64,000 nucleotides of DNA, from NCBI RefSeq assembly GCF_009689585.1, contig NZ_AP018694.1:1302001-1366000 (forward strand), written 5' to 3'. The notes beneath the pieces are model-generated. The model ran no database searches. It was not told where the DNA came from and saw only the letters and a program-made list of their open reading frames with translations. Source of the stretch: Aquipluma nitroreducens. GTDB taxonomy: Bacteria > Bacteroidota > Bacteroidia > Bacteroidales > Prolixibacteraceae. Shown piece by piece: positions 1 through 64,000 of this stretch. The translations under genes were made by a program, and so were the position numbers. The stretch's first letter is position 1. Every line of letters begins with the position of its first letter.

Positions 1-558
1 TGCCAGTGCATAATCTATATCAGCTCTCAGAGTGTGCAATGGAGTACGACCATCTTTGTACATTTCTGAACGTGCCATTTCAGCGCCGTTTAAGCGGCCT
101 GAAACCTGAACTTTGATACCCTGTGCTCCCATTCTCATGGTTGAAGCGATAGCCATTTTTGTCGCACGACGGTAAGCAATCTTACCTTCAATCTGACGTG
201 CAATGTTAACAGCTACAATTTTGGCATCTAATTCCGGACGTTTAATTTCAAAAATGTTGATCTGAACTTCCTTGTTAGTGATCTTCTTCAGTTCTTCTTT
301 CAGTTTATCAACTTCCTGACCACCCTTGCCAATAATAATACCGGGCCTTGAGGTGTGAACAGTGATAGTAATAAGCTTCAGTGTGCGTTCAATAATAATC
401 TTAGAAATACTTGCTTTAGCCAAACGGGCATTCAAATATTCCCTGATTTTAAAATCTTCCACGAGCTTATCGCCATAGTTGTTTCCACCGAACCAATTGG
501 AATCCCATCCTTTGATGATTCCTAAACGATTAGCGATTGGATTAACTTTTTGTCCCAT
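1..558 (-). CDS. rpsC: 30S ribosomal protein S3 (partial, C-terminus off window)
   Basis: The reading frame opens with ATG at 558 ([13 protein letters not shown]), the typical S3 N-terminus. A KH-domain GxxG loop (IIGKGGQEV) follows about 90 residues in. S3 sits on the small-subunit head at the mRNA entry channel. The gene is the last visible member of the fused str/S10 operon, 10 bases after rplV, and is cut by the window edge after about 186 residues, so the C-terminal end is not seen. Nothing in the visible part is unusual. Confidence 0.97.
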
Positions 559-568
559 GTATTATTAT

Positions 569-982
569 TTATTCTGTTACTTTTTCTTCGATTAAACTAC
601 CAAGACTAACGGTCACATGATTTGATCTTTTCTTGATCCTGTGTGCACGTCCCTGCGGAGCAGGCATTAATCTTTTCAATATTCTTCCTGAATCAACAGA
701 AATAGTTTTCACTACCAAATTACTTTCTTCCAATCTGCTTCCTTCGTTTTTAGCTTGCCAGTTAGCGATAGCTGACATAACTAATTTTTCAAGTCGGCGT
801 GAAGATTCTTTTGAGGAAAACTTTAGTACATCAAGAGCTCTGTTCACTTCCATTCCGCGAACCATATCGGCAACAAGCCTCATTTTGCGCGGTGAAGTAG
901 GACAATTCTTCAAAACAGCGAAATACTGCTGTTTCTTAGCTTCCTTTAGTTCGTTTGCACTATTTCTTTTTCTAGCACCCAT
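569..982 (-). CDS. rplV: 50S ribosomal protein L22
   Basis: This 137-residue protein carries the L22 core: [14 protein letters not shown] near the N-terminus and the C-terminal beta-hairpin region ([21 protein letters not shown]). In the ribosome that hairpin lines the peptide exit tunnel. It is somewhat longer than the E. coli protein (110 residues), with extra residues at both ends, which is common in Bacteroidota. It lies between rpsS and rpsC in the conserved S10 order. No erythromycin-type deletion is apparent in the hairpin. Confidence 0.97.
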
Positions 983-1013
983 CGTGAATTCTTTTAATAA
1001 TTAAGCTTAGGCC

Positions 1014-1280
1014 TTATTTTTTACCTTTTGAATGGCCCCTGAATGTTCTTGTAGGTGCAAATTCGCCGAATTTATGACCAACCATGTTTTCAGTCACATA
1101 AACAGGAATGAATTTATTTCCGTTATGAACTGCGATGGTTTGCCCTACAAAGTCAGGAGAAATTACAGATGCTCTGGCCCATGTTTTGATTACCGCCTTT
1201 TTGTTCGTTTCATTCATAGCCAGAACTCTGCGTTCGAGCTTGAAATCGATAAAAGGACCTTTCTTTAATGAACGACTCAT
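1014..1280 (-). CDS. rpsS: 30S ribosomal protein S19
   Basis: The 88-residue protein starts [12 protein letters not shown] and contains the S19 hallmarks [22 protein letters not shown] and [17 protein letters not shown]19 forms part of the head of the small subunit with S13. The length is normal for the family. It lies 16 bases downstream of rplB and 31 bases upstream of rplV, in the standard S10-operon order. Confidence 0.98.
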
Positions 1281-1296
1281 ATTCTTCTCCTTTTAA

Positions 1297-2121
1297 TTAT
1301 TTCTTGCGTTTTTCTACAATATACCTGTTAGAAGCTTTCTTCTTAGCACGGGTTTTGAAGCCTTTAGCTAATAAGCCCTTACGTGAACGTGGATGTCCAC
1401 CAGAAGAGCGACCTTCTCCACCACCCATTGGGTGATCTACCGGGTTCATCGCTACACCTCTAACGCGAGGTCTTCTACCTAACCATCTTGAGCGGCCAGC
1501 TTTTCCTGAACGTTCGAGGTTGTGGTCGGAGTTTCCAACAATTCCTACTGTAGCACGACAAGTTACGAGAACCATTCTTGCTTCGCCCGAAGGCAATTTC
1601 ACGATAGCGTACTTTCCTTCTCTCGAAGTTAACTGAGCATACGTACCGGCACTACGCGCCATCACACCACCCTGACTTGGATGAAGTTCAATGTTGTGAA
1701 CCAAAGTTCCAAGAGGAATTTCAGCTAGTGGCAATGTATTGCCTACTTCTGGTGCGATCCCACTGCCAGTTTCAACTTTCTGCCCAACAACTAAACCGTT
1801 GGGAGCAAGCATGTACCGTTTCTCTCCATCAGGATATACCAGAAGAGCGATACGGGCTGTGCGGTTTGGATCATACTGAATAGACTCAACAACAGCAGCA
1901 ATACCATCTTTATCTCTTTTAAAATCGATAAAACGGTATTTGCGTTTGTGGCCACCACCTATATTCCTCATTGTCATGCGACCGCCGGCATTTCTACCGC
2001 CGGAACTCGTCATTGGCTTCAACAATGATTTTTCAGGTGTTGATGCAGTAATGGACTCAAAGGTTCCGGCAATCTTATGCCTTTGACCTGGAGTAACTGG
2101 ATTTAATTTTCTTACTGCCAT
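1297..2121 (-). CDS. rplB: 50S ribosomal protein L2
   Basis: The protein is 274 residues, the normal length for L2. The C-terminal part has the signature [21 protein letters not shown], including the conserved His of the NPVDHP segment near the peptidyl-transferase centre. The N-terminus ([16 protein letters not shown]) and the mid-region [11 protein letters not shown] are typical. It follows rplW after 8 bases, consistent with co-transcription. Confidence 0.98.
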
Positions 2122-2129
2122 TTTTTTAA

Positions 2130-2420
2130 TTAAATATTACTATAAAAATCAATAGATTCTCCTTTTGCTATTGTAACAATAGCTTTTTTGCTCATTCCGG
2201 TACTGCCTGAAATGACACCGGCCTTGGTAAAACGAGACTTTCTTTTACCTCCATGAATCAAAGTATTTACAGAAGTCACTGAAACATTGTATAAACCTTC
2301 AATGGCTTTTTTGATCTGTAATTTATTTGCGTTCCGATTTACAATAAAACCGTAGCGGTTAAGACTTTCGGCCTGACCTGTAATCTTTTCGGTAACGATC
2401 GGTTTAATTAAAATTTCCAT
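2130..2420 (-). CDS. rplW: 50S ribosomal protein L23
   Basis: I place the start at the ATG at 2420 ([12 protein letters not shown]), giving 96 residues, the usual L23 length. A longer frame extends 11 codons upstream into rplD but those residues ([11 protein letters not shown]) do not resemble L23. L23 lies beside the tunnel exit and is the docking site for trigger factor and SRP. Conserved features are the N-terminal TEK motif and the basic loop GGKRKSRF. It is 10 bases downstream of rplD. Confidence 0.95.
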
Positions 2421-2430
2421 TTTCAGCCTT

Positions 2431-3060
2431 TTAAATCTTAAACAATTCTTCAATTTTACTTACAGAACTTTCCAGAACTACAACTTTTTTAGCGTTAAGT
2501 ATCTGGTAAGTATTTAATTCTGAAGCAGTTACAACAGAAACTGCCTGTAAATTTCTGGAGGACAAATATATATTTTTATTTTCTTCCGGTAAAACGAATA
2601 GTGACTTTTTATCATTAATTTTCAGATTATTACTGATTTGCACCATTTCGCGTGTTTTCGGAGTTTCGAAAGCGAAATCTTCGATTACCAAAATTGATTC
2701 TTCCAGAGCTTTATATGTCAATGCTGATTTACGTGCAAGAGACTTAACTTTCTTATTTAATTTGAAATCATAAGTTCTTGGACGTGGACCAAAAACGCGA
2801 CCTCCACCACGGAATACAGGAGATTTTACACTGCCTGCTCTTGCGGTACCGGTACCTTTTTGTTTTTTGAGTTTCCGGGTACTTCCGGATACTTCTCCAC
2901 GTTCTTTTGCACTGTGGGTTCCTTGTCTTTTATTAGCCAAAATTTGTTTCACATCCAAATAAATGGCGTGGTCACTTGGCTCAATACCGAAAATTTGTTC
3001 ATCTAATGTAACAGTTCTTCCGGTCTCTTGTCCTGCGGTGTTTAATACTTTTATTTCCAT
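2431..3060 (-). CDS. rplD: 50S ribosomal protein L4
   Basis: The 209-residue protein contains the L4 extended loop ([22 protein letters not shown] followed by VFGPRPRTY), which reaches toward the exit tunnel. In E. coli, L4 also represses its own S10 operon; whether it does so here cannot be read from the sequence. Its ATG shares a base with the rplC stop codon (TAATG arrangement), so the two are probably translationally coupled. Confidence 0.97.
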
Positions 3061-3677
3061 TACTGATAAATAATTACGGTTGAACCTTTACATCCAGGAA
3101 CTGATCCTTTAACAACCAATAAATTTGACTCTGGAATCACTTTCAAAACTTTAAGGTTCTGAATAGTAACATTGTCATTGCCATCATTACCAGCCATGCG
3201 CATTCCAGGGAAAACGCGTGATGGATAAGAAGATGCACCAACAGAACCAGGAGCTCTCAAACGGTTGTGCTGACCGTGAGTAGAATCACCCACACCACCA
3301 AATCCGTGACGTTTTACAACGCCCTGAAATCCTTTACCTTTAGTTACACCCTGAACATCAACCCAACCTTCTTCATCGATTGAATCAACAGTAACGACAT
3401 CACCAAGTTTAAACTCACCTACAAGTTCTTTGAACTCAATAAGTTTCTTTTTAGGCTCTGTTCCAGCTTTTTTGAAATGACCCAGTTCAGCTTTATTGGT
3501 ATGCTTTTCTTTTTTGTCAGCAAACCCTAACTGAATTGAATCATAGCCATCAGTAGCCACCGATTTCACTTGTGTAACAACACAAGGTCCGGCTTGAATC
3601 ACAGTGCATGGGATGTTTTTCCCCTCAACACTGAATACGGAAGTCATTCCGATTTTTTTACCGATTAATCCTGCCAT
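3060..3677 (-). CDS. rplC: 50S ribosomal protein L3
   Basis: The 205-residue protein begins [15 protein letters not shown] and has the conserved central segment [14 protein letters not shown] followed by [16 protein letters not shown], which contains the W-finger region near the peptidyl-transferase centre. L3 is an early assembly protein of the large subunit. It follows rpsJ by 22 bases and overlaps rplD by one base. Confidence 0.98.
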
Positions 3678-3699
3678 TTTTCTTTGTTTTTACAGGTTA

Positions 3700-4005
3700 T
3701 CAAACTTTAATTTCTACTTCAACGCCACTTGGTAATTCAAGCTTCATTAAGGCGTCGATTGTTTTTGCTGTTGAACTGTAAATGTCGATCAAACGTTTGT
3801 AAGATGACAGCTCGAATTGTTCCCTTGATTTTTTGTTAACAAAGGTTGAGCGTAATACAGTGAAAATACGTTTGTGAGTTGGAAGTGGAATTGGTCCACT
3901 TACAACTGCACCTGTAGTTTTAACTGTTTTTACGATCTTTTCAGCCGACTTGTCTACCAAGTTGTGATCATACGATTTCAGCTTAATTCTGATCTTTTGA
4001 CTCAT
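3700..4005 (-). CDS. rpsJ: 30S ribosomal protein S10
   Basis: The 101-residue protein is a typical S10 (NusE): [22 protein letters not shown] at the N-terminus, then [19 protein letters not shown]. Besides its ribosomal role, S10 is part of the NusB/NusE antitermination complex. It lies directly downstream of fusA (27-base gap) with no tuf gene between them, as is usual in Bacteroidota, where tuf is elsewhere. Confidence 0.98.
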
Positions 4006-4032
4006 AGTGAGAAATAATAATACAGTTTATAA

Positions 4033-6141
4033 TTATAATAAGTCTGTTCTTCCTTTTAGGTCTTCAAGAACCTTAGTAGCGAGTAATTTTGGTAACTCAA
4101 CATATTTTGCAAATTCCATTGATGAAGTTGCACGGCCTGATGACAATGTACGAAGTACAGTCACATATCCGAACAATTCTGAAAGTGGAACCAATGCCTT
4201 GATAACACGGGCACCCGATTTTTCTTCCATACCTTCAATTTGACCACGACGACGATTCAAGTCACCGATGATGTCACCCATATATTCTTCAGGAGTTACA
4301 ATCTCGCATTTCATGATTGGCTCAAGTAACCTTGGACCAGCTTTTCCTGCGGCTGTTTTGAATGCCTGACGGGCACAAATTTCGAACGATAAAGAATCCG
4401 AGTCAACAGCGTGGAAACTACCGTCGAGAAGGGTTACTTTAAGGCTGTCAACAGTAAATCCGGCCAATGGACCGTTTGCCAATGCTGATTCGAAACCTTT
4501 TGCAACTGAAGGGATATATTCGCGTGGAATGTTACCACCTTTTACAGCATCAACGAACTGAAGTCCGGTTTTGCCTTCATCGGCTGGTTCAACGCGAACA
4601 ATAATATCAGCGAATTTACCACGACCACCCGATTGTTTCTTGAATACTTCGCGAATTTCAACCGATTTGGTGATACATTCTTTATAGGCAACCTGAGGAG
4701 CACCCTGGTTACATTCAACCTTAAATTCACGACGTAAACGGTCAACAATGATTTCAAGGTGAAGCTCACCCATACCACGGATAACTGTCTGTCCTGAATC
4801 AGGATCAGTATTTACTTTAAATGTTGGATCTTCTTCAGCAAGTTTATATAAACCCTGGTTCAGTTTATCCAAATCTTTTTGAGTTTTAGGCTCAATAGCG
4901 ATACCGATAACTGGTTCAGGGAAATCCATACTTTCAAGTACAACCGGATTATCCAAATCAGATAAAGTATCACCTGTACGGATATCTTTAAATCCAACAG
5001 CAGCACAAATATCACCAGCCTCAATTACATCAATCGGGTTCTGCTTGTTTGAGTGCATCTGGTAAATACGTGAAATACGTTCTTTTTTACCAGTTCTGGA
5101 ATTGAAAACCGAGTCGCCTGCGGTAATTTTTCCTGAATACACACGAATGAAGCACAAACGACCAACATAAGGGTCGGTAGCAATTTTAAACGCAAGCGCA
5201 GCAAGTGGTTCGTTAACATCGGCATGACGAATGATTTCAACTTCTTCGCCATATTCAGTACCAACGATTTCCCCCTTATCCATTGGACTTGGAAGAAAAG
5301 CACAAACAGCATCCAACAAATGCTGAACACCTTTATTCTTGAAAGCAGAACCGCACATCATTGGGATGATTGACATACTAATGGTTGCTTTGCGGATAAC
5401 TGTCAACATCTGCTCAACAGTGATTGATTCCGGATCTTCGAAGAATTGTTCGAGCAATACGTCATCGTGTTCAGCAACTGCTTCAACCAGCTTAGCACGG
5501 TAATCATTCGATATCTCAACCATATTGGCTGGGATATCTTCTGTATAATAAGTAGTTCCTAATGTTGCATCATCTTTCCAACGGATGGCTTTCATCTCAA
5601 TCAAATCGATCACGCCTTCAAAGGTTTCTTCAGATCCGATAGGGAGTGTGATTGGAACCGGATTGGCTCCCAATTTTTCTCTTACTTCGGCAACTACGTT
5701 ATAGAAGTCGGCACCTGAACGGTCCATTTTATTGACGAATCCGATACGTGGAACACCATATTTTTCAGCCTGACGCCAAACAGTTTCTGATTGAGCCTCA
5801 ACTCCACCTACCGCACAAAACAATGCAACAGCACCGTCTAAAACACGCAACGAACGTTCTACTTCAACAGTGAAGTCAACGTGTCCGGGTGTATCAATGA
5901 TGTTAATTTTGTGCTCTGTATCCTGATATTTCCAGAATGTTGTAGTAGCAGCAGAAGTAATGGTAATACCACGTTCCTGCTCCTGTTCCATCCAGTCCAT
6001 AGTGGCAGCACCATCATGAACTTCGCCAATTCGGTGAGTGATACCTGTATAATACAGGATACGCTCCGAGGTGGTCGTTTTGCCGGCATCAATGTGTGCC
6101 ATGATGCCGATGTTTCTGGTATAATTTAAATCTTTTGCCAT
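4033..6141 (-). CDS. fusA: translation elongation factor G
   Basis: This 702-residue GTPase drives mRNA-tRNA translocation and, with RRF, ribosome recycling. The G domain is canonical: G1 AHIDAGKTT at 15-23, switch [12 protein letters not shown] around 57-66, G3 DTPGHVDF at 84-91 with the catalytic His, and G4 NKMD at 138-141. Domains II to V follow at normal length. It lies between rpsG and rpsJ in the str part of the operon. This is the housekeeping EF-G. A second, divergent EF-G-like gene lies at 11629-13784. Confidence 0.98.
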
Positions 6142-6192
6142 TTTAAACCAATATCTATCTAAACTAAAACGATCTATCTAAACTTCTAAATA

Positions 6193-6669
6193 CTAAAAAC
6201 GGAAATGTGCAAACGCGCGATTTGCTTCAGCCATACGGTGTGTATCTTCTTTCTTCTTGAAAGCTCCACCTTCTTCGTTATAGGCTGCAACAATTTCACC
6301 AGCAAGTTTTTCAGCCATTGAACGGCCTGAACGTTTGCGGGAATATAAAATCATATTTTTTACTGAAATAGAAGTTTTTCTTTCAGGACGGATTTCCATA
6401 GGAACCTGGAAAGTAGCTCCACCAACGCGGCGGCTTTTTACTTCTACGTGAGGGGTAATTTTTTCGAGTGCTTTTTTGAATACGTCCAGCGGACTTACTT
6501 CAGAATCTTTCACTTTTACGCTTACGATGTCCATCGCATCATAAAAGATTTGGTAAGCGATTGACTTTTTCCCGTCGTACATTAAGTCGTTTACGAAACG
6601 GGTAACCAATGTGTCATTGAACTTTGGATCGGGCAGAATGATCCTCTTCTTTGGTTTCGATTTTCTCAT
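6193..6669 (-). CDS. rpsG: 30S ribosomal protein S7
   Basis: The 158-residue protein starts [19 protein letters not shown] and contains the S7 core segments [18 protein letters not shown] and [18 protein letters not shown]7 nucleates assembly of the 3' major domain of 16S rRNA. It is separated from rpsL by 126 bases, the largest gap in this operon, in which I see no gene. It lies 51 bases upstream of fusA. Confidence 0.98.
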
Positions 6670-6795
6670 TACAATAATGCTTTAGTGTTACTTAAATTAG
6701 CTGTAATTTGTATGCTTCAATCGGCTATCAGGCCTCTTTACTCAACTCAAACCACTAAGCTAGAACGTCATTAAATTAAAATAACCTGCGAAAAA

Positions 6796-7176
6796 TTATT
6801 TTTTCACTTTTGGTCTTTTGGTACCGTATTTCGACCGTCTTTGAGTACGACCTTCAACACCTGCTGTGTCGAGAGCACCACGAATTAAATGGTAACGAAC
6901 ACCTGGAAGGTCTTTAACCCTACCACCGCGTACCAATACAATAGAGTGTTCCTGAAGATTGTGTCCTTCTCCTGGAATGTAAGCGTTCACTTCCTTGCCA
7001 TTTGTTAAACGAACACGAGCTACTTTACGCATAGCTGAGTTTGGTTTCTTTGGAGTTGTGGTATAAACGCGAACACATACTCCTCTTCTCTGTGGGCAAG
7101 AATCCAATGCCGGAGATTTACTTTTCTCCGCATTACTTTGTCTACCTTTTCTAACTAATTGCTGAATCGTTGGCAT
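6796..7176 (-). CDS. rpsL: 30S ribosomal protein S12
   Basis: The 126-residue protein has the S12 signatures [19 protein letters not shown] and [13 protein letters not shown]. Both lysines altered in classical streptomycin-resistant mutants are wild type (K43 and K88 counting the initiator Met), so no target-site resistance is predicted. It is the first gene of the str/S10 operon and lies just downstream of two tandem promoter candidates at 7223-7329. Confidence 0.98.
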
Positions 7177-7222
7177 ATAGCTACTCTTAATTTAAAAATT
7201 ACTTACGTAAAAAATTGGTCTG

Positions 7223-7253
7223 CAAAGGTATTGCAATTTTCCACAATAACAAC
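7223..7253 (-). promoter_or_regulatory. promoter P2 of the str/S10 operon
   Basis: On the minus strand, TACCTTTG (7230 to 7223) is an exact match to the Bacteroidota -7 box TAnnTTTG. A GTTG (7253 to 7250) lies 19 bases upstream as a -33 element. The predicted start is about 40 bases before the rpsL ATG. Confidence 0.65.
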
Positions 7254-7297
7254 ACTTTACAGTCCGCTTCAAGGGATTTTCCCTTTAAAACGGCTCG

Positions 7298-7329
7298 CAA
7301 AAGTACTAATTGTCAATAGAAAACCCAAT
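7298..7329 (-). promoter_or_regulatory. promoter P1 of the str/S10 operon
   Basis: A second exact -7 match, TACTTTTG (7305 to 7298, minus strand), has an ATTG 20 bases upstream as a -33 element. It lies about 75 bases upstream of P2. The transcript from it would include a short hairpin (AAGGGA-AAA-TCCCTT) before P2. Two tandem promoters fit a highly expressed ribosomal operon. Confidence 0.5.
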
Positions 7330-7403
7330 AAAAACCAATAAAAAAATCATCTTTTTCCCATTATTCTTAACACACTCAAGATGACTGTTGACCAGAGGGC
7401 TTA

Positions 7404-8720
7404 TTATGACTGAGGAATCCGATGTTTTAAGTGAGATTTTACCGGATTAAAAAAGCGTTGGATAAGCCTTAAATCTTCGGTAATTATTTCGGCTGATCCT
7501 TTCATCTCCTGACTAAATTTTAGAGGAATATCGTAATTCGTTTTCAAGTCCTGTGGCATTTCCACTTCGACCACGTAATTTTCATTGTTAGGCATCAACG
7601 AAATGCTTTTAACAGTAGCTCTTATAAATCCATATTCCATATAAGGGAAATTTTCGAACCTAATGTTGACTCTTTGGCCAACAGCAACTTTTCCGGCACC
7701 TTTAACCGGCAAACTGATTCGCCCAATTATCTGTGATTGTTTCTCCGGAATGACTGAAAATACCATTTCGTCTTTTTTTACCTGTTGGTTTTTACTCCAG
7801 AAGTTGGCAAAACTCACCTTGCCCGAAATTGGGCTTTTAATTGTAAAAGTTTGCTCCCAATAAGCCAGACGACTTTTCAGCACATTCATCGCTTCAATTA
7901 AGGTATTCTGTGCCTTTTTCTGTTGATCGGCAAATTCCATTTCAGCATCCACAACGTCCTGCTCCAATTTAATGATTGCACTTTGTGTTTCGGCAAGTTT
8001 TGTTCGTGAACCATTCAGATTGTATTTTTTCTGAATCAGCAATCCTTTACTCTTTTCCAGATCGAGATCAGAAAGTACTCCTTTTAACTGCAATAGTGAG
8101 TCACGTTTAAACTGCGTATTTACAATCCGGAAATCAGCTTCCATATCTTTCTTCTGCGCCCAAAGCCGATCGTAGTATATCTTATTCATGGCGATCTGCT
8201 GCCGAAGGGCTTTAATCTTTTTGGGATGCAACTTCAGCCTGAGAAAGGTGAAATAATCATTGTATAACCTGACAAAGCTTGAATAATCGGATTGAATGTC
8301 GCCCAACTGTAGATCAACTCCGGGATGGACCGATGCCAGCGTATCAAATGAAAGCATAAATGGCTCCATACCTGAAAGCATATCTTTTAGCTTCAATGCA
8401 TCTTCGAACTTGGCTGTACTTTCAAGAATGGCAATAACCTGATTTTCTGAAACCAGCTGCTGATCGGTAACGAGCATCGAATCAATCCGTGCTGTGGTTC
8501 GGGCTGCAAGGTACGCCGGCGGATTCTCAGAAAGCACAACAATATCAGCATTAATTACATCAGGATACCGAAAGAAATAGCTTCCAACCAACAAAAGAAG
8601 AACCACACCCAATATCAGTGAAATCCCGGAACGAATCATCCAACGGGGCGATTGCTGCACAATCTCCTGAAATTCGTCGCTTCGAAGTTCAATTTCTATT
8701 GGTTCCTTTTTTTTATCCAT
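7404..8720 (-). CDS. HlyD-family membrane fusion/adaptor protein of a type I exporter
   Basis: This 438-residue protein has a cytoplasmic N-terminal tail, one membrane helix at about 30-50 (ISLILGVVLLLLVGSYFF), then two halves of a barrel-sandwich domain around a long coiled-coil hairpin (about residues 90-280) and a C-terminal beta domain. This is the HlyD layout. The protein would bridge the inner-membrane ABC exporter to an outer-membrane channel. It is downstream of the C39-peptidase ABC transporter, separated by a repeat-rich 81-base gap, and probably in the same operon. No TolC-like gene is nearby. Two TAA stops occur in tandem. Confidence 0.88.
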   Translation of the reverse strand: MDKKKEPIEIELRSDEFQEIVQQSPRWMIRSGISLILGVVLLLLVGSYFFRYPDVINADIVVLSENPPAYLAARTTARIDSMLVTDQQLVSENQVIAILESTAKFEDALKLKDMLSGMEPFMLSFDTLASVHPGVDLQLGDIQSDYSSFVRLYNDYFTFLRLKLHPKKIKALRQQIAMNKIYYDRLWAQKKDMEADFRIVNTQFKRDSLLQLKGVLSDLDLEKSKGLLIQKKYNLNGSRTKLAETQSAIIKLEQDVVDAEMEFADQQKKAQNTLIEAMNVLKSRLAYWEQTFTIKSPISGKVSFANFWSKNQQVKKDEMVFSVIPEKQSQIIGRISLPVKGAGKVAVGQRVNIRFENFPYMEYGFIRATVKSISLMPNNENYVVEVEMPQDLKTNYDIPLKFSQEMKGSAEIITEDLRLIQRFFNPVKSHLKHRIPQS

Positions 8721-8725
8721 CTTCT

Positions 8726-8800
8726 TTAGTGTTCAGTCTCAGTGTTCAGTCTCAGTGTTCAGTAGGGGTTACTGCGAACTGGGACTGGCCACCGCCAACT
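8726..8800. repeat. intergenic repeat, GTGTTCAGTCTCA tandem type (family e)
   Basis: About 2.8 direct copies of a 13-base unit (AGTGTTCAGTCTC) lie at 8728-8763, followed by a degenerate complementary stretch rich in AACTG/ACTGG words. The element fills the gap between the exporter gene and the HlyD gene and starts directly after the exporter's stop codon (TGA, minus strand). It resembles in layout the other repeats of this window but has a different sequence. Confidence 0.7.
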
Positions 8801-8801
8801 A

Positions 8802-10988
8802 TCAGTTTCCCAATTCAAGCTGATTCTTTACCAAATTATAATAGGCGCCTTGTTTGGCGGTTAATTCTTCATGATTACCAATTTCAAGGATTTCTCCTTT
8901 TTCGAGAACCACAATCTGATGCGCGTTCTTTACCGTACTCAACCGATGAGCCACAACTACAACTGTTTTACCTGAAAAGAATTCATTCAGGTTTTCCAAT
9001 ATCACTTTCTCATTATTGGCATCCAAAGCGTTGGTCGCTTCATCAAAGAAAATAAATTCAGGATTTTTATAAATAGCACGGGCGATTAATATGCGCTGCT
9101 TCTGCCCCTGACTTAGACCAACTCCTTCCGGACCAACTTTCGTGTTGTAATTTAAAGGCAACGATTCAATAAATTCCTGAATATTCGCCATTCGAACGGC
9201 GTAAGCGAGCATTTCCTTGTTGATTTCATCATCGGCCAAAGCAATGTTATTGGCAATGGTGTCCGAGAAAATAAACCCATCCTGCATCACAGCGCCACAT
9301 TTACTGCGCCACCAATGTTGCTTATAAAGAGATAAATCGGCTTCGCCAACTTTTATACTGCCTGAAACCGGCGGATAAAATCCCAACAGCAGTTTTACCA
9401 GAGTTGTTTTACCACTTCCACTGGTTCCGACAATAGCTGTCACTTTCCCTTGTGGAATGATCAAATTAATATGATTCAGAACCTTGGGAGAATGTGGCCC
9501 TTCGTATTGAAATACCAAATCAGAAATTGAAACATCAGCTTTTGATGGCAAAGATGATAATTTACCAGCCTGATCTTGTTCTTCGTCCTTCTGTGTATGA
9601 ATTTCGCTCAGGCGTTCCAAACTGATCTTGGCATCCTGCGACACCTGCATAAATTCGACCATTTGATCGAGGGGGCTATTCATCTGCCCGATTATATATT
9701 GTACAGCCAGCATCATACCCAATGTCATGTTGCCATGAACCACCGATGTGGCAGCTAAAACAGTTATGAAAATATTTTTGGTCTCGTTGATGAAAACCGA
9801 ACCGGCCTGCTGGTATTGCTGTAACGACAAACTCTTAATATTTACCTTGAAAAGTCGCGCCTGAATACGCTCCCACTCCCACCGTTTCTGGCGCTCGTAA
9901 TTATTCAGCTTGATTTCCTGCATTCCGTTGATCAACTGAATCAACTTGCTTTGATTGTCGGCCAGTTGAGTAAACTGTCTAAAATCGAGTTCACGGCGCT
10001 TCTTCAGGAATAAAAATACCCATGCAATATATAAAGCCGAACCAAACAGGAATATCAGGAATATGCTCAGATTATACATGACAAGCACAATGCTGAATAT
10101 AACAATGTTGAAAACAGAAAAAATGACATTGAGTGATTGGGAAGTCAAAAACCGTTCGATGCGCCGATGATCGCCTATTCGCTGAAGCAGATCGCCAATC
10201 ATTTTGGTGTCGAAAAACCCGATCGGCAGCTTCATCAGCTTGATCAGGAAATCGGAGATAATGCTAATATTAAGGCGCGTACTGATGTGCAGCAAAATCC
10301 ACGAACGGATAAAATCGACAGTCATCCGGCTCAGGAAAAGCATCATCTGGGCAGCCAAAATCAGGTATATAAAATTAATATCCTGCGTATTGATACCGAC
10401 ATCGACAATACTCTGTGTTAAAAACGGAAATATCAGTTGAATTAAACTTCCGACTATAAATCCTAAAATAAGCTGTGTAACCAATTTTCGATGTGGCTTC
10501 AGATATTTCAGCAGGAAACTAAAATTACCCCTGTTGATGGTTTCACCTTCAAGTTCGAAAAATTTGGGAGTTGGATCGAACATGAGGCAAATGCCTTTTA
10601 ATTCGCCTTGGCGAACCGTTGCCAGCCAATGCTTTTTAAACTCAGTCTCTGAATATTCAACCAAGCCAAATGCAGGATCGGCCACCTGAACTTTTCCCTT
10701 CCGGAATTTATAAACAACTACAAAATGTTCCTGATCCCAATGAACGACACAGGGCTTTGGCGCTTCTAATAATTGCTCGAAAGTAATTCGGGCACCAATG
10801 GTTCGAAACCCTATCGCTTCGGCAGCCTCGCTTAATCCCAACAGCGAAACTCCTTCGCGGGTGATGTGTGCCAATTGACGAAGCTTTTGGAGAGAATAAC
10901 TTTTCCCGTAAAATGCAGCAATCATGCGGATACACGAAGGTCCGCAATCCATTGCATCATATTGTTTAAAGAAGGGAAATTTAGGCAT
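8802..10988 (-). CDS. peptidase C39-containing ABC exporter (bacteriocin/peptide type)
   Basis: The 728-residue protein has three parts. An N-terminal C39 cysteine peptidase (about 1-135) has the full catalytic set C15 (DCGPSC), H88 (EHFVVV) and D104 (ADPAFG). A six-helix ABC membrane domain spans about 165-450. A C-terminal ATPase has Walker A GTSGSGKTT, signature LSQGQKQRI, Walker B FIFFDEA and a switch His in VVVAHRLS. In this family the peptidase cleaves a double-glycine leader while the ABC part exports the peptide. I found no double-glycine precursor gene in the window, so the cargo is unknown. It forms a pair with the HlyD-type gene downstream. Confidence 0.9.
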   Translation of the reverse strand: MPKFPFFKQYDAMDCGPSCIRMIAAFYGKSYSLQKLRQLAHITREGVSLLGLSEAAEAIGFRTIGARITFEQLLEAPKPCVVHWDQEHFVVVYKFRKGKVQVADPAFGLVEYSETEFKKHWLATVRQGELKGICLMFDPTPKFFELEGETINRGNFSFLLKYLKPHRKLVTQLILGFIVGSLIQLIFPFLTQSIVDVGINTQDINFIYLILAAQMMLFLSRMTVDFIRSWILLHISTRLNISIISDFLIKLMKLPIGFFDTKMIGDLLQRIGDHRRIERFLTSQSLNVIFSVFNIVIFSIVLVMYNLSIFLIFLFGSALYIAWVFLFLKKRRELDFRQFTQLADNQSKLIQLINGMQEIKLNNYERQKRWEWERIQARLFKVNIKSLSLQQYQQAGSVFINETKNIFITVLAATSVVHGNMTLGMMLAVQYIIGQMNSPLDQMVEFMQVSQDAKISLERLSEIHTQKDEEQDQAGKLSSLPSKADVSISDLVFQYEGPHSPKVLNHINLIIPQGKVTAIVGTSGSGKTTLVKLLLGFYPPVSGSIKVGEADLSLYKQHWWRSKCGAVMQDGFIFSDTIANNIALADDEINKEMLAYAVRMANIQEFIESLPLNYNTKVGPEGVGLSQGQKQRILIARAIYKNPEFIFFDEATNALDANNEKVILENLNEFFSGKTVVVVAHRLSTVKNAHQIVVLEKGEILEIGNHEELTAKQGAYYNLVKNQLELGN

Positions 10989-11005
10989 GGCGAATCATTG
11001 ATGCT

Positions 11006-11013
11006 CAAAAATA
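11006..11013 (-). promoter_or_regulatory. -7 box upstream of the C39 exporter
   Basis: TATTTTTG on the minus strand is an exact match to TAnnTTTG and lies 17 bases upstream of the exporter ATG. I see no clear -33 TTTG at the expected spacing, so this is a weak-to-moderate call. Confidence 0.35.
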
Positions 11014-11432
11014 GTAGAATTATATGAATCTTCTAATTTCTATATCTAATTTTTGGAAGGAAATTTGGAAAGACGGATAGAAGCTTTCGTTGCAGACAAA
11101 CAGATTAACGAACAATTGATCTGTAAAATTTAAATCACTATTTATTCAAAATAAAAACATAATATTCATAAAATCCAATTATCATACAACATACTGGTTA
11201 CCATAACACTAAAATGCATATTTAAAATGAAATCCAAACCCTTCCCTAAAGTACAATTTTCGGAACATGCAAAAACTATTCAATAACATATAAATGTCGC
11301 ATATCGCTAATTAAATGACACTTACATTAAAAGTTAATAATCCTTAAAAAGCTCAATTCATTGATTTCCTTAACCTTTAATTTTCAGCTGAATTCGTATT
11401 TTCATTAACAAATTCAGGTAATCTAGCCGCAT
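11014..11432. other. AT-rich intergenic stretch without a convincing gene
   Basis: This is most of the 640-base divergent gap between the C39 exporter and the EF-G-like gene. It contains only short frames (18-26 codons, such as one from 11034) without ribosome-binding or family signals, and no double-glycine leader peptide. The right end passes into the EF-G-like promoter and leader. Confidence 0.6.
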
Positions 11433-11463
11433 CTTGATTGTTAAGTAATTATTACTAATTTTG
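11433..11463 (+). promoter_or_regulatory. promoter of the EF-G-like gene
   Basis: TAATTTTG at 11456-11463 exactly fits the -7 box TAnnTTTG, and CTTG at 11433-11436 lies 19 bases upstream as a -33 element. The implied transcript has a leader of roughly 160 bases before the ATG at 11629. Confidence 0.55.
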
Positions 11464-11534
11464 GTCGTCTCTCTGATTTAGAGCATCAGAAAGCTGATAA
11501 TGAATGAGTAAAAAACCAATATAACTATCTAAAT

Positions 11535-11591
11535 ATGAAACAAACATGTTTGCAAGAATATAAGGGCACCGACAAAAAAGTCGACATGTGA
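11535..11591 (+). CDS. possible 18-codon leader ORF upstream of the EF-G-like gene
   Basis: An ATG-initiated frame of 18 codons (MKQTCLQEYKGTDKKVDM) lies inside the predicted EF-G-like leader and ends 37 bases before that gene's ATG. No recognised motif, family or clear ribosome-binding site supports it. It could be a regulatory uORF or chance. Conservation in relatives would decide. Confidence 0.2.
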   Translation: MKQTCLQEYKGTDKKVDM

Positions 11592-11628
11592 GTTTCATTC
11601 GACCATTAAAAAACTAATTATTTAACGT

Positions 11629-13784
11629 ATGAAAGTCTATAAAACAGAAGAGGTTCGCAACATTACACTAATTGGTAATGCTGGCAGTGGGAAAACCACC
11701 CTTGCTGAAGCTATGCTTTTCGAGGGTGGAGTAATTAACCGCAGAGGTGACGTTGGAAGTAAAATACGGTATCCGACTACCATCTCATCGAGCAGGAATA
11801 CGGCAACTCCGTATTTTCATCGCTCATGTACACCGAAGTCAACGGCAAAAAAATCAATATTCTGGATACTCCCGGAATGGACGATTTTAGCGGTGGCGTA
11901 GTTTCTTCTCTTCAGGTTGCACCGCTTGCCCTGATGGTTGTTGACGCGTCCACAGGAATTGGTGCCGGAACCGAATCGGCATTCCGCCATGCCGAAGCAG
12001 CAAACAGTAAATTAATTTTTGTATTGAACCATCTTGATAATGAGAATGCGAATTACGATCAGGATGTAGACAACCTGAAAAACAAATTCGGGAACAAAGT
12101 AACTGTAGTTCAATATCCGGTTGAAACTGGTATTGGATTTAATTCCATCATCGACGTACTGAAAATGAAAATGTACAAATATGGTCCCGATGGTGGCAAA
12201 CCTGAAGTTTTGGATATCCCAGCTTCAGAAAAAGAACGTGCAGATGAATTGCACAACGAGTTGATTGAAATGGCCGCTGAAAACGAAGAAACCTTAATGG
12301 AATTGTACTTCGAACAAGGGTCATTGTCAGAAGATGACATGAGAAAAGGAATACGGATTGGAATGGTAAAACGGGATTTATTTCCGGTTTTCTGTGTTTC
12401 AGCCAAAAAAAATATGGGAGTTGGACGTTTATTGGAATTCGTTTGTAACATAGCTCCATCTCCATCCCAGGTACCAATGCGTGAAATTATTCAGGGCAAA
12501 CCAGTAGTTTTGAGCGAAACAAGCCCAACTTCATTATTCGTATTTAAAACTGCACTGGAACCGCACGTTGGCGAAGTTACCTATTTCAAAGTATTGTCAG
12601 GAAAAGTAACTGAAGGGAAAGACCTGTACAACACGTTTAACAATGGAAAAGAACGGATCTCGCAGCTTTTTGTAACCGCCGGGAAAACACGCTACCCTGT
12701 TACTGAATTGGTGGCTGGCGATATCGGTTGCGCTGTGAAATTAAAAGATACCAAATTCAACCAAACACTTTGCGACAAAGAACTTGACCTGAAATTTGCA
12801 CCTATTGTATTTCCTGAACCAAAATTCAGGGTTGCCGTGAAAGCTGTTTCTGAAACTGACGATGAAAAGGTAGGCGAAATTCTGCACAAGGTAAAGGAAG
12901 AAGATCCAACCTATATTGTAAATTACTCGAAGGAGCTTAAACAATTAATCGTTGAAGGTCAAGGAGAATACCACCTCAATACATTGAAATGGTACTTCGA
13001 CCACATTCATAAAATTGACATCGAATTTAAAACTCCAAAGATTCCATACCGCGAAACCATTACCAAATTTGCTCAGGCCGATTACCGCCACAAAAAACAA
13101 TCAGGTGGTTCAGGCCAGTTTGGAGAAGTTCATATGATTATTGAGCCTTTTGAAGAAGGCAGCGCACCAAAAAACATGTTTATTTATGGTGGAAAAGAGA
13201 TGAAAGTCTCGGTTCGCGACACACAGGAAACTCCACTTCCATGGGGTGGAAAACTGGTATTCCACAACTGTATTGTTGGTGGTTCGATTGATGCCCGTTT
13301 CTTACCTGCCATCTTGAAAGGAATCATGGAAAAAATGGAAGAAGGCCCACTTACAGGTTCATATGCACGCGACATTCGCGTTTACATTTACGATGGCAAA
13401 ATGCACCCGGTTGACTCGAACGAAATTTCGTTCCGTTTGGCAGGCCGTAATGCGTTTAGCATGGCGTTTAAAAATGCAGGACCTAAAATTCTGGAGCCAA
13501 TTTACGATATGGATGTTTGGGTTCAGGCCGACCGGATGGGCGATGTAATGAGCGACCTACAAGGCCGACGTGCACTGATCATGGGAATGGGCAGCGAAAA
13601 AGGCTACGAAAAAATTACTGCCCGTGTTCCGCTGAAAGAAATGAATAAATACTCGACTTCGCTGAGTTCGCTGACCGGAGGCCGTGGTGTTTTCAATATG
13701 AAATTTGCCGCATACGAAAAGGTTCCGCAGGAAGTACAGGACGAACTACTTGCAGCCTACGCAGCCGAAGAAAAGGAAGAATAG
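11629..13784 (+). pseudogene. fusA2: EF-G2-like translation factor with a one-base frameshift near 11761-11764
   Basis: Codons 1-45 (MKVYKTEEVRNITLIGNAGSGKTT...) lie in one frame. From 11763 the homologous reading continues in the -1 frame (NTVSDYHLIEQEYG...) to the stop at 13784. Adding one A to the AAAA run at 11761-11764 restores a 718-residue EF-G-like protein with domains G to V. Compared with the housekeeping fusA in this window, the G3 motif reads DTPGMDDF instead of DTPGHVDF, so the catalytic His is Met (residue 84 of the repaired protein). The switch I RGITI motif is absent and G4 is NHLD instead of NKMD. In Bacteroides thetaiotaomicron the EF-G2 paralogue supports translation under carbon limitation and lacks GTPase activity; these substitutions fit that type. 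The break could be a sequencing error or a real mutation. The frame downstream is intact over 650 codons. Confidence 0.85.
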
Positions 13785-13811
13785 CAATCAAAATCTATCT
13801 ACGCTAAAACG

Positions 13812-13840
13812 AAAACCCGGGAATGCCACCCGGGTTTTTT
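13812..13840. terminator. Rho-independent terminator after the EF-G-like gene
   Basis: A perfect 10-bp stem (AAAACCCGGG / CCCGGGTTTT) with a 7-base loop is followed by a T run on the plus strand. A and T tracts flank both sides, so it may also serve the convergent glycosyltransferase gene on the minus strand. Confidence 0.9.
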
Positions 13841-13868
13841 ATATTTAATTCAGAATTAGTATCAGGTT

Positions 13869-15932
13869 TTAATTCGCAACAGAGAACAACTCAACCTTAA
13901 AATCATCGATATAAATTTCGTTCTTTTTGTTATTCCAGACATAAATTCTCAGCATTGAGTTTTTCTTGATTTCAGGCCTGCCAACGATCTCATTCAATGA
14001 AGCTGTCCACCAACTAGTCTTCGATTTCACATACTTACTCAAATCATAACCCTTCCAAAAATATTGTTTCCCGTCAGAATCCATCGAAATTACCAGGTTA
14101 CACTCTGAGCTATTAATTGCAAAAATTTTAAGCTTAGACGAAATGACCAATTGACTAGTTGAGTCAGGCAGCAAAGAATCAAGGGCAATTGTACAACTTA
14201 CCGAAAACTCGCCAATTTTTTCAGAAAAAGATCCGGAATACGCCTGTTCCTTGCTTTTGTTCGCAGAATCTGCCCAATTCGGTTTCGCAGTTTCAAAATC
14301 ATTTTCTGAAGAGAAAATCCGTTTCCGCTGATCGATTTTATTCAATTCAAAAATGGATAGGTTTAGTTTCTCATCCATAAATACCGGATTTTTAGCTATT
14401 GTCGCATAATAAGGCATGTCCTGATCGTCCATTCCACTCAGATAGCGCGTGTACCAGTTGTTCAGCAGCATTTTTTTTACATTCTTCTGAAAATGAAAAG
14501 TATCAGCCTCGGCATAGTTGATGAACTGACATGTAGCTTCAAGAGAAAACCCTGAATAATAATTTCCAAGCCGTTTCTGAACCTCATCGGTAATTACCAC
14601 ACAAGGCTGATTCTTGTCAATCAGTTCCCGTTGAACAATTTCCTTTTGCTTTCTGTAATTGACATTCCTCGCATAAATGAACATATCGGCTGGCTGAAAA
14701 AGCAAAGCACCGAATAATAAGATCGCAAAAATCCTTTGCGCATGCATGTGATTTCTCAGGAATACGAAACAACCTATTGCGACCAAAACCGGAAGATACA
14801 GATGAAATCCTGTCTCACTTTTCAAGAAAAGAGAAAAGCCAAAGGCGATTAAAACGAAAACAAAAAATCCTATTCTGAACCGGAATACTCGCAAGTAATC
14901 GTTCAGGATAAAAGCAGCTGCAACTGCAACAACGGGAACGATAAACAAATAATGCCGGGGGTCGGGACACATCGGAATGTATGACGTTACCGAAATGCTC
15001 ATGAAGTTCGCCGAAAACACCAAAACAACAGAACTCACTATAAAAAACGACTTCCGGTCGGATAATTTCAGCAATTGCCTCACCGGAACGAAAAAGAAAG
15101 CCAGCAAAACAACCAGAAAGCCAAGAAGCATGTCTTGAGTTAAAAACAACTCTGCCAATCCAAAAGTAATTCGCTTCAAAGTTTCTGAAAATGGTTGCTG
15201 ATCGTAACTACAGGAGTTTAAATAACTATTGGCAACAATGGCATTAAACCGGGTTATGGCATTCCCAAAAGCCACTTGGCAAACGACCAGATAAGCTGCT
15301 AACATGACCAAACTAAAGCCAACAAATTGAAGCCAGAATCTTCCGGACCGCTTTTGAACGATATCGGTAACCATTAACCAAACAACCAACGGCCCAAGTA
15401 AAACAACTGTTTCCTTGGAGTTAAAACACATGAACAAGGCCAATGCAGCGAGTAATGAATAGGCCTGCTCTGGCATTTTTCGAGGTAAATACTTGTATGA
15501 ATAAATCACATAACAGAACAAAAATGCGAAAAAGGTAACGGCAACATCTGGCATCAACTTGTCCGAATAAAAGAACGTCCAGTTGTTGAGTGAAAACAAA
15601 GCCAGGCCTATTGCCAAGATTGGTCCACTTTCATCTTTCAGGATGCGGTAGACCAACGCCAAAGTGCCAATGAAGAATATCAAAGGAGGCAGAGCTGATG
15701 CCCAATCATTAATTCCGAATAATTTATACGACAAGGCGGTTAACCCAACCAATGTTAGCCGGAAAGAGTAATGGTTGCCTGCGTCGAACTCGCCATTGGC
15801 CAATCGGGCGGCAGCACGGGCATATTCCATGTCGTCAAAGCCATAATGCCCCAGATAGCAAAAAAAGTGGTGAAGCACCGTTACCAATACAAATGCTATG
15901 AATATAAGCTGATTGGATCGATTTGTTTTCAA
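13869..15932 (-). CDS. polytopic membrane glycosyltransferase (GT-C fold, GT39/GT83-like)
   Basis: The 687-residue protein has about ten to twelve hydrophobic segments between residues 8 and 420. An acidic pair in the first periplasmic loop (FDDMEYA, about 33-39) matches the catalytic Asp position of GT-C transferases that use polyprenyl-phosphate sugars. The C-terminal 240 residues are soluble and end in a beta-rich, jellyroll-like region. It is the last gene of a minus-strand set after a T9SS substrate and an FkbM-like protein (8- and 9-base gaps). Donor and acceptor are unknown. A role in decorating an exported glycan or protein is inference from context. Confidence 0.7.
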   Translation of the reverse strand: MKTNRSNQLIFIAFVLVTVLHHFFCYLGHYGFDDMEYARAAARLANGEFDAGNHYSFRLTLVGLTALSYKLFGINDWASALPPLIFFIGTLALVYRILKDESGPILAIGLALFSLNNWTFFYSDKLMPDVAVTFFAFLFCYVIYSYKYLPRKMPEQAYSLLAALALFMCFNSKETVVLLGPLVVWLMVTDIVQKRSGRFWLQFVGFSLVMLAAYLVVCQVAFGNAITRFNAIVANSYLNSCSYDQQPFSETLKRITFGLAELFLTQDMLLGFLVVLLAFFFVPVRQLLKLSDRKSFFIVSSVVLVFSANFMSISVTSYIPMCPDPRHYLFIVPVVAVAAAFILNDYLRVFRFRIGFFVFVLIAFGFSLFLKSETGFHLYLPVLVAIGCFVFLRNHMHAQRIFAILLFGALLFQPADMFIYARNVNYRKQKEIVQRELIDKNQPCVVITDEVQKRLGNYYSGFSLEATCQFINYAEADTFHFQKNVKKMLLNNWYTRYLSGMDDQDMPYYATIAKNPVFMDEKLNLSIFELNKIDQRKRIFSSENDFETAKPNWADSANKSKEQAYSGSFSEKIGEFSVSCTIALDSLLPDSTSQLVISSKLKIFAINSSECNLVISMDSDGKQYFWKGYDLSKYVKSKTSWWTASLNEIVGRPEIKKNSMLRIYVWNNKKNEIYIDDFKVELFSVAN

Positions 15933-15940
15933 GGATTGTG

Positions 15941-16810
15941 CTATTGAATTCTATTCCGCTCGTACTCCCAGTCTTTAATTTCCTGGAACTTAGCCATTCC
16001 TTCAGCAACCGATGGATGCTGCAATACAGATTCAACGCTGACTTCAGGAATTAATTCGTCGGCTATTCCATTTTTAATGAAAATGAAATTAAAGCCAAGA
16101 TCATTCGCACCAACCAAACGATACCCTTTTTGTTTGGCCAATTTAGTCATGGCAATGGGTGAAGCTCCATGATAAACCGGATGCTTTCCCGGATAAAAAT
16201 AATCAGGATCGTAAGGAACAACTATATCTTCAAACCCGAATTCATTGTGAGTTTCAATGATTACCACTTTAGGCTGAACGACCTCAAGCGCTTCCCAAAC
16301 CCAATAGTCGTTTCCATCCAAATCGATGGAGAGAAGTCCAATTTCTCCTGAAATTCCGGCATCCAAAATAAGTTGATTGATGTTCTCGCGCTTGATCATT
16401 GCACAGACAAATTTGGGCTGATACATCCACGGATGGGGATATTTTGCAAAGAATTTCCGGCCCCTAGCTATGCTTTTGGGATTTCCGTCGATAAACAATC
16501 CGTGCCAGCCAAAATTAAAAATCAGGTTCGCGCTATTGCTGTTAACACCATCGTCGGAGCCAAATTCTACGAAAGTCTTGTTCTCCATTCCGACCACCGA
16601 AAAGATGAAAAGTAGCAAACCGTCCTCCTCTAATTGAGAAAAGACCCGAAATCCGGTATCTTTCAATCTGGGCAGAGTTTTGTTCCTTACGCCATCCTGA
16701 TAAGATAGAAAAAGTTGTCGTTGCGAAATTTGTGTTGATGGGTAAAACCGGTTTCTGATTTTGAAGATCAGCAAAAAGTCCTTTAAAATGCTTTTTATTG
16801 AATGACTCAT
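15941..16810 (-). CDS. FkbM-like / class I SAM methyltransferase-like protein
   Basis: In the 289-residue protein, residues about 85-115 (KTFVEFGSDDGVNSNSANL, then WHGLFIDGNPKSI) resemble the SAM-binding motif I and following acidic strand of FkbM-type methyltransferases. A later segment LLSIDLDGNDYWVWEAL fits motif IV. Proteins of this kind commonly O-methylate sugars in glycan clusters, but the substrate cannot be read here. It is tightly spaced between the T9SS substrate and the glycosyltransferase (9- and 8-base gaps). No signal peptide is seen, so it is probably cytoplasmic. Confidence 0.6.
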   Translation of the reverse strand: MSHSIKSILKDFLLIFKIRNRFYPSTQISQRQLFLSYQDGVRNKTLPRLKDTGFRVFSQLEEDGLLLFIFSVVGMENKTFVEFGSDDGVNSNSANLIFNFGWHGLFIDGNPKSIARGRKFFAKYPHPWMYQPKFVCAMIKRENINQLILDAGISGEIGLLSIDLDGNDYWVWEALEVVQPKVVIIETHNEFGFEDIVVPYDPDYFYPGKHPVYHGASPIAMTKLAKQKGYRLVGANDLGFNFIFIKNGIADELIPEVSVESVLQHPSVAEGMAKFQEIKDWEYERNRIQ

Positions 16811-16819
16811 ATTGGGGTT

Positions 16820-18145
16820 CTATTTGTCTCTAAACAAATGAAAGAATCCATTGGCTTTACGCTTTTTGCCATCGCGCCCCTCTCCTTCTACAACATAAAA
16901 ATAAACTCCCGGAGTTGCCATATTCCCTCCAACTTTTCCGTTCCATACCGACTGGGGAACTGATGCTTTTGTGTTATAGAACCCTTGTATATTGTTGCTT
17001 TTCCACACATGGAGAATCTTTCCCCAGCGATTAAAAATCGTAAACTTAACCGTCTTCATCGAAAAAAACTTCACGACAAACTCATCGTTAGCCCCATCAC
17101 CATTAGGAGTGAATACATTGGGCGCATCAATAAACGAAGAATCAATTTCGATATAGTCTTTCATGTAAAAATAATCAGTACAGGTAGTCGACTCTGAAAT
17201 TTTCTTCGAAACCAGTTTTACTTTGTAAGCGCCGGTTTTTTCATAGGTATAAACCGGATTGTCACTGTAAATAATATCCTGAATACTGTCCTTAAAAGTG
17301 CCGGCATCTTTTTCGTCATTGATCTGCTGTGTACTCTTATAAAAATACCATTCATATTTACCCGGGTCACCATTTTCAGAAGTATTGGTAAATGTATAGG
17401 TCGCAGGAGCTTCAATTTCTTCTGAATTGCTACCCTTCCCCTGGTCTTCCAACTTATACGTAAACAACGCTTTAGTGACTATCGAATAGTATTCAACTCC
17501 GGCTTTTCCATTACATCCAAACCGGTCGGTAACCTCTAAGGTATAGTTTGTATTTTTGGTTGGAGGATCAAAAACCTGAGAAGTCAATACGCGGCTAACC
17601 ACGCCTGCGTCAGTCGACCATTCAACTTTAATTTGTTTATTCATTTCTTTGGGTTGCCCGGTCGACAAATCAACATAAGCAATGGCAGGCGCATCAAATG
17701 CACCATTCAAAGTAAATGAATTACAATCAGACAAAGTGATTTCGGCCTTGACGTCCAGATAATTATTAAACACCCAGGCCGTGTAGGTTTTTGCTCCTGA
17801 AGTGGCAGTCAGATTAACACGATAACAACCGTCAGTTAAATTCGAAATTGTTGAAGTTTGATTTCCCGATTGATCGTTTGAATAGGAATCGAATATTCCT
17901 GTTGACGAGTTATATTTCAGCCATTCAAAATTTCCGTTCTCGCCTTGCGGGTAGCTGGCTATCAGCATTGCGTTTAATTCGCCTTTTCCGCCACAAAAAA
18001 CATGAATATTATCCTGTACCCCACTCAAATATTCAGTGGGCACAACAGCATCGGCAGTTGAAGTAATTTGTGAGATACCGACCTCAGAGGCCAAAATAAA
18101 ACAAGCAAAAAAGAGAAACCCAACAAGTATTTTAGTGAAATTCAT
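16820..18145 (-). CDS. T9SS type B (CHU_C) substrate, PKD-like extracellular protein
   Basis: The 441-residue protein has an N-terminal signal peptide (about 1-25, LVGFLFFACFILASEVGIS). Beta-sandwich regions follow, including a PKD-like segment near 240-325 (YTFTNTSENGDPGKYEWYF). The end is the hallmark C-terminal domain of gliding-motility-associated proteins: VFTPNGDGANDEF, FTIFNRWGK and VYFYVVEGEGRDGK. That domain directs secretion and surface attachment through the type IX system. It is the first gene of a probable three-gene operon with an FkbM-like protein and a glycosyltransferase. No enzymatic domain is recognisable, so a structural or adhesive role is the simplest guess. Confidence 0.85.
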   Translation of the reverse strand: MNFTKILVGFLFFACFILASEVGISQITSTADAVVPTEYLSGVQDNIHVFCGGKGELNAMLIASYPQGENGNFEWLKYNSSTGIFDSYSNDQSGNQTSTISNLTDGCYRVNLTATSGAKTYTAWVFNNYLDVKAEITLSDCNSFTLNGAFDAPAIAYVDLSTGQPKEMNKQIKVEWSTDAGVVSRVLTSQVFDPPTKNTNYTLEVTDRFGCNGKAGVEYYSIVTKALFTYKLEDQGKGSNSEEIEAPATYTFTNTSENGDPGKYEWYFYKSTQQINDEKDAGTFKDSIQDIIYSDNPVYTYEKTGAYKVKLVSKKISESTTCTDYFYMKDYIEIDSSFIDAPNVFTPNGDGANDEFVVKFFSMKTVKFTIFNRWGKILHVWKSNNIQGFYNTKASVPQSVWNGKVGGNMATPGVYFYVVEGEGRDGKKRKANGFFHLFRDK

Positions 18146-18232
18146 TGGTCGTTTTTTTAACAGTCCACAATATTAACGCTAAAAATCGATTTATCTTTTG
18201 TGACCATTGAATTTTTCTGGGTGCAACGACTT

Positions 18233-18336
18233 AACCACAAAGACCGCCAGGCATTTTTACGCTACAAAGGCACCAAGACTATCATATCCGGTACTTAAAT
18301 CCATTGTGCTTCTTCTTGTCTTTGAGTCTTCGCGGC
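18233..18336. repeat. intergenic inverted repeat, ACCACAAAG family (family c)
   Basis: The left arm begins AACCACAAAGACC and later ACAAAGGCACCAAGAC. The right arm reads GTCTTTGAGTCTTCGCGG. The words match the elements at 37615, 41084, 41559 and 44261. Unlike those, it lies in a divergent gap (T9SS substrate / helicase) and not after a stop codon. Confidence 0.65.
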
Positions 18337-18436
18337 ATTTCCAAAGTTCCAATATTGTTGAAAAGTCTTTACCTTGCAGCCCTGAAAACAGGAAAAACAG
18401 TTTTACTTTTGATGACCATTTAGAAGATAAAAAACA

Positions 18437-20752
18437 GTGCAGAATTATTTAGAAGGATTGAATGAAACACAGAGGCTTGCCGTTGAAAACATACATGGCG
18501 CTTCATTGATTATTGCCGGCGCAGGATCTGGAAAAACAAGGGTTCTAACCTACCGGATCACCCATCTTTTAAAGAACGGAGTCAAACCCGGATCCATTTT
18601 AGCGCTGACTTTCACCAACAAGGCCGCCCGGGAAATGAAAGACCGTATTGCAAGCATGGTTGGTCAAAATACATCGCGACATTTATGGATGGGAACTTTT
18701 CACTCCATATTTTCGCGCATATTGAGAACCGAAGCCGAACTCATTGGATATCCTTCAACCTTTACGATTTACGATTCGGCCGACTCAAAAAACCTGATTA
18801 AAAGTATCATCAAGGACATGAGCCTCGATGATAAAACATACAAACCCAATGTTGTCGCATCGCGGATTTCAGCGGCAAAAAACAACCTGGTTTCTTCTGA
18901 AGTTTACTCAACTTTACCAGAAACTGCCGAATACGATCAAAGTATCAGAATGCCATTAATTGGCGTAATTTATAAAGAATACGCCAAACGCTGTTTTCTG
19001 GCTGGCGCGATGGACTTTGATGATTTACTGCTGAAAACAAATGCTTTGCTCAGGAACCATCCTGAAATTCTGGCCAAATATCAGCGAATTTTCGAATACA
19101 TTCTGGTTGACGAGTATCAGGATACGAATCATTCGCAATACATGATCATTAAAAAGCTGGCTGCAACTCACAATAACATTTGTGTGGTTGGCGACGATGC
19201 GCAAAGTATTTATTCGTTCCGCGGTGCCCGCATCGAGAATATTCTGAACTTTCAGAAAGATTACCCCAACCATAAGGTTTTTAAACTGGAACAAAACTAC
19301 CGGTCGACTCAAAATATTGTTGATGCTGCCAACAGCGTTATTGCCAAAAACAAGCGGCAGATTCAGAAAAATGTATTTTCAGAAAAGGAAAAGGGCACAC
19401 TGATTAAAGTAATGAGCGCCATTACCGATAACGAAGAAGGCTACCTGGTTGCCAATGAAATTGGTGACACCCGGATGCGCGAACATTATCAGTTTTCTGA
19501 TTATGCCATTCTGTACCGCACCAATGCGCAATCTCGTATTTTTGAGGAATCGCTCCGCAAACGAAACATTCCGTATAAAATCTATGGCGGTCTTTCGTTT
19601 TATCAGCGCAAGGAAATCAAAGATTTGCTCAGCTATTTCAGGTTAGTTATTAATCCGAAAGACAATGAAGCATTTAAACGGATCATCAACTACCCTGCAC
19701 GCGGAATCGGGCAAACCAGTCTGACCAAACTCGAACAGTTTGCAGCACAAAACAACATTTGCATCTGGGAGTTTGCCTCCAACATCCCACTTTTGCTCAG
19801 CGAATTCAACAAAGGAACGGCCGCTAAAATAAACGAGTTTACCCGCCTGATTGAAGTTTTCAGGGAAAAACTGGAAACGCACAATGCGTTTGAACTGGCC
19901 AGTGAAATTGCTACCGGCTCCGAAATCATGAAAGATCTGTACAAAGATCAGACTCCGGAAGGTGTAAGCCGTTTCGAAAACATTCAGGAATTGCTCAATG
20001 GTATTCAGGAATTTTCGATTTCGGCCCGCGAAGAAGGAACTCCGGGACAACTGAACAACTACATGGAAGATGTGGCGCTATTGACCGACCAGGACAGCGA
20101 CAAGCCGGAAGATACTGATCGTGTGACTATGATGACCATACACTCAGCTAAAGGTTTGGAATTCAAAAATGTTTTTATTGTCGGAATCGAAGAAAATCTT
20201 TTCCCGTCGAACCAGAACGGGCAAAAAACAGCGGAAGATTTTGAGGAAGAACGTCGTTTGTTTTATGTGGCGCTGACCCGGGCTGAACAACATGTTTACC
20301 TGAGTTATGCCCGTCAGCGGTACAAATGGGGGAAACTTGAATTCTGCAACAAAAGTCGGTTTATCGACGAAATTGATTCCCAATATCTTGACCAACCAGT
20401 GGATAAAGATCAGGTTTTCTATAACGACAATCAGGAAATTACGTTTGCCACACCAAAGCCCAAACCACAAAGTGCCATGGCGCCGGGACTGCGAGCTTCG
20501 GCCACAAGTCAACCCGACATGTTTCGGAAATTATCCAAACTGCGCGAAGCCAAAAAGGAAACTGACGCTTTTGAATACAGTAATCCTGAAGAAATTCAGG
20601 CCGGGATGTTGGTCGAGCATCAGCGATTTGGACGTGGAAAAGTGTTGCAAATGGAAGGCAAATCACCCGACATTCAGGCAACCGTATTTTTTCAGAACAC
20701 AGGAAAAAAACAACTTTTGCTAAAATTCGCTAAACTTCGGATTATAACTTAG
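18437..20752 (+). CDS. pcrA: UvrD/PcrA-type ATP-dependent DNA helicase
   Basis: This superfamily 1A 3'-5' helicase of 771 residues has motif I AGAGSGKT at 28-35, motif Ia ALTFTNKAAREM, motif II VDEYQDTN near 230, motif III VVGDDAQSIYSFRGA, motif IV QNYRS, motif V TIHSAKGLEF and motif VI VALTRAEQ. A C-terminal Tudor-like segment (VEHQRFGRGKVLQMEG) follows, which in PcrA/UvrD contacts RNA polymerase. The start codon is GTG at 18437; a TAA lies in frame 9 bases upstream, so no longer version is possible. It acts in nucleotide-excision and mismatch repair and in removal of stalled complexes. Confidence 0.93.
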   Translation: MQNYLEGLNETQRLAVENIHGASLIIAGAGSGKTRVLTYRITHLLKNGVKPGSILALTFTNKAAREMKDRIASMVGQNTSRHLWMGTFHSIFSRILRTEAELIGYPSTFTIYDSADSKNLIKSIIKDMSLDDKTYKPNVVASRISAAKNNLVSSEVYSTLPETAEYDQSIRMPLIGVIYKEYAKRCFLAGAMDFDDLLLKTNALLRNHPEILAKYQRIFEYILVDEYQDTNHSQYMIIKKLAATHNNICVVGDDAQSIYSFRGARIENILNFQKDYPNHKVFKLEQNYRSTQNIVDAANSVIAKNKRQIQKNVFSEKEKGTLIKVMSAITDNEEGYLVANEIGDTRMREHYQFSDYAILYRTNAQSRIFEESLRKRNIPYKIYGGLSFYQRKEIKDLLSYFRLVINPKDNEAFKRIINYPARGIGQTSLTKLEQFAAQNNICIWEFASNIPLLLSEFNKGTAAKINEFTRLIEVFREKLETHNAFELASEIATGSEIMKDLYKDQTPEGVSRFENIQELLNGIQEFSISAREEGTPGQLNNYMEDVALLTDQDSDKPEDTDRVTMMTIHSAKGLEFKNVFIVGIEENLFPSNQNGQKTAEDFEEERRLFYVALTRAEQHVYLSYARQRYKWGKLEFCNKSRFIDEIDSQYLDQPVDKDQVFYNDNQEITFATPKPKPQSAMAPGLRASATSQPDMFRKLSKLREAKKETDAFEYSNPEEIQAGMLVEHQRFGRGKVLQMEGKSPDIQATVFFQNTGKKQLLLKFAKLRIIT

Positions 20753-20883
20753 GAAAAAGTCATTAGAAAAGGTCATTTGGAAACCATTTTTCCCTCTTTA
20801 CTAACGACTATTGACTTTTTCCGACTGATTTTCCTCTTTTCTAATGACCAATGACTTTTTTCTAATGATTAATGAGTAATGAC
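20753..20883. repeat. intergenic inverted repeat, AATGACCAATGACTTT family (family a)
   Basis: The left part (GAAAAAGTCATTAG, GGTCATTTGG) is complementary to the right part (CTAATGACCAATGACTTTT, CTAATGATTAATGAGTAATGAC). It starts directly after the helicase TAG stop codon. The same words occur at 23049-23116 and 54631-54685. Confidence 0.75.
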
Positions 20884-20992
20884 AAAGAAATTTTTGCTTA
20901 ATTTGCATCGAATTCTTCTTTATCCTGATTATCTGTACCGATTTCCTTTTTGAGATAACAGCCTGATTTTAAGAAAAACATTATTTATTTAC

Positions 20993-21625
20993 ATGGATTA
21001 TAATTCAAGTCGTAGTAAGTTGGCTCTACCTGAGTACGGAAGAAACTTACAAAATATGGTCAATCACATCATGACCATTGAAGATCGCAATGAGAGAAAC
21101 AGAGCCGCCCGAACTATTATTGACATTATGGGTATGATGTATCCATACCTTCGCGACATCAACGATTTTAAGCACAAGCTTTGGGATCATTTGGCCATCA
21201 TGACTAATTTCCAGTTAGACATTGATTATCCGTATACCCCGCCTTCGCCTGAATTCTTTAATACTCCGCCACTTAGGATTCCTTATGATAATAATAAAAT
21301 CAAATATCGTCACTACGGAAAAACGATTGAAACCTTAATTGAAAAGGCGTCAGTTTACGAAGACGAAAAGGAACGGGATTTACTGATCAAGCTGATTGCC
21401 AATCATATGAAGAAAAGTTATGTGATGTGGAACAAGGATTCGGTTACCGACGATAAAATTCTGGCTGATATCGAAGAAATGTCGAAGGGCAAAATTAAGT
21501 GCAACGACATAACGCTTACTGAAACTAAAGACATCTTGTTCCGGAACCAGAAAAAGCCAATGCCGGTAAACAACAATCCCGGACGAAAATTTCAGAAAAA
21601 CGACAACCGCAAAAAGCAACAATAG
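20993..21625 (+). CDS. DUF4290 domain protein
   Basis: This 210-residue soluble protein has an N-terminal helical region (LALPEYGRNLQNMVNHIMTIEDRNERNRAA) and a central PPSPEFFNTPPLRIPYD segment, which I recognise as the Bacteroidota-specific DUF4290 family. The C-terminal about 40 residues are basic and Asn/Lys-rich and probably disordered. No catalytic motif is visible and the function is unknown. It lies just upstream of murA (106-base gap), and the same pairing would be worth checking in relatives. Confidence 0.75.
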   Translation: MDYNSSRSKLALPEYGRNLQNMVNHIMTIEDRNERNRAARTIIDIMGMMYPYLRDINDFKHKLWDHLAIMTNFQLDIDYPYTPPSPEFFNTPPLRIPYDNNKIKYRHYGKTIETLIEKASVYEDEKERDLLIKLIANHMKKSYVMWNKDSVTDDKILADIEEMSKGKIKCNDITLTETKDILFRNQKKPMPVNNNPGRKFQKNDNRKKQQ

Positions 21626-21731
21626 CGCAAAGCGTTTGGAGATTCAGATTTAATCACCGGATTGTTTGTGGCTCAACATTAAACCGATCAGTTTCAAAAT
21701 AGATTCAGAAAACACCGTATTTACTTTTGAG

Positions 21732-23042
21732 ATGGCAACATTTAAAATTGAAGGCGGCGCTCAGCTACATGGTGATTTACACCCGCAAGGTGCAAAAAAT
21801 GAAGCGCTTCAGGTAATTTGTGCTGTTTTGCTAACTTCTGAAGAAGTTAAAATCAACAATATTCCTGAAATCAGTGACGTCATCAAACTGATCGAAATTT
21901 TAACCCAGCTTGGTGTAAAAACCGAACGTACCAGTAAAGGGAATTATACCTTTCAGGCCGACGAAATTAAGCTCGATTACCTGAAAACCGAAACTTTTGC
22001 CCGTCAGGCATCCAGTCTTCGTGGGTCGATCATGATTTTAGGTCCACTTCTCTCACGCTTCGGAATTGGTTACATTCCGCAACCTGGCGGCGACAAAATC
22101 GGAAGGCGGCGGTTGGATACCCATTTTATCGGTCTGCAAAAACTTGGAGCCACTTTCAATTACAATCCCGACGAACTTTTTTACAGCGTTGAAGCATCGA
22201 AGCTAAAAGGCACCTATATGCTACTCGATGAAGCATCGGTTACCGGAACTGCCAACATTGTAATGGCCGCTTCGATGGCCGAAGGAACAACAACGATATA
22301 CAACGCCGCCTGCGAGCCCTATTTGCAGCAACTCTGTAAAATGTTGGTTTCGATGGGAGCAATTATCGAGGGAATTGGCTCGAACCTGCTTACTGTAAAA
22401 GGAGTTAGTTCACTGAAAGGCTGCACACATAAAATTCTGCCTGACATGATTGAAGTGGGCAGTTTTATTGGCCTGGCTGCCATGACAAATTCTGAGATAA
22501 CCATCAAGAATGCAGGGATTCAGCACTTGGGAATTATTCCGGAGCAATTTAAGCGAATGGGAATTATTCTGGAAGAGCGTAATGACGATTTGTTTATTCC
22601 GGCTCAGGACCACTACGAAATTGAAACGTTCATGGATGGCTCAATCATGAATATCGCCGATGCTCCCTGGCCTGGTCTGACGCCCGATTTGCTCAGCATC
22701 TTTTTAGTAATTGCCACACAAGCAAAAGGCAGCGTATTGATTCACCAAAAGATGTTCGAAAGCCGTTTGTTTTTTGTCGATAAACTAATCGACATGGGCG
22801 CACAGATTATTCTTTGTGACCCGCACCGTGCAACAGTTATCGGGCTCGACCACAAATACCAACTCCGGGCAACCAAAATGAGTTCGCCTGACATTCGTGC
22901 AGGAGTTGCATTGCTTATTGCTGCACTTTCAGCTCAGGGAGTCAGCAAAATATCGAATATCGAACAAATCGACCGCGGTTACGAAAATATTGACGAACGT
23001 TTGAATGCCATTGGCGCAAGAATTTCCCGCATCGAATCTTAA
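21732..23042 (+). CDS. murA: UDP-N-acetylglucosamine 1-carboxyvinyltransferase
   Basis: MurA transfers enolpyruvate from PEP to UDP-GlcNAc, the first committed step of peptidoglycan synthesis. I start it at ATG 21732 (MATFKIEGGAQLHG), giving 436 residues. A longer frame from 21666 adds 22 residues unlike MurA. Conserved segments are QGAKNEALQ (19-27) with the catalytic Lys22, and SLRGSIMILGPLLSRFG (95-111). The loop that normally reads GGCxIGxRP is GGDKIGRRR, so the catalytic Cys is Asp121. The same Cys-to-Asp change in Mycobacterium tuberculosis and Chlamydia gives active but fosfomycin-insensitive enzymes. Confidence 0.93.
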   Translation: MATFKIEGGAQLHGDLHPQGAKNEALQVICAVLLTSEEVKINNIPEISDVIKLIEILTQLGVKTERTSKGNYTFQADEIKLDYLKTETFARQASSLRGSIMILGPLLSRFGIGYIPQPGGDKIGRRRLDTHFIGLQKLGATFNYNPDELFYSVEASKLKGTYMLLDEASVTGTANIVMAASMAEGTTTIYNAACEPYLQQLCKMLVSMGAIIEGIGSNLLTVKGVSSLKGCTHKILPDMIEVGSFIGLAAMTNSEITIKNAGIQHLGIIPEQFKRMGIILEERNDDLFIPAQDHYEIETFMDGSIMNIADAPWPGLTPDLLSIFLVIATQAKGSVLIHQKMFESRLFFVDKLIDMGAQIILCDPHRATVIGLDHKYQLRATKMSSPDIRAGVALLIAALSAQGVSKISNIEQIDRGYENIDERLNAIGARISRIES

Positions 23043-23048
23043 ACATCT

Positions 23049-23116
23049 GGAAAAATGTCATCAGTCATTTGGAAAGTCACTTTTAAACTTTTTCCTAATG
23101 ACAATTGACTTTTTGC
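23049..23116. repeat. intergenic inverted repeat, family a
   Basis: GGAAAAATGTCATCAGTCAT on the left pairs with CTAATGACAATTGACTTTTT on the right. It begins 6 bases after the murA stop codon. It is the second of three copies of this word family in the window. Confidence 0.7.
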
Positions 23117-23181
23117 GATTCTATTCCTGTTAATATTTCCAAACAAAGAAGCACACCTCAACAAACCTATTCCTGAATTAT

Positions 23182-23189
23182 TATTTTTG
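23182..23189 (+). promoter_or_regulatory. -7 box upstream of the TlpA-like gene
   Basis: TATTTTTG exactly matches TAnnTTTG, 42 bases upstream of the ATG at 23232. No strong -33 TTTG is seen at the expected distance. Confidence 0.4.
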
Positions 23190-23231
23190 TGAACGTAAAG
23201 AGGTATTAAACCATTAACAAGGACACAAATT

Positions 23232-23774
23232 ATGAGACTTAAAGTAACATTGGCTTTTGTTGTACTATTCACCCTGACAGGATTAGCAAACCCAAATAAA
23301 ACAAAGAATACCGGAGACGAAGTAACTATCGGACTGAACATTGGAAACAAAGCTCCTGAAATCAGTGAGAAAACATTAGATGGGAAAGAACTTAAACTCT
23401 CATCACTTCAAGGGAAAGTTGTGTTGATTGATTTTTGGGCGTCGTGGTGTGGACCTTGCCGTCGTGAAAATCCAAACGTTGTAGCGACTTACGAAAAATT
23501 TAAAGACACTAAATTCAAGAATGGCAAAGGATTCACTGTTTACAGTGTTTCTCTCGACAAAGAGAAGGCCGCTTGGGAACAAGCCATAACTGCGGACAAA
23601 CTCAGCTGGGGAAACCATGTGAGTGATTTACAGGGTTGGAATGCAAAGTTTGCAGGAATCTATGGAGTTCGCAGTATTCCGTCAAGCTTTTTAATTGATG
23701 GAGATGGAATAATTGTTGGCAGAAACCTGCGTGGCCCGGCACTTGAGCAAGCATTAAATGATCTGATGAAATAG
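23232..23774 (+). CDS. TlpA/ResA-like periplasmic thioredoxin-fold protein
   Basis: The 180-residue protein has a signal sequence at about 1-19 (LKVTLAFVVLFTLTGLA) and a thioredoxin domain from about 35. The redox motif is WCGPC (C73, C76) in DFWASWCGPCRRENP, and the cis-Pro loop is RSIPSSFLID. TlpA-like proteins reduce or donate thiols in the periplasm, for example in cytochrome maturation or under oxidative stress. The partner is not evident here. It is a single-gene unit with its own promoter box and terminator. Confidence 0.85.
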   Translation: MRLKVTLAFVVLFTLTGLANPNKTKNTGDEVTIGLNIGNKAPEISEKTLDGKELKLSSLQGKVVLIDFWASWCGPCRRENPNVVATYEKFKDTKFKNGKGFTVYSVSLDKEKAAWEQAITADKLSWGNHVSDLQGWNAKFAGIYGVRSIPSSFLIDGDGIIVGRNLRGPALEQALNDLMK

Positions 23775-23794
23775 AAGAAAACGCCCATATTTTG

Positions 23795-23827
23795 AAAAGG
23801 CAGTTCGTAAAACGGGCTGCCTTTTTT
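23795..23827 (+). terminator. Rho-independent terminator after the TlpA-like gene
   Basis: A 9-bp perfect stem (AAAAGGCAG / CTGCCTTTT) with a 13-base loop is followed by a T run. Confidence 0.85.
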
Positions 23828-23884
23828 GTATCATCTGAATGCATCGCGTCCCTCCTGTCAGTTATCAATTATTTAAAATGCCAA

Positions 23885-23917
23885 TTTGTCAATTGTAAAC
23901 CATTGGCAGTATATTTG
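23885..23917 (+). promoter_or_regulatory. promoter of grpE-dnaJ
   Basis: TATATTTG at 23910-23917 is an exact -7 match, with TTTG at 23885-23888 as the -33 element (21-base spacer). No CIRCE inverted repeat is visible here. Confidence 0.6.
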
Positions 23918-23953
23918 CAGTTTCGAAATCAAAATTTTAAAAATTCAGGAATA

Positions 23954-24532
23954 ATGACAACGGATAAAGAAAAAGCTAACGAAGAACTGGAAATCGAAGC
24001 TCCTGATTCTATGGAACAACAGGAAGGTCAAACCAAAAAAGAGACTAAAAAAGATAAAACTCACAAAAAAAACAAGGTTGAAGAACAATTGGAAAAAGCT
24101 GAAGCTGAATTACTTGAACTAAAAGACAAGCATATTCGATTGCAGGCCGAATTTGACAATTACCGGAAACGCACCTTGAAAGAACGTATGGAACTGTTAA
24201 AAACTGCCAGCGAAAGTGTTCTGGTTGGCATACTTCCGGTTATTGATGATTTTGATCGGGCCATTCAAACGTTAGACCAAGCTGAAGAGAATAGCCATTT
24301 AAAAGATGGAGTCATGTTGATTTTCAACAAATTTCAGGATTTTTTGAAGCAAAACGGTGTGAAGGAAATTGAAGGAAAAGATCAAGCTTTTGATACCGAT
24401 TTACACGAAGCAATCACAACATTTCCAGCGCCTTCGGAAGAGCTAAAAGGGAAAATTATTGATGTTGTTCAGAAGGGTTACTATTTGAACGACAAAGTGA
24501 TACGTCACTCAAAAGTAGTTATTGGCGAGTAA
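23954..24532 (+). CDS. grpE: GrpE, nucleotide exchange factor of DnaK
   Basis: I start GrpE at ATG 23954, giving 192 residues; the 54 codons upstream in frame overlap the promoter and do not resemble GrpE. Residues about 1-45 are acidic and disordered. A long coiled coil follows ([20 protein letters not shown]), then the conserved [14 protein letters not shown] segment and the C-terminal beta domain ending [19 protein letters not shown]. GrpE releases ADP from DnaK. dnaJ follows after a 19-base gap; dnaK is not in the window. Confidence 0.95.
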
Positions 24533-24551
24533 GCCATATATATTTGATAAA

Positions 24552-25703
24552 ATGACAAAACGCGATTTTTACGAGATTCTTGGTGTCAGCAAAAATGCGA
24601 CTGCTGATGAAATAAAAAAGGCCTATCGGCAAAAAGCAATTCAGTTTCATCCTGACAAAAATCCAGGCAATAAAGAAGCCGAGGAAAAATTCAAGGAAGC
24701 AGCTGAAGCCTACGAAATTTTAAGCAGTCCTGAAAAACGTCAGAAATACGATCAGTTCGGTCATGCAGGAATGGGCGGAAACGCTGGTTTTGGTGGACAC
24801 GACATGTCGATGGACGATATTTTCTCGATGTTTGGCGATGTCTTTGGTGGCGGTGGGTTTGGCGGGTTTGGCGGGTTTGGTGGCGGTTCGCGCAGCCGTG
24901 GGCCACGTCAACACCGTGGATCCGATCTTCGCGTAAAGGTTTCACTTACCTTACTCGAAGTCTTAAACGGAGTTGAGAAAAAAATAAAGGTGAAAAAATA
25001 TGTTCCCTGTAGTCATTGCAAGGGAACAGGAGCGCAAGGCGGATCATCCTACACCAATTGTTCAACGTGTAAAGGATCGGGTCATGTAACCCGTATTCAG
25101 AACACTTTGCTGGGGCAAATGCAAACCACAGCCACTTGTCCAACATGCAACGGTGAAGGACAGATTATTACCAACAAATGTACACATTGTCAGGGCGAAG
25201 GAGTTGTTCGCGAAGAAGAAGTAATCAGCATCAGGATACCAGCTGGTGTGGGTGAGGGAATGCAACTAAATGTTTCAGGAAAAGGAAATGCCGGACGCCG
25301 GGGTGGTGTTAACGGTGATCTGTTTGTTGTTATTCAGGAAGAAGAACACCCGGAATTGGTTCGCGACGGAAACAACCTTGTTTATGACCTTTTTGTGACT
25401 TTCCCTGAGATAACCTTGGGTACTGCAAAAGAAATTCCGACTGTTGACAGTAAAGTGAAAGTAAAAATTGAAGCCGGCACTCAGCCTGAAAAAATTCTTC
25501 GCTTGCGCGGGAAAGGGCTTCCTGACGTGAATGGTTACGGGAAAGGCGATTTACTGGTACGGGTTCATGTATGGATACCAAAAAAACTCAATTCAGAAGA
25601 AAAGAAAGCGCTTGAAAAGCTTCAGTCGATGCCAAGTTTCAGCGACGGGCCTGATCAGTCGGACAAAAATTTATTCGATAAAATGAGAGACATATTTGAC
25701 TAG
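24552..25703 (+). CDS. dnaJ: DnaJ (Hsp40) co-chaperone
   Basis: The start at ATG 24552 ([14 protein letters not shown]) gives 383 residues. The J domain occupies about 1-70 with the HPD motif (FHPDKNPG). A Gly/Phe-rich linker follows at about 75-125, unusually rich in GGFGG repeats. Four CxxCxGxG zinc-binding repeats come next ([32 protein letters not shown]), then the C-terminal substrate-binding domains. It stimulates DnaK ATPase and delivers unfolded clients. It ends in a strong bidirectional terminator. Confidence 0.97.
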
Positions 25704-25720
25704 CACAGCAAAGTCAGACC

Positions 25721-25777
25721 ACAAACAAAGCTGCCGGAAGATTGAATTGATTCAACTTTTCCGGCAGCTTTGTTTGT
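25721..25777. terminator. bidirectional terminator between dnaJ and mltG
   Basis: A near-perfect inverted repeat of about 25 bp has outer arms ACAAACAAAGCTGCCGGAA / TTCCGGCAGCTTTGTTTGT and a TTGA loop, between two convergent genes. Confidence 0.9.
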
Positions 25778-25795
25778 AGGATCAATGCCACAAAA

Positions 25796-26857
25796 TTACT
25801 GCATGATCTCATGAGCATTGAGCGCTTCGCGGTATTTGCGGGCATTCTCGTTATGAGCCGAAAGTGTTTTCGCGAAATTGTGATATCCTGAAAAGTCCTC
25901 GCGGGCACACATGTAGATGTATTGTGTTTTTGCAGCATTAAGAACCGATTCGATACTTGATATTTCCGGAAAATTAATTGGACCCGGAGGTAATCCTGGG
26001 TATTTATAGGTATTGTAAGGCGAATCGATTGCCAGGTGACTGTTTAACACACGTTTAATGTGGAAATTACCTAAAGCATATTTCACTGTTGGGTCAGCCT
26101 GCAAAGGCATTCCACGCTTAATCCGGTTCAAGTACAACCCTGCAATAATCGGTTTTTCGTCTTTTTTATTACTTTCCTCCTGGACGATTGACGCCACTGT
26201 CATTACTTCTTCAGGAGTTAGACCGAGCTCCGAAGCTTTATTTCTTCGTTCTTCATTCCAAAAGCGTTTGTATTCCATCGACATACGTTCTAAAAACTGA
26301 TCAGCAGTAGTTGTCCAGTAAAATTCGTAGGTATTTGGAATAAACATACAATGGAAAGTACTCTCGGTAAATCCGTATTTTTCGAAAGTGGCGGGATCCG
26401 TAAATTTTTGGAGTAACTCAAGAGAATCGGGCTGAATATATTTGGCAACTGCACCAGCCAACTCCGTAATAAATCGAAGGTTATTAAAAGTTACCTGAAC
26501 CGGTTGCTGATTCCCGGATCTTAACATATTCAAAATCTCATTGGTATTCAGGCCTTTATCTAAAAGGTATTTACCAGGCTTGATCGATTTTGCGTATTTT
26601 TTGCGTTTGGCCACCCAGTTAAAAGCTTTGTAATCCTGAATAATTTCATGTTTTTTCAAGCTATCCAGAACTTGCTCATAAGTAGCATTTAGTGGAATAA
26701 TAATACTTCCGGGAGTGTTAATGTTTGGATAAAAAATATACTTATACAACTGGTATCCGCGAAATCCACCTCCAACAACAGCAATAATAAAAGCAATAAC
26801 TATCCATTTATTTAATCGGGGAAATAACATAAGTTCATTTTTTTGGACAAAATCCAT
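25796..26857 (-). CDS. mltG: endolytic transglycosylase MltG
   Basis: The YceG/MltG family protein of 353 residues has one N-terminal membrane helix at about 18-36, a LysM-like region (about 48-115) and the catalytic domain. The SIVQEES segment at about 223-229 holds the conserved Glu, followed by AGLYLNRIKRGMPLQADPTVKYALG. It cleaves nascent peptidoglycan strands and so sets glycan chain length at the inner membrane. The start is at 26857, or possibly Met10 at 26830. It is a monocistronic gene converging on dnaJ and diverging from the flavodiiron gene. Confidence 0.92.
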   Translation of the reverse strand: MDFVQKNELMLFPRLNKWIVIAFIIAVVGGGFRGYQLYKYIFYPNINTPGSIIIPLNATYEQVLDSLKKHEIIQDYKAFNWVAKRKKYAKSIKPGKYLLDKGLNTNEILNMLRSGNQQPVQVTFNNLRFITELAGAVAKYIQPDSLELLQKFTDPATFEKYGFTESTFHCMFIPNTYEFYWTTTADQFLERMSMEYKRFWNEERRNKASELGLTPEEVMTVASIVQEESNKKDEKPIIAGLYLNRIKRGMPLQADPTVKYALGNFHIKRVLNSHLAIDSPYNTYKYPGLPPGPINFPEISSIESVLNAAKTQYIYMCAREDFSGYHNFAKTLSAHNENARKYREALNAHEIMQ

Positions 26858-27137
26858 AATTCAATCAGGTTTTTCCGATAAAAATAATCATTTCATTTAA
26901 AGTACCTAACTTCAGGTTAAAAGTTAAGTGTATAAGAAAGAACAAATCTCACTAATAATCAGTATTTTAAAATAAAAAACATCCCTATTATTATTTATTA
27001 TTTAGTTCAGTGTAAATTCTGTCTACATTATTTATCAACTTTTCCTTAATTCCTGACCGATAAAAAAACAGACCTGTTCTGTTTGCCTTAAATTGTTTAT
27101 TTTCGCTGTACAATAAAACAAGTCTAAATATTTCAAT
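26858..27137. other. 280-base divergent promoter region, mltG / flavodiiron gene
   Basis: The gap is strongly AT-rich and has no plausible gene. Its clearest feature is a palindrome, AAACAGA-CCTGT-TCTGTTT at 27066-27084. I could not place a confident -33/-7 pair for either gene. Confidence 0.5.
27066..27084. promoter_or_regulatory. palindromic operator candidate upstream of the flavodiiron gene
   Basis: Perfect 7-base arms (AAACAGA / TCTGTTT) are separated by 5 bases, 53 bases upstream of the ATG at 27138. The size and symmetry suit a dimeric regulator such as a Crp/Fnr-type protein, but the sequence does not match a consensus I know. Confidence 0.35.
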
Positions 27138-28325
27138 ATGCATAGGGTTAATTTAGCCGAGAATATTTATTACGTAGGGTTTAATGATCGTAAAACCCAC
27201 CTTTTTGAGAACATCTGGCCCATTCCAAAAGGAGTTTCATACAATTCGTATCTCATTGTTGACGAAAAAATTGCGTTGATCGATACCGTCGAACGTTCGT
27301 ATATCGACGATTATCTCGATCAGATTGAAGTCCTGACTGAAGGCCGCCCGGTGGATTACCTCATCATCAACCACATGGAACCCGATCATTCCGGAGCGTT
27401 GAAAGCCGTTATTTCAAAGTATCCGAACATTACACTTGTTGGAAATAAAAAGACCTTTGAAATGGCCCAGAATTTTTATCAGGTGACTCAGCAAAACATT
27501 GAGGTATATGACGATTCAGAATTGTCGCTGGGTAAAACCAATTTACAGTTTACCACAATCCCTATGGTACACTGGCCTGAAACCATGGTGACCTTCGAAT
27601 CGACCAATAAAATTCTCTTTACTGGCGATGCCTGTGGAAGCTACGGAACGCTGGATGGTGGAATTTTTGACGATGAACTGGATTATACGCAATACGATGA
27701 AGAAATTGTCAGGTATTTTTCGAACATTGTAGGTAAATATTGTGCCCACACCCAGCGTGCCTTGAAAAAAATTGCCAAGTACGAAATTAAAATGATAGCT
27801 GCCACGCATGGTATGATCTGGCGCTCGCACATTGATTTCATACTGGATAAATACGAAAAATTAAGCACGTACCAGACCGAACCGGGAGCAGTTATCGTTT
27901 ATGGTTCAATGTATGGCAATACTGCTAAAATGGCCGAAATTATTGCTCGCCAGCTCGCCGTAAGAGGTATTAAAAATATTCGGGTCTACGACTCTTCCAA
28001 AACCCATCCGTCATTCATTATAAGTGATATTTTCAAGTATAAAGCACTGATTTTAGGTAGTGCAGCCTACAACAATGCAATGTTTCCAACAGTTGAAACT
28101 TTACTGACTACTATCAAGCATATGGGAATAAAAGACCACCTGCTTGGTATTTTTGGTTCGTTTAGCTGGAACGGAGGCGGGGTTAAAAACCTTGAAAAAT
28201 TCGCCGAAGAAATTAAATGGGAAGTAGTTGGCCAACCGTTGGAAGAAAAAGGTGCCATGAAACCCGATCATTTTAGCAGGTACGTTGATCTTGCAAATGC
28301 CATTGCTGACAAGATATTGGCATAA
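27138..28325 (+). CDS. FprA-family flavodiiron protein (A-type flavoprotein)
   Basis: The 395-residue protein joins a metallo-beta-lactamase-like diiron domain (about 1-248) to a flavodoxin domain (about 252-395, FMN loop YGSMYGNTAKMA). The iron ligands are all present: H79, E81, D83, H84 (NHMEPDHSG), H145, D164 and H224. Such proteins reduce O2 to water and/or NO to N2O and protect anaerobes from oxygen. The electron donor (a rubredoxin or rubredoxin reductase) is not adjacent. It is monocistronic, with a terminator directly downstream. Confidence 0.93.
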   Translation: MHRVNLAENIYYVGFNDRKTHLFENIWPIPKGVSYNSYLIVDEKIALIDTVERSYIDDYLDQIEVLTEGRPVDYLIINHMEPDHSGALKAVISKYPNITLVGNKKTFEMAQNFYQVTQQNIEVYDDSELSLGKTNLQFTTIPMVHWPETMVTFESTNKILFTGDACGSYGTLDGGIFDDELDYTQYDEEIVRYFSNIVGKYCAHTQRALKKIAKYEIKMIAATHGMIWRSHIDFILDKYEKLSTYQTEPGAVIVYGSMYGNTAKMAEIIARQLAVRGIKNIRVYDSSKTHPSFIISDIFKYKALILGSAAYNNAMFPTVETLLTTIKHMGIKDHLLGIFGSFSWNGGGVKNLEKFAEEIKWEVVGQPLEEKGAMKPDHFSRYVDLANAIADKILA

Positions 28326-28343
28326 CCCATGAAATACACACTG

Positions 28344-28381
28344 AAAAGGCAATCAACGAAATAGTTGGTTGCCTTTTTTTT
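28344..28381 (+). terminator. Rho-independent terminator after the flavodiiron gene
   Basis: The stem AAAAGGCAATCAAC pairs with GTTGGTTGCCTTTT with one bulged or mismatched position and a short loop. A run of eight T follows. Confidence 0.9.
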
Positions 28382-28498
28382 GCCCGCTCTATGCAAAATC
28401 ATTTTTGTCACACTTTCAAACGGTTTCAGTAAGTGAGAAATCCAACTTGTCCGTCTATTTTTCATTATATTGTGTTCGAATAATCAAAAACTAACCAA

Positions 28499-31378
28499 AT
28501 GATTCAACGAGTTACGGCCATCCTGAGTTTAATACTTTTCCTTTTTTCCTGTCAGGAAGCCAAATACAAACCTTCCAGAAAGACACTTGATTTAAACGGG
28601 ATATGGCAATTTGCCATGGATTCTTCAGGAATTGGAATTCAGGAAAAATGGTTTGCTCATATCCTCCCCGATTCGGTGCAACTTCCAGGAACAATGGACG
28701 AAAACCACAAAGGCATCCCGAATAAAAACAGGCAGGAAACCATGCGTTTGTCGCGCGAATTGATGTATGATGGAATGGCGTGGTATCAAAAGACTGTTTC
28801 AATTCCTGAAGACTGGAAAGGTAAATCTATCCGACTGAAAATGGAACGCACCAAGCCGACACAGATTTGGGTTGATGAAACATGGATCGGATCAAACAAC
28901 AACTTGCTAACTCCTCAGGAATATGACTTATCGGCTGCACTTTTGCCCGGAAATCATCGAATCACCATTCTGGTTGACAATGGCCCCAATGCCTTGCCCA
29001 AGGGTGTTTATGGCGCCCACGCGATGACAGAACATACCCAAACCAACTGGAACGGGATTATTGGCGAATTTCAGCTCGAAGCATCATCGGTTACTCACCT
29101 CCAAAATGTCCAAATTTATCCGGACACTGAAAATAAAAAAGCAATTATCAAGCTTCTGATTGTAAATCCTGACGAACAATTGAAAGAGGCAAACATACAA
29201 ATCGCTGCAAGTACATGGAATTGCGATTCGCCAAAAAATCTTAAATCGAAATCATTTCAGGTAAAATTGACCCAAGGCGAAAATTCGGTTGATCTCAATT
29301 ACGAATTTGGGAACGATGCAGCCTTTTGGTCTGAATTTTCACCGACTTTATACAAATTAAGTATTTCTCTTGAAAATAACGGAGTCATCGACAATTGTCA
29401 GGTTGATTTTGGTTTGCGCCAATTCAAAACAGATGGAACACAATTTGCAATAAACGGAACTAAAACCTTTTTGCGCGGAAAACATGACGCCTGCGTTTTT
29501 CCGTTAACCGGTCATCCGCCTATGGATACCGAAAGTTGGATTCGAGTCTTCAAGATTGCAAAAACCTATGGAATAAACCACTATCGTTTTCATACCTGGA
29601 CACCGCCAATGGCAGCTTTTAAAGCTGCTGATATCGAAGGAATTTACTTGTCGCCCGAATTGCCATACTGGGGCGGAATGGATCAAAAAAATAATGAGTT
29701 GAATGATTTTCTGCTGAAAGAAGGAGACCACATCTCAGAAACCTATGGCAATAGCGCATCTTTTGTCATGTTTTCGCTTGGAAACGAATTATCCGGAGAT
29801 TTGACTGTGATGCAGGATTTTGTAAAGCATTTCAGACAAACTGACGAACGCCATCTTTTTTCGTTCGGATCAAACAACTACCTGGGCTGGAAAGGACAGG
29901 TTGAAGGTGAAGATTACCTGGTTACCTGCCGGGTCGGAGCAGAAAAAGACAGCACTTTTTCATCGCATGTCAGAGCTTCATTTTCGTTTGCCGACGCTTA
30001 TCAGGGCGGAATTATTAATGGCGAATATCCTTCAACCACTACTAATTATCAGAATGCAATTTCCAAATCGACAGTTCCGGTTATCGGTCACGAAATTGCT
30101 CAATACCAGATTTACCCTAACTACGATGAACTGAAAAAATATACAGGTGTGCTCAAGCCCTGGAATCTTGAAATCTTCCGCAAACGACTGGAACAAAATC
30201 ATCTGAGCGATCAGGCACTTGATTTTTTCAAAGCATCGGGAGCGCTGAGTGCCATTTGCTATCGTGCTGACATTGAAATCGCGCTTCGAACTCCCGGATT
30301 TGGTGGATTCCAATTGCTCGACCTTCAGGATTTCCCGGGGCAGGGAACTGCATTGGTTGGCCTGCTCGATGCGTTTATGGATAGCAAAGGACTGATTACA
30401 CCGGAAGCTTTTCGTGAATTTTGCAATCAGGTAGTTCCACTTTTCCTGATGGAAAAATATTGCTGGACCAATGCCGAGACTTTAACCGGCCAAATTCAGG
30501 TTGCCAACTATTCAGCAATTGAATTGAAAAATCAAACGGTAAAATGGGAGCTGAAGAATTCACAAGGCGAAATAATTGATCAAAATGAAGTAACAACTAC
30601 TATTTCGCAAGGCAAACTAACTGATGTAAGTAAGTTAAACATTGATCTCAAAACCATCCAATCAGCACAAAAACTTTCACTGACGATAAGTTTACCCGGT
30701 ACAGCCTATAAAAACACCTATTCGCTGTGGGTTTATCCCGAGAAACCAAATACTACAGTACCTTCCGGCGTAATGATTTCGAGTGAGTTGGATAAAAAAA
30801 CATTGAGATCACTTGAAAATGGGCAGACCGTTCTGCTGATTCCCGATCATGAAACCGTTAAGGATTTGACTGTTGGTGGTTTATTTACTCCGGACTACTG
30901 GAATTACCGGATGTTTAAAGGAATCTCAGAATGGGCTAAGAAACCTGTATCTCCTGGGACATTGTCAATATTAACCAATCCGGAACATCCACTTTTCAAA
31001 GATTTTCCAACCGAGTTTTATTCAAATTGGCAATGGTGGTCGATCGTAAAAAACAGCCGGCCATTTATTCTGGATAAAACAGAAGCCAGCTATCGCCCAA
31101 TCGTTCAGGTAGTCGATAATATTGAACGCAACCATAAACTTGGGCTAGTTTTCGAATTTGCTGTTGGAAAAGGGAAAGTGTTGGTTTGTATGGCCGATCT
31201 CGCTAAAATTCAGGATAAACCTGAAGGCCGACAGTTTTACAGCAGCATCCTGAGCTATCTGGAATCGGATCAGTTTAAGCCGCAAACATCTATTTCTGAG
31301 ACAGAACTTGTTTCATTGTTTAAAACCAAGGTGAAAACTCAAAACATTTCAGGCGTAAAAAACATATCTTATCAATAG
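28499..31378 (+). CDS. glycoside hydrolase family 2 lipoprotein
   Basis: The 959-residue protein has a lipoprotein signal peptide (MIQRVTAILSLILFLFSC, lipidated Cys18). A GH2 sugar-binding jellyroll follows (about 28-195, with YDGMAWYQKTV), then an immunoglobulin-like domain, and a TIM barrel from about 310. The acid/base Glu430 is in MFSLGNE and the likely nucleophile Glu532 is in VIGHEIAQYQ. The C-terminal about 300 residues form extra beta domains. Beta-galactosidases, glucuronidases and mannosidases all occur in GH2, and the substrate cannot be assigned. No SusC/SusD pair is adjacent, so this is not a typical polysaccharide utilisation locus. It is probably tethered to the outer membrane. 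Confidence 0.85.
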   Translation: MIQRVTAILSLILFLFSCQEAKYKPSRKTLDLNGIWQFAMDSSGIGIQEKWFAHILPDSVQLPGTMDENHKGIPNKNRQETMRLSRELMYDGMAWYQKTVSIPEDWKGKSIRLKMERTKPTQIWVDETWIGSNNNLLTPQEYDLSAALLPGNHRITILVDNGPNALPKGVYGAHAMTEHTQTNWNGIIGEFQLEASSVTHLQNVQIYPDTENKKAIIKLLIVNPDEQLKEANIQIAASTWNCDSPKNLKSKSFQVKLTQGENSVDLNYEFGNDAAFWSEFSPTLYKLSISLENNGVIDNCQVDFGLRQFKTDGTQFAINGTKTFLRGKHDACVFPLTGHPPMDTESWIRVFKIAKTYGINHYRFHTWTPPMAAFKAADIEGIYLSPELPYWGGMDQKNNELNDFLLKEGDHISETYGNSASFVMFSLGNELSGDLTVMQDFVKHFRQTDERHLFSFGSNNYLGWKGQVEGEDYLVTCRVGAEKDSTFSSHVRASFSFADAYQGGIINGEYPSTTTNYQNAISKSTVPVIGHEIAQYQIYPNYDELKKYTGVLKPWNLEIFRKRLEQNHLSDQALDFFKASGALSAICYRADIEIALRTPGFGGFQLLDLQDFPGQGTALVGLLDAFMDSKGLITPEAFREFCNQVVPLFLMEKYCWTNAETLTGQIQVANYSAIELKNQTVKWELKNSQGEIIDQNEVTTTISQGKLTDVSKLNIDLKTIQSAQKLSLTISLPGTAYKNTYSLWVYPEKPNTTVPSGVMISSELDKKTLRSLENGQTVLLIPDHETVKDLTVGGLFTPDYWNYRMFKGISEWAKKPVSPGTLSILTNPEHPLFKDFPTEFYSNWQWWSIVKNSRPFILDKTEASYRPIVQVVDNIERNHKLGLVFEFAVGKGKVLVCMADLAKIQDKPEGRQFYSSILSYLESDQFKPQTSISETELVSLFKTKVKTQNISGVKNISYQ

Positions 31379-31461
31379 CCTGAATAACTTTCCTGTCCAA
31401 AAAATGATTGAAAATGTGCGAAACTATTCTTGTTTCCCGATGGAAATCCGGTCTGAGAAAA

Positions 31462-31469
31462 TATCTTTG
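31462..31469 (+). promoter_or_regulatory. -7 box upstream of the DUF4494 gene
   Basis: TATCTTTG is an exact match to TAnnTTTG, 26 bases upstream of the ATG at 31496. The -33 element is not obvious. Confidence 0.4.
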
Positions 31470-31495
31470 CAGATCGAAAAATTTAAAATTAAAGT

Positions 31496-32086
31496 ATGCA
31501 AACCTGGTTCGAGTGCAAAGTAAAATATGTAAAAATAGACGATGATGGCCGCGAGCGTAAAGTAAGCGAAGTATATCTGGTTGACGCGGTCACGTTTACT
31601 GATGCTGAAACACGTATCATTCAGAATGTGTCAACGATGGTTCGGGGTGAATTTATTGTCGATAACATTAAAAAATCGAATATCGTTGAAATATATCCAC
31701 ACGAAAACGGAGAATGGTGGTATAAGGCTAAAATCGGCATTGTCACCATCGACGAGAAAGCGGGTAAAGAGAAGAAAATCAATAATTATTTTCTAGTTGC
31801 TGCAGACGACATCAAACAGGCTCTGCAACGCCTGGAAGAAGGACTTTCGTACATTTTGGTTCCTTACCAAACCACTTCACTGGCTATTTGCAATATCGTT
31901 GATGTATTCCCCTATTTCGAGGACAATGTGAACAAGCCAATTCCGTCGAACCTGAAACCATTGGCTCAGGTGACAAAAAAACCTGTCTTTGAAGATGAAG
32001 ATCTGGACGAAGAGGTAGTTTATTCGGCTGACGAAGAAGAGGAAGATGAAATCGAGGAAGAAGAAACGGATGACGATCAGGAATAA
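31496..32086 (+). CDS. DUF4494 domain protein
   Basis: The 196-residue protein starts MQTWFECKVKYVKIDDDGRE and has an internal near-repeat (WFECKVKY...VSEVYLVDA versus WWYKAKIGI...INNYFLVAA). This is the layout of the Bacteroidota DUF4494 family. The last about 40 residues are almost entirely acidic (Glu/Asp). There is no signal peptide or membrane segment, and the function is unknown. It converges with the unknown gene at 32184. Confidence 0.8.
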   Translation: MQTWFECKVKYVKIDDDGRERKVSEVYLVDAVTFTDAETRIIQNVSTMVRGEFIVDNIKKSNIVEIYPHENGEWWYKAKIGIVTIDEKAGKEKKINNYFLVAADDIKQALQRLEEGLSYILVPYQTTSLAICNIVDVFPYFEDNVNKPIPSNLKPLAQVTKKPVFEDEDLDEEVVYSADEEEEDEIEEEETDDDQE

Positions 32087-32113
32087 TTCGCTGATTCCGG
32101 AATAAAATATAAA

Positions 32114-32151
32114 ATGGGCATTGCCGGTTGTTAGCAACCAACAATGCCCAT
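32114..32151. terminator. bidirectional hairpin between convergent genes
   Basis: An extended stem with outer arms ATGGGCATTG / CAATGCCCAT and inner arms GGTTG / CAACC around TTAG has only two small internal mismatches. A/T-rich flanks occur on both sides. Confidence 0.75.
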
Positions 32152-32183
32152 AATTTCATCCGGCAGGTTACATTCAGGTTTAA

Positions 32184-32888
32184 TTATGCCGGTTCCAAAG
32201 CTGATTTCTTCAAATTAATCATTACCCGGTAGAACGTAAATTTCTCGCGCTGCACCGGATCAAATTCATAGTAAACATTGGCAATGCGGCAGATGTCTTT
32301 TACTTCTGAATAAACAACATTTAATTCCTGTTTCAAATCATCAGCCAATTGGTCTTTTCCATGAGAGATATCAAAGCAATTCTTCAGATCAACCAATTTT
32401 TCTTTGTAATTCATTAAGCGATTCAACAGATTTTTGTCGATGCCTCTTGCAAGGATGATCTGTTGTAATCCTGGAGTCATGTTTCGTTTGAAGGTAGACA
32501 TCATCTTGTACAAGCTGAAAAGATCTCCATTCTTGGCATCACTGAAATAATCAACATATCCAAGTGTATCAAAAGTTTCATTCAGAAAAGCTTTATCAGT
32601 TTTAAAATCAACTTTTAGTTCGGCTCGAAACACGCTTACATCTTTCAATGCAGCAATCATCAGTTCATAAAACTGACCATGCATTTCCAAATGGCCGGAC
32701 AACGATTCATGCGTGAAATAGTGGTTCATGATTGCATCAATTCTACCCTTCAGGTTTTTGGCATAATCAGGCGACCAATTTCGCCGGACAGAGGAGAGTT
32801 CGTAGATGTTCTCGCTAAATGATTGAGCGATTTTTCTGCACGTCAGAATAGTTGCAGTTCCGGTAAGGCAAGTTGATATGACATTCAT
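32184..32888 (-). CDS. uncharacterised 234-residue helical protein
   Basis: I do not recognise the family. The protein looks all-alpha and soluble, with short hydrophobic stretches but no clear membrane helix or signal peptide. Two Cys lie near the N-terminus (LTGTATILTCRKIAQSF). Several acidic-amphipathic helices follow, and the C-terminal segment reads VQREKFTFYRVMINLKK. It converges with the DUF4494 gene and is likely monocistronic. Codon use looks like its neighbours. Confidence 0.65.
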   Translation of the reverse strand: MNVISTCLTGTATILTCRKIAQSFSENIYELSSVRRNWSPDYAKNLKGRIDAIMNHYFTHESLSGHLEMHGQFYELMIAALKDVSVFRAELKVDFKTDKAFLNETFDTLGYVDYFSDAKNGDLFSLYKMMSTFKRNMTPGLQQIILARGIDKNLLNRLMNYKEKLVDLKNCFDISHGKDQLADDLKQELNVVYSEVKDICRIANVYYEFDPVQREKFTFYRVMINLKKSALEPA

Positions 32889-33042
32889 AATCGCAGGTTT
32901 TAAGTAAGTTGAATTATCAATAATAACATACGAAAAAAAATGCCGAAAGGATATGCTTGGTGCTTAATTTATAATCACTTATGTTGTTAAACAAACTGAC
33001 CCTTTAATTTTATCTGATTCGGAAACAATATGGGAAGATTTC

Positions 33043-33086
33043 AAAAAAAACAAGAACCCCTGATCAGTAAATTACCGATCAGGGGT
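33043..33086 (-). terminator. terminator of typA
   Basis: On the minus strand a perfect 10-bp stem (ACCCCTGATC / GATCAGGGGT) with an 11-base loop is followed by a T-rich tract (33050 to 33043). Confidence 0.9.
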
Positions 33087-33119
33087 CTCAAAATATTCTA
33101 TATGAAAGTCGTTAATAAA

Positions 33120-34922
33120 TTAGCTGTTCTTTGCCAATCTTTTACGATCATGTTCTTTCAAAAAGATTTTCCGCATCCGAATAGACAATGGTGTAACCTC
33201 AACCAATTCGTCGCTTTTGATGTATTCCAAAGCTTCTTCCAAACTGAATCGAATTGGGGTAATCAACCTCATTTTTTCATCAGTACCCGAAGCACGCATA
33301 TTGGTTAACTTTTTGGGTTTGGTCACATTGATGGTCAAATCGTCAGCGCGGGTATTTTCTCCAATTACTTGTCCTTCGTATATTTCCTGGGCCGGATCAA
33401 TAAAGAAAGATCCTCGATCCGAAAGTTTACTGATTGAATAAGCAAATGCAGTTCCGGTTTCAAGAGCAACCAATGATCCGTTGTTCCGGATATCAATCGG
33501 CCCTTTGTAAGGCTGATATTCAATAAAACGATGGTTCATAACAGCTTCTCCGGCAGTAGCAGTAAGCATATTGGTACGCATACCAATGATTCCACGAGAT
33601 GGAATAATGAATTCGAGATGAATGCGATCGCCTTTGCGCTCCATGGTTTGCATTTCGCCTTTACGCTGCGAAGCCATTTCAACTACTTTACCTGAATATT
33701 CCTCAGGCACATCCACATGCATTTCTTCAATTGGCTCACACTTTTCGCCATCAATTTCTTTGTACAAAACCTGTGGCTGGCCAACCTGCAGTTCGTATCC
33801 TTCGCGTCGCATGGTTTCAATCAATACAGATAAATGCAGCACACCACGTCCATAAACAATATACGAATCAGCAGAATCAGTAGGCATAACGCGCAATGCG
33901 AGGTTCTTTTCCAATTCCTTTTCCAGACGGTCTTTCAAGTGGCGCGAAGTCACATATTTACCTTCTTTTCCGTAGAAAGGTGAGTTGTTAATCATGAAAG
34001 TCATACTCATGGTTGGCTCATCTACAGCAATTGGTTCCAGGGGTTCCGGGTTTTCCCAGTCGCAAACGGTATCGCCAATATCGAAACCTTCAATTCCGAC
34101 CATTGCACAAATGTCGCCCGAAATCATCTGGTCAACTTTCTGACGACCCAATCCGGTAAACGTATGAAGTTCTTTTACTTTTGTTTTTTTAATTGAACCA
34201 TCTCGTTTTACAAGCGAAACGTTCATTCCTTCTTTGATCTCTCCACGGTGAATACGACCAATGGCAATACGACCAACGTATGAAGAGTAGTCCAATGAAG
34301 TAATCAACACCTGCGGTGTTCCCGGATTATCAACCGGACCAGGTATAAATTCAATAATTGAATTCAACAAAGCCTCAATGTTGTCAGTCGGCACTTTCCA
34401 GTCGTCTGACATCCAACCTTGTTTGGCCGATCCGTAAACGGTAGGAAAACTTAACTGGTCTTCAGTTGCATTCAAACTGTACATCAGGTCGAAAACCTGT
34501 TCGTGAACTTCTTCAGGACGACAGTTTGGTTTGTCAACTTTATTCACCACAACAATCGGTTTCAGGCCTAAAGCCAAAGCTTTTGACAATACAAACCGGG
34601 TTTGTGGCATGGTGCCTTCAAAAGCATCCACAAGCAACAAAACACCATCGGCCATGTTCAGTACCCGCTCAACTTCACCACCAAAGTCGGCGTGACCAGG
34701 AGTATCTATGATATTGATTTTAATATCCTTGTAAATTACAGATACGTTCTTCGCAAGAATGGTAATTCCTCTCTCGCGTTCCAAATCGTTGTTGTCGAGA
34801 ATCAACTCTTGTTTCTTCTCGTGTTCTTTCATGATGTTACAATAGTAAATCATCTTGTCGACCAATGTGGTCTTCCCGTGGTCAACGTGGGCAATAATCG
34901 CAATGTTTCTAATCTTCTGCAT
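33120..34922 (-). CDS. typA: ribosome-associated translational GTPase TypA/BipA
   Basis: I start it at ATG 34922 ([19 protein letters not shown]), giving 600 residues. An upstream extension of 14 codons runs across the promoter region. G1 is AHVDHGKTT, switch [13 protein letters not shown]3 DTPGHADF with the catalytic His, and G4 NKVD. Domains II, III, V and the BipA-specific C-terminal domain follow at normal length. BipA acts in ribosome assembly and stress adaptation. It is a single-gene unit with its own -7 box and terminator. Confidence 0.96.
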
Positions 34923-34942
34923 AGGTTCCAAAAATGAAGGCG

Positions 34943-34950
34943 CAAAGATA
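34943..34950 (-). promoter_or_regulatory. -7 box of typA
   Basis: TATCTTTG on the minus strand exactly matches TAnnTTTG, 20 bases upstream of the ATG. A TTTG lies 15 bases farther upstream, shorter than the usual spacing. Confidence 0.5.
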
Positions 34951-35044
34951 GCCGAATAATCCAATCAAAATTGGTTTTACGGCTTGTTGGAGGTTAAGTT
35001 TATGTAAATACTACTATTTTAACAATTTAGGTGCATTAAAATGC

Positions 35045-35081
35045 AAAAACGGAGGACTTTCTTTACTGAATCCTCCGTTTT
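35045..35081 (-). terminator. terminator of the histidine locus
   Basis: The 11-bp stem AAAACGGAGGA / TCCTCCGTTTT is followed on the minus strand by a T-rich end. It lies 31 bases after the hisIE stop codon, at the end of the his genes. Confidence 0.9.
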
Positions 35082-35112
35082 CTCAGGCTTGAATTATTCG
35101 TTTGACCGGCAA

Positions 35113-35718
35113 TTATTTGTGCCGTTTCTTCAATTCGCGAGCCAAATCTTCAATCCGGTAACCTTTATGCGACAGCAAAACAATGAGATGATACAGCAAA
35201 TCGGCACCTTCGTAAATAAAATTTTCATCGTCATCAGCCATCGCTCCAATAATGGTTTCAACAGCTTCCTCTCCCACTTTCTGGGCAATTTTGCGTGTTC
35301 CCTTCTGAAACAGCGAAGTGGTGTACGAACCATCTGGCATTTCCTGTTTCCGTTGGTCAATAAAATCCTGAAGATATTCCAGAAACTGAATGTCGCTTTC
35401 TTCGTTCGTTTCGCCCCAGCAAGTGTCGTCGCCGGTATGGCAAACTGGCCCAACCGGATTTACCTTGATCAAAAGCGTATCATTATCGCAATCGGCTGCA
35501 ATAGAAACTACATTCAGAAAATTGCCTGATTCTTCGCCTTTGGTCCACAACCGGTTTTTGGTACGGCTAAAAAACGTAACCTGACCGGTTTCTTCTGTTT
35601 TGGCCACAGCTTCTTCGTTCATAAAACCTAACATCAGCACCACGTTGGTTGTATTATCCTGAATAACAGCCGGGATCAGGCCGTTCAGCTTAGTGAAATC
35701 TAATTGTGTATTTTCCAT
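35113..35718 (-). CDS. hisIE: bifunctional phosphoribosyl-AMP cyclohydrolase / phosphoribosyl-ATP pyrophosphatase
   Basis: The 201-residue fusion catalyses histidine steps 2 and 3. The N-terminal HisI half (about 1-110) has the metal-binding segments ADCDNDTLL and GPVCHTGDDTCW. The C-terminal HisE half (about 112-201) has QKGTRKIAQKVGEEAVETI and EGADLLYHLIVLL. It is the last gene of the locus. Its ATG is one base after the stop of the DUF1016 gene (TAAAATG), so it probably depends on translation of that gene. Confidence 0.96.
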   Translation of the reverse strand: MENTQLDFTKLNGLIPAVIQDNTTNVVLMLGFMNEEAVAKTEETGQVTFFSRTKNRLWTKGEESGNFLNVVSIAADCDNDTLLIKVNPVGPVCHTGDDTCWGETNEESDIQFLEYLQDFIDQRKQEMPDGSYTTSLFQKGTRKIAQKVGEEAVETIIGAMADDDENFIYEGADLLYHLIVLLSHKGYRIEDLARELKKRHK

Positions 35719-35719
35719 T

Positions 35720-36835
35720 TTATTTTTTAGTTTGATATTTTACAAATTGTTCCTGAAGCTGGTTTTCAATATGAATTCGGTCTCGCTCCAGCTCGGTTTT
35801 AAGTTCGTCTTCAGTAGGAAGATAAAGCTTATATTTTGATGAGAATAGTTGTTTACTTTCGGCCAAAACCGAATATTTAACCACCGACTCGCTTTGCTGC
35901 GAACACAAAATAATGCCTATAGTTGGATTGTCGTCGGGCTGACGCACTTTCTCTTCAAATAGCCTCACGTACATATCCATCTGCCCCACATCCTGATGTG
36001 TAAGTTTGCCAACTTTTAAATCAATCAGCACAAAACACTTCAGGATATAATTGTAGAAAACCAGATCTATATAATAATGGTCGGCATCGACATTCAAATG
36101 ATATTGGCGCGAAACAAAAGCAAACCCACGTCCAAGTTCCAGAATAAACGAATGTAGGTTTTCGATCAACGCACTTTCGAGTGTTTTCTCCAGATAAGAA
36201 ACTTCAGGTTTCAACTTCAGGAATTCCAGAATATAAGGATCTTTAATAAAATCGCGCGGCGATTCAACCAATAGTCGGATGCTCTGTTCAGCTTCTTCTT
36301 TCACCTGACGTTGATCCCGGCTCGAAATAATCCGCTCATAATACATCGTGCTGATTTGCCTGTCGAGCGCACGTACACTCCAGTTTTGAATGGCAGATTC
36401 CTTCTTGTAAAATTCACGGGCATTTTGATTTTCAACCCTCATCAGCAGCGAATAATGCGACCAGCTCAATTGGTCAGACAGTGTCTGGCGAATTTGTACA
36501 TTATTATCCGACAATAGATTGGGAACAAAAAGATCAGGAAATACAAGAAAAAACTGTCTGAAATATTTAAGGTTGGTTACCGAATAGCCCCGGCCATATT
36601 CTGAGGTAAGTTTCTCCGAAAGTTCTTTCAGAATCTGCTTGCCATAGTCGGCTCTGGTAGCACCTTTCTGCTCATCATCAACAATCAGACGGCCAATCTC
36701 CCAATAAGCCGCAACAATGTTTGTATTGGCAACCCGATAAATATTTCGGAAAGCCGAATCCAGAACATATTTAACTGATTCGAATAAATGGAGATCTTCA
36801 GGCAGCATAAATGAATTAAAGTATTTAATATTCAA
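35720..36835 (-). CDS. DUF1016/YhcG family PDDEXK nuclease-like protein
   Basis: The 371-residue protein has an N-terminal DUF1016 helical part (about 15-165, with NTNIVAAYWEIGRLI and YSVTNLKYFRQF) and a C-terminal PDDEXK-type domain (about 205-345). Candidate catalytic residues are in the YYIDLVFY segment and in CFVLIDLKVGKLTHQDVGQMDMY. The family is often found beside restriction-modification or other defence genes, but none is here. It sits inside the his genes between hisF (14-base gap) and hisIE (1-base gap), in the same direction. The start could also be Met10 at 36808. It looks intact. Its role in this operon is unexplained. Confidence 0.82.
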   Translation of the reverse strand: MNIKYFNSFMLPEDLHLFESVKYVLDSAFRNIYRVANTNIVAAYWEIGRLIVDDEQKGATRADYGKQILKELSEKLTSEYGRGYSVTNLKYFRQFFLVFPDLFVPNLLSDNNVQIRQTLSDQLSWSHYSLLMRVENQNAREFYKKESAIQNWSVRALDRQISTMYYERIISSRDQRQVKEEAEQSIRLLVESPRDFIKDPYILEFLKLKPEVSYLEKTLESALIENLHSFILELGRGFAFVSRQYHLNVDADHYYIDLVFYNYILKCFVLIDLKVGKLTHQDVGQMDMYVRLFEEKVRQPDDNPTIGIILCSQQSESVVKYSVLAESKQLFSSKYKLYLPTEDELKTELERDRIHIENQLQEQFVKYQTKK

Positions 36836-36849
36836 AGATAAGCAGAGTT

Positions 36850-37602
36850 TTACCGAACAACAATTCCCTTCGACCTTAAATAACTTTTTAAATCAGGTAT
36901 GGCAATTTCCTTGTAGTGAAAAATGCTTGCCGCCAATCCTGCGTCGGCTTTCCCTTCTGTAAACACATCCACAAAATGGTCCATGTTTCCGGCTCCTCCG
37001 GAAGCGATGATTGGAATCCGCAACATATCGGCCATTTTAGCCAGTTGCTTGTTGGCAAAACCAGCCTTGGTTCCATCGTGGTTCATCGAGGTAAACAGGA
37101 TTTCGCCCGCACCGCGACTTTCGCCTTCTTTGGCCCATGAGAACAGTTCTTTGTCTGTCGGAATGCGGCCGCCATTCACTGTCACCGTCCAATAATCATT
37201 TTCACCCCGGGCATCGATGGCTAAAACCACAAACTGGCTACCAAAATTCAGCGCCAGATCGTCGATCAATTTCGGATTGCGAACTGCTGATGAGTTGATA
37301 CTGATTTTATCGGCTCCGGCACTCAATAAATCCTCGGCATCTTTCAACTCGCTGATTCCGCCACCAACGGTAAACGGGATGTTTATTTCGCGGGCAATTC
37401 GCCTGACCAGTTCAACAAAGGTTTTGCGGCCTTCGTGTGTGGCGGTAATGTCGAGAAAAACCAGTTCGTCGGCTCCCTGCTCGGCATACATAGCGCCCAG
37501 TTCAACCGGGTCGCCCACGCTTTTAATATTCACAAAATTGATGCCTTTAACAGTCTGACCGTCTTTAATATCCAGGCATGGTATAATTCGTTTTGCTAAC
37601 AT
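36850..37602 (-). CDS. hisF: imidazole glycerol phosphate synthase, cyclase subunit
   Basis: I start it at ATG 37602 ([15 protein letters not shown]), giving 250 residues. The 17 codons upstream in frame lie in the repeat element. This TIM-barrel enzyme has Asp11 (LDIKDG) and the second catalytic Asp in [10 protein letters not shown] (about 130). It uses ammonia from HisH to make ImGP and AICAR. It is separated from hisA by a stop-abutting repeat. Confidence 0.97.
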
Positions 37603-37614
37603 GATCGTTTGTTT

Positions 37615-37702
37615 AACCACAATGGGTACTAAGTTTTTCACGAAGGACACCAAGATTATTTCATTGTGTCCTTTGTGCTTTTTCCTTTGCGTTCTTTGTG
37701 TT
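37615..37702. repeat. stop-abutting inverted repeat between hisA and hisF (family c)
   Basis: In operon orientation, AACACAAAGAACGCAAAGG begins directly after the hisA TGA, and the second arm ends CCCATTGTGGTT about 13 bases before the hisF ATG. The arms (about 37 bases, including GCACAAAGGACAC / GTGTCCTTCGTG) can fold into a long hairpin. No cargo gene is inside. Confidence 0.85.
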
Positions 37703-38431
37703 TCATTTCGTCAGAATAAATTTGCTAATCTCTTCCAAGCTAATCCGATTTTCGTAAATCGCTTTGCCGGTAATTACTCCAGGAATACCCAATTCGTCGA
37801 GCTCATAAATATCTTTCATGGTGGCGATGCCGCCGCTGGCAATGAGTCCAAGGCTTGGAAATTTGTTCCTGATTTCTTTATACAAATCGATGCTTGGACC
37901 AGTTAACATGCCGTCGCGGGCAATGTCGGTTGAAATAACCTGCCGAATGCCTTTGCTGGTATAACTTTCAATGAAATCGAGAATGGATAATTCTGAAACT
38001 TCCTGCCAGCCACTCACGGCGATCATTTTGTCTTTTGCATCGGCTCCGAGAATAATTTTCTCTGCACCGTAAGTTTCAATCCAATGCAGGAAAGTCTCAC
38101 GATCTTTTACCGCAATACTTCCGCCGGTAACCATTTTTGCACCGCATTCGAACGCAATGCGCAAATCTTCGTCCGATTTCAATCCGCCGCCAAAGTCGAT
38201 GATCAGATTCGTTTTCGAGGCAATCAATTCAAGCACTTTATAATTGACAATGTGCTTGGCTTTTGCGCCATCCAGATCTACCAGGTGCAAACGGGTGATT
38301 CCGGCATCCTCAAACATTTTAGCTACTTCGAGCGGATTCTCGTTGTAAACAGTTTTCTGGTTGTAATCGCCTTGCGACAAACGAACGCATTTCGCATCGA
38401 TTAAATCAATGGCAGGTATAATTGTAATCAT
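37703..38431 (-). CDS. hisA: ProFAR isomerase (phosphoribosylformimino-AICAR ribotide isomerase)
   Basis: The 242-residue TIM-barrel isomerase catalyses histidine step 4. Conserved elements are the N-terminal [18 protein letters not shown] with the catalytic Asp8, the phosphate-binding [12 protein letters not shown], and the second catalytic Asp in [12 protein letters not shown]. It follows the four-helix-bundle gene at 38492 and precedes hisF. Its stop codon directly abuts a repeat element. Confidence 0.97.
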
Positions 38432-38459
38432 TTTAGATTCAAACTTAAGTTACAGAGAG

Positions 38460-38491
38460 ACAAGGCACCTAAGTACCAAAGTATCTCAATA
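38460..38491. repeat. right arm of the inverted repeat flanking a four-helix-bundle gene (family d)
   Basis: In operon orientation the gene's TAA is followed within about 6 bases by ATACTTTGGTACTTAGGTGC and CTTGTCTCTC. This is the inverse of the arm at 38851-38892 (AAGTACCAAAG, AGACAAAG). The four-helix-bundle gene therefore lies between the two arms of one hairpin-type repeat. Confidence 0.7.
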
Positions 38492-38848
38492 TTATTTATC
38501 AGTTATTGATTGGATAAATGCTGAAAGCATCCTCTCAATTTCTCTGGTTTCTTCAAATACAGTATTAAACTTGCCTTCTTCAATGTATTCAAGATTCCTG
38601 GCAATCCTTAATTGTGTTTGCAATTCAAATAAGGAACCCATTGAAATTTTCAAAAAGCGAATAAAATCTTGTTGCGATTTTCGACCAAAACCTTCAGCAA
38701 TATTTGAAGGAATTGAGACTGCACAGCGACGTATTTGACTTGTTAGTCCATAAACCTCTTCTTTAGGGAAATTACGAGTTTCTCTATAAATGACTGTGAC
38801 AATCTCCATCGATTTCTGCCATACAAATAATTCAGTATATGTCTTCAT
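38492..38848 (-). CDS. four-helix-bundle protein (S23 / 23S intervening-sequence family), copy 1
   Basis: The 118-residue all-helical protein reads FVWQKSMEIVTVIYRETRNFP, then GLTSQIRRCAVSIPSNIAEG, the typical signature of the four-helix-bundle family. That family is known from 23S rRNA intervening sequences and is related to the Avd protein of diversity-generating retroelements. It is basic in the central helix pair, which suits nucleic-acid binding. Here it is not in rRNA but between hisH and hisA, in operon orientation, flanked by family-d inverted arms. A second member lies at 42803-43120. Confidence 0.88.
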   Translation of the reverse strand: MKTYTELFVWQKSMEIVTVIYRETRNFPKEEVYGLTSQIRRCAVSIPSNIAEGFGRKSQQDFIRFLKISMGSLFELQTQLRIARNLEYIEEGKFNTVFEETREIERMLSAFIQSITDK

Positions 38849-38850
38849 TC

Positions 38851-38892
38851 TTTGTCTTTTGCTTTGGTACTTTGCCGCTTTGGTACTTTGTT
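38851..38892. repeat. left arm of the inverted repeat flanking a four-helix-bundle gene (family d)
   Basis: In operon orientation TAACAAAGTACCAAAGC, including the hisH stop codon, starts two direct copies of CAAAGTACCAAAGC. AGACAAAGA follows, just before the ATG of the four-helix-bundle gene. Confidence 0.75.
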
Positions 38893-39493
38893 ACTTGATT
38901 TTCAAAAAATTCTCCAAAATCCTCGCTCCTACAGTTCCGCTTTTTTCAGGATGAAACTGTGTGGCATAAAAATTATCGCGGTGCAAGGCAGCGCTGAAAG
39001 GATTGATGTAATTACATACGGCAGCGGTATGTTCACCCACTGCGGCATAATACGAATGGACAAAATAGACAAATTGGTTCTCGAGCGATGGATCGAAAAT
39101 GTCACTTTTCAGATCGGTGATAGTATTCCAACCCATGTGCGGAACCTTGGTGACGAATTCCATCCCTGATTCTGGAATAAACCGTTTGACTTGCTCATCG
39201 AAAATACCCAAACATGGCGTATTGCCTTCTTCCGAATGGCTACACATCAATTGCAACCCCAGGCAAATTCCAAGAACTGGTTGTTTCAGCTCAGGAATCA
39301 GTTTATCCAGACCTTCTTTCTTCAGGTAAGCCATTGTAGTACTGGCCTCTCCCACTCCCGGAAAAATCACTTTATCGGCGGTCTTAATCTTTTCGTGGTC
39401 ACCTGTGATTTCAGCATTCACGCCAAGTCGCTGCAAGGCATTGTTGACAGATTCGATGTTTCCCGCGTTGTATTTAATAATGACAATATTCAT
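38891..39493 (-). CDS. hisH: imidazole glycerol phosphate synthase, glutaminase subunit
   Basis: The 200-residue class I glutamine amidotransferase has a nucleophile Cys in LGICLGLQLMCSHSEEG (about 77) and a His/Glu pair in ATQFHPEKSG. It supplies ammonia to HisF. Its stop codon merges with the family-d repeat. Upstream there is a 159-base gap holding an opposing tRNA gene, so it may start a separate transcript. Confidence 0.96.
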   Translation of the reverse strand: MNIVIIKYNAGNIESVNNALQRLGVNAEITGDHEKIKTADKVIFPGVGEASTTMAYLKKEGLDKLIPELKQPVLGICLGLQLMCSHSEEGNTPCLGIFDEQVKRFIPESGMEFVTKVPHMGWNTITDLKSDIFDPSLENQFVYFVHSYYAAVGEHTAAVCNYINPFSAALHRDNFYATQFHPEKSGTVGARILENFLKIK

Positions 39494-39534
39494 ATTGTTA
39501 TTCTATATTTTTCTGATCAATTCGATGACAACAA

Positions 39535-39542
39535 TAGCTTTG
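39535..39542 (+). promoter_or_regulatory. -7 box upstream of tRNA-Glu
   Basis: TAGCTTTG exactly matches TAnnTTTG and ends 33 bases before the tRNA. It sits within a CAACAA/TTGTTG inverted repeat. No clear -33 TTTG is seen. Confidence 0.45.
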
Positions 39543-39575
39543 TTGTTGTACCTTTATCTGAAGAAATTCAAATCC

Positions 39576-39647
39576 GGCGCGTTCTTCTAACGGTTAGGAA
39601 ACCGGTTTCTCAATCCGGAGATGGCAGTTCGATTCTGCTACGCGCTA
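39576..39647 (+). tRNA. tRNA-Glu (anticodon CTC)
   Basis: The 72-base cloverleaf has an acceptor stem GGCGCGT / ACGCGCT (first pair G-U), a D arm TTCT with an AACGGTT-type loop, and an anticodon stem CCGG(T) / (T)CCGG with loop TTCTCAA and CTC at 39609-39611. A 4-base variable loop fits tRNA-Glu. The T arm is GGCAG-TTCGATT-CTGCT and the discriminator is A. The CCA end is not encoded. The 31-39 pair is a T-T mismatch. It runs opposite to the surrounding his/purU genes and ends 5 bases from the stop of the TlpA-like gene. A tRNA search program would settle the call. Confidence 0.78.
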
Positions 39648-39652
39648 CAATT

Positions 39653-40189
39653 CTATTTTAGAAGCTCAGCAATTACTTTCTTCATTTCCTGAAACTCCTC
39701 TTCTTTATACAACCTTGTCATAAAAACAATTTTACCAGTTTTATCAACAATCACATTTCGGGTAACACCAGCACCTTTTTCAGCAAACTGATAAAAGATA
39801 CCACCTTTCGGGTCAAGCGCCAACGGGTAAGTGACAGGAATCTGCTTGGCAAATGTCTTTACTTTTTCAACTGGTTCATCCAGATCAATTCCGAACAAAG
39901 CAAAATTTGGATTGTCCTTGTATTTTCTCCAGATATCGGCTTCGATGTGCGGCATCTCCTTCCGGCATACTCCACACCAACTGGCAGTAAACTGAAGCAT
40001 CACCACTTTGCCTTTCAAATCGGCTGTTTGAACAGTTTTCCCATCAGTTGTGATCATACTGAAATCAGGAATTTGCTGCCCAACTTTAACGATGTAGGCG
40101 TAATCAGCAGGAATTTCCTTTGCTGGTGATTGAGCAAAGGCTCCTGAATAACTTAATCCAATCATGAGTAGTAGAATAATTTTTTTCAT
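39653..40189 (-). CDS. TlpA-like periplasmic thioredoxin-fold protein
   Basis: The start at ATG 40189 (MKKIILLLMIGLSYSGAFAQ) gives a clean 20-residue signal peptide; 8 codons upstream are unlikely. The mature domain has the redox motif WCGVC (C72, C75) in QFTASWCGVCRKEMP, and a conserved Pro region AGVTRNVIVDK. Total length is 178 residues. It is 10 bases downstream of purU and probably co-transcribed with it. It has no evident link to histidine synthesis. It is distinct from the TlpA-like protein at 23232. Confidence 0.85.
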   Translation of the reverse strand: MKKIILLLMIGLSYSGAFAQSPAKEIPADYAYIVKVGQQIPDFSMITTDGKTVQTADLKGKVVMLQFTASWCGVCRKEMPHIEADIWRKYKDNPNFALFGIDLDEPVEKVKTFAKQIPVTYPLALDPKGGIFYQFAEKGAGVTRNVIVDKTGKIVFMTRLYKEEEFQEMKKVIAELLK

Positions 40190-40199
40190 GGCATAATAT

Positions 40200-41072
40200 T
40201 TAACTAAAGACAACTGTTCGATTGTTGTAAACCAAAATTTTTCGTTCGATGTGCTTGTTCACGGCCTTTGAAAGAACGATTTTTTCCAGATCACGGCCTT
40301 TTGCAATCAGGTCGTCAACCATGTCTTTGTGGCTAACATGAGCAACTTCCTGCTTAATAATTGGGCCAGCATCAAGTTCTGTTGTTACATAATGGCTTGT
40401 TGCACCAATAATTTTTACTCCGCGTTTGTATGCAGCGTGATAAGGTTTTGCACCAACAAATGCCGGCAAAAACGAGTGATGAATGTTAATAATCCGGTTA
40501 GGAAAATGGGTAATAAATTCGTCGCTGATGATTTGCATGTATCGTGCCAACACAATAAAATCGATTTTATGCTTTTCCATCAAAGCAATTTCCTGAGCTT
40601 CCAGTTCTTCTTTATTGTCTTTTGTCACCGGGAAAACGTGATATTCAATATCGAACCTCCGGGCTACATCGGCCATATCCGGATGATTGCTGATGATCAC
40701 AGGAATTTCCACGTTCCATTCTCCTGAAGTATATCGGGCCAGAAGATCGAACAGGCAATGCGACATCTTCGAGACAAAGATGGCCATTCGAGGCTTTTCT
40801 TCCGAAAAATGGAGTTCAAAGGTCATTTGATTTTTCTGACCAATAAGCGTTGCAAAATAGTCGGCTATTTTATTTTTCGGGATATTGAAATTCGCTAAAT
40901 CCCACTCTACACGCATGTAAAACAGTTTTTCTTCACGATCTACATGCTGATCGAGATACAAAATATTCCCATTATTGGTATTAATAAACTCAGTTACCAA
41001 TGCCAGAAGCCCCTGCTGATCGGGACAGTGAATGAGCAGAATTGCGGTTGATTTACTTGTATCTATTGTCAT
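40200..41072 (-). CDS. purU: formyltetrahydrofolate deformylase
   Basis: The start at ATG 41072 (MTIDTSKSTAILLIHCPD) gives 290 residues. An N-terminal ACT-like domain (about 8-90) is followed by a formyltransferase-fold catalytic domain with INIHHSFLPAFVGAKPYHAAY and the catalytic Asp in TTELDAGPIIKQE. The enzyme hydrolyses 10-formyl-THF to formate and THF and balances one-carbon pools. A loose metabolic link is that HisF/HisH release AICAR, which consumes 10-formyl-THF in purine synthesis. A family-c repeat lies upstream. Confidence 0.9.
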   Translation of the reverse strand: MTIDTSKSTAILLIHCPDQQGLLALVTEFINTNNGNILYLDQHVDREEKLFYMRVEWDLANFNIPKNKIADYFATLIGQKNQMTFELHFSEEKPRMAIFVSKMSHCLFDLLARYTSGEWNVEIPVIISNHPDMADVARRFDIEYHVFPVTKDNKEELEAQEIALMEKHKIDFIVLARYMQIISDEFITHFPNRIINIHHSFLPAFVGAKPYHAAYKRGVKIIGATSHYVTTELDAGPIIKQEVAHVSHKDMVDDLIAKGRDLEKIVLSKAVNKHIERKILVYNNRTVVFS

Positions 41073-41083
41073 ATTTGTTGGTT

Positions 41084-41165
41084 TAAACACAAAGGACTCA
41101 AAGGTTTTCCACAAAGGACACAATGTTTTCTTTTATATCCTTCATGTTCCCATGTATCCTGCGTG
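41084..41165. repeat. stop-abutting inverted repeat between the GxxExxY gene and purU (family c)
   Basis: In operon orientation it starts right after the TAG of the GxxExxY gene (CACGCAGGATACATGGG...) and ends with TTGTGTCCTTTGTGG and GAGTCCTTTGTG, 12 bases before the purU ATG. Its two halves can pair. Confidence 0.75.
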
Positions 41166-41537
41166 CTATAAAATAACTCGTTTAATTCCGTTCTTTAAAT
41201 GTGTTACATTGAAGTTCACTAAAAGTCCAAGTTTGCACCCTGATAATTTCAGATATGTCAAGGTCTGAGCCAAATGAACATCTGTTAATTCTTCAACTGC
41301 CTTCAATTCTACAATAATCTTATTTTCCACCAAAATATCCAATCGTAAGTGGCTTCCCAATTTCAACCCTTTATAAATCAGAGGAAGATGCTTTTGTTTT
41401 TCAACATTCAGACCGACCATCTGCAATTCGATAAAAAGACATTCTTCATAAACACTTTCAAGCAACCCAGGTCCCAGGTTCGTGTGCACTTCGAAAGCAC
41501 AATCGAGTACTTTCTTGAAAATTTCTTCGCGATCCAT
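41166..41537 (-). CDS. GxxExxY protein (PDDEXK-like small protein)
   Basis: The 123-residue protein has the naming motif GLLESVYEECL at about 24-34 and a PDDEXK-like core: SHLRLDILVENKIIVELKA, giving Asp and ExK. Members of this family are small and widespread, often next to short repeats, and of unknown function. Here it stands between hisB and purU in operon orientation, with family-c repeat sequence on both sides. No partner gene is adjacent. Catalytic activity is inferred from the motif only. Confidence 0.87.
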   Translation of the reverse strand: MDREEIFKKVLDCAFEVHTNLGPGLLESVYEECLFIELQMVGLNVEKQKHLPLIYKGLKLGSHLRLDILVENKIIVELKAVEELTDVHLAQTLTYLKLSGCKLGLLVNFNVTHLKNGIKRVIL

Positions 41538-41558
41538 ATTTCTGTTGTTGGATATCTA

Positions 41559-41597
41559 CTTCGTGTCCTTCGTGAAAACCCTTTGTTCCTTTGTGAT
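41559..41597. repeat. stop-abutting repeat between hisB and the GxxExxY gene (family c, half element)
   Basis: In operon orientation the hisB TAA runs into TCACAAAGGAACAAAGGG and then CACGAAGGACACGAAG, just upstream of the GxxExxY ATG. Only one polarity of arm is present here. The opposite arms lie beyond the gene at 41084-41165. Confidence 0.75.
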
Positions 41598-42718
41598 TAT
41601 AGTGTTCCCTTGGTTGTTGGTAATTCGAAGTTAAACACATCTTTCCGGATGGCCATCTTTACAGCACGAGCCAATGCTTTGAAAATGCCTTCAATTTTAT
41701 GGTGTTCGTTGGTTCCTTCAGCCTGAATGTTCAGGTTTGCCAAAGCAGTATCAGAAAATGATTTGAAGAAATGAAAGAACATTTCTGTTGGCGTGTCGCC
41801 CACTTTTTCGCGCTTGAATTCGGCATTCCAAACAATCCACGGACGACCACCAAAATCGATGGCTACCTGAGCCAGACAATCGTCCATTGGCAGGCAATAG
41901 CCATAGCGTTCAACGCCACGTTTGTCGCCTAAAGCCAGTTTAAAAGCTTCGCCAAGGGCAAGACCAGTATCTTCAATGGTATGATGTTCGTCAACATTCA
42001 GGTCGCCGTCCACTTGAATTTTTAAATCAACTCCTGAATGGCGGGCAATCTGATCGAGCATGTGATCAAAAAATCCAAGTCCGGTGTGAATATTTCCTTT
42101 ACCTGTTCCGTCCAGATTCAGTTCAACCCTGATTTTGGTTTCTTTGGTGCTCCGGATAACTACCGCAGTACGATCAGGAGCTGCAACTTTGGAATAAATC
42201 TCATCCCAATCGGTTGTAATCAAGGCACAAAATTCGGCCAATCCCTTTTCCTGAAGTTCATTTGCCAACGAGCCATCGTTAATCAGAATTCCTTTTGCTC
42301 CAAGGTTCTTCGCAAGTTGTATATCTGTCAATCGGTCACCAATTACGAAACTATTAGCCAGATCGTAACTACCATCCATGTATTTTCCCATCATGCCAGT
42401 CCCTGGTTTGCGGGTTGGTGCGTTATCCGCCGGAAAGTGACGGTCGATCAAAATGTCGTCGAAAACAACACCCTCCTTTTTAAAGGCGTTGAGAATCTTG
42501 TTGTGAACCGGCCAGAATGTTTCCTCTGGAAAACTCGCTGTTCCTAAACCATCCTGATTGGTCACCATCACTAATTCGTACGACAGGTTTTTGGCAATAA
42601 AATGCATATTCCTGAATACTTTTGGCAAATATTCCAGTTTTTCGAGTGAATCAATCTGTTCATCTTCTGTCTCGAAAATCAGTGTTCCGTCGCGGTCGAT
42701 AAAAAGGGCTTTTTTCAT
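41597..42718 (-). CDS. hisB: bifunctional histidinol-phosphatase / imidazoleglycerol-phosphate dehydratase
   Basis: The start at ATG 42718 ([13 protein letters not shown]) gives 373 residues. The N-terminal HAD phosphatase (about 1-165) has the nucleophile motif DRDGT and a later [11 protein letters not shown]. The C-terminal dehydratase (about 185-373) has the metal-binding motifs [21 protein letters not shown] and NEHHKIEG. The fusion matches the enterobacterial type HisB and catalyses steps 6 and 8. Its stop codon is embedded in a family-c repeat. Confidence 0.97.
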
Positions 42719-42725
42719 AATATAT

Positions 42726-42808
42726 AAATATCGAATATCGAACAAGAAATAAGAAATGTAAAACGAGCACTTCGAAGTTCCTTATTCCTTATTTGGTGTT
42801 TCTTATTT
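42726..42808. repeat. stop-abutting repeat between a four-helix-bundle gene and hisB (family b, copy 1)
   Basis: The first 34 bases match the copy at 43132-43216 in 33 positions (ATATCGAATATCGAACAAGA...). The remainder is about three-quarters identical. Internally GAACAAGAAATAAGAAATG can pair with the TTCTTATT words of the other end. In operon orientation the TAA stop of the four-helix-bundle gene lies inside the element's AATAAGAAAC word. Confidence 0.85.
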
Positions 42809-43120
42809 TTTCTTTTTTGCTGTTTCTATACTTTTCAGAAAAATGGCAATTAATTCATTGTTCTCTTGAATAATATCTGTCATTCTCTCAGGTTTTAAGA
42901 GAGGTTTTTTCAATATTATTTTCAATTTATGAATGAAATCATTCGTAGATTCTGCTGATTGCGCCTCGCCATAGTTCAATGCTGGTGCAGTTCCACAACG
43001 AATTAATTGGTTCCCGATGTGATTACCAAGTTTTGTATTCGGTAAAGATTCAACAATTTCATCAATCCGTAAAGCAAAATCAATCAAGCGATCTTCAAGG
43101 TCAAACCGTCTTTCTTCCAT
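42803..43120 (-). CDS. four-helix-bundle protein (S23 / 23S intervening-sequence family), copy 2
   Basis: The 105-residue helical protein has FALRIDEIVESLPNTKLGNHIGNQLIRCGTAPALNYGEA, a divergent version of the four-helix-bundle signature, ending in a Lys run. It is only distantly similar to copy 1 at 38492, so it is not a local duplicate. It lies between hisC and hisB in operon orientation, exactly between two directly repeated family-b elements, as if one repeat-plus-gene unit had been added in tandem to an existing repeat. Confidence 0.85.
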   Translation of the reverse strand: MEERRFDLEDRLIDFALRIDEIVESLPNTKLGNHIGNQLIRCGTAPALNYGEAQSAESTNDFIHKLKIILKKPLLKPERMTDIIQENNELIAIFLKSIETAKKKK

Positions 43121-43131
43121 GTCGTAAAATT

Positions 43132-43216
43132 TAAATATCGAATATCGAACAAAAAATAAGAAATGTTGAACGGCAACTTCGTTGTTTCTTGTTTCTTATT
43201 CGTTGTTTCTTATTTC
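43132..43216. repeat. stop-abutting repeat between hisC and a four-helix-bundle gene (family b, copy 2)
   Basis: In operon orientation AAATAAGAAACAACG starts at the hisC TGA, and the element ends TTCGATATTCGATATTTAA about 11 bases before the next ATG. It is a direct repeat of 42726-42808. Confidence 0.85.
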
Positions 43217-44246
43217 AAATCAGCTCTTTCAGCGCTTTTCTAAGCTTCTTATTTTCTTTCGGCGAGCCAATTGTAATGCGCAGACAATCGTCACAAAGTG
43301 CAATTTTTGAACGGTCGCGAACAATGATTTTTTGCTCAGTCAGGTACTCGTAAATGCCACGTGCATCGTGCATTTTAACCAGTATAAAGTTGGCATCCGA
43401 TGGATATACAACCTGCACAAAGGACAATTTAAATAACTTTTTCACCATTTTAGACCGTTCATCCACAATCGTTTTCACCCATTCTTCTTTTTCCTGAGAA
43501 TTATCCAACAACTCCAAGGCTTTTTGTTGTGTCAGGATATTGATGTTGTATGGATATTTGACCTTGTTAAAAACACGAATGATTTCAGGCTGTGCAAAAG
43601 CCATTCCGAGGCGGATTCCGGCCATTCCCCATGCCTTCGAGAAGGTCTGCAAAATGATCAGGTTTTCGTAGTTGTCCAATTCGGGCAACAAACTGCGCTC
43701 CGGAGAAAAATCGATGTAAGCTTCGTCAACTACAACCAAACCATCAAACTCAGTCAGAAGTTTAACGATTTCGACTTTATCCAACAGATTAGCGGTTGGA
43801 TTGTTGGGAGAACAAACGAAAATGGCTTTGGTATAAAGGTTGGAAGCATCCAACAACTTTTGCGCACTGAACCCAAAGTCTTCATTGAGTTTTACCTTGC
43901 GGACTTCAACATTGTTGATGTCGGCAGCAACCTGGTACATGCCATAAGTTGGATCGATCGAAACCATGTTATCAACTCCTGGCTCACAAAATGCACGGAA
44001 AATAATATCGATCGGTTCGTCGCTACCGTTGCCCAGAAAAATCTTTTCAGGAGCAATGCTTTTTAATTCTGCTATTTTCTTTTTAACAGCCCATTGCAGC
44101 GGATCGGGATAACGGTTGTATGGCGCGTTGAACGGGTTTTCGTTGGCATCAAGAAAAACCTCAGCCTCACCCGAAAACTCGTCGCGGGCGGATGAATAAG
44201 GTTTTAGCGCCTTTATGTTGTTGCGAAGTAATTTGTCTAAATTCAT
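43215..44246 (-). CDS. hisC: histidinol-phosphate aminotransferase
   Basis: The start at ATG 44246 (MNLDKLLRNNIKALKPYSS) gives 343 residues; the 13 codons upstream lie in a repeat element. This fold-type I PLP enzyme has the Schiff-base Lys in QTFSKAWGMAGIRLG, a substrate segment NENPFNAPYNRYPDP, and VDEAYIDFSPE contacting the cofactor. It catalyses step 7. Its TGA stop coincides with the boundary of a family-b repeat. Confidence 0.97.
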   Translation of the reverse strand: MNLDKLLRNNIKALKPYSSARDEFSGEAEVFLDANENPFNAPYNRYPDPLQWAVKKKIAELKSIAPEKIFLGNGSDEPIDIIFRAFCEPGVDNMVSIDPTYGMYQVAADINNVEVRKVKLNEDFGFSAQKLLDASNLYTKAIFVCSPNNPTANLLDKVEIVKLLTEFDGLVVVDEAYIDFSPERSLLPELDNYENLIILQTFSKAWGMAGIRLGMAFAQPEIIRVFNKVKYPYNINILTQQKALELLDNSQEKEEWVKTIVDERSKMVKKLFKLSFVQVVYPSDANFILVKMHDARGIYEYLTEQKIIVRDRSKIALCDDCLRITIGSPKENKKLRKALKELI

Positions 44247-44260
44247 GTATTTATTTTTTG

Positions 44261-44327
44261 AACCACATAGGCACATAGAACACATAGTTTAAATATTTCT
44301 ATTGTGTCCTATGTGTCTATTGTGGTT
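44261..44327. repeat. stop-abutting inverted repeat between hisD and hisC (family c variant)
   Basis: The arms AACCACATAGGCACATAG and CTATGTGTCTATTGTGGTT are 27 bases long and pair with few mismatches around a 13-base loop. The hisD TAA stop lies inside the terminal word TAACCACAATAG. It carries ACATAGG words where other family-c copies have ACAAAGG. No cargo gene is inside. Confidence 0.85.
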
Positions 44328-45618
44328 ATTTTTTATCATTTAATTCGTTCAATCGCAGTGTCACCGCATTTTTGTGAGCATCGAGTAGCTCGGCGGCAGC
44401 CATGGTCTCAATGACTGGTCCAAGCCGTTGAATTCCTTCCGGAGTAATTTCCTGAAAGGTAATTTTCTTGATGTAACTGTCGAGATTTACGCCGCTGAAC
44501 GAACGTGCCCAACCGTTAGTTGGCAAGGTATGGTTGGTTCCTGAAGCATAATCACCAGCACTTTCAGGGGTGTAATTTCCGAGGAAGACTGAACCTGCAT
44601 TCGTAATTTGTTCAGCCACTTCAGCATAATTTTCCATGGCAATGATTAAATGTTCAGGCGCATATCCATTAATCAGATCAATCATGTCTTCAACCTTGTC
44701 CAAAACCACGGACTGACTGTTCGCCAGCGCTTTTTCTGCAATTGACTGGCGTGGCAATTGATTAAGTTGACTGGTCAATTCAAGAACAACTTTTTCAATC
44801 AGCGAATGATCGTTAGTCACCAATACCACCTGGCTATCGGGGCCGTGCTCTGCCTGAGAAAGCAAATCGGCAGCGATGAAAGCCGGATTGGCAGTAGTAT
44901 CAGCCATTACAGCAACTTCTGAAGGACCGGCAGGCATATCAATGGCAACGTCGCTAATACTCACCAATTGCTTGGCAGCCATTACATATTGGTTTCCGGG
45001 ACCGAAAATCTTATTCACTTTTGGAACACAATCAATTCCATAAGCCATTGCTCCTATCGCCTGAACTCCACCGAGTTTAAATATTTTGGTAACCCCAACC
45101 AATTGAGCTGCAAACAAAATGGCTGGATTAATTTTCCCATCTTTATCGGGAGGCGTACACAATACAATTTCTTTGCAACCGGCAATCTTAGCCGGAATGG
45201 CAAGCATCAACACGGTTGAAAATAGCGGAGCCGATCCGCCTGGAACATACAGTCCAACTTTATCGATGGCCACTGCCTTTTGCCAGCAAGTTACTCCTGA
45301 AGTTGTTTCAATCCGTTTGGTTTGAGGCACCTGCGATTCGTGAAATTTTTGGATATTTCCGGCAGCGATAGTAATTGCTTCCTTAAGGTTTGAATCAACT
45401 AAATTGCATGCTTCTTCAACTTCTTCAGGAGAAACAGCCAAAGTACTGATGAACACACCATCAAATTTTTCGGTGTATTTCCGCAAAGCATGTATTCCAC
45501 TGGTCCTGATTTCGGTTAATATGACCTGCACCTGATCGCGCAATTCGGTGACGCTGAACAACGGACGTTTCAGCATCTCCTCCCATCTCATTCGTTGTGG
45601 ATTAATATAAGTTTTCAT
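44326..45618 (-). CDS. hisD: histidinol dehydrogenase
   Basis: The 430-residue NAD- and zinc-dependent enzyme catalyses the last two oxidations to histidine. Zinc- and substrate-binding segments include DLLSQAEHGPDSQVVL, GYAPEHLIIAMEN and YASGTNHTLPTNGWAR. Its ATG overlaps the EamA-family gene by 4 bases (ATGA type), so the two are probably translationally coupled. The final codons run into the repeat at 44261-44327. Confidence 0.97.
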   Translation of the reverse strand: MKTYINPQRMRWEEMLKRPLFSVTELRDQVQVILTEIRTSGIHALRKYTEKFDGVFISTLAVSPEEVEEACNLVDSNLKEAITIAAGNIQKFHESQVPQTKRIETTSGVTCWQKAVAIDKVGLYVPGGSAPLFSTVLMLAIPAKIAGCKEIVLCTPPDKDGKINPAILFAAQLVGVTKIFKLGGVQAIGAMAYGIDCVPKVNKIFGPGNQYVMAAKQLVSISDVAIDMPAGPSEVAVMADTTANPAFIAADLLSQAEHGPDSQVVLVTNDHSLIEKVVLELTSQLNQLPRQSIAEKALANSQSVVLDKVEDMIDLINGYAPEHLIIAMENYAEVAEQITNAGSVFLGNYTPESAGDYASGTNHTLPTNGWARSFSGVNLDSYIKKITFQEITPEGIQRLGPVIETMAAAELLDAHKNAVTLRLNELNDKK

Positions 45619-46511
45619 TCTCTAGTTGTTTTTAGTGGCTTCATTTTCAGAGCCAAAATATTTCCGGCAAATAACAGGATAACTCCAAATACGGCAACCA
45701 TTCCCCATTGGTAATTTTCGAAAAACGAAGAGATTATCAATGCAATTACAGGAGCCACCAAGGTGGTGTATCCGGCACGATCAGGGCCAATATCGCCTAC
45801 CAACTTCAGGTATAATGTAAATGCGACTATTGAACCAAAAATCGCCAGGTAAAACAGCGAGGCAATATATGGAAATGACACATCAAACGAAAAACTTCTT
45901 CCTGAAAGAGGAACCATCAGCATCATTGTGAGACTTCCATAAGTCATTCCAAAAGCATTAGTCTGAATAACAGGTAACTTTCGGGACTGATTGTATTTGG
46001 AAAGAATGTTACCCAACGATGCCAAAACAATTGACCCGAAGCAAAACAACAACGCTTGATACCCGATTGAAATCTGCTCAGCACTCCCTAATTCATGATT
46101 AAAAATCAGGAATGTGCCACCAATTCCAAGAACAGCGCCTGCCATTACTTCTTTCCTGATTTTTCCATTCAGGAGCAAATAGTTGAAAAAGATATTGGTG
46201 AAAATGGAAAACGAAAAAATAATGGCAACTATTCCGCTGGCCAAATTCGTTTCGGCCAGATAAACCAGCCAGTAGTTAAACCCAAACAAAATCATTCCCT
46301 GAAGGAGCATCAGCAAGTGTTCGCGCAAGGTAAATCGCAAATTTAGCTTCCGGATGAGGCTGAAAACCATCAACAGCAATCCTGCAATCAGGAAACGGTA
46401 CGCCACCGAAACCAACGGATCGACTTGACCCAATTGAAATTTGATGGCAAACCAGGTTGATCCCCAGATGAAACACGGAATAACAAAATATAGAATTTGT
46501 CTGAGTTTCAT
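45615..46511 (-). CDS. EamA/DMT-superfamily transporter
   Basis: The 298-residue inner-membrane protein has ten predicted helices in two EamA repeats, starting IPCFIWGSTWFAIKF, with the second half from about 150. EamA members export amino acids or metabolites, but direction and substrate cannot be read from sequence. It lies 8 bases after hisG and overlaps hisD by 4 bases. It is therefore a genuine operon member under the his attenuator, unlike the repeat-flanked guests further down. A histidine or histidine-intermediate transporter is a reasonable inference. Confidence 0.85.
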   Translation of the reverse strand: MKLRQILYFVIPCFIWGSTWFAIKFQLGQVDPLVSVAYRFLIAGLLLMVFSLIRKLNLRFTLREHLLMLLQGMILFGFNYWLVYLAETNLASGIVAIIFSFSIFTNIFFNYLLLNGKIRKEVMAGAVLGIGGTFLIFNHELGSAEQISIGYQALLFCFGSIVLASLGNILSKYNQSRKLPVIQTNAFGMTYGSLTMMLMVPLSGRSFSFDVSFPYIASLFYLAIFGSIVAFTLYLKLVGDIGPDRAGYTTLVAPVIALIISSFFENYQWGMVAVFGVILLFAGNILALKMKPLKTTRE

Positions 46512-46519
46512 TTAGTGGT

Positions 46520-47380
46520 TTAAAAAATCATTTTTTCGATAGGAATGACCAAAATGCCAGTAGCCCCGGCACTTTTAAGTTTGCCGATTATTTCCCAAAA
46601 ATCTTTTTCATCGATTACAGAATGAACCGAGCTCCAGCCTTCTTCTGCCAATGGCATCACGGTTGGACTTTTCATTCCGGGAAGATACGATTCGATTTCA
46701 GCCAATTTATCGTTTGGCGCATTCAGCAAAATGTATTTTTTCTTTTCGGCACGCTGAACAGATTCCATACGAAAGATCAATTCGTTCAGAATATTTTGTT
46801 TCGCTTCTGAAAGATTAGGGTTTGCAATTAAAACTGCTTCCGATTTTATAACCACTTCAACTTCTTTCAAACGGTTGCTTACCAAAGTGCTTCCTGAACT
46901 TACAATGTCGAAAATAGCATCGGCCAATCCGATTCCGGGAGCAATTTCGACAGAACCGTTGATCACATGGATTTCGGCAGTTATATTTTTTTCAGTAAAG
47001 AAACCTTTCAGAATTTCAGGATATGAAGTAGCAATCTTTTTGCCGTTGAAATACTCAACTCCATTGTAAACATCATCCTTTGGAATAGCCAAAGAAAGTC
47101 TGCATTTACTGAATCCGAGGCGTTTTGCAACAACCACATTTTCCTTCTTTTCGAGCATTTCATTTTCACCAACGACACCAATATCGGCAACTCCCATTGC
47201 AACAGCCTGCGGAATATCATCGTCGCGCAGGAATAACGCTTCCATCGGGAAATTGGTAGCAGTCGAGATTAGCTTCCGGGAACTAAGGGGAAGTTTAATT
47301 CCTGCTTCATCAATCAACCGTATCGAGTCTTCGTTGAGCCTTCCTTTGGTTTGTACGGCAATTTTTAAAAGTCCTTCCAT
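46520..47380 (-). CDS. hisG: ATP phosphoribosyltransferase (long form)
   Basis: The start at ATG 47380 (MEGLLKIAVQTKGRL) gives 286 residues; a TTG seven codons upstream lies at the edge of the attenuator T tract. The catalytic region has the PRPP-binding ADAIFDIVSSGSTL. A C-terminal ACT-like regulatory domain (about 210-286) identifies the HisG-long type, which is hexameric and inhibited by histidine. It catalyses the first committed step and is the first structural gene after the leader peptide and attenuator. Confidence 0.96.
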   Translation of the reverse strand: MEGLLKIAVQTKGRLNEDSIRLIDEAGIKLPLSSRKLISTATNFPMEALFLRDDDIPQAVAMGVADIGVVGENEMLEKKENVVVAKRLGFSKCRLSLAIPKDDVYNGVEYFNGKKIATSYPEILKGFFTEKNITAEIHVINGSVEIAPGIGLADAIFDIVSSGSTLVSNRLKEVEVVIKSEAVLIANPNLSEAKQNILNELIFRMESVQRAEKKKYILLNAPNDKLAEIESYLPGMKSPTVMPLAEEGWSSVHSVIDEKDFWEIIGKLKSAGATGILVIPIEKMIF

Positions 47381-47399
47381 TTCGTATTTTAGTTTAAAC

Positions 47400-47427
47400 A
47401 AAAAAGGCCTACCATATTGGTAAGCCT
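47400..47427 (-). terminator. his attenuator (intrinsic terminator) upstream of hisG
   Basis: On the minus strand an 11-bp stem AAGGCTTACCA / TGGTAGGCCTT (one G-U pair) with loop ATA is followed by T6. It ends 20 bases before the hisG ATG and 41 bases after the leader peptide stop. Its 5' arm (GGCTTACC, 47426 to 47419) can instead pair with GGTAGGC (47479 to 47473) in the end of the leader peptide gene, forming an antiterminator. Confidence 0.85.
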
Positions 47428-47467
47428 TCTTATTGGGTTAATATCTTTTTGAAAAACATCAAAACAA

Positions 47468-47530
47468 TTACTGCCTACCTAATGATAGAATCACATGATG
47501 ATGGCCGTAATGTTTGATCGCTTTGCTCAT
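47468..47530 (-). CDS. hisL: his operon leader peptide
   Basis: The 20-residue frame from ATG 47530 to TAA encodes MSKAIKHYGHHHVILS followed by LGRQ. Four of 20 residues are His, at positions 7, 10, 11 and 12. Codons 17-19 (GGT AGG CAG) contain the sequence complementary to the terminator's 5' arm. A ribosome stalled at the HHH codons would leave that region free to form the antiterminator; a ribosome reaching the stop codon would cover it. This is the arrangement of proteobacterial his attenuators. It is too short to be picked up by usual gene finders. Confidence 0.85.
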   Translation of the reverse strand: MSKAIKHYGHHHVILSLGRQ

Positions 47531-47549
47531 TTCATTATTTTAACTGGTG

Positions 47550-47581
47550 CAATTATAATTATAATCTGATAGGAAAACAAG
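47550..47581 (-). promoter_or_regulatory. promoter of the his operon
   Basis: TATAATTG (47557 to 47550, minus strand) fits the -7 box with one mismatch, and CTTG (47581 to 47578) lies 20 bases upstream as a -33 element. Transcription would start about 10-15 bases before the leader peptide ATG. Confidence 0.55.
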
Positions 47582-47748
47582 TTTTTTAATTGCAGTTTTT
47601 CTGAGTTTACTTTTAATTAATATTAAATGTTGACAAAACTAAAATATCAGAGATTCGGATTAGTAACAAAAATCTTTTCAATTTATAACTGAAAAGATTT
47701 TTGAAGTTACTATTTTCGGAAACCTTACAGCAATACAAAATGAATTTG
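47582..47748. other. AT-rich divergent spacer between the his promoter and the GH105 gene
   Basis: No gene is visible. A short inverted match, GAAAAGATTTTTG against CAAAAATCTTTTC (about 47669-47705), forms a 13-bp hairpin around AATTTATAACT. It could be an operator or a structured leader element, but has no known consensus. Confidence 0.45.
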
Positions 47749-47756
47749 TATGTTTG
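47749..47756 (+). promoter_or_regulatory. -7 box of the GH105 gene
   Basis: TATGTTTG exactly matches TAnnTTTG, 39 bases upstream of the ATG at 47796. A -33 element is not clear. Confidence 0.45.
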
Positions 47757-47795
47757 TACAATCGATTGCAAAAACTAAACTTAAATAAATCTAAT

Positions 47796-48896
47796 ATGAA
47801 AAAAACACTTTCTCTTGTACTTGCATTTGTGCTTGTTGGCATGTCAGTTTTCTCAAAAAATCAGGCCGATAAATGTTTTAAGCCTAAAGAAATAAAAAAA
47901 GCAATGATTAAAGCCGCTATGTGGCAATTTGCTAACCCGAAACACGAATTGTGGGACTGGACCAATGGCGCTTTTTACGCTGGGGTTTCTGCAGCATATC
48001 AAACTACTGGCGACACCAAACTGCTGGATGCCATGAACAAAATGGGCGAAGCTAACCACTGGAAACCCGGACCACGTCTTCAACATGCCGATGATATCGC
48101 GATTTGCCAGACCTATATTGATATGTTCCGCATCAAAAAAGACAGGTCAATGATCCAGCCATTTATTGAAAACATGGATAAATTTCTGGTAACACCATTC
48201 CCTGTTAAAGGAATTGAAAAAATTACATGGTGGTGGTGCGACGCGCTCTTTATGGCACCACCTGCCTTAGTTAAATTATCGATGACAACCGGCGACAAAA
48301 AATACATGGAGAAAAGCGATGAGTTGTTCCACGAGACTTACAACCTGCTTTACGATAAAGAAGAGCATCTTTTTGCCCGGGATTTAGGCTATGTAATTAA
48401 GGGTGATGCTTCGGATCGCCACGAAGCCAATGGGAAAAAGATATTTTGGTCGAGAGGAAATGGTTGGGTGATGGGCGGATTAGCTTTACTCCTGAACGAA
48501 CTCCCCAAAGACTACAAAGAACGTTCGTTTTACGAACAAGTGTACAAAGAAATGGCTGAAAAAGTCGCCAGCCTTCAACAAGAAGACGGGCTTTGGAGAG
48601 CCAGCTTACTTGACCCTGCCTCATACCCAGGTGGTGAAGCCAGTGGCTCCGGATTTTACACTTTTGCTCTTGCGTGGGGAATCAATAATGGATTGTTGAG
48701 TAAGGATAAATATCTTCAGGTAGTACAGAAAGCATGGAAAGGAATGAATTCACTTATCCAATCTGATGGGCACGTAGGTTGGTGTCAGCCAATTGGTGCT
48801 GATCCCAAAAAGAATTTCTCGGCTGACAGTTGGGAGGTTTATGGTACCGGAGCTTTCCTTTTAGCCGGGAGTGAAGTTATAAAACTGAAGAAATAA
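47796..48896 (+). CDS. GH105/GH88-type unsaturated glycuronyl hydrolase
   Basis: The start at ATG 47796 (MKKTLSLVLAFVLVGMSVFS) gives a signal peptide and 366 residues; 14 codons upstream overlap the promoter box. The (alpha/alpha)6-barrel layout matches YteR-like unsaturated rhamnogalacturonyl hydrolases. HADD is at 97-100, WWWCDALFMAPP has candidate catalytic Asp149, and later segments are FWSRGNGWVMGGLA and GEASGSGFYTFALAWG. These enzymes remove the unsaturated uronic acid left by polysaccharide lyases. No lyase or SusC/D pair is adjacent. It is probably periplasmic. Confidence 0.87.
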   Translation: MKKTLSLVLAFVLVGMSVFSKNQADKCFKPKEIKKAMIKAAMWQFANPKHELWDWTNGAFYAGVSAAYQTTGDTKLLDAMNKMGEANHWKPGPRLQHADDIAICQTYIDMFRIKKDRSMIQPFIENMDKFLVTPFPVKGIEKITWWWCDALFMAPPALVKLSMTTGDKKYMEKSDELFHETYNLLYDKEEHLFARDLGYVIKGDASDRHEANGKKIFWSRGNGWVMGGLALLLNELPKDYKERSFYEQVYKEMAEKVASLQQEDGLWRASLLDPASYPGGEASGSGFYTFALAWGINNGLLSKDKYLQVVQKAWKGMNSLIQSDGHVGWCQPIGADPKKNFSADSWEVYGTGAFLLAGSEVIKLKK

Positions 48897-49095
48897 ACTT
48901 CAAAATCAATCAGGAAGTTAATAAATGTGAAATGATTGAAATATTCATCTTTTTTATGAATGAATATTTTATGAAATGATAAAAAATATAGTTTCTTTGC
49001 AATAAACATGAAAGTAAACGTCATTCAGACGCTTATTTGATTGTAAGTATTGATCCGATAATAAAAGGGTCGTAAACTTCTAAAAGGAATAAAAT

Positions 49096-49149
49096 ATGAC
49101 TGATAACTTTCTTAATAGAGAAAGCAAAATCATAAAAATGCGTGATTAG
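49096..49149 (+). CDS. possible 17-residue peptide MTDNFLNRESKIIKMRD
   Basis: This ATG frame is preceded by an A/G-rich AAAAGGAATAAAAT stretch and its stop codon overlaps a terminator-like hairpin. It may be a leader or toxin-like peptide or simply part of a non-coding RNA; I see no family. Confidence 0.25.
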   Translation: MTDNFLNRESKIIKMRD

Positions 49150-49215
49150 CTATGTGAATAGCTAGGTTTTTATTGACCAATTATTGTTTGATTGGTTGAT
49201 CTTGTTTGTGGTATG

Positions 49216-49242
49216 AAAAGCCGGCCAGAGGGTCGGCTTTTT
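49216..49242 (+). terminator. terminator of the small transcript
   Basis: The stem AAAAGCCGGCC / GGGTCGGCTTTT has one G-U pair and a 3-base loop, followed by T. Confidence 0.85.
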
Positions 49243-49285
49243 ACTTATATTGACCTTATCAAATTAGAGATAAATAGAAATAAAA

Positions 49286-49308
49286 AAAACCGCCTTTTGA
49301 GCGGTTTT
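49286..49308 (-). terminator. terminator of the primary sigma factor gene
   Basis: The 8-bp stem AAAACCGC / GCGGTTTT with a 7-base loop is followed on the minus strand by a run of eight T. It lies 9 bases after the sigma gene stop codon. Confidence 0.9.
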
Positions 49309-49317
49309 CATATTTTA

Positions 49318-50178
49318 TTATCCAAGATACGTTTTAAGCAATTTACTTCTTGAAGTGTGACGTAACCGTCGAATCGCCTTTTCTTTAATCTGTCGAACAC
49401 GTTCGCGTGTTAATCCAAAACGTTCTCCAATTTCTTCGAGAGTCATTTCCTGACATCCAATTCCAAAAAACATCCGGATGATGTCACTTTCGCGTTCGGT
49501 AAGTGTAGCTAAAGCCCGTTCAATCTCTTTGGCCAATGATTCCATCATTAATGCTTTGTCGGCATTTGGAGAATCATTGTTGATCAGAACATCCAGAAGG
49601 CTGTTATCCTCACCTTCAACAAAAGGAGCATCTACAGAAATGTGACGGCCTGAAACACGAAGGGTATCGGCAACTTTATCCGCAGGCAATTCCAAGGCAT
49701 CAGCAAGCTCTTCAGGAGACGGCTTGCGCTCATTTTCCTGTTCAAATTTCGAGAAAGCTTTATTGATCTTATTCAACGAGCCAACCTGATTCAATGGCAA
49801 CCTGACAATTCTCGACTGCTCAGCTAAAGCTTGCAGAATGGATTGACGAATCCACCATACAGCATAGGAGATAAACTTGAAACCTCTGGTTTCATCAAAC
49901 TTTTCAGCAGCTTTAATCAATCCCAGATTACCCTCATTAATAAGGTCGGGTAAACTTAACCCTTGATTCTGGTACTGTTTGGCCACAGAAACAACGAAAC
50001 GCAGATTGGCTCGTGTTAATTTCTCAAGTGCCGCCTGATCACCCTTTTTAATCCGTTGCGCCAACTCCACTTCTTCCTCAACGGTAATAAGTTCTTCTTT
50101 ACCAATTTCTTGTAAATACTTATCTAAGGAAGCACTCTCACGGTTAGTGATCGATTTTGTAATCTTTAATTGTCTCAT
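49318..50178 (-). CDS. rpoD: primary RNA polymerase sigma factor (Bacteroidota type)
   Basis: The 286-residue sigma-70 protein has the short primary form of Bacteroidota. Region 1.2 is [16 protein letters not shown], region 2 is [34 protein letters not shown] with [14 protein letters not shown], region 3 follows, and the region 4 helix-turn-helix is [23 protein letters not shown]. Region 1.1 is absent. It recognises the -33/-7 promoters noted throughout this window. It is a single-gene unit with a strong promoter. Confidence 0.96.
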
Positions 50179-50201
50179 ATACCCTTCAAAAAAATAGCGT
50201 G

Positions 50202-50233
50202 CAAATATAGGCTTTTGAGGTCAATAATTCAAA
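50202..50233 (-). promoter_or_regulatory. promoter of rpoD
   Basis: TATATTTG (50209 to 50202, minus strand) and TTTG (50233 to 50230), spaced by 20 bases, are both exact consensus matches. This is the best-formed promoter in the window, 23 bases upstream of the ATG. Confidence 0.75.
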
Positions 50234-50285
50234 TGGTTTTTTTTGTTCGGTTATTGTTTACAATTTCATAACCAATAGCTTTGTT

Positions 50286-51740
50286 TTATTTAAAGTCATT
50301 CCCAAAAACATAGTAAGCGACTTCTCCATTTGGATATATTCCTTCAACTAATATTCCACCCCTTGAATTTTTAATAATACGTTTTAAATCCTCAACTTCA
50401 GAAACAGCTGTTTTGTTCACTTGTGTTATGATAAAACCCTTTTTAATTCCGGCATCTTTAAATTTACCACTCCCAAGTTCAGAGATTTTAACCCCATAAC
50501 GAATTCCCAGTTCCTCTTTGTCGCGGTCAGAAACTGCATCAAATTTCGCACCAAAAATATTATCCGGATTGCTATCACCTTTCACAATATCTGTATCTCC
50601 GTGCTTGTTACGGAGCGTTACGTTAAATTGTTTCTTTTTATTGTCCCTTTTTATTTCAACTACTACTTTATCTCCAGGACGATGCTTACTTATTTGTTCC
50701 TGAAGTTCTGCTGTAGAATTTACATTCACATTATCGACACTGATAATGACATCGTTATCTTTTATTCCAGCAATCTCGGCAGCTCCACCCGGTATTACCC
50801 TACCAATAAAAACTCCTTCAATTTTGTCTAAATTATATTTTTTGGCTACGTCGGCATTGACATCGCCAATATTTACATTTAATAATGCTCGTTGAACGTC
50901 GCCATATTGCTTTAAGTCGGCCACCACTTTCTGAACAATATTAGATGGAATTGCAAAAGAATAACCACTATAAGATCCTGTTTGCGAGGCAATAGCAGTA
51001 TTAATTCCAACAAGCTCACCATGCGTATTTACCAATGCTCCACCACTATTCCCTGGATTCACTGCGGCATCAGTCTGAATAAACGACTCAATTCGCATCT
51101 GATCTGGATTTATTCCAATATCCCTGCTTTTGGCACTTACAATCCCAGCGGTTACTGTTGAAGTCAGATTAAACGGATTTCCTACAGCTAAAACCCACTC
51201 ACCTAACTTAAGATTATCAGAGTTGCTAAATTTAAGTGTTACCAAGTTGGAAGCCTCAATTTTAATCAATGCAACGTCGGTTGATGGATCAGCACCAATC
51301 AACTTAGCTTTAAATTCACGCTTATCGTTTAAAACTACTGAGATTTCATCCGCATCGTCGATCACATGATTATTTGTTACAATGTATCCATCTGGTGAAA
51401 TGATTACACCAGAGCCAGCACCCTGCCTTATCGGCATTTGTTGAGAACGAGAACTACCATCACCGAAAAAATAATCGAAAATATTATTTGAGGAATACGA
51501 ACCACCCTTTTGAGTAACTTTTATATGAACAACGGCATGAACTGAATTTTCAGCAGCGAAAGTTAAATCAGGCAATTCGCTCCCATTGGTGGTTGGCAAA
51601 CTAGCATATCGCATTGACTGTTCCTGTTGTACCGTCAATACTTTTGGATCATCGAAATAACGTGTATAGGCCCATAAAGCAACAAATCCGCCAACTAGTG
51701 CCACCAACAATGTAAATAATCCGGTTTTCAAATTTTTCAT
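50286..51740 (-). CDS. DegQ/HtrA-family periplasmic serine protease
   Basis: The 484-residue protein has an N-terminal membrane anchor or signal at about 5-25 (LFTLLVALVGGFVALWAY). The trypsin-like domain has the triad His (IVTNNHVID), Asp (STDVALIKIE) and Ser (NPGNSGGALVN). Two PDZ domains follow (about 275-375 and 395-484). It degrades or refolds damaged envelope proteins. It is monocistronic. A TATCTTTA near 51791-51798 (minus strand) resembles a -7 box with one mismatch. Confidence 0.93.
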   Translation of the reverse strand: MKNLKTGLFTLLVALVGGFVALWAYTRYFDDPKVLTVQQEQSMRYASLPTTNGSELPDLTFAAENSVHAVVHIKVTQKGGSYSSNNIFDYFFGDGSSRSQQMPIRQGAGSGVIISPDGYIVTNNHVIDDADEISVVLNDKREFKAKLIGADPSTDVALIKIEASNLVTLKFSNSDNLKLGEWVLAVGNPFNLTSTVTAGIVSAKSRDIGINPDQMRIESFIQTDAAVNPGNSGGALVNTHGELVGINTAIASQTGSYSGYSFAIPSNIVQKVVADLKQYGDVQRALLNVNIGDVNADVAKKYNLDKIEGVFIGRVIPGGAAEIAGIKDNDVIISVDNVNVNSTAELQEQISKHRPGDKVVVEIKRDNKKKQFNVTLRNKHGDTDIVKGDSNPDNIFGAKFDAVSDRDKEELGIRYGVKISELGSGKFKDAGIKKGFIITQVNKTAVSEVEDLKRIIKNSRGGILVEGIYPNGEVAYYVFGNDFK

Positions 51741-52007
51741 CTCTTTTACGTTTTGTTGTTAGAAATTTCTGACTTTTTTATTTTGGATACTAAAGATAAC
51801 GCATTGCGAGTACATGTGTTTTACCAATTTCAATTCATTTAAATTGTTTAACAGATTTTAACAACGCGCTATATATTTATGGAGAATCGAAAAATAGATA
51901 GGATATTAATAGCCAATCCACTTAAATCAACAAATCTATTTAAACACAATTGCTTGCCAGAAGATCAATTCTGTATATATTTACAACCACCAAAAACTAT
52001 ATGAAGG

Positions 52008-54035
52008 ATGCTTGGTCTGTTTTTTAAAAAATTAGCAATCTCCTCTAACATTTCAACATACCTCAGCCGTACGCTAATCATAATTACCGTTGCTACAACA
52101 GTGATTATCGGAGGAGTTATGATTTTTCAGCAAACCCTTTACTTTAATAAAATAAGCAAACAAAAGAATACCGAATATATTGAAAATCAGAAAATTTACA
52201 TCAAAGAAATTGTAAATAACGAATTTGAATACATCAGGATTCAAAACGAGTTTTTCAAAAAGAATATCAATAATAAGGTTAAGCGAAATGTTAACCAAGC
52301 TTATAATACTGCAGAATCGATTTATCAAAAATACGTTGGAAAAAAATCAGAAGAAGAGATAAAAGCCCTTATCGTTGCTACAATTTCATCTCTTCGGTTT
52401 GATATGGAATATGAGGAGGTATTTATTTCCACCATGGACGGAACTGGTGTCTATTATCCAAGAAAACCTGAATTTACCGACAAAGATATGCGCCTGTTTA
52501 GAGACTCTAACGGGTCAACTGTTATCCGTAATGAGATAAATCTTTTGAACTTAAAGGATGAGGGATTTGTGGAATATGACATCAAACCTAAAAACGATGA
52601 AGTTACTGCCCACCTAAAGAAAATAACATTTGTCAAAAAATTCAAGCATTTCAACTGGTACTTTGGTTCGAAGCAGTATCTCAACGACTATTTCCCTAAA
52701 TTCATAGAAGAAATCGCACAAAAGATTAGTTCTGTCCGTTTCAGACATGGTGGATATATTTTCATGAATAACATGAATGGCACTCCCATTGTTATGGATG
52801 GATCCGTTTATAAAGGCAATTTGAATATGCTTACAAATCCTGGTGATCCTCGTCATCAGACATTTATTCAGCAACTTGATGTAGCAAAAAAGAATCTGGA
52901 AGGTGGATATTTCTATTATAAATGGAATAAGATAAACGAAACAAGTTTTTCCGAAAAATGCTCTTTCGTTCGTTCTTTTAATGATTATAATTGGTTAATT
53001 GGCGCCGGCTTCTATCTTGATGAAATTGACAAAAGTATAATACAGCAACAAGAATTACTTCATAAGGATCAGCGAAATAGCATCATTATAATATTAATCA
53101 TATTTTTTATACTCTTATTTTTTGAAGTACTAATTATCTATCACTTCAATTCAAAATACAAGTCTGATTTTGAACGATTCTTTAATTTTTTCTTTTCGTT
53201 GCAAACAAACTTTAATCAAATAAAAACCGCTGACCTTTATTTCGACGAGTTTAAGCGTGCAGGATTGGCAGCAAACGAAATGGTATTGTCGCGAAAAGAA
53301 ATTGAAAATCGGCTTATTGAAGAACAGAAAAAAGCTACCGAATCTGATCGGTTAAAATCAGCATTCTTAGCTAATATGTCGCACGAAATAAGAACGCCTA
53401 TGAATGCCATTCTTGGCTTCTCTGAATTATTGGAAGATGAAAGTCAGGATGAACTGGACAAGGTTCTATTCGTTAAACTAATCAGAAAAAACGGCGAAAT
53501 ATTATTGAATTTGATAAACGACATTATTGATATTTCGAAGATCGAAGCCAATTTATTATCAATCCGGAAGAAGCCTCTAAATCTGAACAAATTTTTAAAT
53601 GAAGTAAGTAATCATTACATAGAAACGATTGCTACCAGAAATGATAGAAAGATTAGATTCTTGACAATTAACAATATTGAACCGAATCAAATCATCATAA
53701 CTGATGAGATCAGACTTCGTCAAATACTAGACAACTTGATTGGAAATGCAATTAAATTCACCCCTGAAGGTTCGATTACTCTAAACGTAAAAAAGGAAGG
53801 AGAAGCTATATATTATAGTGTTTCTGACACTGGGATAGGAATTCCAGCTGATCAACAATCCACCATCTTCGAACGGTTTATGCAGGCCGAACATGACCAG
53901 GGAGTAAACTTTGGAGGAACCGGCCTTGGATTGGCGATATCAAAGAATCTGATCGAACTACTTGGAGGAAATCTGCATGTAGATTCAAAAGCCGGGGAAG
54001 GATCTATCTTCTATTTTCAACTACCCATCGACTAA
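52008..54035 (+). CDS. membrane sensor histidine kinase with extracytoplasmic Cache-type domain
   Basis: The 675-residue protein has a first membrane helix at about 23-43 and a large periplasmic sensor (about 45-345) containing two PAS-like cache units (VFISTMDGTGVYYPRKPEF and GGYIFMNNMNGTPIVMDGS, ending YNWLIGAGFYLDEID). A second helix lies at about 357-380. A DHp domain follows with phospho-His in LANMSHEIRTPMN and a HATPase with DNLIGNAIKFTPEG, VSDTGIGIP and GGTGLGLAISKNL. There is no receiver or HPt domain and no response regulator nearby, so the partner is elsewhere. Its stop codon overlaps that of the convergent LOG gene. Confidence 0.9.
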   Translation: MLGLFFKKLAISSNISTYLSRTLIIITVATTVIIGGVMIFQQTLYFNKISKQKNTEYIENQKIYIKEIVNNEFEYIRIQNEFFKKNINNKVKRNVNQAYNTAESIYQKYVGKKSEEEIKALIVATISSLRFDMEYEEVFISTMDGTGVYYPRKPEFTDKDMRLFRDSNGSTVIRNEINLLNLKDEGFVEYDIKPKNDEVTAHLKKITFVKKFKHFNWYFGSKQYLNDYFPKFIEEIAQKISSVRFRHGGYIFMNNMNGTPIVMDGSVYKGNLNMLTNPGDPRHQTFIQQLDVAKKNLEGGYFYYKWNKINETSFSEKCSFVRSFNDYNWLIGAGFYLDEIDKSIIQQQELLHKDQRNSIIIILIIFFILLFFEVLIIYHFNSKYKSDFERFFNFFFSLQTNFNQIKTADLYFDEFKRAGLAANEMVLSRKEIENRLIEEQKKATESDRLKSAFLANMSHEIRTPMNAILGFSELLEDESQDELDKVLFVKLIRKNGEILLNLINDIIDISKIEANLLSIRKKPLNLNKFLNEVSNHYIETIATRNDRKIRFLTINNIEPNQIIITDEIRLRQILDNLIGNAIKFTPEGSITLNVKKEGEAIYYSVSDTGIGIPADQQSTIFERFMQAEHDQGVNFGGTGLGLAISKNLIELLGGNLHVDSKAGEGSIFYFQLPID

Positions 54036-54613
54036 CGTTTCGGAACTTCAAACCATTTGTTAACGGTTTCCTCAGGTTTGTAATTCTGAATATAATCCAT
54101 TGCTTCAGCGGCATTTTTGGCTATAAAATAAAGCTTGCGGTAACTTTCCTTAGCGAATTTTTCTTCATACGATTTTTCAAACTGACGAAACAGATCATCG
54201 TAGAAACCGTTGGTATTGATAAAGACAATGGCTTTATGGTGATAACCCAATTGTTTTAGTGTTATTACTTCAAGAATCTCTTCCAAGGTGCCAAATCCAC
54301 CAGCCAATGCAATAAAAGAATCAGCAAGTTGGCGCATCCGCTCCTTTCGCTCCATCATGTCTCCTGATACAATTATTTCGTGTGCATGAACAGAAGCCAG
54401 ATTAAAATCCCGAAGCTTTTCCGGAATAATACCAATCGTCTTTGCTCCATGTTTTCCGGCTTCACGGGTGATAACATCCATTGTTCCTACATTCGATCCA
54501 CCATTGATCAAACAATAGCCCGATTGGCCAATAAGACGAGCCAAATCAATGGCATCATTCACATACACATCAGCAATGGCATTACTGGACGAAGAAAAGA
54601 CACAAATATTCAT
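54032..54613 (-). CDS. LOG-family (TIGR00730-type) nucleotide 5'-monophosphate phosphoribohydrolase-like protein
   Basis: The start at ATG 54613 (MNICVFSSSSNAIA) gives 193 residues; 12 codons upstream in frame are less likely. The Rossmann-like fold has GGSNVGTMDVITREA and the family motif LAGGFGTLEEILEV, in which the usual PGGxGTxxE has Ala for Pro. MMERKERMRQLADSFIAL precedes it. LOG proteins cleave ribose-5-phosphate from cytokinin-type or other nucleotides; the bacterial substrate is often unknown. It is downstream of gyrB across a family-a repeat. Confidence 0.88.
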   Translation of the reverse strand: MNICVFSSSSNAIADVYVNDAIDLARLIGQSGYCLINGGSNVGTMDVITREAGKHGAKTIGIIPEKLRDFNLASVHAHEIIVSGDMMERKERMRQLADSFIALAGGFGTLEEILEVITLKQLGYHHKAIVFINTNGFYDDLFRQFEKSYEEKFAKESYRKLYFIAKNAAEAMDYIQNYKPEETVNKWFEVPKR

Positions 54614-54630
54614 AGTTAAGGAAAGAAATT

Positions 54631-54685
54631 GAAAAGAGTCATTAGTCATTTGAAAGTTTTCCCAATGACCAATGACTCTTTTCTA
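54631..54685. repeat. intergenic inverted repeat between gyrB and the LOG gene (family a)
   Basis: GAAAAGAGTCATTAGTCATT pairs with CAATGACCAATGACTCTTTTC (about 19 of 21 positions) around a short loop. It begins 7 bases after the gyrB stop codon and can act as a terminator-like hairpin. Confidence 0.8.
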
Positions 54686-54692
54686 TGTTTTT

Positions 54693-57026
<2,334 letters not shown>

Positions 57027-58802
57027 CTAGAACGAATAGCTAATTCCGGCCATCCAATTTAATCCTTTATTGGTGTAGCCAAGCCATTGCTCGTATTTCT
57101 GAAAACCAAAATTATTGAGCTTTGCAAAGAAGTTCAGCTTTGGAGAAAATTGGTATTCGGCACCAACGTTTAGGTCAATAATTGGGTCCAATTGAATTTC
57201 ATTGTCAGAAATAATTGCCGATGAAAAGAGCGATAAATTTGAAAAATCACGAATAAGAGCTGACCGACTCCCTATCACAAATATATCTGTAGTGAATTTC
57301 AATTGTTCCATAGGCTTATAAATGCCCGAAATTGTAATATCAAAATTGGGCATTTGCCATGCTTTTTGTTGCGTCTTTAGATCATAAGAATAGTAGTTTC
57401 CCAACAAATGAACCGAAAAGTTATCGGAAACTGAATGCATGACTTCAGCGGAGAGTCTCAATATGTTGACATCATCATAAACCCAGTCGAATGTATTATT
57501 GAGTCTCCTGTATGTTGAGGATTGATTATAAATTTGAGATCCTTGAGTGATGTAAAAATGCTGCTTCTCGATTGCCGACCAGGAAGCTTCGGCCACATAA
57601 TTGGTTTTTGAGGTTAATTTACCTTTAAATCCTCCTGAAACGATGTATTTATAATTGGTATTGGCCACGTCATGGTAAGGATCTGCATACGGATTTTCGG
57701 CTGCAATGGAAGAATAGGTATTGTGTTGCAAATGCCCATCAACACCCGCAAACAAGGTCAGAACTTGCGGAACTGGCGACCATTCGGCCTTTACTTTTGG
57801 CCAAATCTTAAAATCTGCATCTGTATCAATATCTAGTATCATTGCCGTATTCAAACCAAGTTGCAGACTAGCGTTTTCGGTCGACCACATGACTGACGGA
57901 TTTGCCCGAAGTATGGTTTGCTGCTTTTTACCAAATTCGCTGTAAAATCGATTCATGATACTGTCGGCTTTATAAACAGTTAGTGAGGCTGAAAGAAGGC
58001 CTAACGCATTGTCAATGTTTTTACTGACATCGCCCGACAAAACCACCTCATGTTCGGTCTGTCCGGTTTTGCTTATGAAATAGTGATATTTAGCCCCAAA
58101 ATCGTAGTTCAACTCGGCGGTTGAAAGGGTTTCGCTTTTCAAATGGACGGTTGCGCTACCCTTCGAGAAATACTGTTTATCCTGATAATGCGGTATCATT
58201 TCCTCTTTCAACGCGTCCGACAACCGATCTCCTGCATATCCGTAATACGTAAATGCTTTACGGTCGAAAGCCAGGCTTCCGGATAAAGTTGATTTCCGGA
58301 AAAACTTTTTACCAAATATTTCAGCCGTATTTTCCGATTCGGGAGCTTTAACCAAATCTTCGTTCAGAAGTTTAACTTTTCCGGAAGAAGAAAGATGACT
58401 GAAATGCATTCCAAAATTCGATTTTTTTGTAGGTTGAGCATTAAAAAATAACTCACCATATGGAGTCAGGTAATTTCCAAAACCCAATTTTAGCAATCCC
58501 AAACCCATTGGTTCCTTTGGATCGCCAACCATTTTTGCTGCCGCCACCGGAGTAGGATCGAAAGTTGAGAAAACAGGTTTACTGAAAATTGAATAATCGA
58601 AAGTAGGAGCTTCTGTTTGTTCCGGTTTGATTTGTGGAATATCGTTGATTTTTTGCGCATCCAAAATGCTGGGTTGATAAGCTTTCACAACTTCAACTTC
58701 CTGTTTCAGCTTCAACGAATCTTTTTGCGCCATTGCATTACCGGCTCCCATTAACAAACCCAATGCCAACAGGCTTACGGCTAAATATTGTTGCTTTTTC
58801 AT
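57027..58802 (-). CDS. outer-membrane beta-barrel protein (TonB-receptor-like)
   Basis: The 591-residue protein has a signal peptide (about 1-25, ending GNAMAQ) and a short N-terminal segment with VEVVKAYQPSILDAQKIN. Alternating beta strands follow to an aromatic C-terminus (GISYSF) typical of barrels inserted by BamA. There is no plug domain of normal size, so it is not a full TonB receptor. It is the second gene of a pair with the large TPR protein upstream, and the two probably work together at the outer membrane. The function is unknown. Confidence 0.75.
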   Translation of the reverse strand: MKKQQYLAVSLLALGLLMGAGNAMAQKDSLKLKQEVEVVKAYQPSILDAQKINDIPQIKPEQTEAPTFDYSIFSKPVFSTFDPTPVAAAKMVGDPKEPMGLGLLKLGFGNYLTPYGELFFNAQPTKKSNFGMHFSHLSSSGKVKLLNEDLVKAPESENTAEIFGKKFFRKSTLSGSLAFDRKAFTYYGYAGDRLSDALKEEMIPHYQDKQYFSKGSATVHLKSETLSTAELNYDFGAKYHYFISKTGQTEHEVVLSGDVSKNIDNALGLLSASLTVYKADSIMNRFYSEFGKKQQTILRANPSVMWSTENASLQLGLNTAMILDIDTDADFKIWPKVKAEWSPVPQVLTLFAGVDGHLQHNTYSSIAAENPYADPYHDVANTNYKYIVSGGFKGKLTSKTNYVAEASWSAIEKQHFYITQGSQIYNQSSTYRRLNNTFDWVYDDVNILRLSAEVMHSVSDNFSVHLLGNYYSYDLKTQQKAWQMPNFDITISGIYKPMEQLKFTTDIFVIGSRSALIRDFSNLSLFSSAIISDNEIQLDPIIDLNVGAEYQFSPKLNFFAKLNNFGFQKYEQWLGYTNKGLNWMAGISYSF

Positions 58803-58814
58803 GTTTTAATTTTT

Positions 58815-58955
58815 CAGCCCCACCCAAACCCTCCCCCAAAGGGAGGGCTTGGCGCAGTGCAAGTTTTAAAGGTGTTTTTTCAAAGAATAATTTTCAAATC
58901 TTCAAGCCTAAACTCCCTCTCCTTTGGAGAGGGCTGGGGAGAGGCTTTCTATCTG
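58815..58955. repeat. CCCTCCC/GGGAGGG hairpin repeat between the TPR and barrel genes (family g)
   Basis: Two GC-rich hairpins, CCCTCCCCCAAAGGGAGGG (about 58831-58849) and CTCCCTCTCC-TTTGG-AGAGGG (about 58911-58932), stand in complementary flanks (AGCCCCACCC against GGCTGGGGAGAGG). They are markedly GC-richer than the surroundings. This type is common in Bacteroidota intergenic DNA and tends to yield spurious predicted proteins. Confidence 0.75.
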
Positions 58956-58962
58956 TTTTATT

Positions 58963-61900
58963 TTATTTCTTTCCTCCGGAAATATTGATTTCGAGCGGCT
59001 TGCTCTGGTTCTTGGTTTGACTGGCTTCATCTGCTTCAATCACCTGTAATTTTTGGCGTGTTGCTTCGAGAATTCCATCTTCTTTCTCCGGATAGTTTTC
59101 TTCGATACTTTTTAGCGTGTGTTTTGCCTGAAATTCATCGCCATTTTTCAGGTAAATATCCGAAAGCAACAGAAAGCTTTTGGCCAGCCAGAATTGATGA
59201 GGCGAATTTTTATCGATGAAATCCATAATCTCTTTTTCTGACTCTTTCAACTTCTGCTTTTCAAACAATATTTCAGCAACTAAAAACTTCGATTCAGCGC
59301 CTTCAGCAGAATTGGTATCAGTCGATAGTTTACTTAAAATCGGAAAGGCTTTGTCGGCATTTCCGGAGTTATAGTATGATAATCCCAGCTTGTAATTGGT
59401 TTCACGCTTCAAAATATCCGAAACTTTTTCGAGAGCTAAAATCTGATTGGCAGTCGTGATGCAGTCCGGATATTTAGCTAGATTGAACTGACAGCGCATA
59501 ATTCCGGTCAGCGCATCGGGTAAATTATTTCCTGAATTTGAGATTTTGGCCAGCCGTTCGAAATACGCAAGCGCTTGCACGTAATTCTGGTCATTATAAT
59601 GTAGCCCGGCAGCTTTCGAAAGAGCTCCTTCAGTGAAATAGTTATCGGGTTGAGCAATTACCATCTCATATTCTGCCAATGCTTTATCAAATTCACCATC
59701 GGCATAAAGCAATTGAGCCAGGTAGAAATGCGAATTCAATACAAAACCTCCATTGGGAAATTGATTGAGGTACCGTTCGAATTGCGCCCTGGCTTTTTTA
59801 TCCCCAGCCATATATAACTTTTCGGCTGCCTGGTACGATAACGAATCCTGCTCATTTACTGAAACCTGAACGCCATTGCCTAGTTTATTGGTATAAGCAA
59901 AGTACGAGTCAACATCGTTCATCTCAACGTAGCTATTTTTCATTCCGGCTAAAGCCGACTGTGTTTCGGGACTATTTGGCGATTGGTCGACCACCTGTTT
60001 GTAATAATTTACTGCGCCCTTGAAATCGTTAGCATTGTACGAAACCAATCCGAGTTGAACCAAAGCTTTGTTCTGCAAATTGCTCTGCGGATATTTTGTG
60101 ATTAATTGTTTGTAATAAGTCGTGGCCATTTGCGGCTGATTGATGCGCTCGTAGGTGCGTCCAAGTTCAAATAGAGCATCATCCTGATAGGAAGAATTCG
60201 GATAGATTTGTATCAACGAATTCAAAGCATTGATTTTACCCTGATTATCTCGCTGCAAACCCAGACAGAAAGCTTTCTGATAAAGCGAATAATCCGCATC
60301 GTACACATTCAACCTCAATGCTTTGTCGTAATTCGAAATAGCCTGACTATAATCACGATTTAGGAAATTGCAATCGCCCAAACGATTATTGGCATCGGCC
60401 ACTTTTTCGCTTCGCAAATCATCTTCCAGATTCAGGTATTTCCTGAAATAATCACTGGCGGCGGAATAATCCTTCACCTGAAAATAGGCATAGGCCAAAT
60501 TATAATGTGCCGTTTTATATTCAGGAAGTACAATCGCACCCGGCGATTTCATAAATGCATTATAACCCGTGATCGCCTTATTGAAATCGTTTAACCGAAA
60601 CAAGGCCTCAGCTTTCCAGAAAAGGGCAAGTGAATGGTAATTTTTATTGAAATCGCCAGCATCGATCGATTTATTGAAGTTTTCCAATGCCCCATTGTAA
60701 TCCAGGTTATTGAAGCATTCCAGCGCCCTGTAATATGCAACCCGTTGATAGGCCTTTTTTACCGACTGATTTTTCACCTTGATGTTTTCGATGGAAGCCA
60801 TCGCATCACGGTAATTGCTGGTACTCATGTAAACTTTAACCAGGTAATCGTAGGCCACATCGTTTCGCTCAGCATTCGGGTACGAAGTAATGTACTTATC
60901 GAATGCCTTGATGGTCTCGTTAAACGGTGAATACGACAATTCGTAGGTAATTTTGGCATAATTAAACAGCGCATCTTCTTTGATCTTTGGATCAAAATCG
61001 AGTTCTGAAGCGGCTTCAAAAGCCTGTCGTGCTTTGTTTTTATCGTTGGTTGTCACATAACAATCAGCCAAATGGTAATAGGCATTTTGAGCCAGTTCAT
61101 CTTTTCCTTTGCAGGCAATCTCAAGATACGGAATTGCCTTTGCTTCCTGACTATTCAGGTAATAGCAATAGCCAAGCATGTAATTTTCTTCGCGTCCTTT
61201 GTTATTTTTATCCGAAAGGTAAAATTCCAAAAACTGAATGGCATTTTTAAATTCGCGCAAATGGAAATACGAATCACCCAAAAGACGTGCGAGTTCTAGT
61301 TGTTGATCAGCAGGCACTTTGTTAATCAACGGAGCGGTATAATCAACCACCTCACGGTATTTAGCCTGTTTATAATAAATCTGGCTGATGTAAAACGGTA
61401 TCACTTTCTCGAAAACCGGATTCTTTTTCAGCTTCAGAAATTCTTGAAGAGCTGTTTCGTAATTCCCCTTCAGGTAATGAATATGTCCAAAGTAATATTG
61501 TGATGGAGCTGCGTAAAGCGAGTTTCCGTCTTTAATTTCAGAAAAAGCAGTCAACGCGGCATCGAATTTTTCTTTTTCGAAATTGGCATACCCTTTCATG
61601 TAATAGAAATGGGCCAGTTCATCTTTCGAAATTTCCGATTTATCAATACTTTCAAGGGTTTTCAAAACTGCCGGATATTTCTTTTTGTCGAATTGGTAAA
61701 TAGCCTGTTCGAACAATGCCCTATTTCGGAACGAACTTTCAGGAAACTCTTTTAAAAATTCAGCAATTTGTTCTTCAGCATTTCCGTTGTCGAGTTTCAG
61801 TCCACATAAAGCTTTGTAAAACATAGCTTCGGCCCGGACATCAGAATTTTCTCCGGACGATGATGCTATCTGATCAAACTGATTAATAGCAGAAACGTAA

Positions 61901-62037
61901 TTTCGGGCTAAATACAATTCTTTTGCCTCTTGTATTTTCTGACTGACTGACTGATAATAGACCGTTTGCTGGGCTGTTATCAAAATTGGTGAGTATGCCA
62001 GCAGAAACAGAATGAATACGAATCGGGTTGTCTTCAT
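58963..62037 (-). CDS. large periplasmic TPR-repeat protein
   Basis: The 1024-residue protein has a signal peptide (about 1-22, ending LITAQ). From about 30 to 1000 it is almost entirely tetratricopeptide repeats with the usual A-Y-F-G spacing (for example AEALFRLNDFNKAITGYNAF and ALFELGRTYERINQPQMATTYYKQ), perhaps 20 or more units. Such a solenoid binds protein partners or peptidoglycan in the periplasm. It is upstream of the barrel gene at 57027 and likely functions with it. No catalytic domain is seen. Confidence 0.85.
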   Translation of the reverse strand: MKTTRFVFILFLLAYSPILITAQQTVYYQSVSQKIQEAKELYLARNYVSAINQFDQIASSSGENSDVRAEAMFYKALCGLKLDNGNAEEQIAEFLKEFPESSFRNRALFEQAIYQFDKKKYPAVLKTLESIDKSEISKDELAHFYYMKGYANFEKEKFDAALTAFSEIKDGNSLYAAPSQYYFGHIHYLKGNYETALQEFLKLKKNPVFEKVIPFYISQIYYKQAKYREVVDYTAPLINKVPADQQLELARLLGDSYFHLREFKNAIQFLEFYLSDKNNKGREENYMLGYCYYLNSQEAKAIPYLEIACKGKDELAQNAYYHLADCYVTTNDKNKARQAFEAASELDFDPKIKEDALFNYAKITYELSYSPFNETIKAFDKYITSYPNAERNDVAYDYLVKVYMSTSNYRDAMASIENIKVKNQSVKKAYQRVAYYRALECFNNLDYNGALENFNKSIDAGDFNKNYHSLALFWKAEALFRLNDFNKAITGYNAFMKSPGAIVLPEYKTAHYNLAYAYFQVKDYSAASDYFRKYLNLEDDLRSEKVADANNRLGDCNFLNRDYSQAISNYDKALRLNVYDADYSLYQKAFCLGLQRDNQGKINALNSLIQIYPNSSYQDDALFELGRTYERINQPQMATTYYKQLITKYPQSNLQNKALVQLGLVSYNANDFKGAVNYYKQVVDQSPNSPETQSALAGMKNSYVEMNDVDSYFAYTNKLGNGVQVSVNEQDSLSYQAAEKLYMAGDKKARAQFERYLNQFPNGGFVLNSHFYLAQLLYADGEFDKALAEYEMVIAQPDNYFTEGALSKAAGLHYNDQNYVQALAYFERLAKISNSGNNLPDALTGIMRCQFNLAKYPDCITTANQILALEKVSDILKRETNYKLGLSYYNSGNADKAFPILSKLSTDTNSAEGAESKFLVAEILFEKQKLKESEKEIMDFIDKNSPHQFWLAKSFLLLSDIYLKNGDEFQAKHTLKSIEENYPEKEDGILEATRQKLQVIEADEASQTKNQSKPLEINISGGKK

Positions 62038-62294
62038 GGGTTATCTGATTATTTATTCAGGTTCGGGGGATACACAAATTGTACCATCTTTTATAATGAC
62101 AAAGATTACGATAAAAAGTTGCTTCGGTAAAATTAAGTATTCCTATTTTCACTTTTCAGAATCTTCCTCTCTATTCATAAATAAAAACTCTTTTATCGAA
62201 GGAATTAGTATCTGATAGGATGAAATTTAATGGCTAATGTTTTTCTAATTAAAACTCAGCTATATTTAGCAACCCAAAATACAAAAAACAAAAC

Positions 62295-62792
62295 ATGAAA
62301 AAATCAACATTCTTATTTACTATTCTGTTAATAGCATCTCTATCATCATTCGGTCTAACAAAAAATAATTCTACAAACTCTTTTTTCGTAAAATCGTCTG
62401 ATTTACATCCTAACTTAGACATTACCGCTGGATATGTGCCAAAATCAACATATGATGCAATTAAGGTTAACTTTTCGGCCAATAATATAATACTTAAGCG
62501 ATTGGGGCTTTACACCTCTCTGGAAAAAGGACTTAATTCTGAATATTTGGCCAATACTTTTGGTATCAATGTATCTGTTCACCAATATGCTTATTTGTGG
62601 ACTGGATTTGGCCTGTTAGCAGATAATGGAATATTAAATACCACTGTTTTTACTAAATTCAGAAAAGAATTTGGCATTGGTATTATGCCTTATAAACTAA
62701 CATTACTCAGGATAGGCTGGTCAGTAGAAGTTGGCCCAACCATTACAGCAGGCATAAAAATACCTCTGACTAAACACCAAAATAAAAATTAG
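62295..62792 (+). CDS. small secreted or outer-membrane protein, unknown
   Basis: The 165-residue protein has a signal peptide at about 1-20 (MKKSTFLFTILLIASLSSFG). The rest alternates polar and hydrophobic residues (VYLWTGFGLL-type strands, GIGIMPYKLTLLRIGWSVEVG), suggesting a small beta-barrel or beta-sandwich. I do not recognise the family. A TATATTTA close to a -7 box lies near 62259. It is 57 bases upstream of ftsE but there is no evidence that it belongs to it. Confidence 0.65.
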   Translation: MKKSTFLFTILLIASLSSFGLTKNNSTNSFFVKSSDLHPNLDITAGYVPKSTYDAIKVNFSANNIILKRLGLYTSLEKGLNSEYLANTFGINVSVHQYAYLWTGFGLLADNGILNTTVFTKFRKEFGIGIMPYKLTLLRIGWSVEVGPTITAGIKIPLTKHQNKN

Positions 62793-62849
62793 TGCTCGGC
62801 ATTAACAGATAAAAAATTAGTTTTGCATACATACCAATTTGAATTTCCA

Positions 62850-63548
62850 ATGTCAGAAGAAAACATCATTGAGCTCATTAACGCCGACATTATTCAGCGT
62901 GATCATGTGGTACTTACAGATATTAATCTGGAAATTAAAACAGGCGAATTTGTTTACCTCATTGGGAAAGTAGGAACCGGAAAATCGAGCCTGATTAAAA
63001 CTTTGAATGCAGAATTACCCCTCGAAAAAGGTGAAGGTAAAGTAGCTGGGTTCAATTTAGCGGAAATTAAAACCCGCGATATCCCTTTTTTGCGGCGCAA
63101 ATTAGGTGTCGTATTTCAGGATTTCCGATTGCTTACCGATCGCAATGTTTACGATAACCTGACCTTTGTACTGAAAGCAACCGATTGGAAAAACGAATGG
63201 GAAATAGCCGAACGTGTAAACGAAGTTCTCTCGATGGTGGGTATGACGCAAAAATTAAAATCGATGCCGCACCAACTTTCAGGCGGAGAGCAACAACGCG
63301 TGACCATTGCGAGAGCGATCCTGAATAATCCTGAAATTATTTTGGCTGACGAGCCTACCGGAAATCTCGACCCACATACATCAATTGAGTTAATGCAAAT
63401 CTTTAAAGACCTGAACGATCAAGGCAAAACTGTTGTAATTGCCACGCACGACTACCCGCTAATCCGGAAATTTCCGGCTCGGATCATCACTGTCGACGAC
63501 CATAAAATATATGAAACGGTACTTACCCGCAAAGAAAATCAAGGGTGA
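62850..63548 (+). CDS. ftsE: FtsE-like cell-division ABC ATPase
   Basis: The start at ATG 62850 ([14 protein letters not shown]) gives 232 residues; a TTG nine codons upstream is possible but less likely. The ATPase motifs are Walker [12 protein letters not shown]-loop VFQDF, signature LSGGEQQR, Walker [13 protein letters not shown] and switch His in [10 protein letters not shown]. In other bacteria FtsE with FtsX activates periplasmic peptidoglycan hydrolases at the division site. ftsX is not next to it here, a known arrangement in Bacteroidota. Its TGA runs directly into a repeat. Confidence 0.85.
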
Positions 63549-63594
63549 AAAGTGCCTAAAGTGAGCTAGAGTTTAGAGTGCCTAAAGTTTAGAG
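63549..63594. repeat. AGTGCCTAAAGT word repeat after ftsE (family f)
   Basis: Repeated words AGTGCCTAAAGT, AGAGTTTAGAG, GTGCCTAAAGTTTAGAG begin directly after the ftsE stop codon and run into the 3' end of the convergent glycosyltransferase gene. Confidence 0.6.
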
Positions 63595-64000
63595 AAAACG
63601 TTCGTAAACACTTTTCAAAATTTTCTCTTCATTTTCCCAGCACAGCTCCTTTGCGGCTTTCTGAAGGTTTTGTTTCCAAACCAGGCGTTTCTCCTCATCA
63701 AAAAGCGCATCCCTCATCAATTCGGCTAACACCTTTCGCTGGTGAGTTTCAGCAATGATGCCAATCCGATAATGTTCTACAATTTGCATCATTTCCGGAA
63801 GATTCGAAACCAATACCGGCACTCCTGCCTGAATGTAATCGAACAATTTATTGGGTAAAGCAAAGCGGTAATTCAAACCCAAATCTTCTTCCAACGAAAT
63901 TCCCAAATCAGCCTGAAGGGTCACTTCTCGCAACTTATGAAGCGGCAAACGCCCCAGAAATTTCACTTTCGATTCCAGTTTCATTTCAATAACCAATTGT
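63589..64000 (-). CDS. GT4-like glycosyltransferase (partial, N-terminus off window)
   Basis: The C-terminal part (about 137 residues) of a GT-B-fold glycosyltransferase has the segments VKFLGRLPLHKLREVTLQADLGISLEEDLGLNYRFALPNKLFDYIQAGVPVLVSNLPEM, where the E-containing donor-sugar loop of GT4 enzymes is found. The frame continues beyond position 64000, so the acceptor domain and start are not seen. Substrate unknown. Confidence 0.8.
   Translation of the reverse strand, partial: QLVIEMKLESKVKFLGRLPLHKLREVTLQADLGISLEEDLGLNYRFALPNKLFDYIQAGVPVLVSNLPEMMQIVEHYRIGIIAETHQRKVLAELMRDALFDEEKRLVWKQNLQKAAKELCWENEEKILKSVYERFL

Follow-up and report, generated by a model that had tools for sequence, protein, structure and literature searches.

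The his operon of Aquipluma nitroreducens lies within the stretch of 64,000 nucleotides analyzed here (the window) and is interspersed with three small guest genes bounded by repeats, which raises the question of what these guests are and how they came to occupy the gaps of an operon. A sequence-only reading had placed a first four-helix-bundle gene (S23 copy 1) between inverted d arms, a GxxExxY gene between c elements and a second four-helix-bundle gene (S23 copy 2) between direct b repeats, with cargo-less c elements at the hisA/hisF and hisD/hisC junctions, and all of these assignments were borne out (Table 1). The d arms measure 44 nt each and are 73% complementary, the GxxExxY gene has inverted arms of the ACAAAGGAC type on both sides, and the two b repeats are 83% identical. 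Each b repeat is in addition partly self-complementary, and S23 copy 2 is thus placed between two hairpin-like repeats. As had also been noted, the three guests are encoded on the his operon strand.

Table 1. Guest genes, their flanking repeats and cargo-less hairpins in the window (upstream and downstream in the sense of the gene).
Feature	Position	Strand	Support
S23 copy 1, four-helix-bundle protein, 118 aa	38492..38848	-	PF05635 E 6.7e-42; TIGR02436 E 6.5e-42
d arm upstream of S23 copy 1, starting within the end of hisH	38862..38905	-	
d arm downstream of S23 copy 1	38438..38481	-	inverted relative to the upstream arm
GxxExxY protein, PD-(D/E)XK nuclease superfamily, 123 aa	41166..41537	-	PF13366 E 3.4e-44; TIGR04256 E 4.1e-46
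c-type arm upstream of GxxExxY	41559..41599	-	
c-type arm downstream of GxxExxY	41080..41130 (approximate)	-	
S23 copy 2, 105 aa	42803..43120	-	TIGR02436 E 1.3e-11 (above cut-off); PF05635 under cut-off
b repeat upstream of S23 copy 2, hairpin-forming	43122..43215	-	fold z -2.5
b repeat downstream of S23 copy 2	42715..42808	-	fold z -1.2 (not significant)
c-type hairpin without cargo, hisA/hisF junction	about 37612..37704		fold z -3.6
c-type hairpin without cargo, hisD/hisC junction, ACCACATAGG units	44261..44327		fold z -8.5
GTCATTAGTCATT hairpin without cargo, outside the his locus	54616..54696		

S23 copy 1 has relatives of solved structure (2gsc and 2rld) and shares no more than 47% identity with any of ten further S23 proteins of its own genome (G000) in an alignment, with no recent copies within that genome, which speaks against a mobile unit. 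S23 copy 2 is shorter by 14 residues, in frame, than its relative in genome G011. None of the three his-locus guests matched the anti-phage defence models of PADLOC.

With a probability of roughly 0.55, judged from sequence comparison, each guest appears to be a one-gene mobile cassette that carries mirror-image arrays as its ends and sits in operon gaps. The pairing of the flanks exceeds chance. In the genome itself, flanks cross-paired between loci have a 95th percentile of 36 for the inverted-arm score, a value that 10 of 17 cargo loci exceed. Among named S23 loci from several phyla, 46/79 reach a score of at least 30, with 1.7 expected from cross-pairing and 2/305 found at pseudo-gene positions. 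In the genus, 77/95 loci (those at shared sites not being independent of each other) reach at least 26 versus 1.8 expected, and so do 19/26 Bacteroidota GxxExxY loci versus 0/104 controls, the other seven of the 26 scoring below 26. A test set beforehand, that guest genes elsewhere should also have arms, thus came out positive for most loci and negative for others, namely the 33/79 named S23 loci below 30 and the 18/95 genus loci below 26. Direct-orientation matches of the flanks reach 30 at 9/79 S23 loci and 26 at 8/26 GxxExxY loci, and some loci pair better in direct than in inverted orientation. In a 464 kb sample in which 379 ORFs were scanned, heptad or c arms were found around S23 and GxxExxY genes only.

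The arms have a recognizable architecture which depends on the gene that they enclose. S23 arms are inverted and built from 7-8-nt units (match of 0.50, 0.43, 0.46 and 0.43 at periods of 7, 8, 14 and 16 nt; about 0.30 after shuffling), while Bacteroidota GxxExxY arms consist of 8-9-nt CRCRNAG units, the median number of units per arm being 4.3 and 3.0, respectively. S23 arms also show a polarity, with AG outnumbering CT in left arms (257 vs 43) and the reverse in right arms (45 vs 236). Terminal inverted repeats are present, as in the S23 element L291, which ends in AAGTGTTCAGT and ACTGAACACTT. Arm type follows cargo type (21/26 vs 4/80, Fisher 8e-14), and the c-type pattern occurs in 30/75 GxxExxY-positive versus 5/73 GxxExxY-negative genomes (Fisher 1.7e-6), some of these hits being the GxxExxY arms themselves. 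The sequence of the units varies from locus to locus. The three repeat families proposed earlier accordingly hold for the window but are not fixed classes, since units vary by locus and junctions differ by species. When arms at shared sites were viewed by eye, their units were seen to shift.

Both the orientation of the cargo and the variability of the junctions relate the guests to the operons that host them. Where both neighboring genes point one way, the cargo points likewise (69/70 and 20/21). Across relatives, the same his junction may be compact, contain a hairpin or contain cargo, and one junction can hold different arm families, or different arm-plus-cargo units, in different species of the genus. 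For instance, genomes G004 and G005 have a single b repeat without S23 at the junction where the window has S23 copy 2.

Movement is suggested by one S23 family represented by four elements at three sites in three species (L285, L287, L282 and L291), with two copies in G011 and two in G009. These elements are 88-92% identical across arm, gene and arm (469/533, 465/525 and 509/556 identical positions), the arms being as alike as the genes; their flanks are unrelated and identity ends near the arm ends. This supports the earlier proposal that repeat and cargo form a mobile unit without a recognizable transposase. One ABC operon accounts for two of the sites, at adjacent junctions, and alr is the third. 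Inspection by eye of the surroundings of L285, L287 and L291 revealed no target-site duplication. After alr, CAGT-type arms without S23 are present in 10/20 genus genomes and S23 is found there in G009 only, from which it follows that cargo may also enter pre-existing arms. The alr case fits such recombination as well as movement of a whole unit. Collectively, the pairing of flanks, the match between arms and cargo, the sense orientation, the junction polymorphism and the 88-92% identical elements are best read as arms and cargo forming one mobile unit, and suggest that repeats and gene have spread jointly without a known transposase.

Arrays without cargo are also informative. Units of the hisD/hisC hairpin are the arm units of a GxxExxY gene at locus L016, and those of the GTCATTAGTCATT hairpin also flank the S23 gene of L006. 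A further cargo-less hairpin (L264, 6051-6104) belongs to the arm family of S23 copy 1 (scores of 39 and 32; shuffled maximum 29). By a strict rule, which mostly misses 9-nt c hairpins, 14/234 intergenic hairpins in a 1.264 Mb sample of the genome (668 gaps) are heptad-like, although two of the 14 look like another type on visual inspection. For the b- and c-type arms of the window, alignment gave no clear cargo-less copy in a sample of about 1.2 Mb, with scores near the shuffled maximum. Between genomes, 48/50 positions agree when a lone arm of G017 is compared with the right arm of the GxxExxY element that G018 has at hisB/purU. Cargo-less arrays of cargo-bearing families therefore occur within the same genome, and we infer that at least some of the lone arms and cargo-less hairpins are cassettes minus their gene. 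The earlier reading of empty repeats as the unit without its cargo is thus upheld for at least some of them, through the G017/G018 arm and the junction polymorphism. Such arms could be remnants, and they could also be older landing sites.

This last possibility is central to an alternative which we regard as doubtful, in which the arrays would be old and self-spread, homologous recombination or homing would copy cargo between like arrays, and the gene alone would be mobile; in a variant for GxxExxY, its nuclease would perhaps first cut empty arrays. The S23-free arms after alr, the cargo-less arrays of cargo-bearing families in one genome and the tracking of cargo type by arm type all agree with such an exchange, as do the lack of a transposase in the unit and of a visible target duplication, and the commoner c-type pattern of GxxExxY-positive genomes (a count that includes GxxExxY arms). 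However, arms are as similar as genes in the four similar S23 elements, arms change between species together with cargo at one junction, and S23 is no nuclease family.

Whether the arms act as DNA or as RNA separates the cassette reading from another, unlikely one. In an mRNA intervening sequence, base pairing of the arms within the operon transcript would create a stem for RNase III to cut, which would free the cargo message, and the insert would be tolerated because it is cut out. The gene family and layout are those of 23S rRNA intervening sequences as described in PMC4990558, the cargo lies in sense orientation within operons and the cargo-less hisD/hisC hairpin folds well. In contrast, G-U-compatible mismatches in the arms are not in excess in three data sets (82 vs 110, 41 vs 39 and 151 vs 139; mirror test), the whole S23 copy 1 element has a fold z of only -1.5, and the arms share spaced cores rather than one continuous helix. 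Given the lack of a G-U bias, an RNA stem is less favored than arrays that act as DNA and would be recognized by the cargo protein. As a selected feature, an RNA stem was rejected, the wobble-bias test giving it no support.

Movement in trans by a host Y1 (IS200/RAYT-type) transposase, the element being MITE- or REPIN-like and S23 or GxxExxY a passenger, is quite improbable. Y1_Tnp genes do occur in 23/23 genus genomes, and their counts correlate weakly with those of S23 (rho 0.45, p 0.03, one of two correlations tried). Nevertheless, of the six Y1 genes of G000, the two that lie in the sampled part of the genome carry their own non-heptad palindromes, and a Y1 transposase would leave the match between cargo and arms unexplained.

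Under the preferred cassette reading, the mobile entity would comprise an S23 or GxxExxY gene with an array of about 3-5 units (7-9 nt each) on its left and the mirror image of that array on its right. The arrays would be DNA signals, not RNA, putatively bound by the cassette's own protein: a single S23 homopentamer would occupy an array of about 4-5 units, and the GxxExxY nuclease one of about 3. They would also act as cassette ends, through which copying or recombination would bring the unit into an operon gap or into an existing array. The cassette is taken to have no promoter of its own, and would be kept only where operon transcription reads through it. More tentatively still, these cassettes may represent a class of transposase-free elements. 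In this class, inverted arrays of spaced 7-9-nt DNA units would be read by an S23 pentamer ring or a GxxExxY nuclease, which would thereby insert the cassette that encodes it between operon genes in many phyla, and the S23-bearing inserts of 23S rRNA would be one special landing site.

To our knowledge, S23 proteins have for decades been known just as ORFs in rRNA inserts, and next to no literature on GxxExxY proteins was found among open-licence papers, two of which contain the word. With array, cargo and operon position, the two families now have a context in common and a substrate that can be tested. If S23 and GxxExxY proteins drive movement, they would define a mobile element of novel chemistry that reshapes operon junctions, and many intergenic hairpins would be explained as its remains.

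Several known systems share part of this design, and no link of S23 or GxxExxY to such arms was found among open-licence papers. Like MITEs, the cassettes have terminal inverted repeats. REP and REPIN elements with RAYT (Y1) are likewise (PMC3116915, PMC2817692) numerous short intergenic hairpins without a transposase of their own, whereas cassette arms are heptad arrays accompanied by a cargo gene. Short 7-nt intergenic units are also found in TAACTGA-type heptamers, described in PMC4679880 as patchy across phyla including Bacteroidetes and of unknown mechanism; those are direct repeats of one heptamer, with S23 not mentioned in the text searched, while cassettes have inverted array pairs, many unit sequences and a gene in between. 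A weak likeness of S23 copy 1 to Avd/bAvd (NF033474 E 4.9e-8 and PF22296 E 3.1e-8, both under cut-off; phrog_3206 E 1.9e-13) recalls diversity-generating retroelements; unlike these, G000 has no RVT_1 reverse transcriptase (0 matches). A reverse transcriptase acting in trans was likewise rejected, as G021 has 15 S23 matches and no RVT_1 either; a resident RVT_1 enzyme is thus unnecessary for keeping the elements, and past help is possible.

The closest known system is that of the S23-encoding intervening sequences of 23S rRNA. As described in PMC4990558, these bacterial inserts, for example in Coxiella, have complementary ends and an S23 ORF, are excised by RNase III and have been proposed to be selfish or mobile. 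An Rfam search of L130, L147, L163, L170, L172, L193, L196 and L198 found no rRNA, which ruled out a 23S rRNA location for L130. The cassettes differ from the rRNA inserts in occupying protein-coding operon gaps such as the his junctions, perhaps in having arms made of 7-9-nt unit arrays, in the alternative GxxExxY cargo, in the cargo-less forms and in showing no RNA-pairing signature here. What both have in common is insertion into a transcribed unit, complementary ends around an ORF and, for S23 copy 1 and more weakly for copy 2, though not for GxxExxY cassettes, an S23-family ORF inside the element.

The genome of Aquipluma nitroreducens (G000) is a single contig of 5.71 Mb, in which the window corresponds to C1:1302001-1366000. 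Its his locus, on the minus strand, houses three guest genes (see table); names of his genes beyond the detected domains follow our reading of the translations. The repeats that the sequence-only reading had described around these guests were recovered, with two corrections: the b repeats are partly self-complementary, and S23 copy 2 is shorter by 14 residues, in frame, than its G011 relative. Genome-wide, 12 PF05635 (S23) matches, 11 of them above the cut-off, and five PF13366 (GxxExxY) matches were found. The same locus contains a YhcG/DUF1016 gene of the PD-(D/E)XK type, PADLOC candidate PDC-S02, with no space for heptad arms; in three other loci, L039 (G021), L057 (G024) and L126 (G004), an S23 gene follows hisF in its place. 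It also contains a tRNA-Glu, a sequence not seen by eye in the tlp/hisH gap of G015 and G036, which holds an S23 element.

Guest genes, members of one S23 family and other located features
Feature	Genome or locus	Position	Strand	Place
S23 copy 1	G000, window			his locus, between hisH and hisA
S23 copy 2	G000, window			his locus, between hisC and hisB
GxxExxY	G000, window			his locus, between hisB and purU-like gene (formyltransferase by domain)
YhcG/DUF1016 gene	G000, window	35720-36835		between hisF and hisI
tRNA-Glu (ctc)	G000, window	39576-39648	plus	inside his region
S23 family member	L285 (G009)			
S23 family member	L287 (G009)			
S23 family member	L282 (G011)			cut by contig end
S23 family member	L291 (G010)			
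Non-heptad palindrome	L028	2901-2938		gap
Non-heptad palindrome	L020	13323-13352		gap
Acido-Lenti-1 RNA match	L130 (KSB1 contig)	2486-2531		near S23 gene
Acido-Lenti-1 RNA match	L130 (KSB1 contig)	3059-3104		near S23 gene

Inverted arms exceed the 95th percentile of cross-paired flanks at 10 of the 17 cargo loci of this genome, and their unit sequences vary from one locus to another. The wider S23 analysis used the best 80 of 582 confirmed candidate loci, a choice which favours close relatives of the query; many are MAGs, and the lineages given in their record titles include Bacteroidota, KSB1, Nitrospirae, Desulfobacteraceae, SAR324, Acidobacteria, Planctomycetes and Firmicutes-type ones. When the left flank was scored against the reverse complement of the right flank, 46 of the 79 usable loci among these 80 reached at least 30, against 1.7 expected from cross-pairing and 2/305 pseudo-gene positions inside the same loci; in direct orientation, nine of the 79 did. 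The genus, taken together with two relatives from the family, has 98 S23 ORFs; 95 were usable, and 77 of these scored at least 26 (1.8 expected). The GxxExxY sample comprised 29 loci from the phylum, three of which could not be parsed; the same score was reached by 19/26 loci compared with 0/104 controls, and by 8/26 in direct orientation. In an unbiased scan for inverted brackets around 379 ORFs of at least 60 aa (464 kb sample), the best brackets included those of three genes for S23 and two for GxxExxY. Also near the top were a pectinase-like gene and two Y1 transposase genes, bracketed by palindromes of other kinds, and weaker matches. Two Acido-Lenti-1 RNA matches lie near one S23 gene (see table).

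In 51 S23 loci with arms scoring at least 26, arm self-similarity peaks at 7, 8, 14 and 16 nt, other distances being at background. Left arms carry 257 AG versus 43 CT, and right arms 45 versus 236. Since an inverted pair of arrays reads alike from both strands, this polarity is a property of the element, independent of cargo direction. Periodic S23 arms have a median of 4.3 units (IQR 3.5-4.9) and GxxExxY arms 3.0; AG columns in the output of this unit count are favoured by the phasing rule itself. At shared sites the spaced core is kept and spacer letters differ, one example being the AGAT-type units that five genomes have behind the same mutase-like gene. Arms also match their cargo: an inward CRCRNAG motif is present in both flanks of 21/26 GxxExxY loci versus 4/80 S23 loci. 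The pattern ACCACRNAGRNCACRNAG, found in 35/148 genomes of the phylum, occurs in 30/75 with a GxxExxY gene versus 5/73 without (genomes counted as if unrelated); two of its 20 matches in G000 are the arms of one locus, L016. Another family of palindromes, GTAGAGACG...CGTCTCTAC, which is not of the heptad type, fills gaps here, at L028, L020 (see table) and other places, as well as an ABC-transporter junction of several relatives.

Both neighbours were present at 76 of the best 80 S23 loci, 70 of which lie between co-directional genes, and 69 of these 70 cargo genes point the same way. For GxxExxY, both neighbours were present at 25 of 26 loci, with a co-directional pair at 21 and concordant cargo in 20. 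In G000, 690/945 neighbouring gene pairs are co-directional.

An rRNA-IVS-like role, in which the arms act as an RNA stem in the sense transcript, would be expected to leave an excess of mismatches preserving a G-U pair over their mirror types. This excess was absent from S23 arms (82 vs 110, p 0.05 in the opposite sense), GxxExxY arms (41 vs 39) and the S23 arms of the genus (151 vs 139), and the S23 copy 1 element, folded as a whole, is little more stable than shuffled sequence (z -1.5). Although the small c hairpin at hisD/hisC is very stable relative to shuffled sequence (z -8.5), these data make such a role less likely.

The same junctions are polymorphic among relatives. At hisH/hisA, ten of 21 genomes carry cargo, six are compact (2-5 nt) and five hold other material. 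By sequence, G000 has S23 with ACCAAAG arms there, six relatives a different S23 with ATTAACG arms, and five cargo-less material of other kinds, GGGGAGG-type in four. Cargo occupies hisC/hisB in 7/20 genomes and hisB/purU in 5/20; the hairpin cut-off of this count passes over several hairpins visible in the junction sequences. At hisC/hisB, the repeat b-S23-repeat b arrangement of G000 corresponds to a single b-type repeat in G004 and G005, and at hisB/purU the lone right arm of G017 is identical at 48/50 positions to the GxxExxY right arm of G018. The ABC-transporter junction holds S23 (G009, G011), GxxExxY (G014, G019, partial in G004) or, in further relatives, cargo-less c-type arms. In the hisA/hisF gap of G020, G009 and G011 (L045, L049, L051), about 1.4 kb of other genes is inserted.

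Similar cassettes also occur at different sites. The 98 S23 ORFs occupy 38 sites, with a median pair identity of 75% within and 28% between sites, and some between-site pairs are at least 90% identical. The 98% pair is the tandem of S23 genes at a contig end in L283 (G010), identical at 575/575 nt, which may be a recent duplication or an assembly artefact. The strongest case for movement is one S23 family in G009, G010 and G011 (see table), whose members are identical at 469/533, 465/525 and 509/556 positions over arm, gene and arm; the match ends near the arm ends and flanking genes are unlike. In G011, a second copy adjoins the first. Two points weigh against a simple reading of this case. 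Two of the three sites neighbour each other in one ABC operon. The third lies behind alr, where 11/20 genomes have at least two CAGT units within 70 nt and G009 alone has the S23 gene; multiple losses of the cassette may have occurred there, or it may have entered existing arms, as in arm-guided exchange, the first rival explanation.

What is established is the sequence of the arrays and their polarity, the fit between arms and cargo, the shared orientation, the polymorphic junctions and the copies at different sites; their best explanation, which we hold with a confidence of 0.55, is that arms and cargo form one mobile unit. The arrays would be bound by the cassette's own protein. The PDB entries of two S23 relatives, 2gsc and 2rld, contain five chains each, and a Xanthomonas S23-type protein is called a homopentamer in a passage of PMC4990558; with four to five units per arm, one putative S23 ring per arm would fit. 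GxxExxY is placed in the PD-(D/E)XK superfamily by Pfam. RVT_1-type reverse transcriptases were not found in G000; Y1 transposases are present in 23/23 genomes of the genus, which makes a Y1 helper acting in trans possible.

Full-text searching of one library of open-licence papers returned none that describes a link of S23 or GxxExxY to such arms. The closest matches there were IVSs that carry S23 and the heptamers of intergenic DNA. The S23 cassettes described here have their layout in common with the IVS of 23S rRNA.
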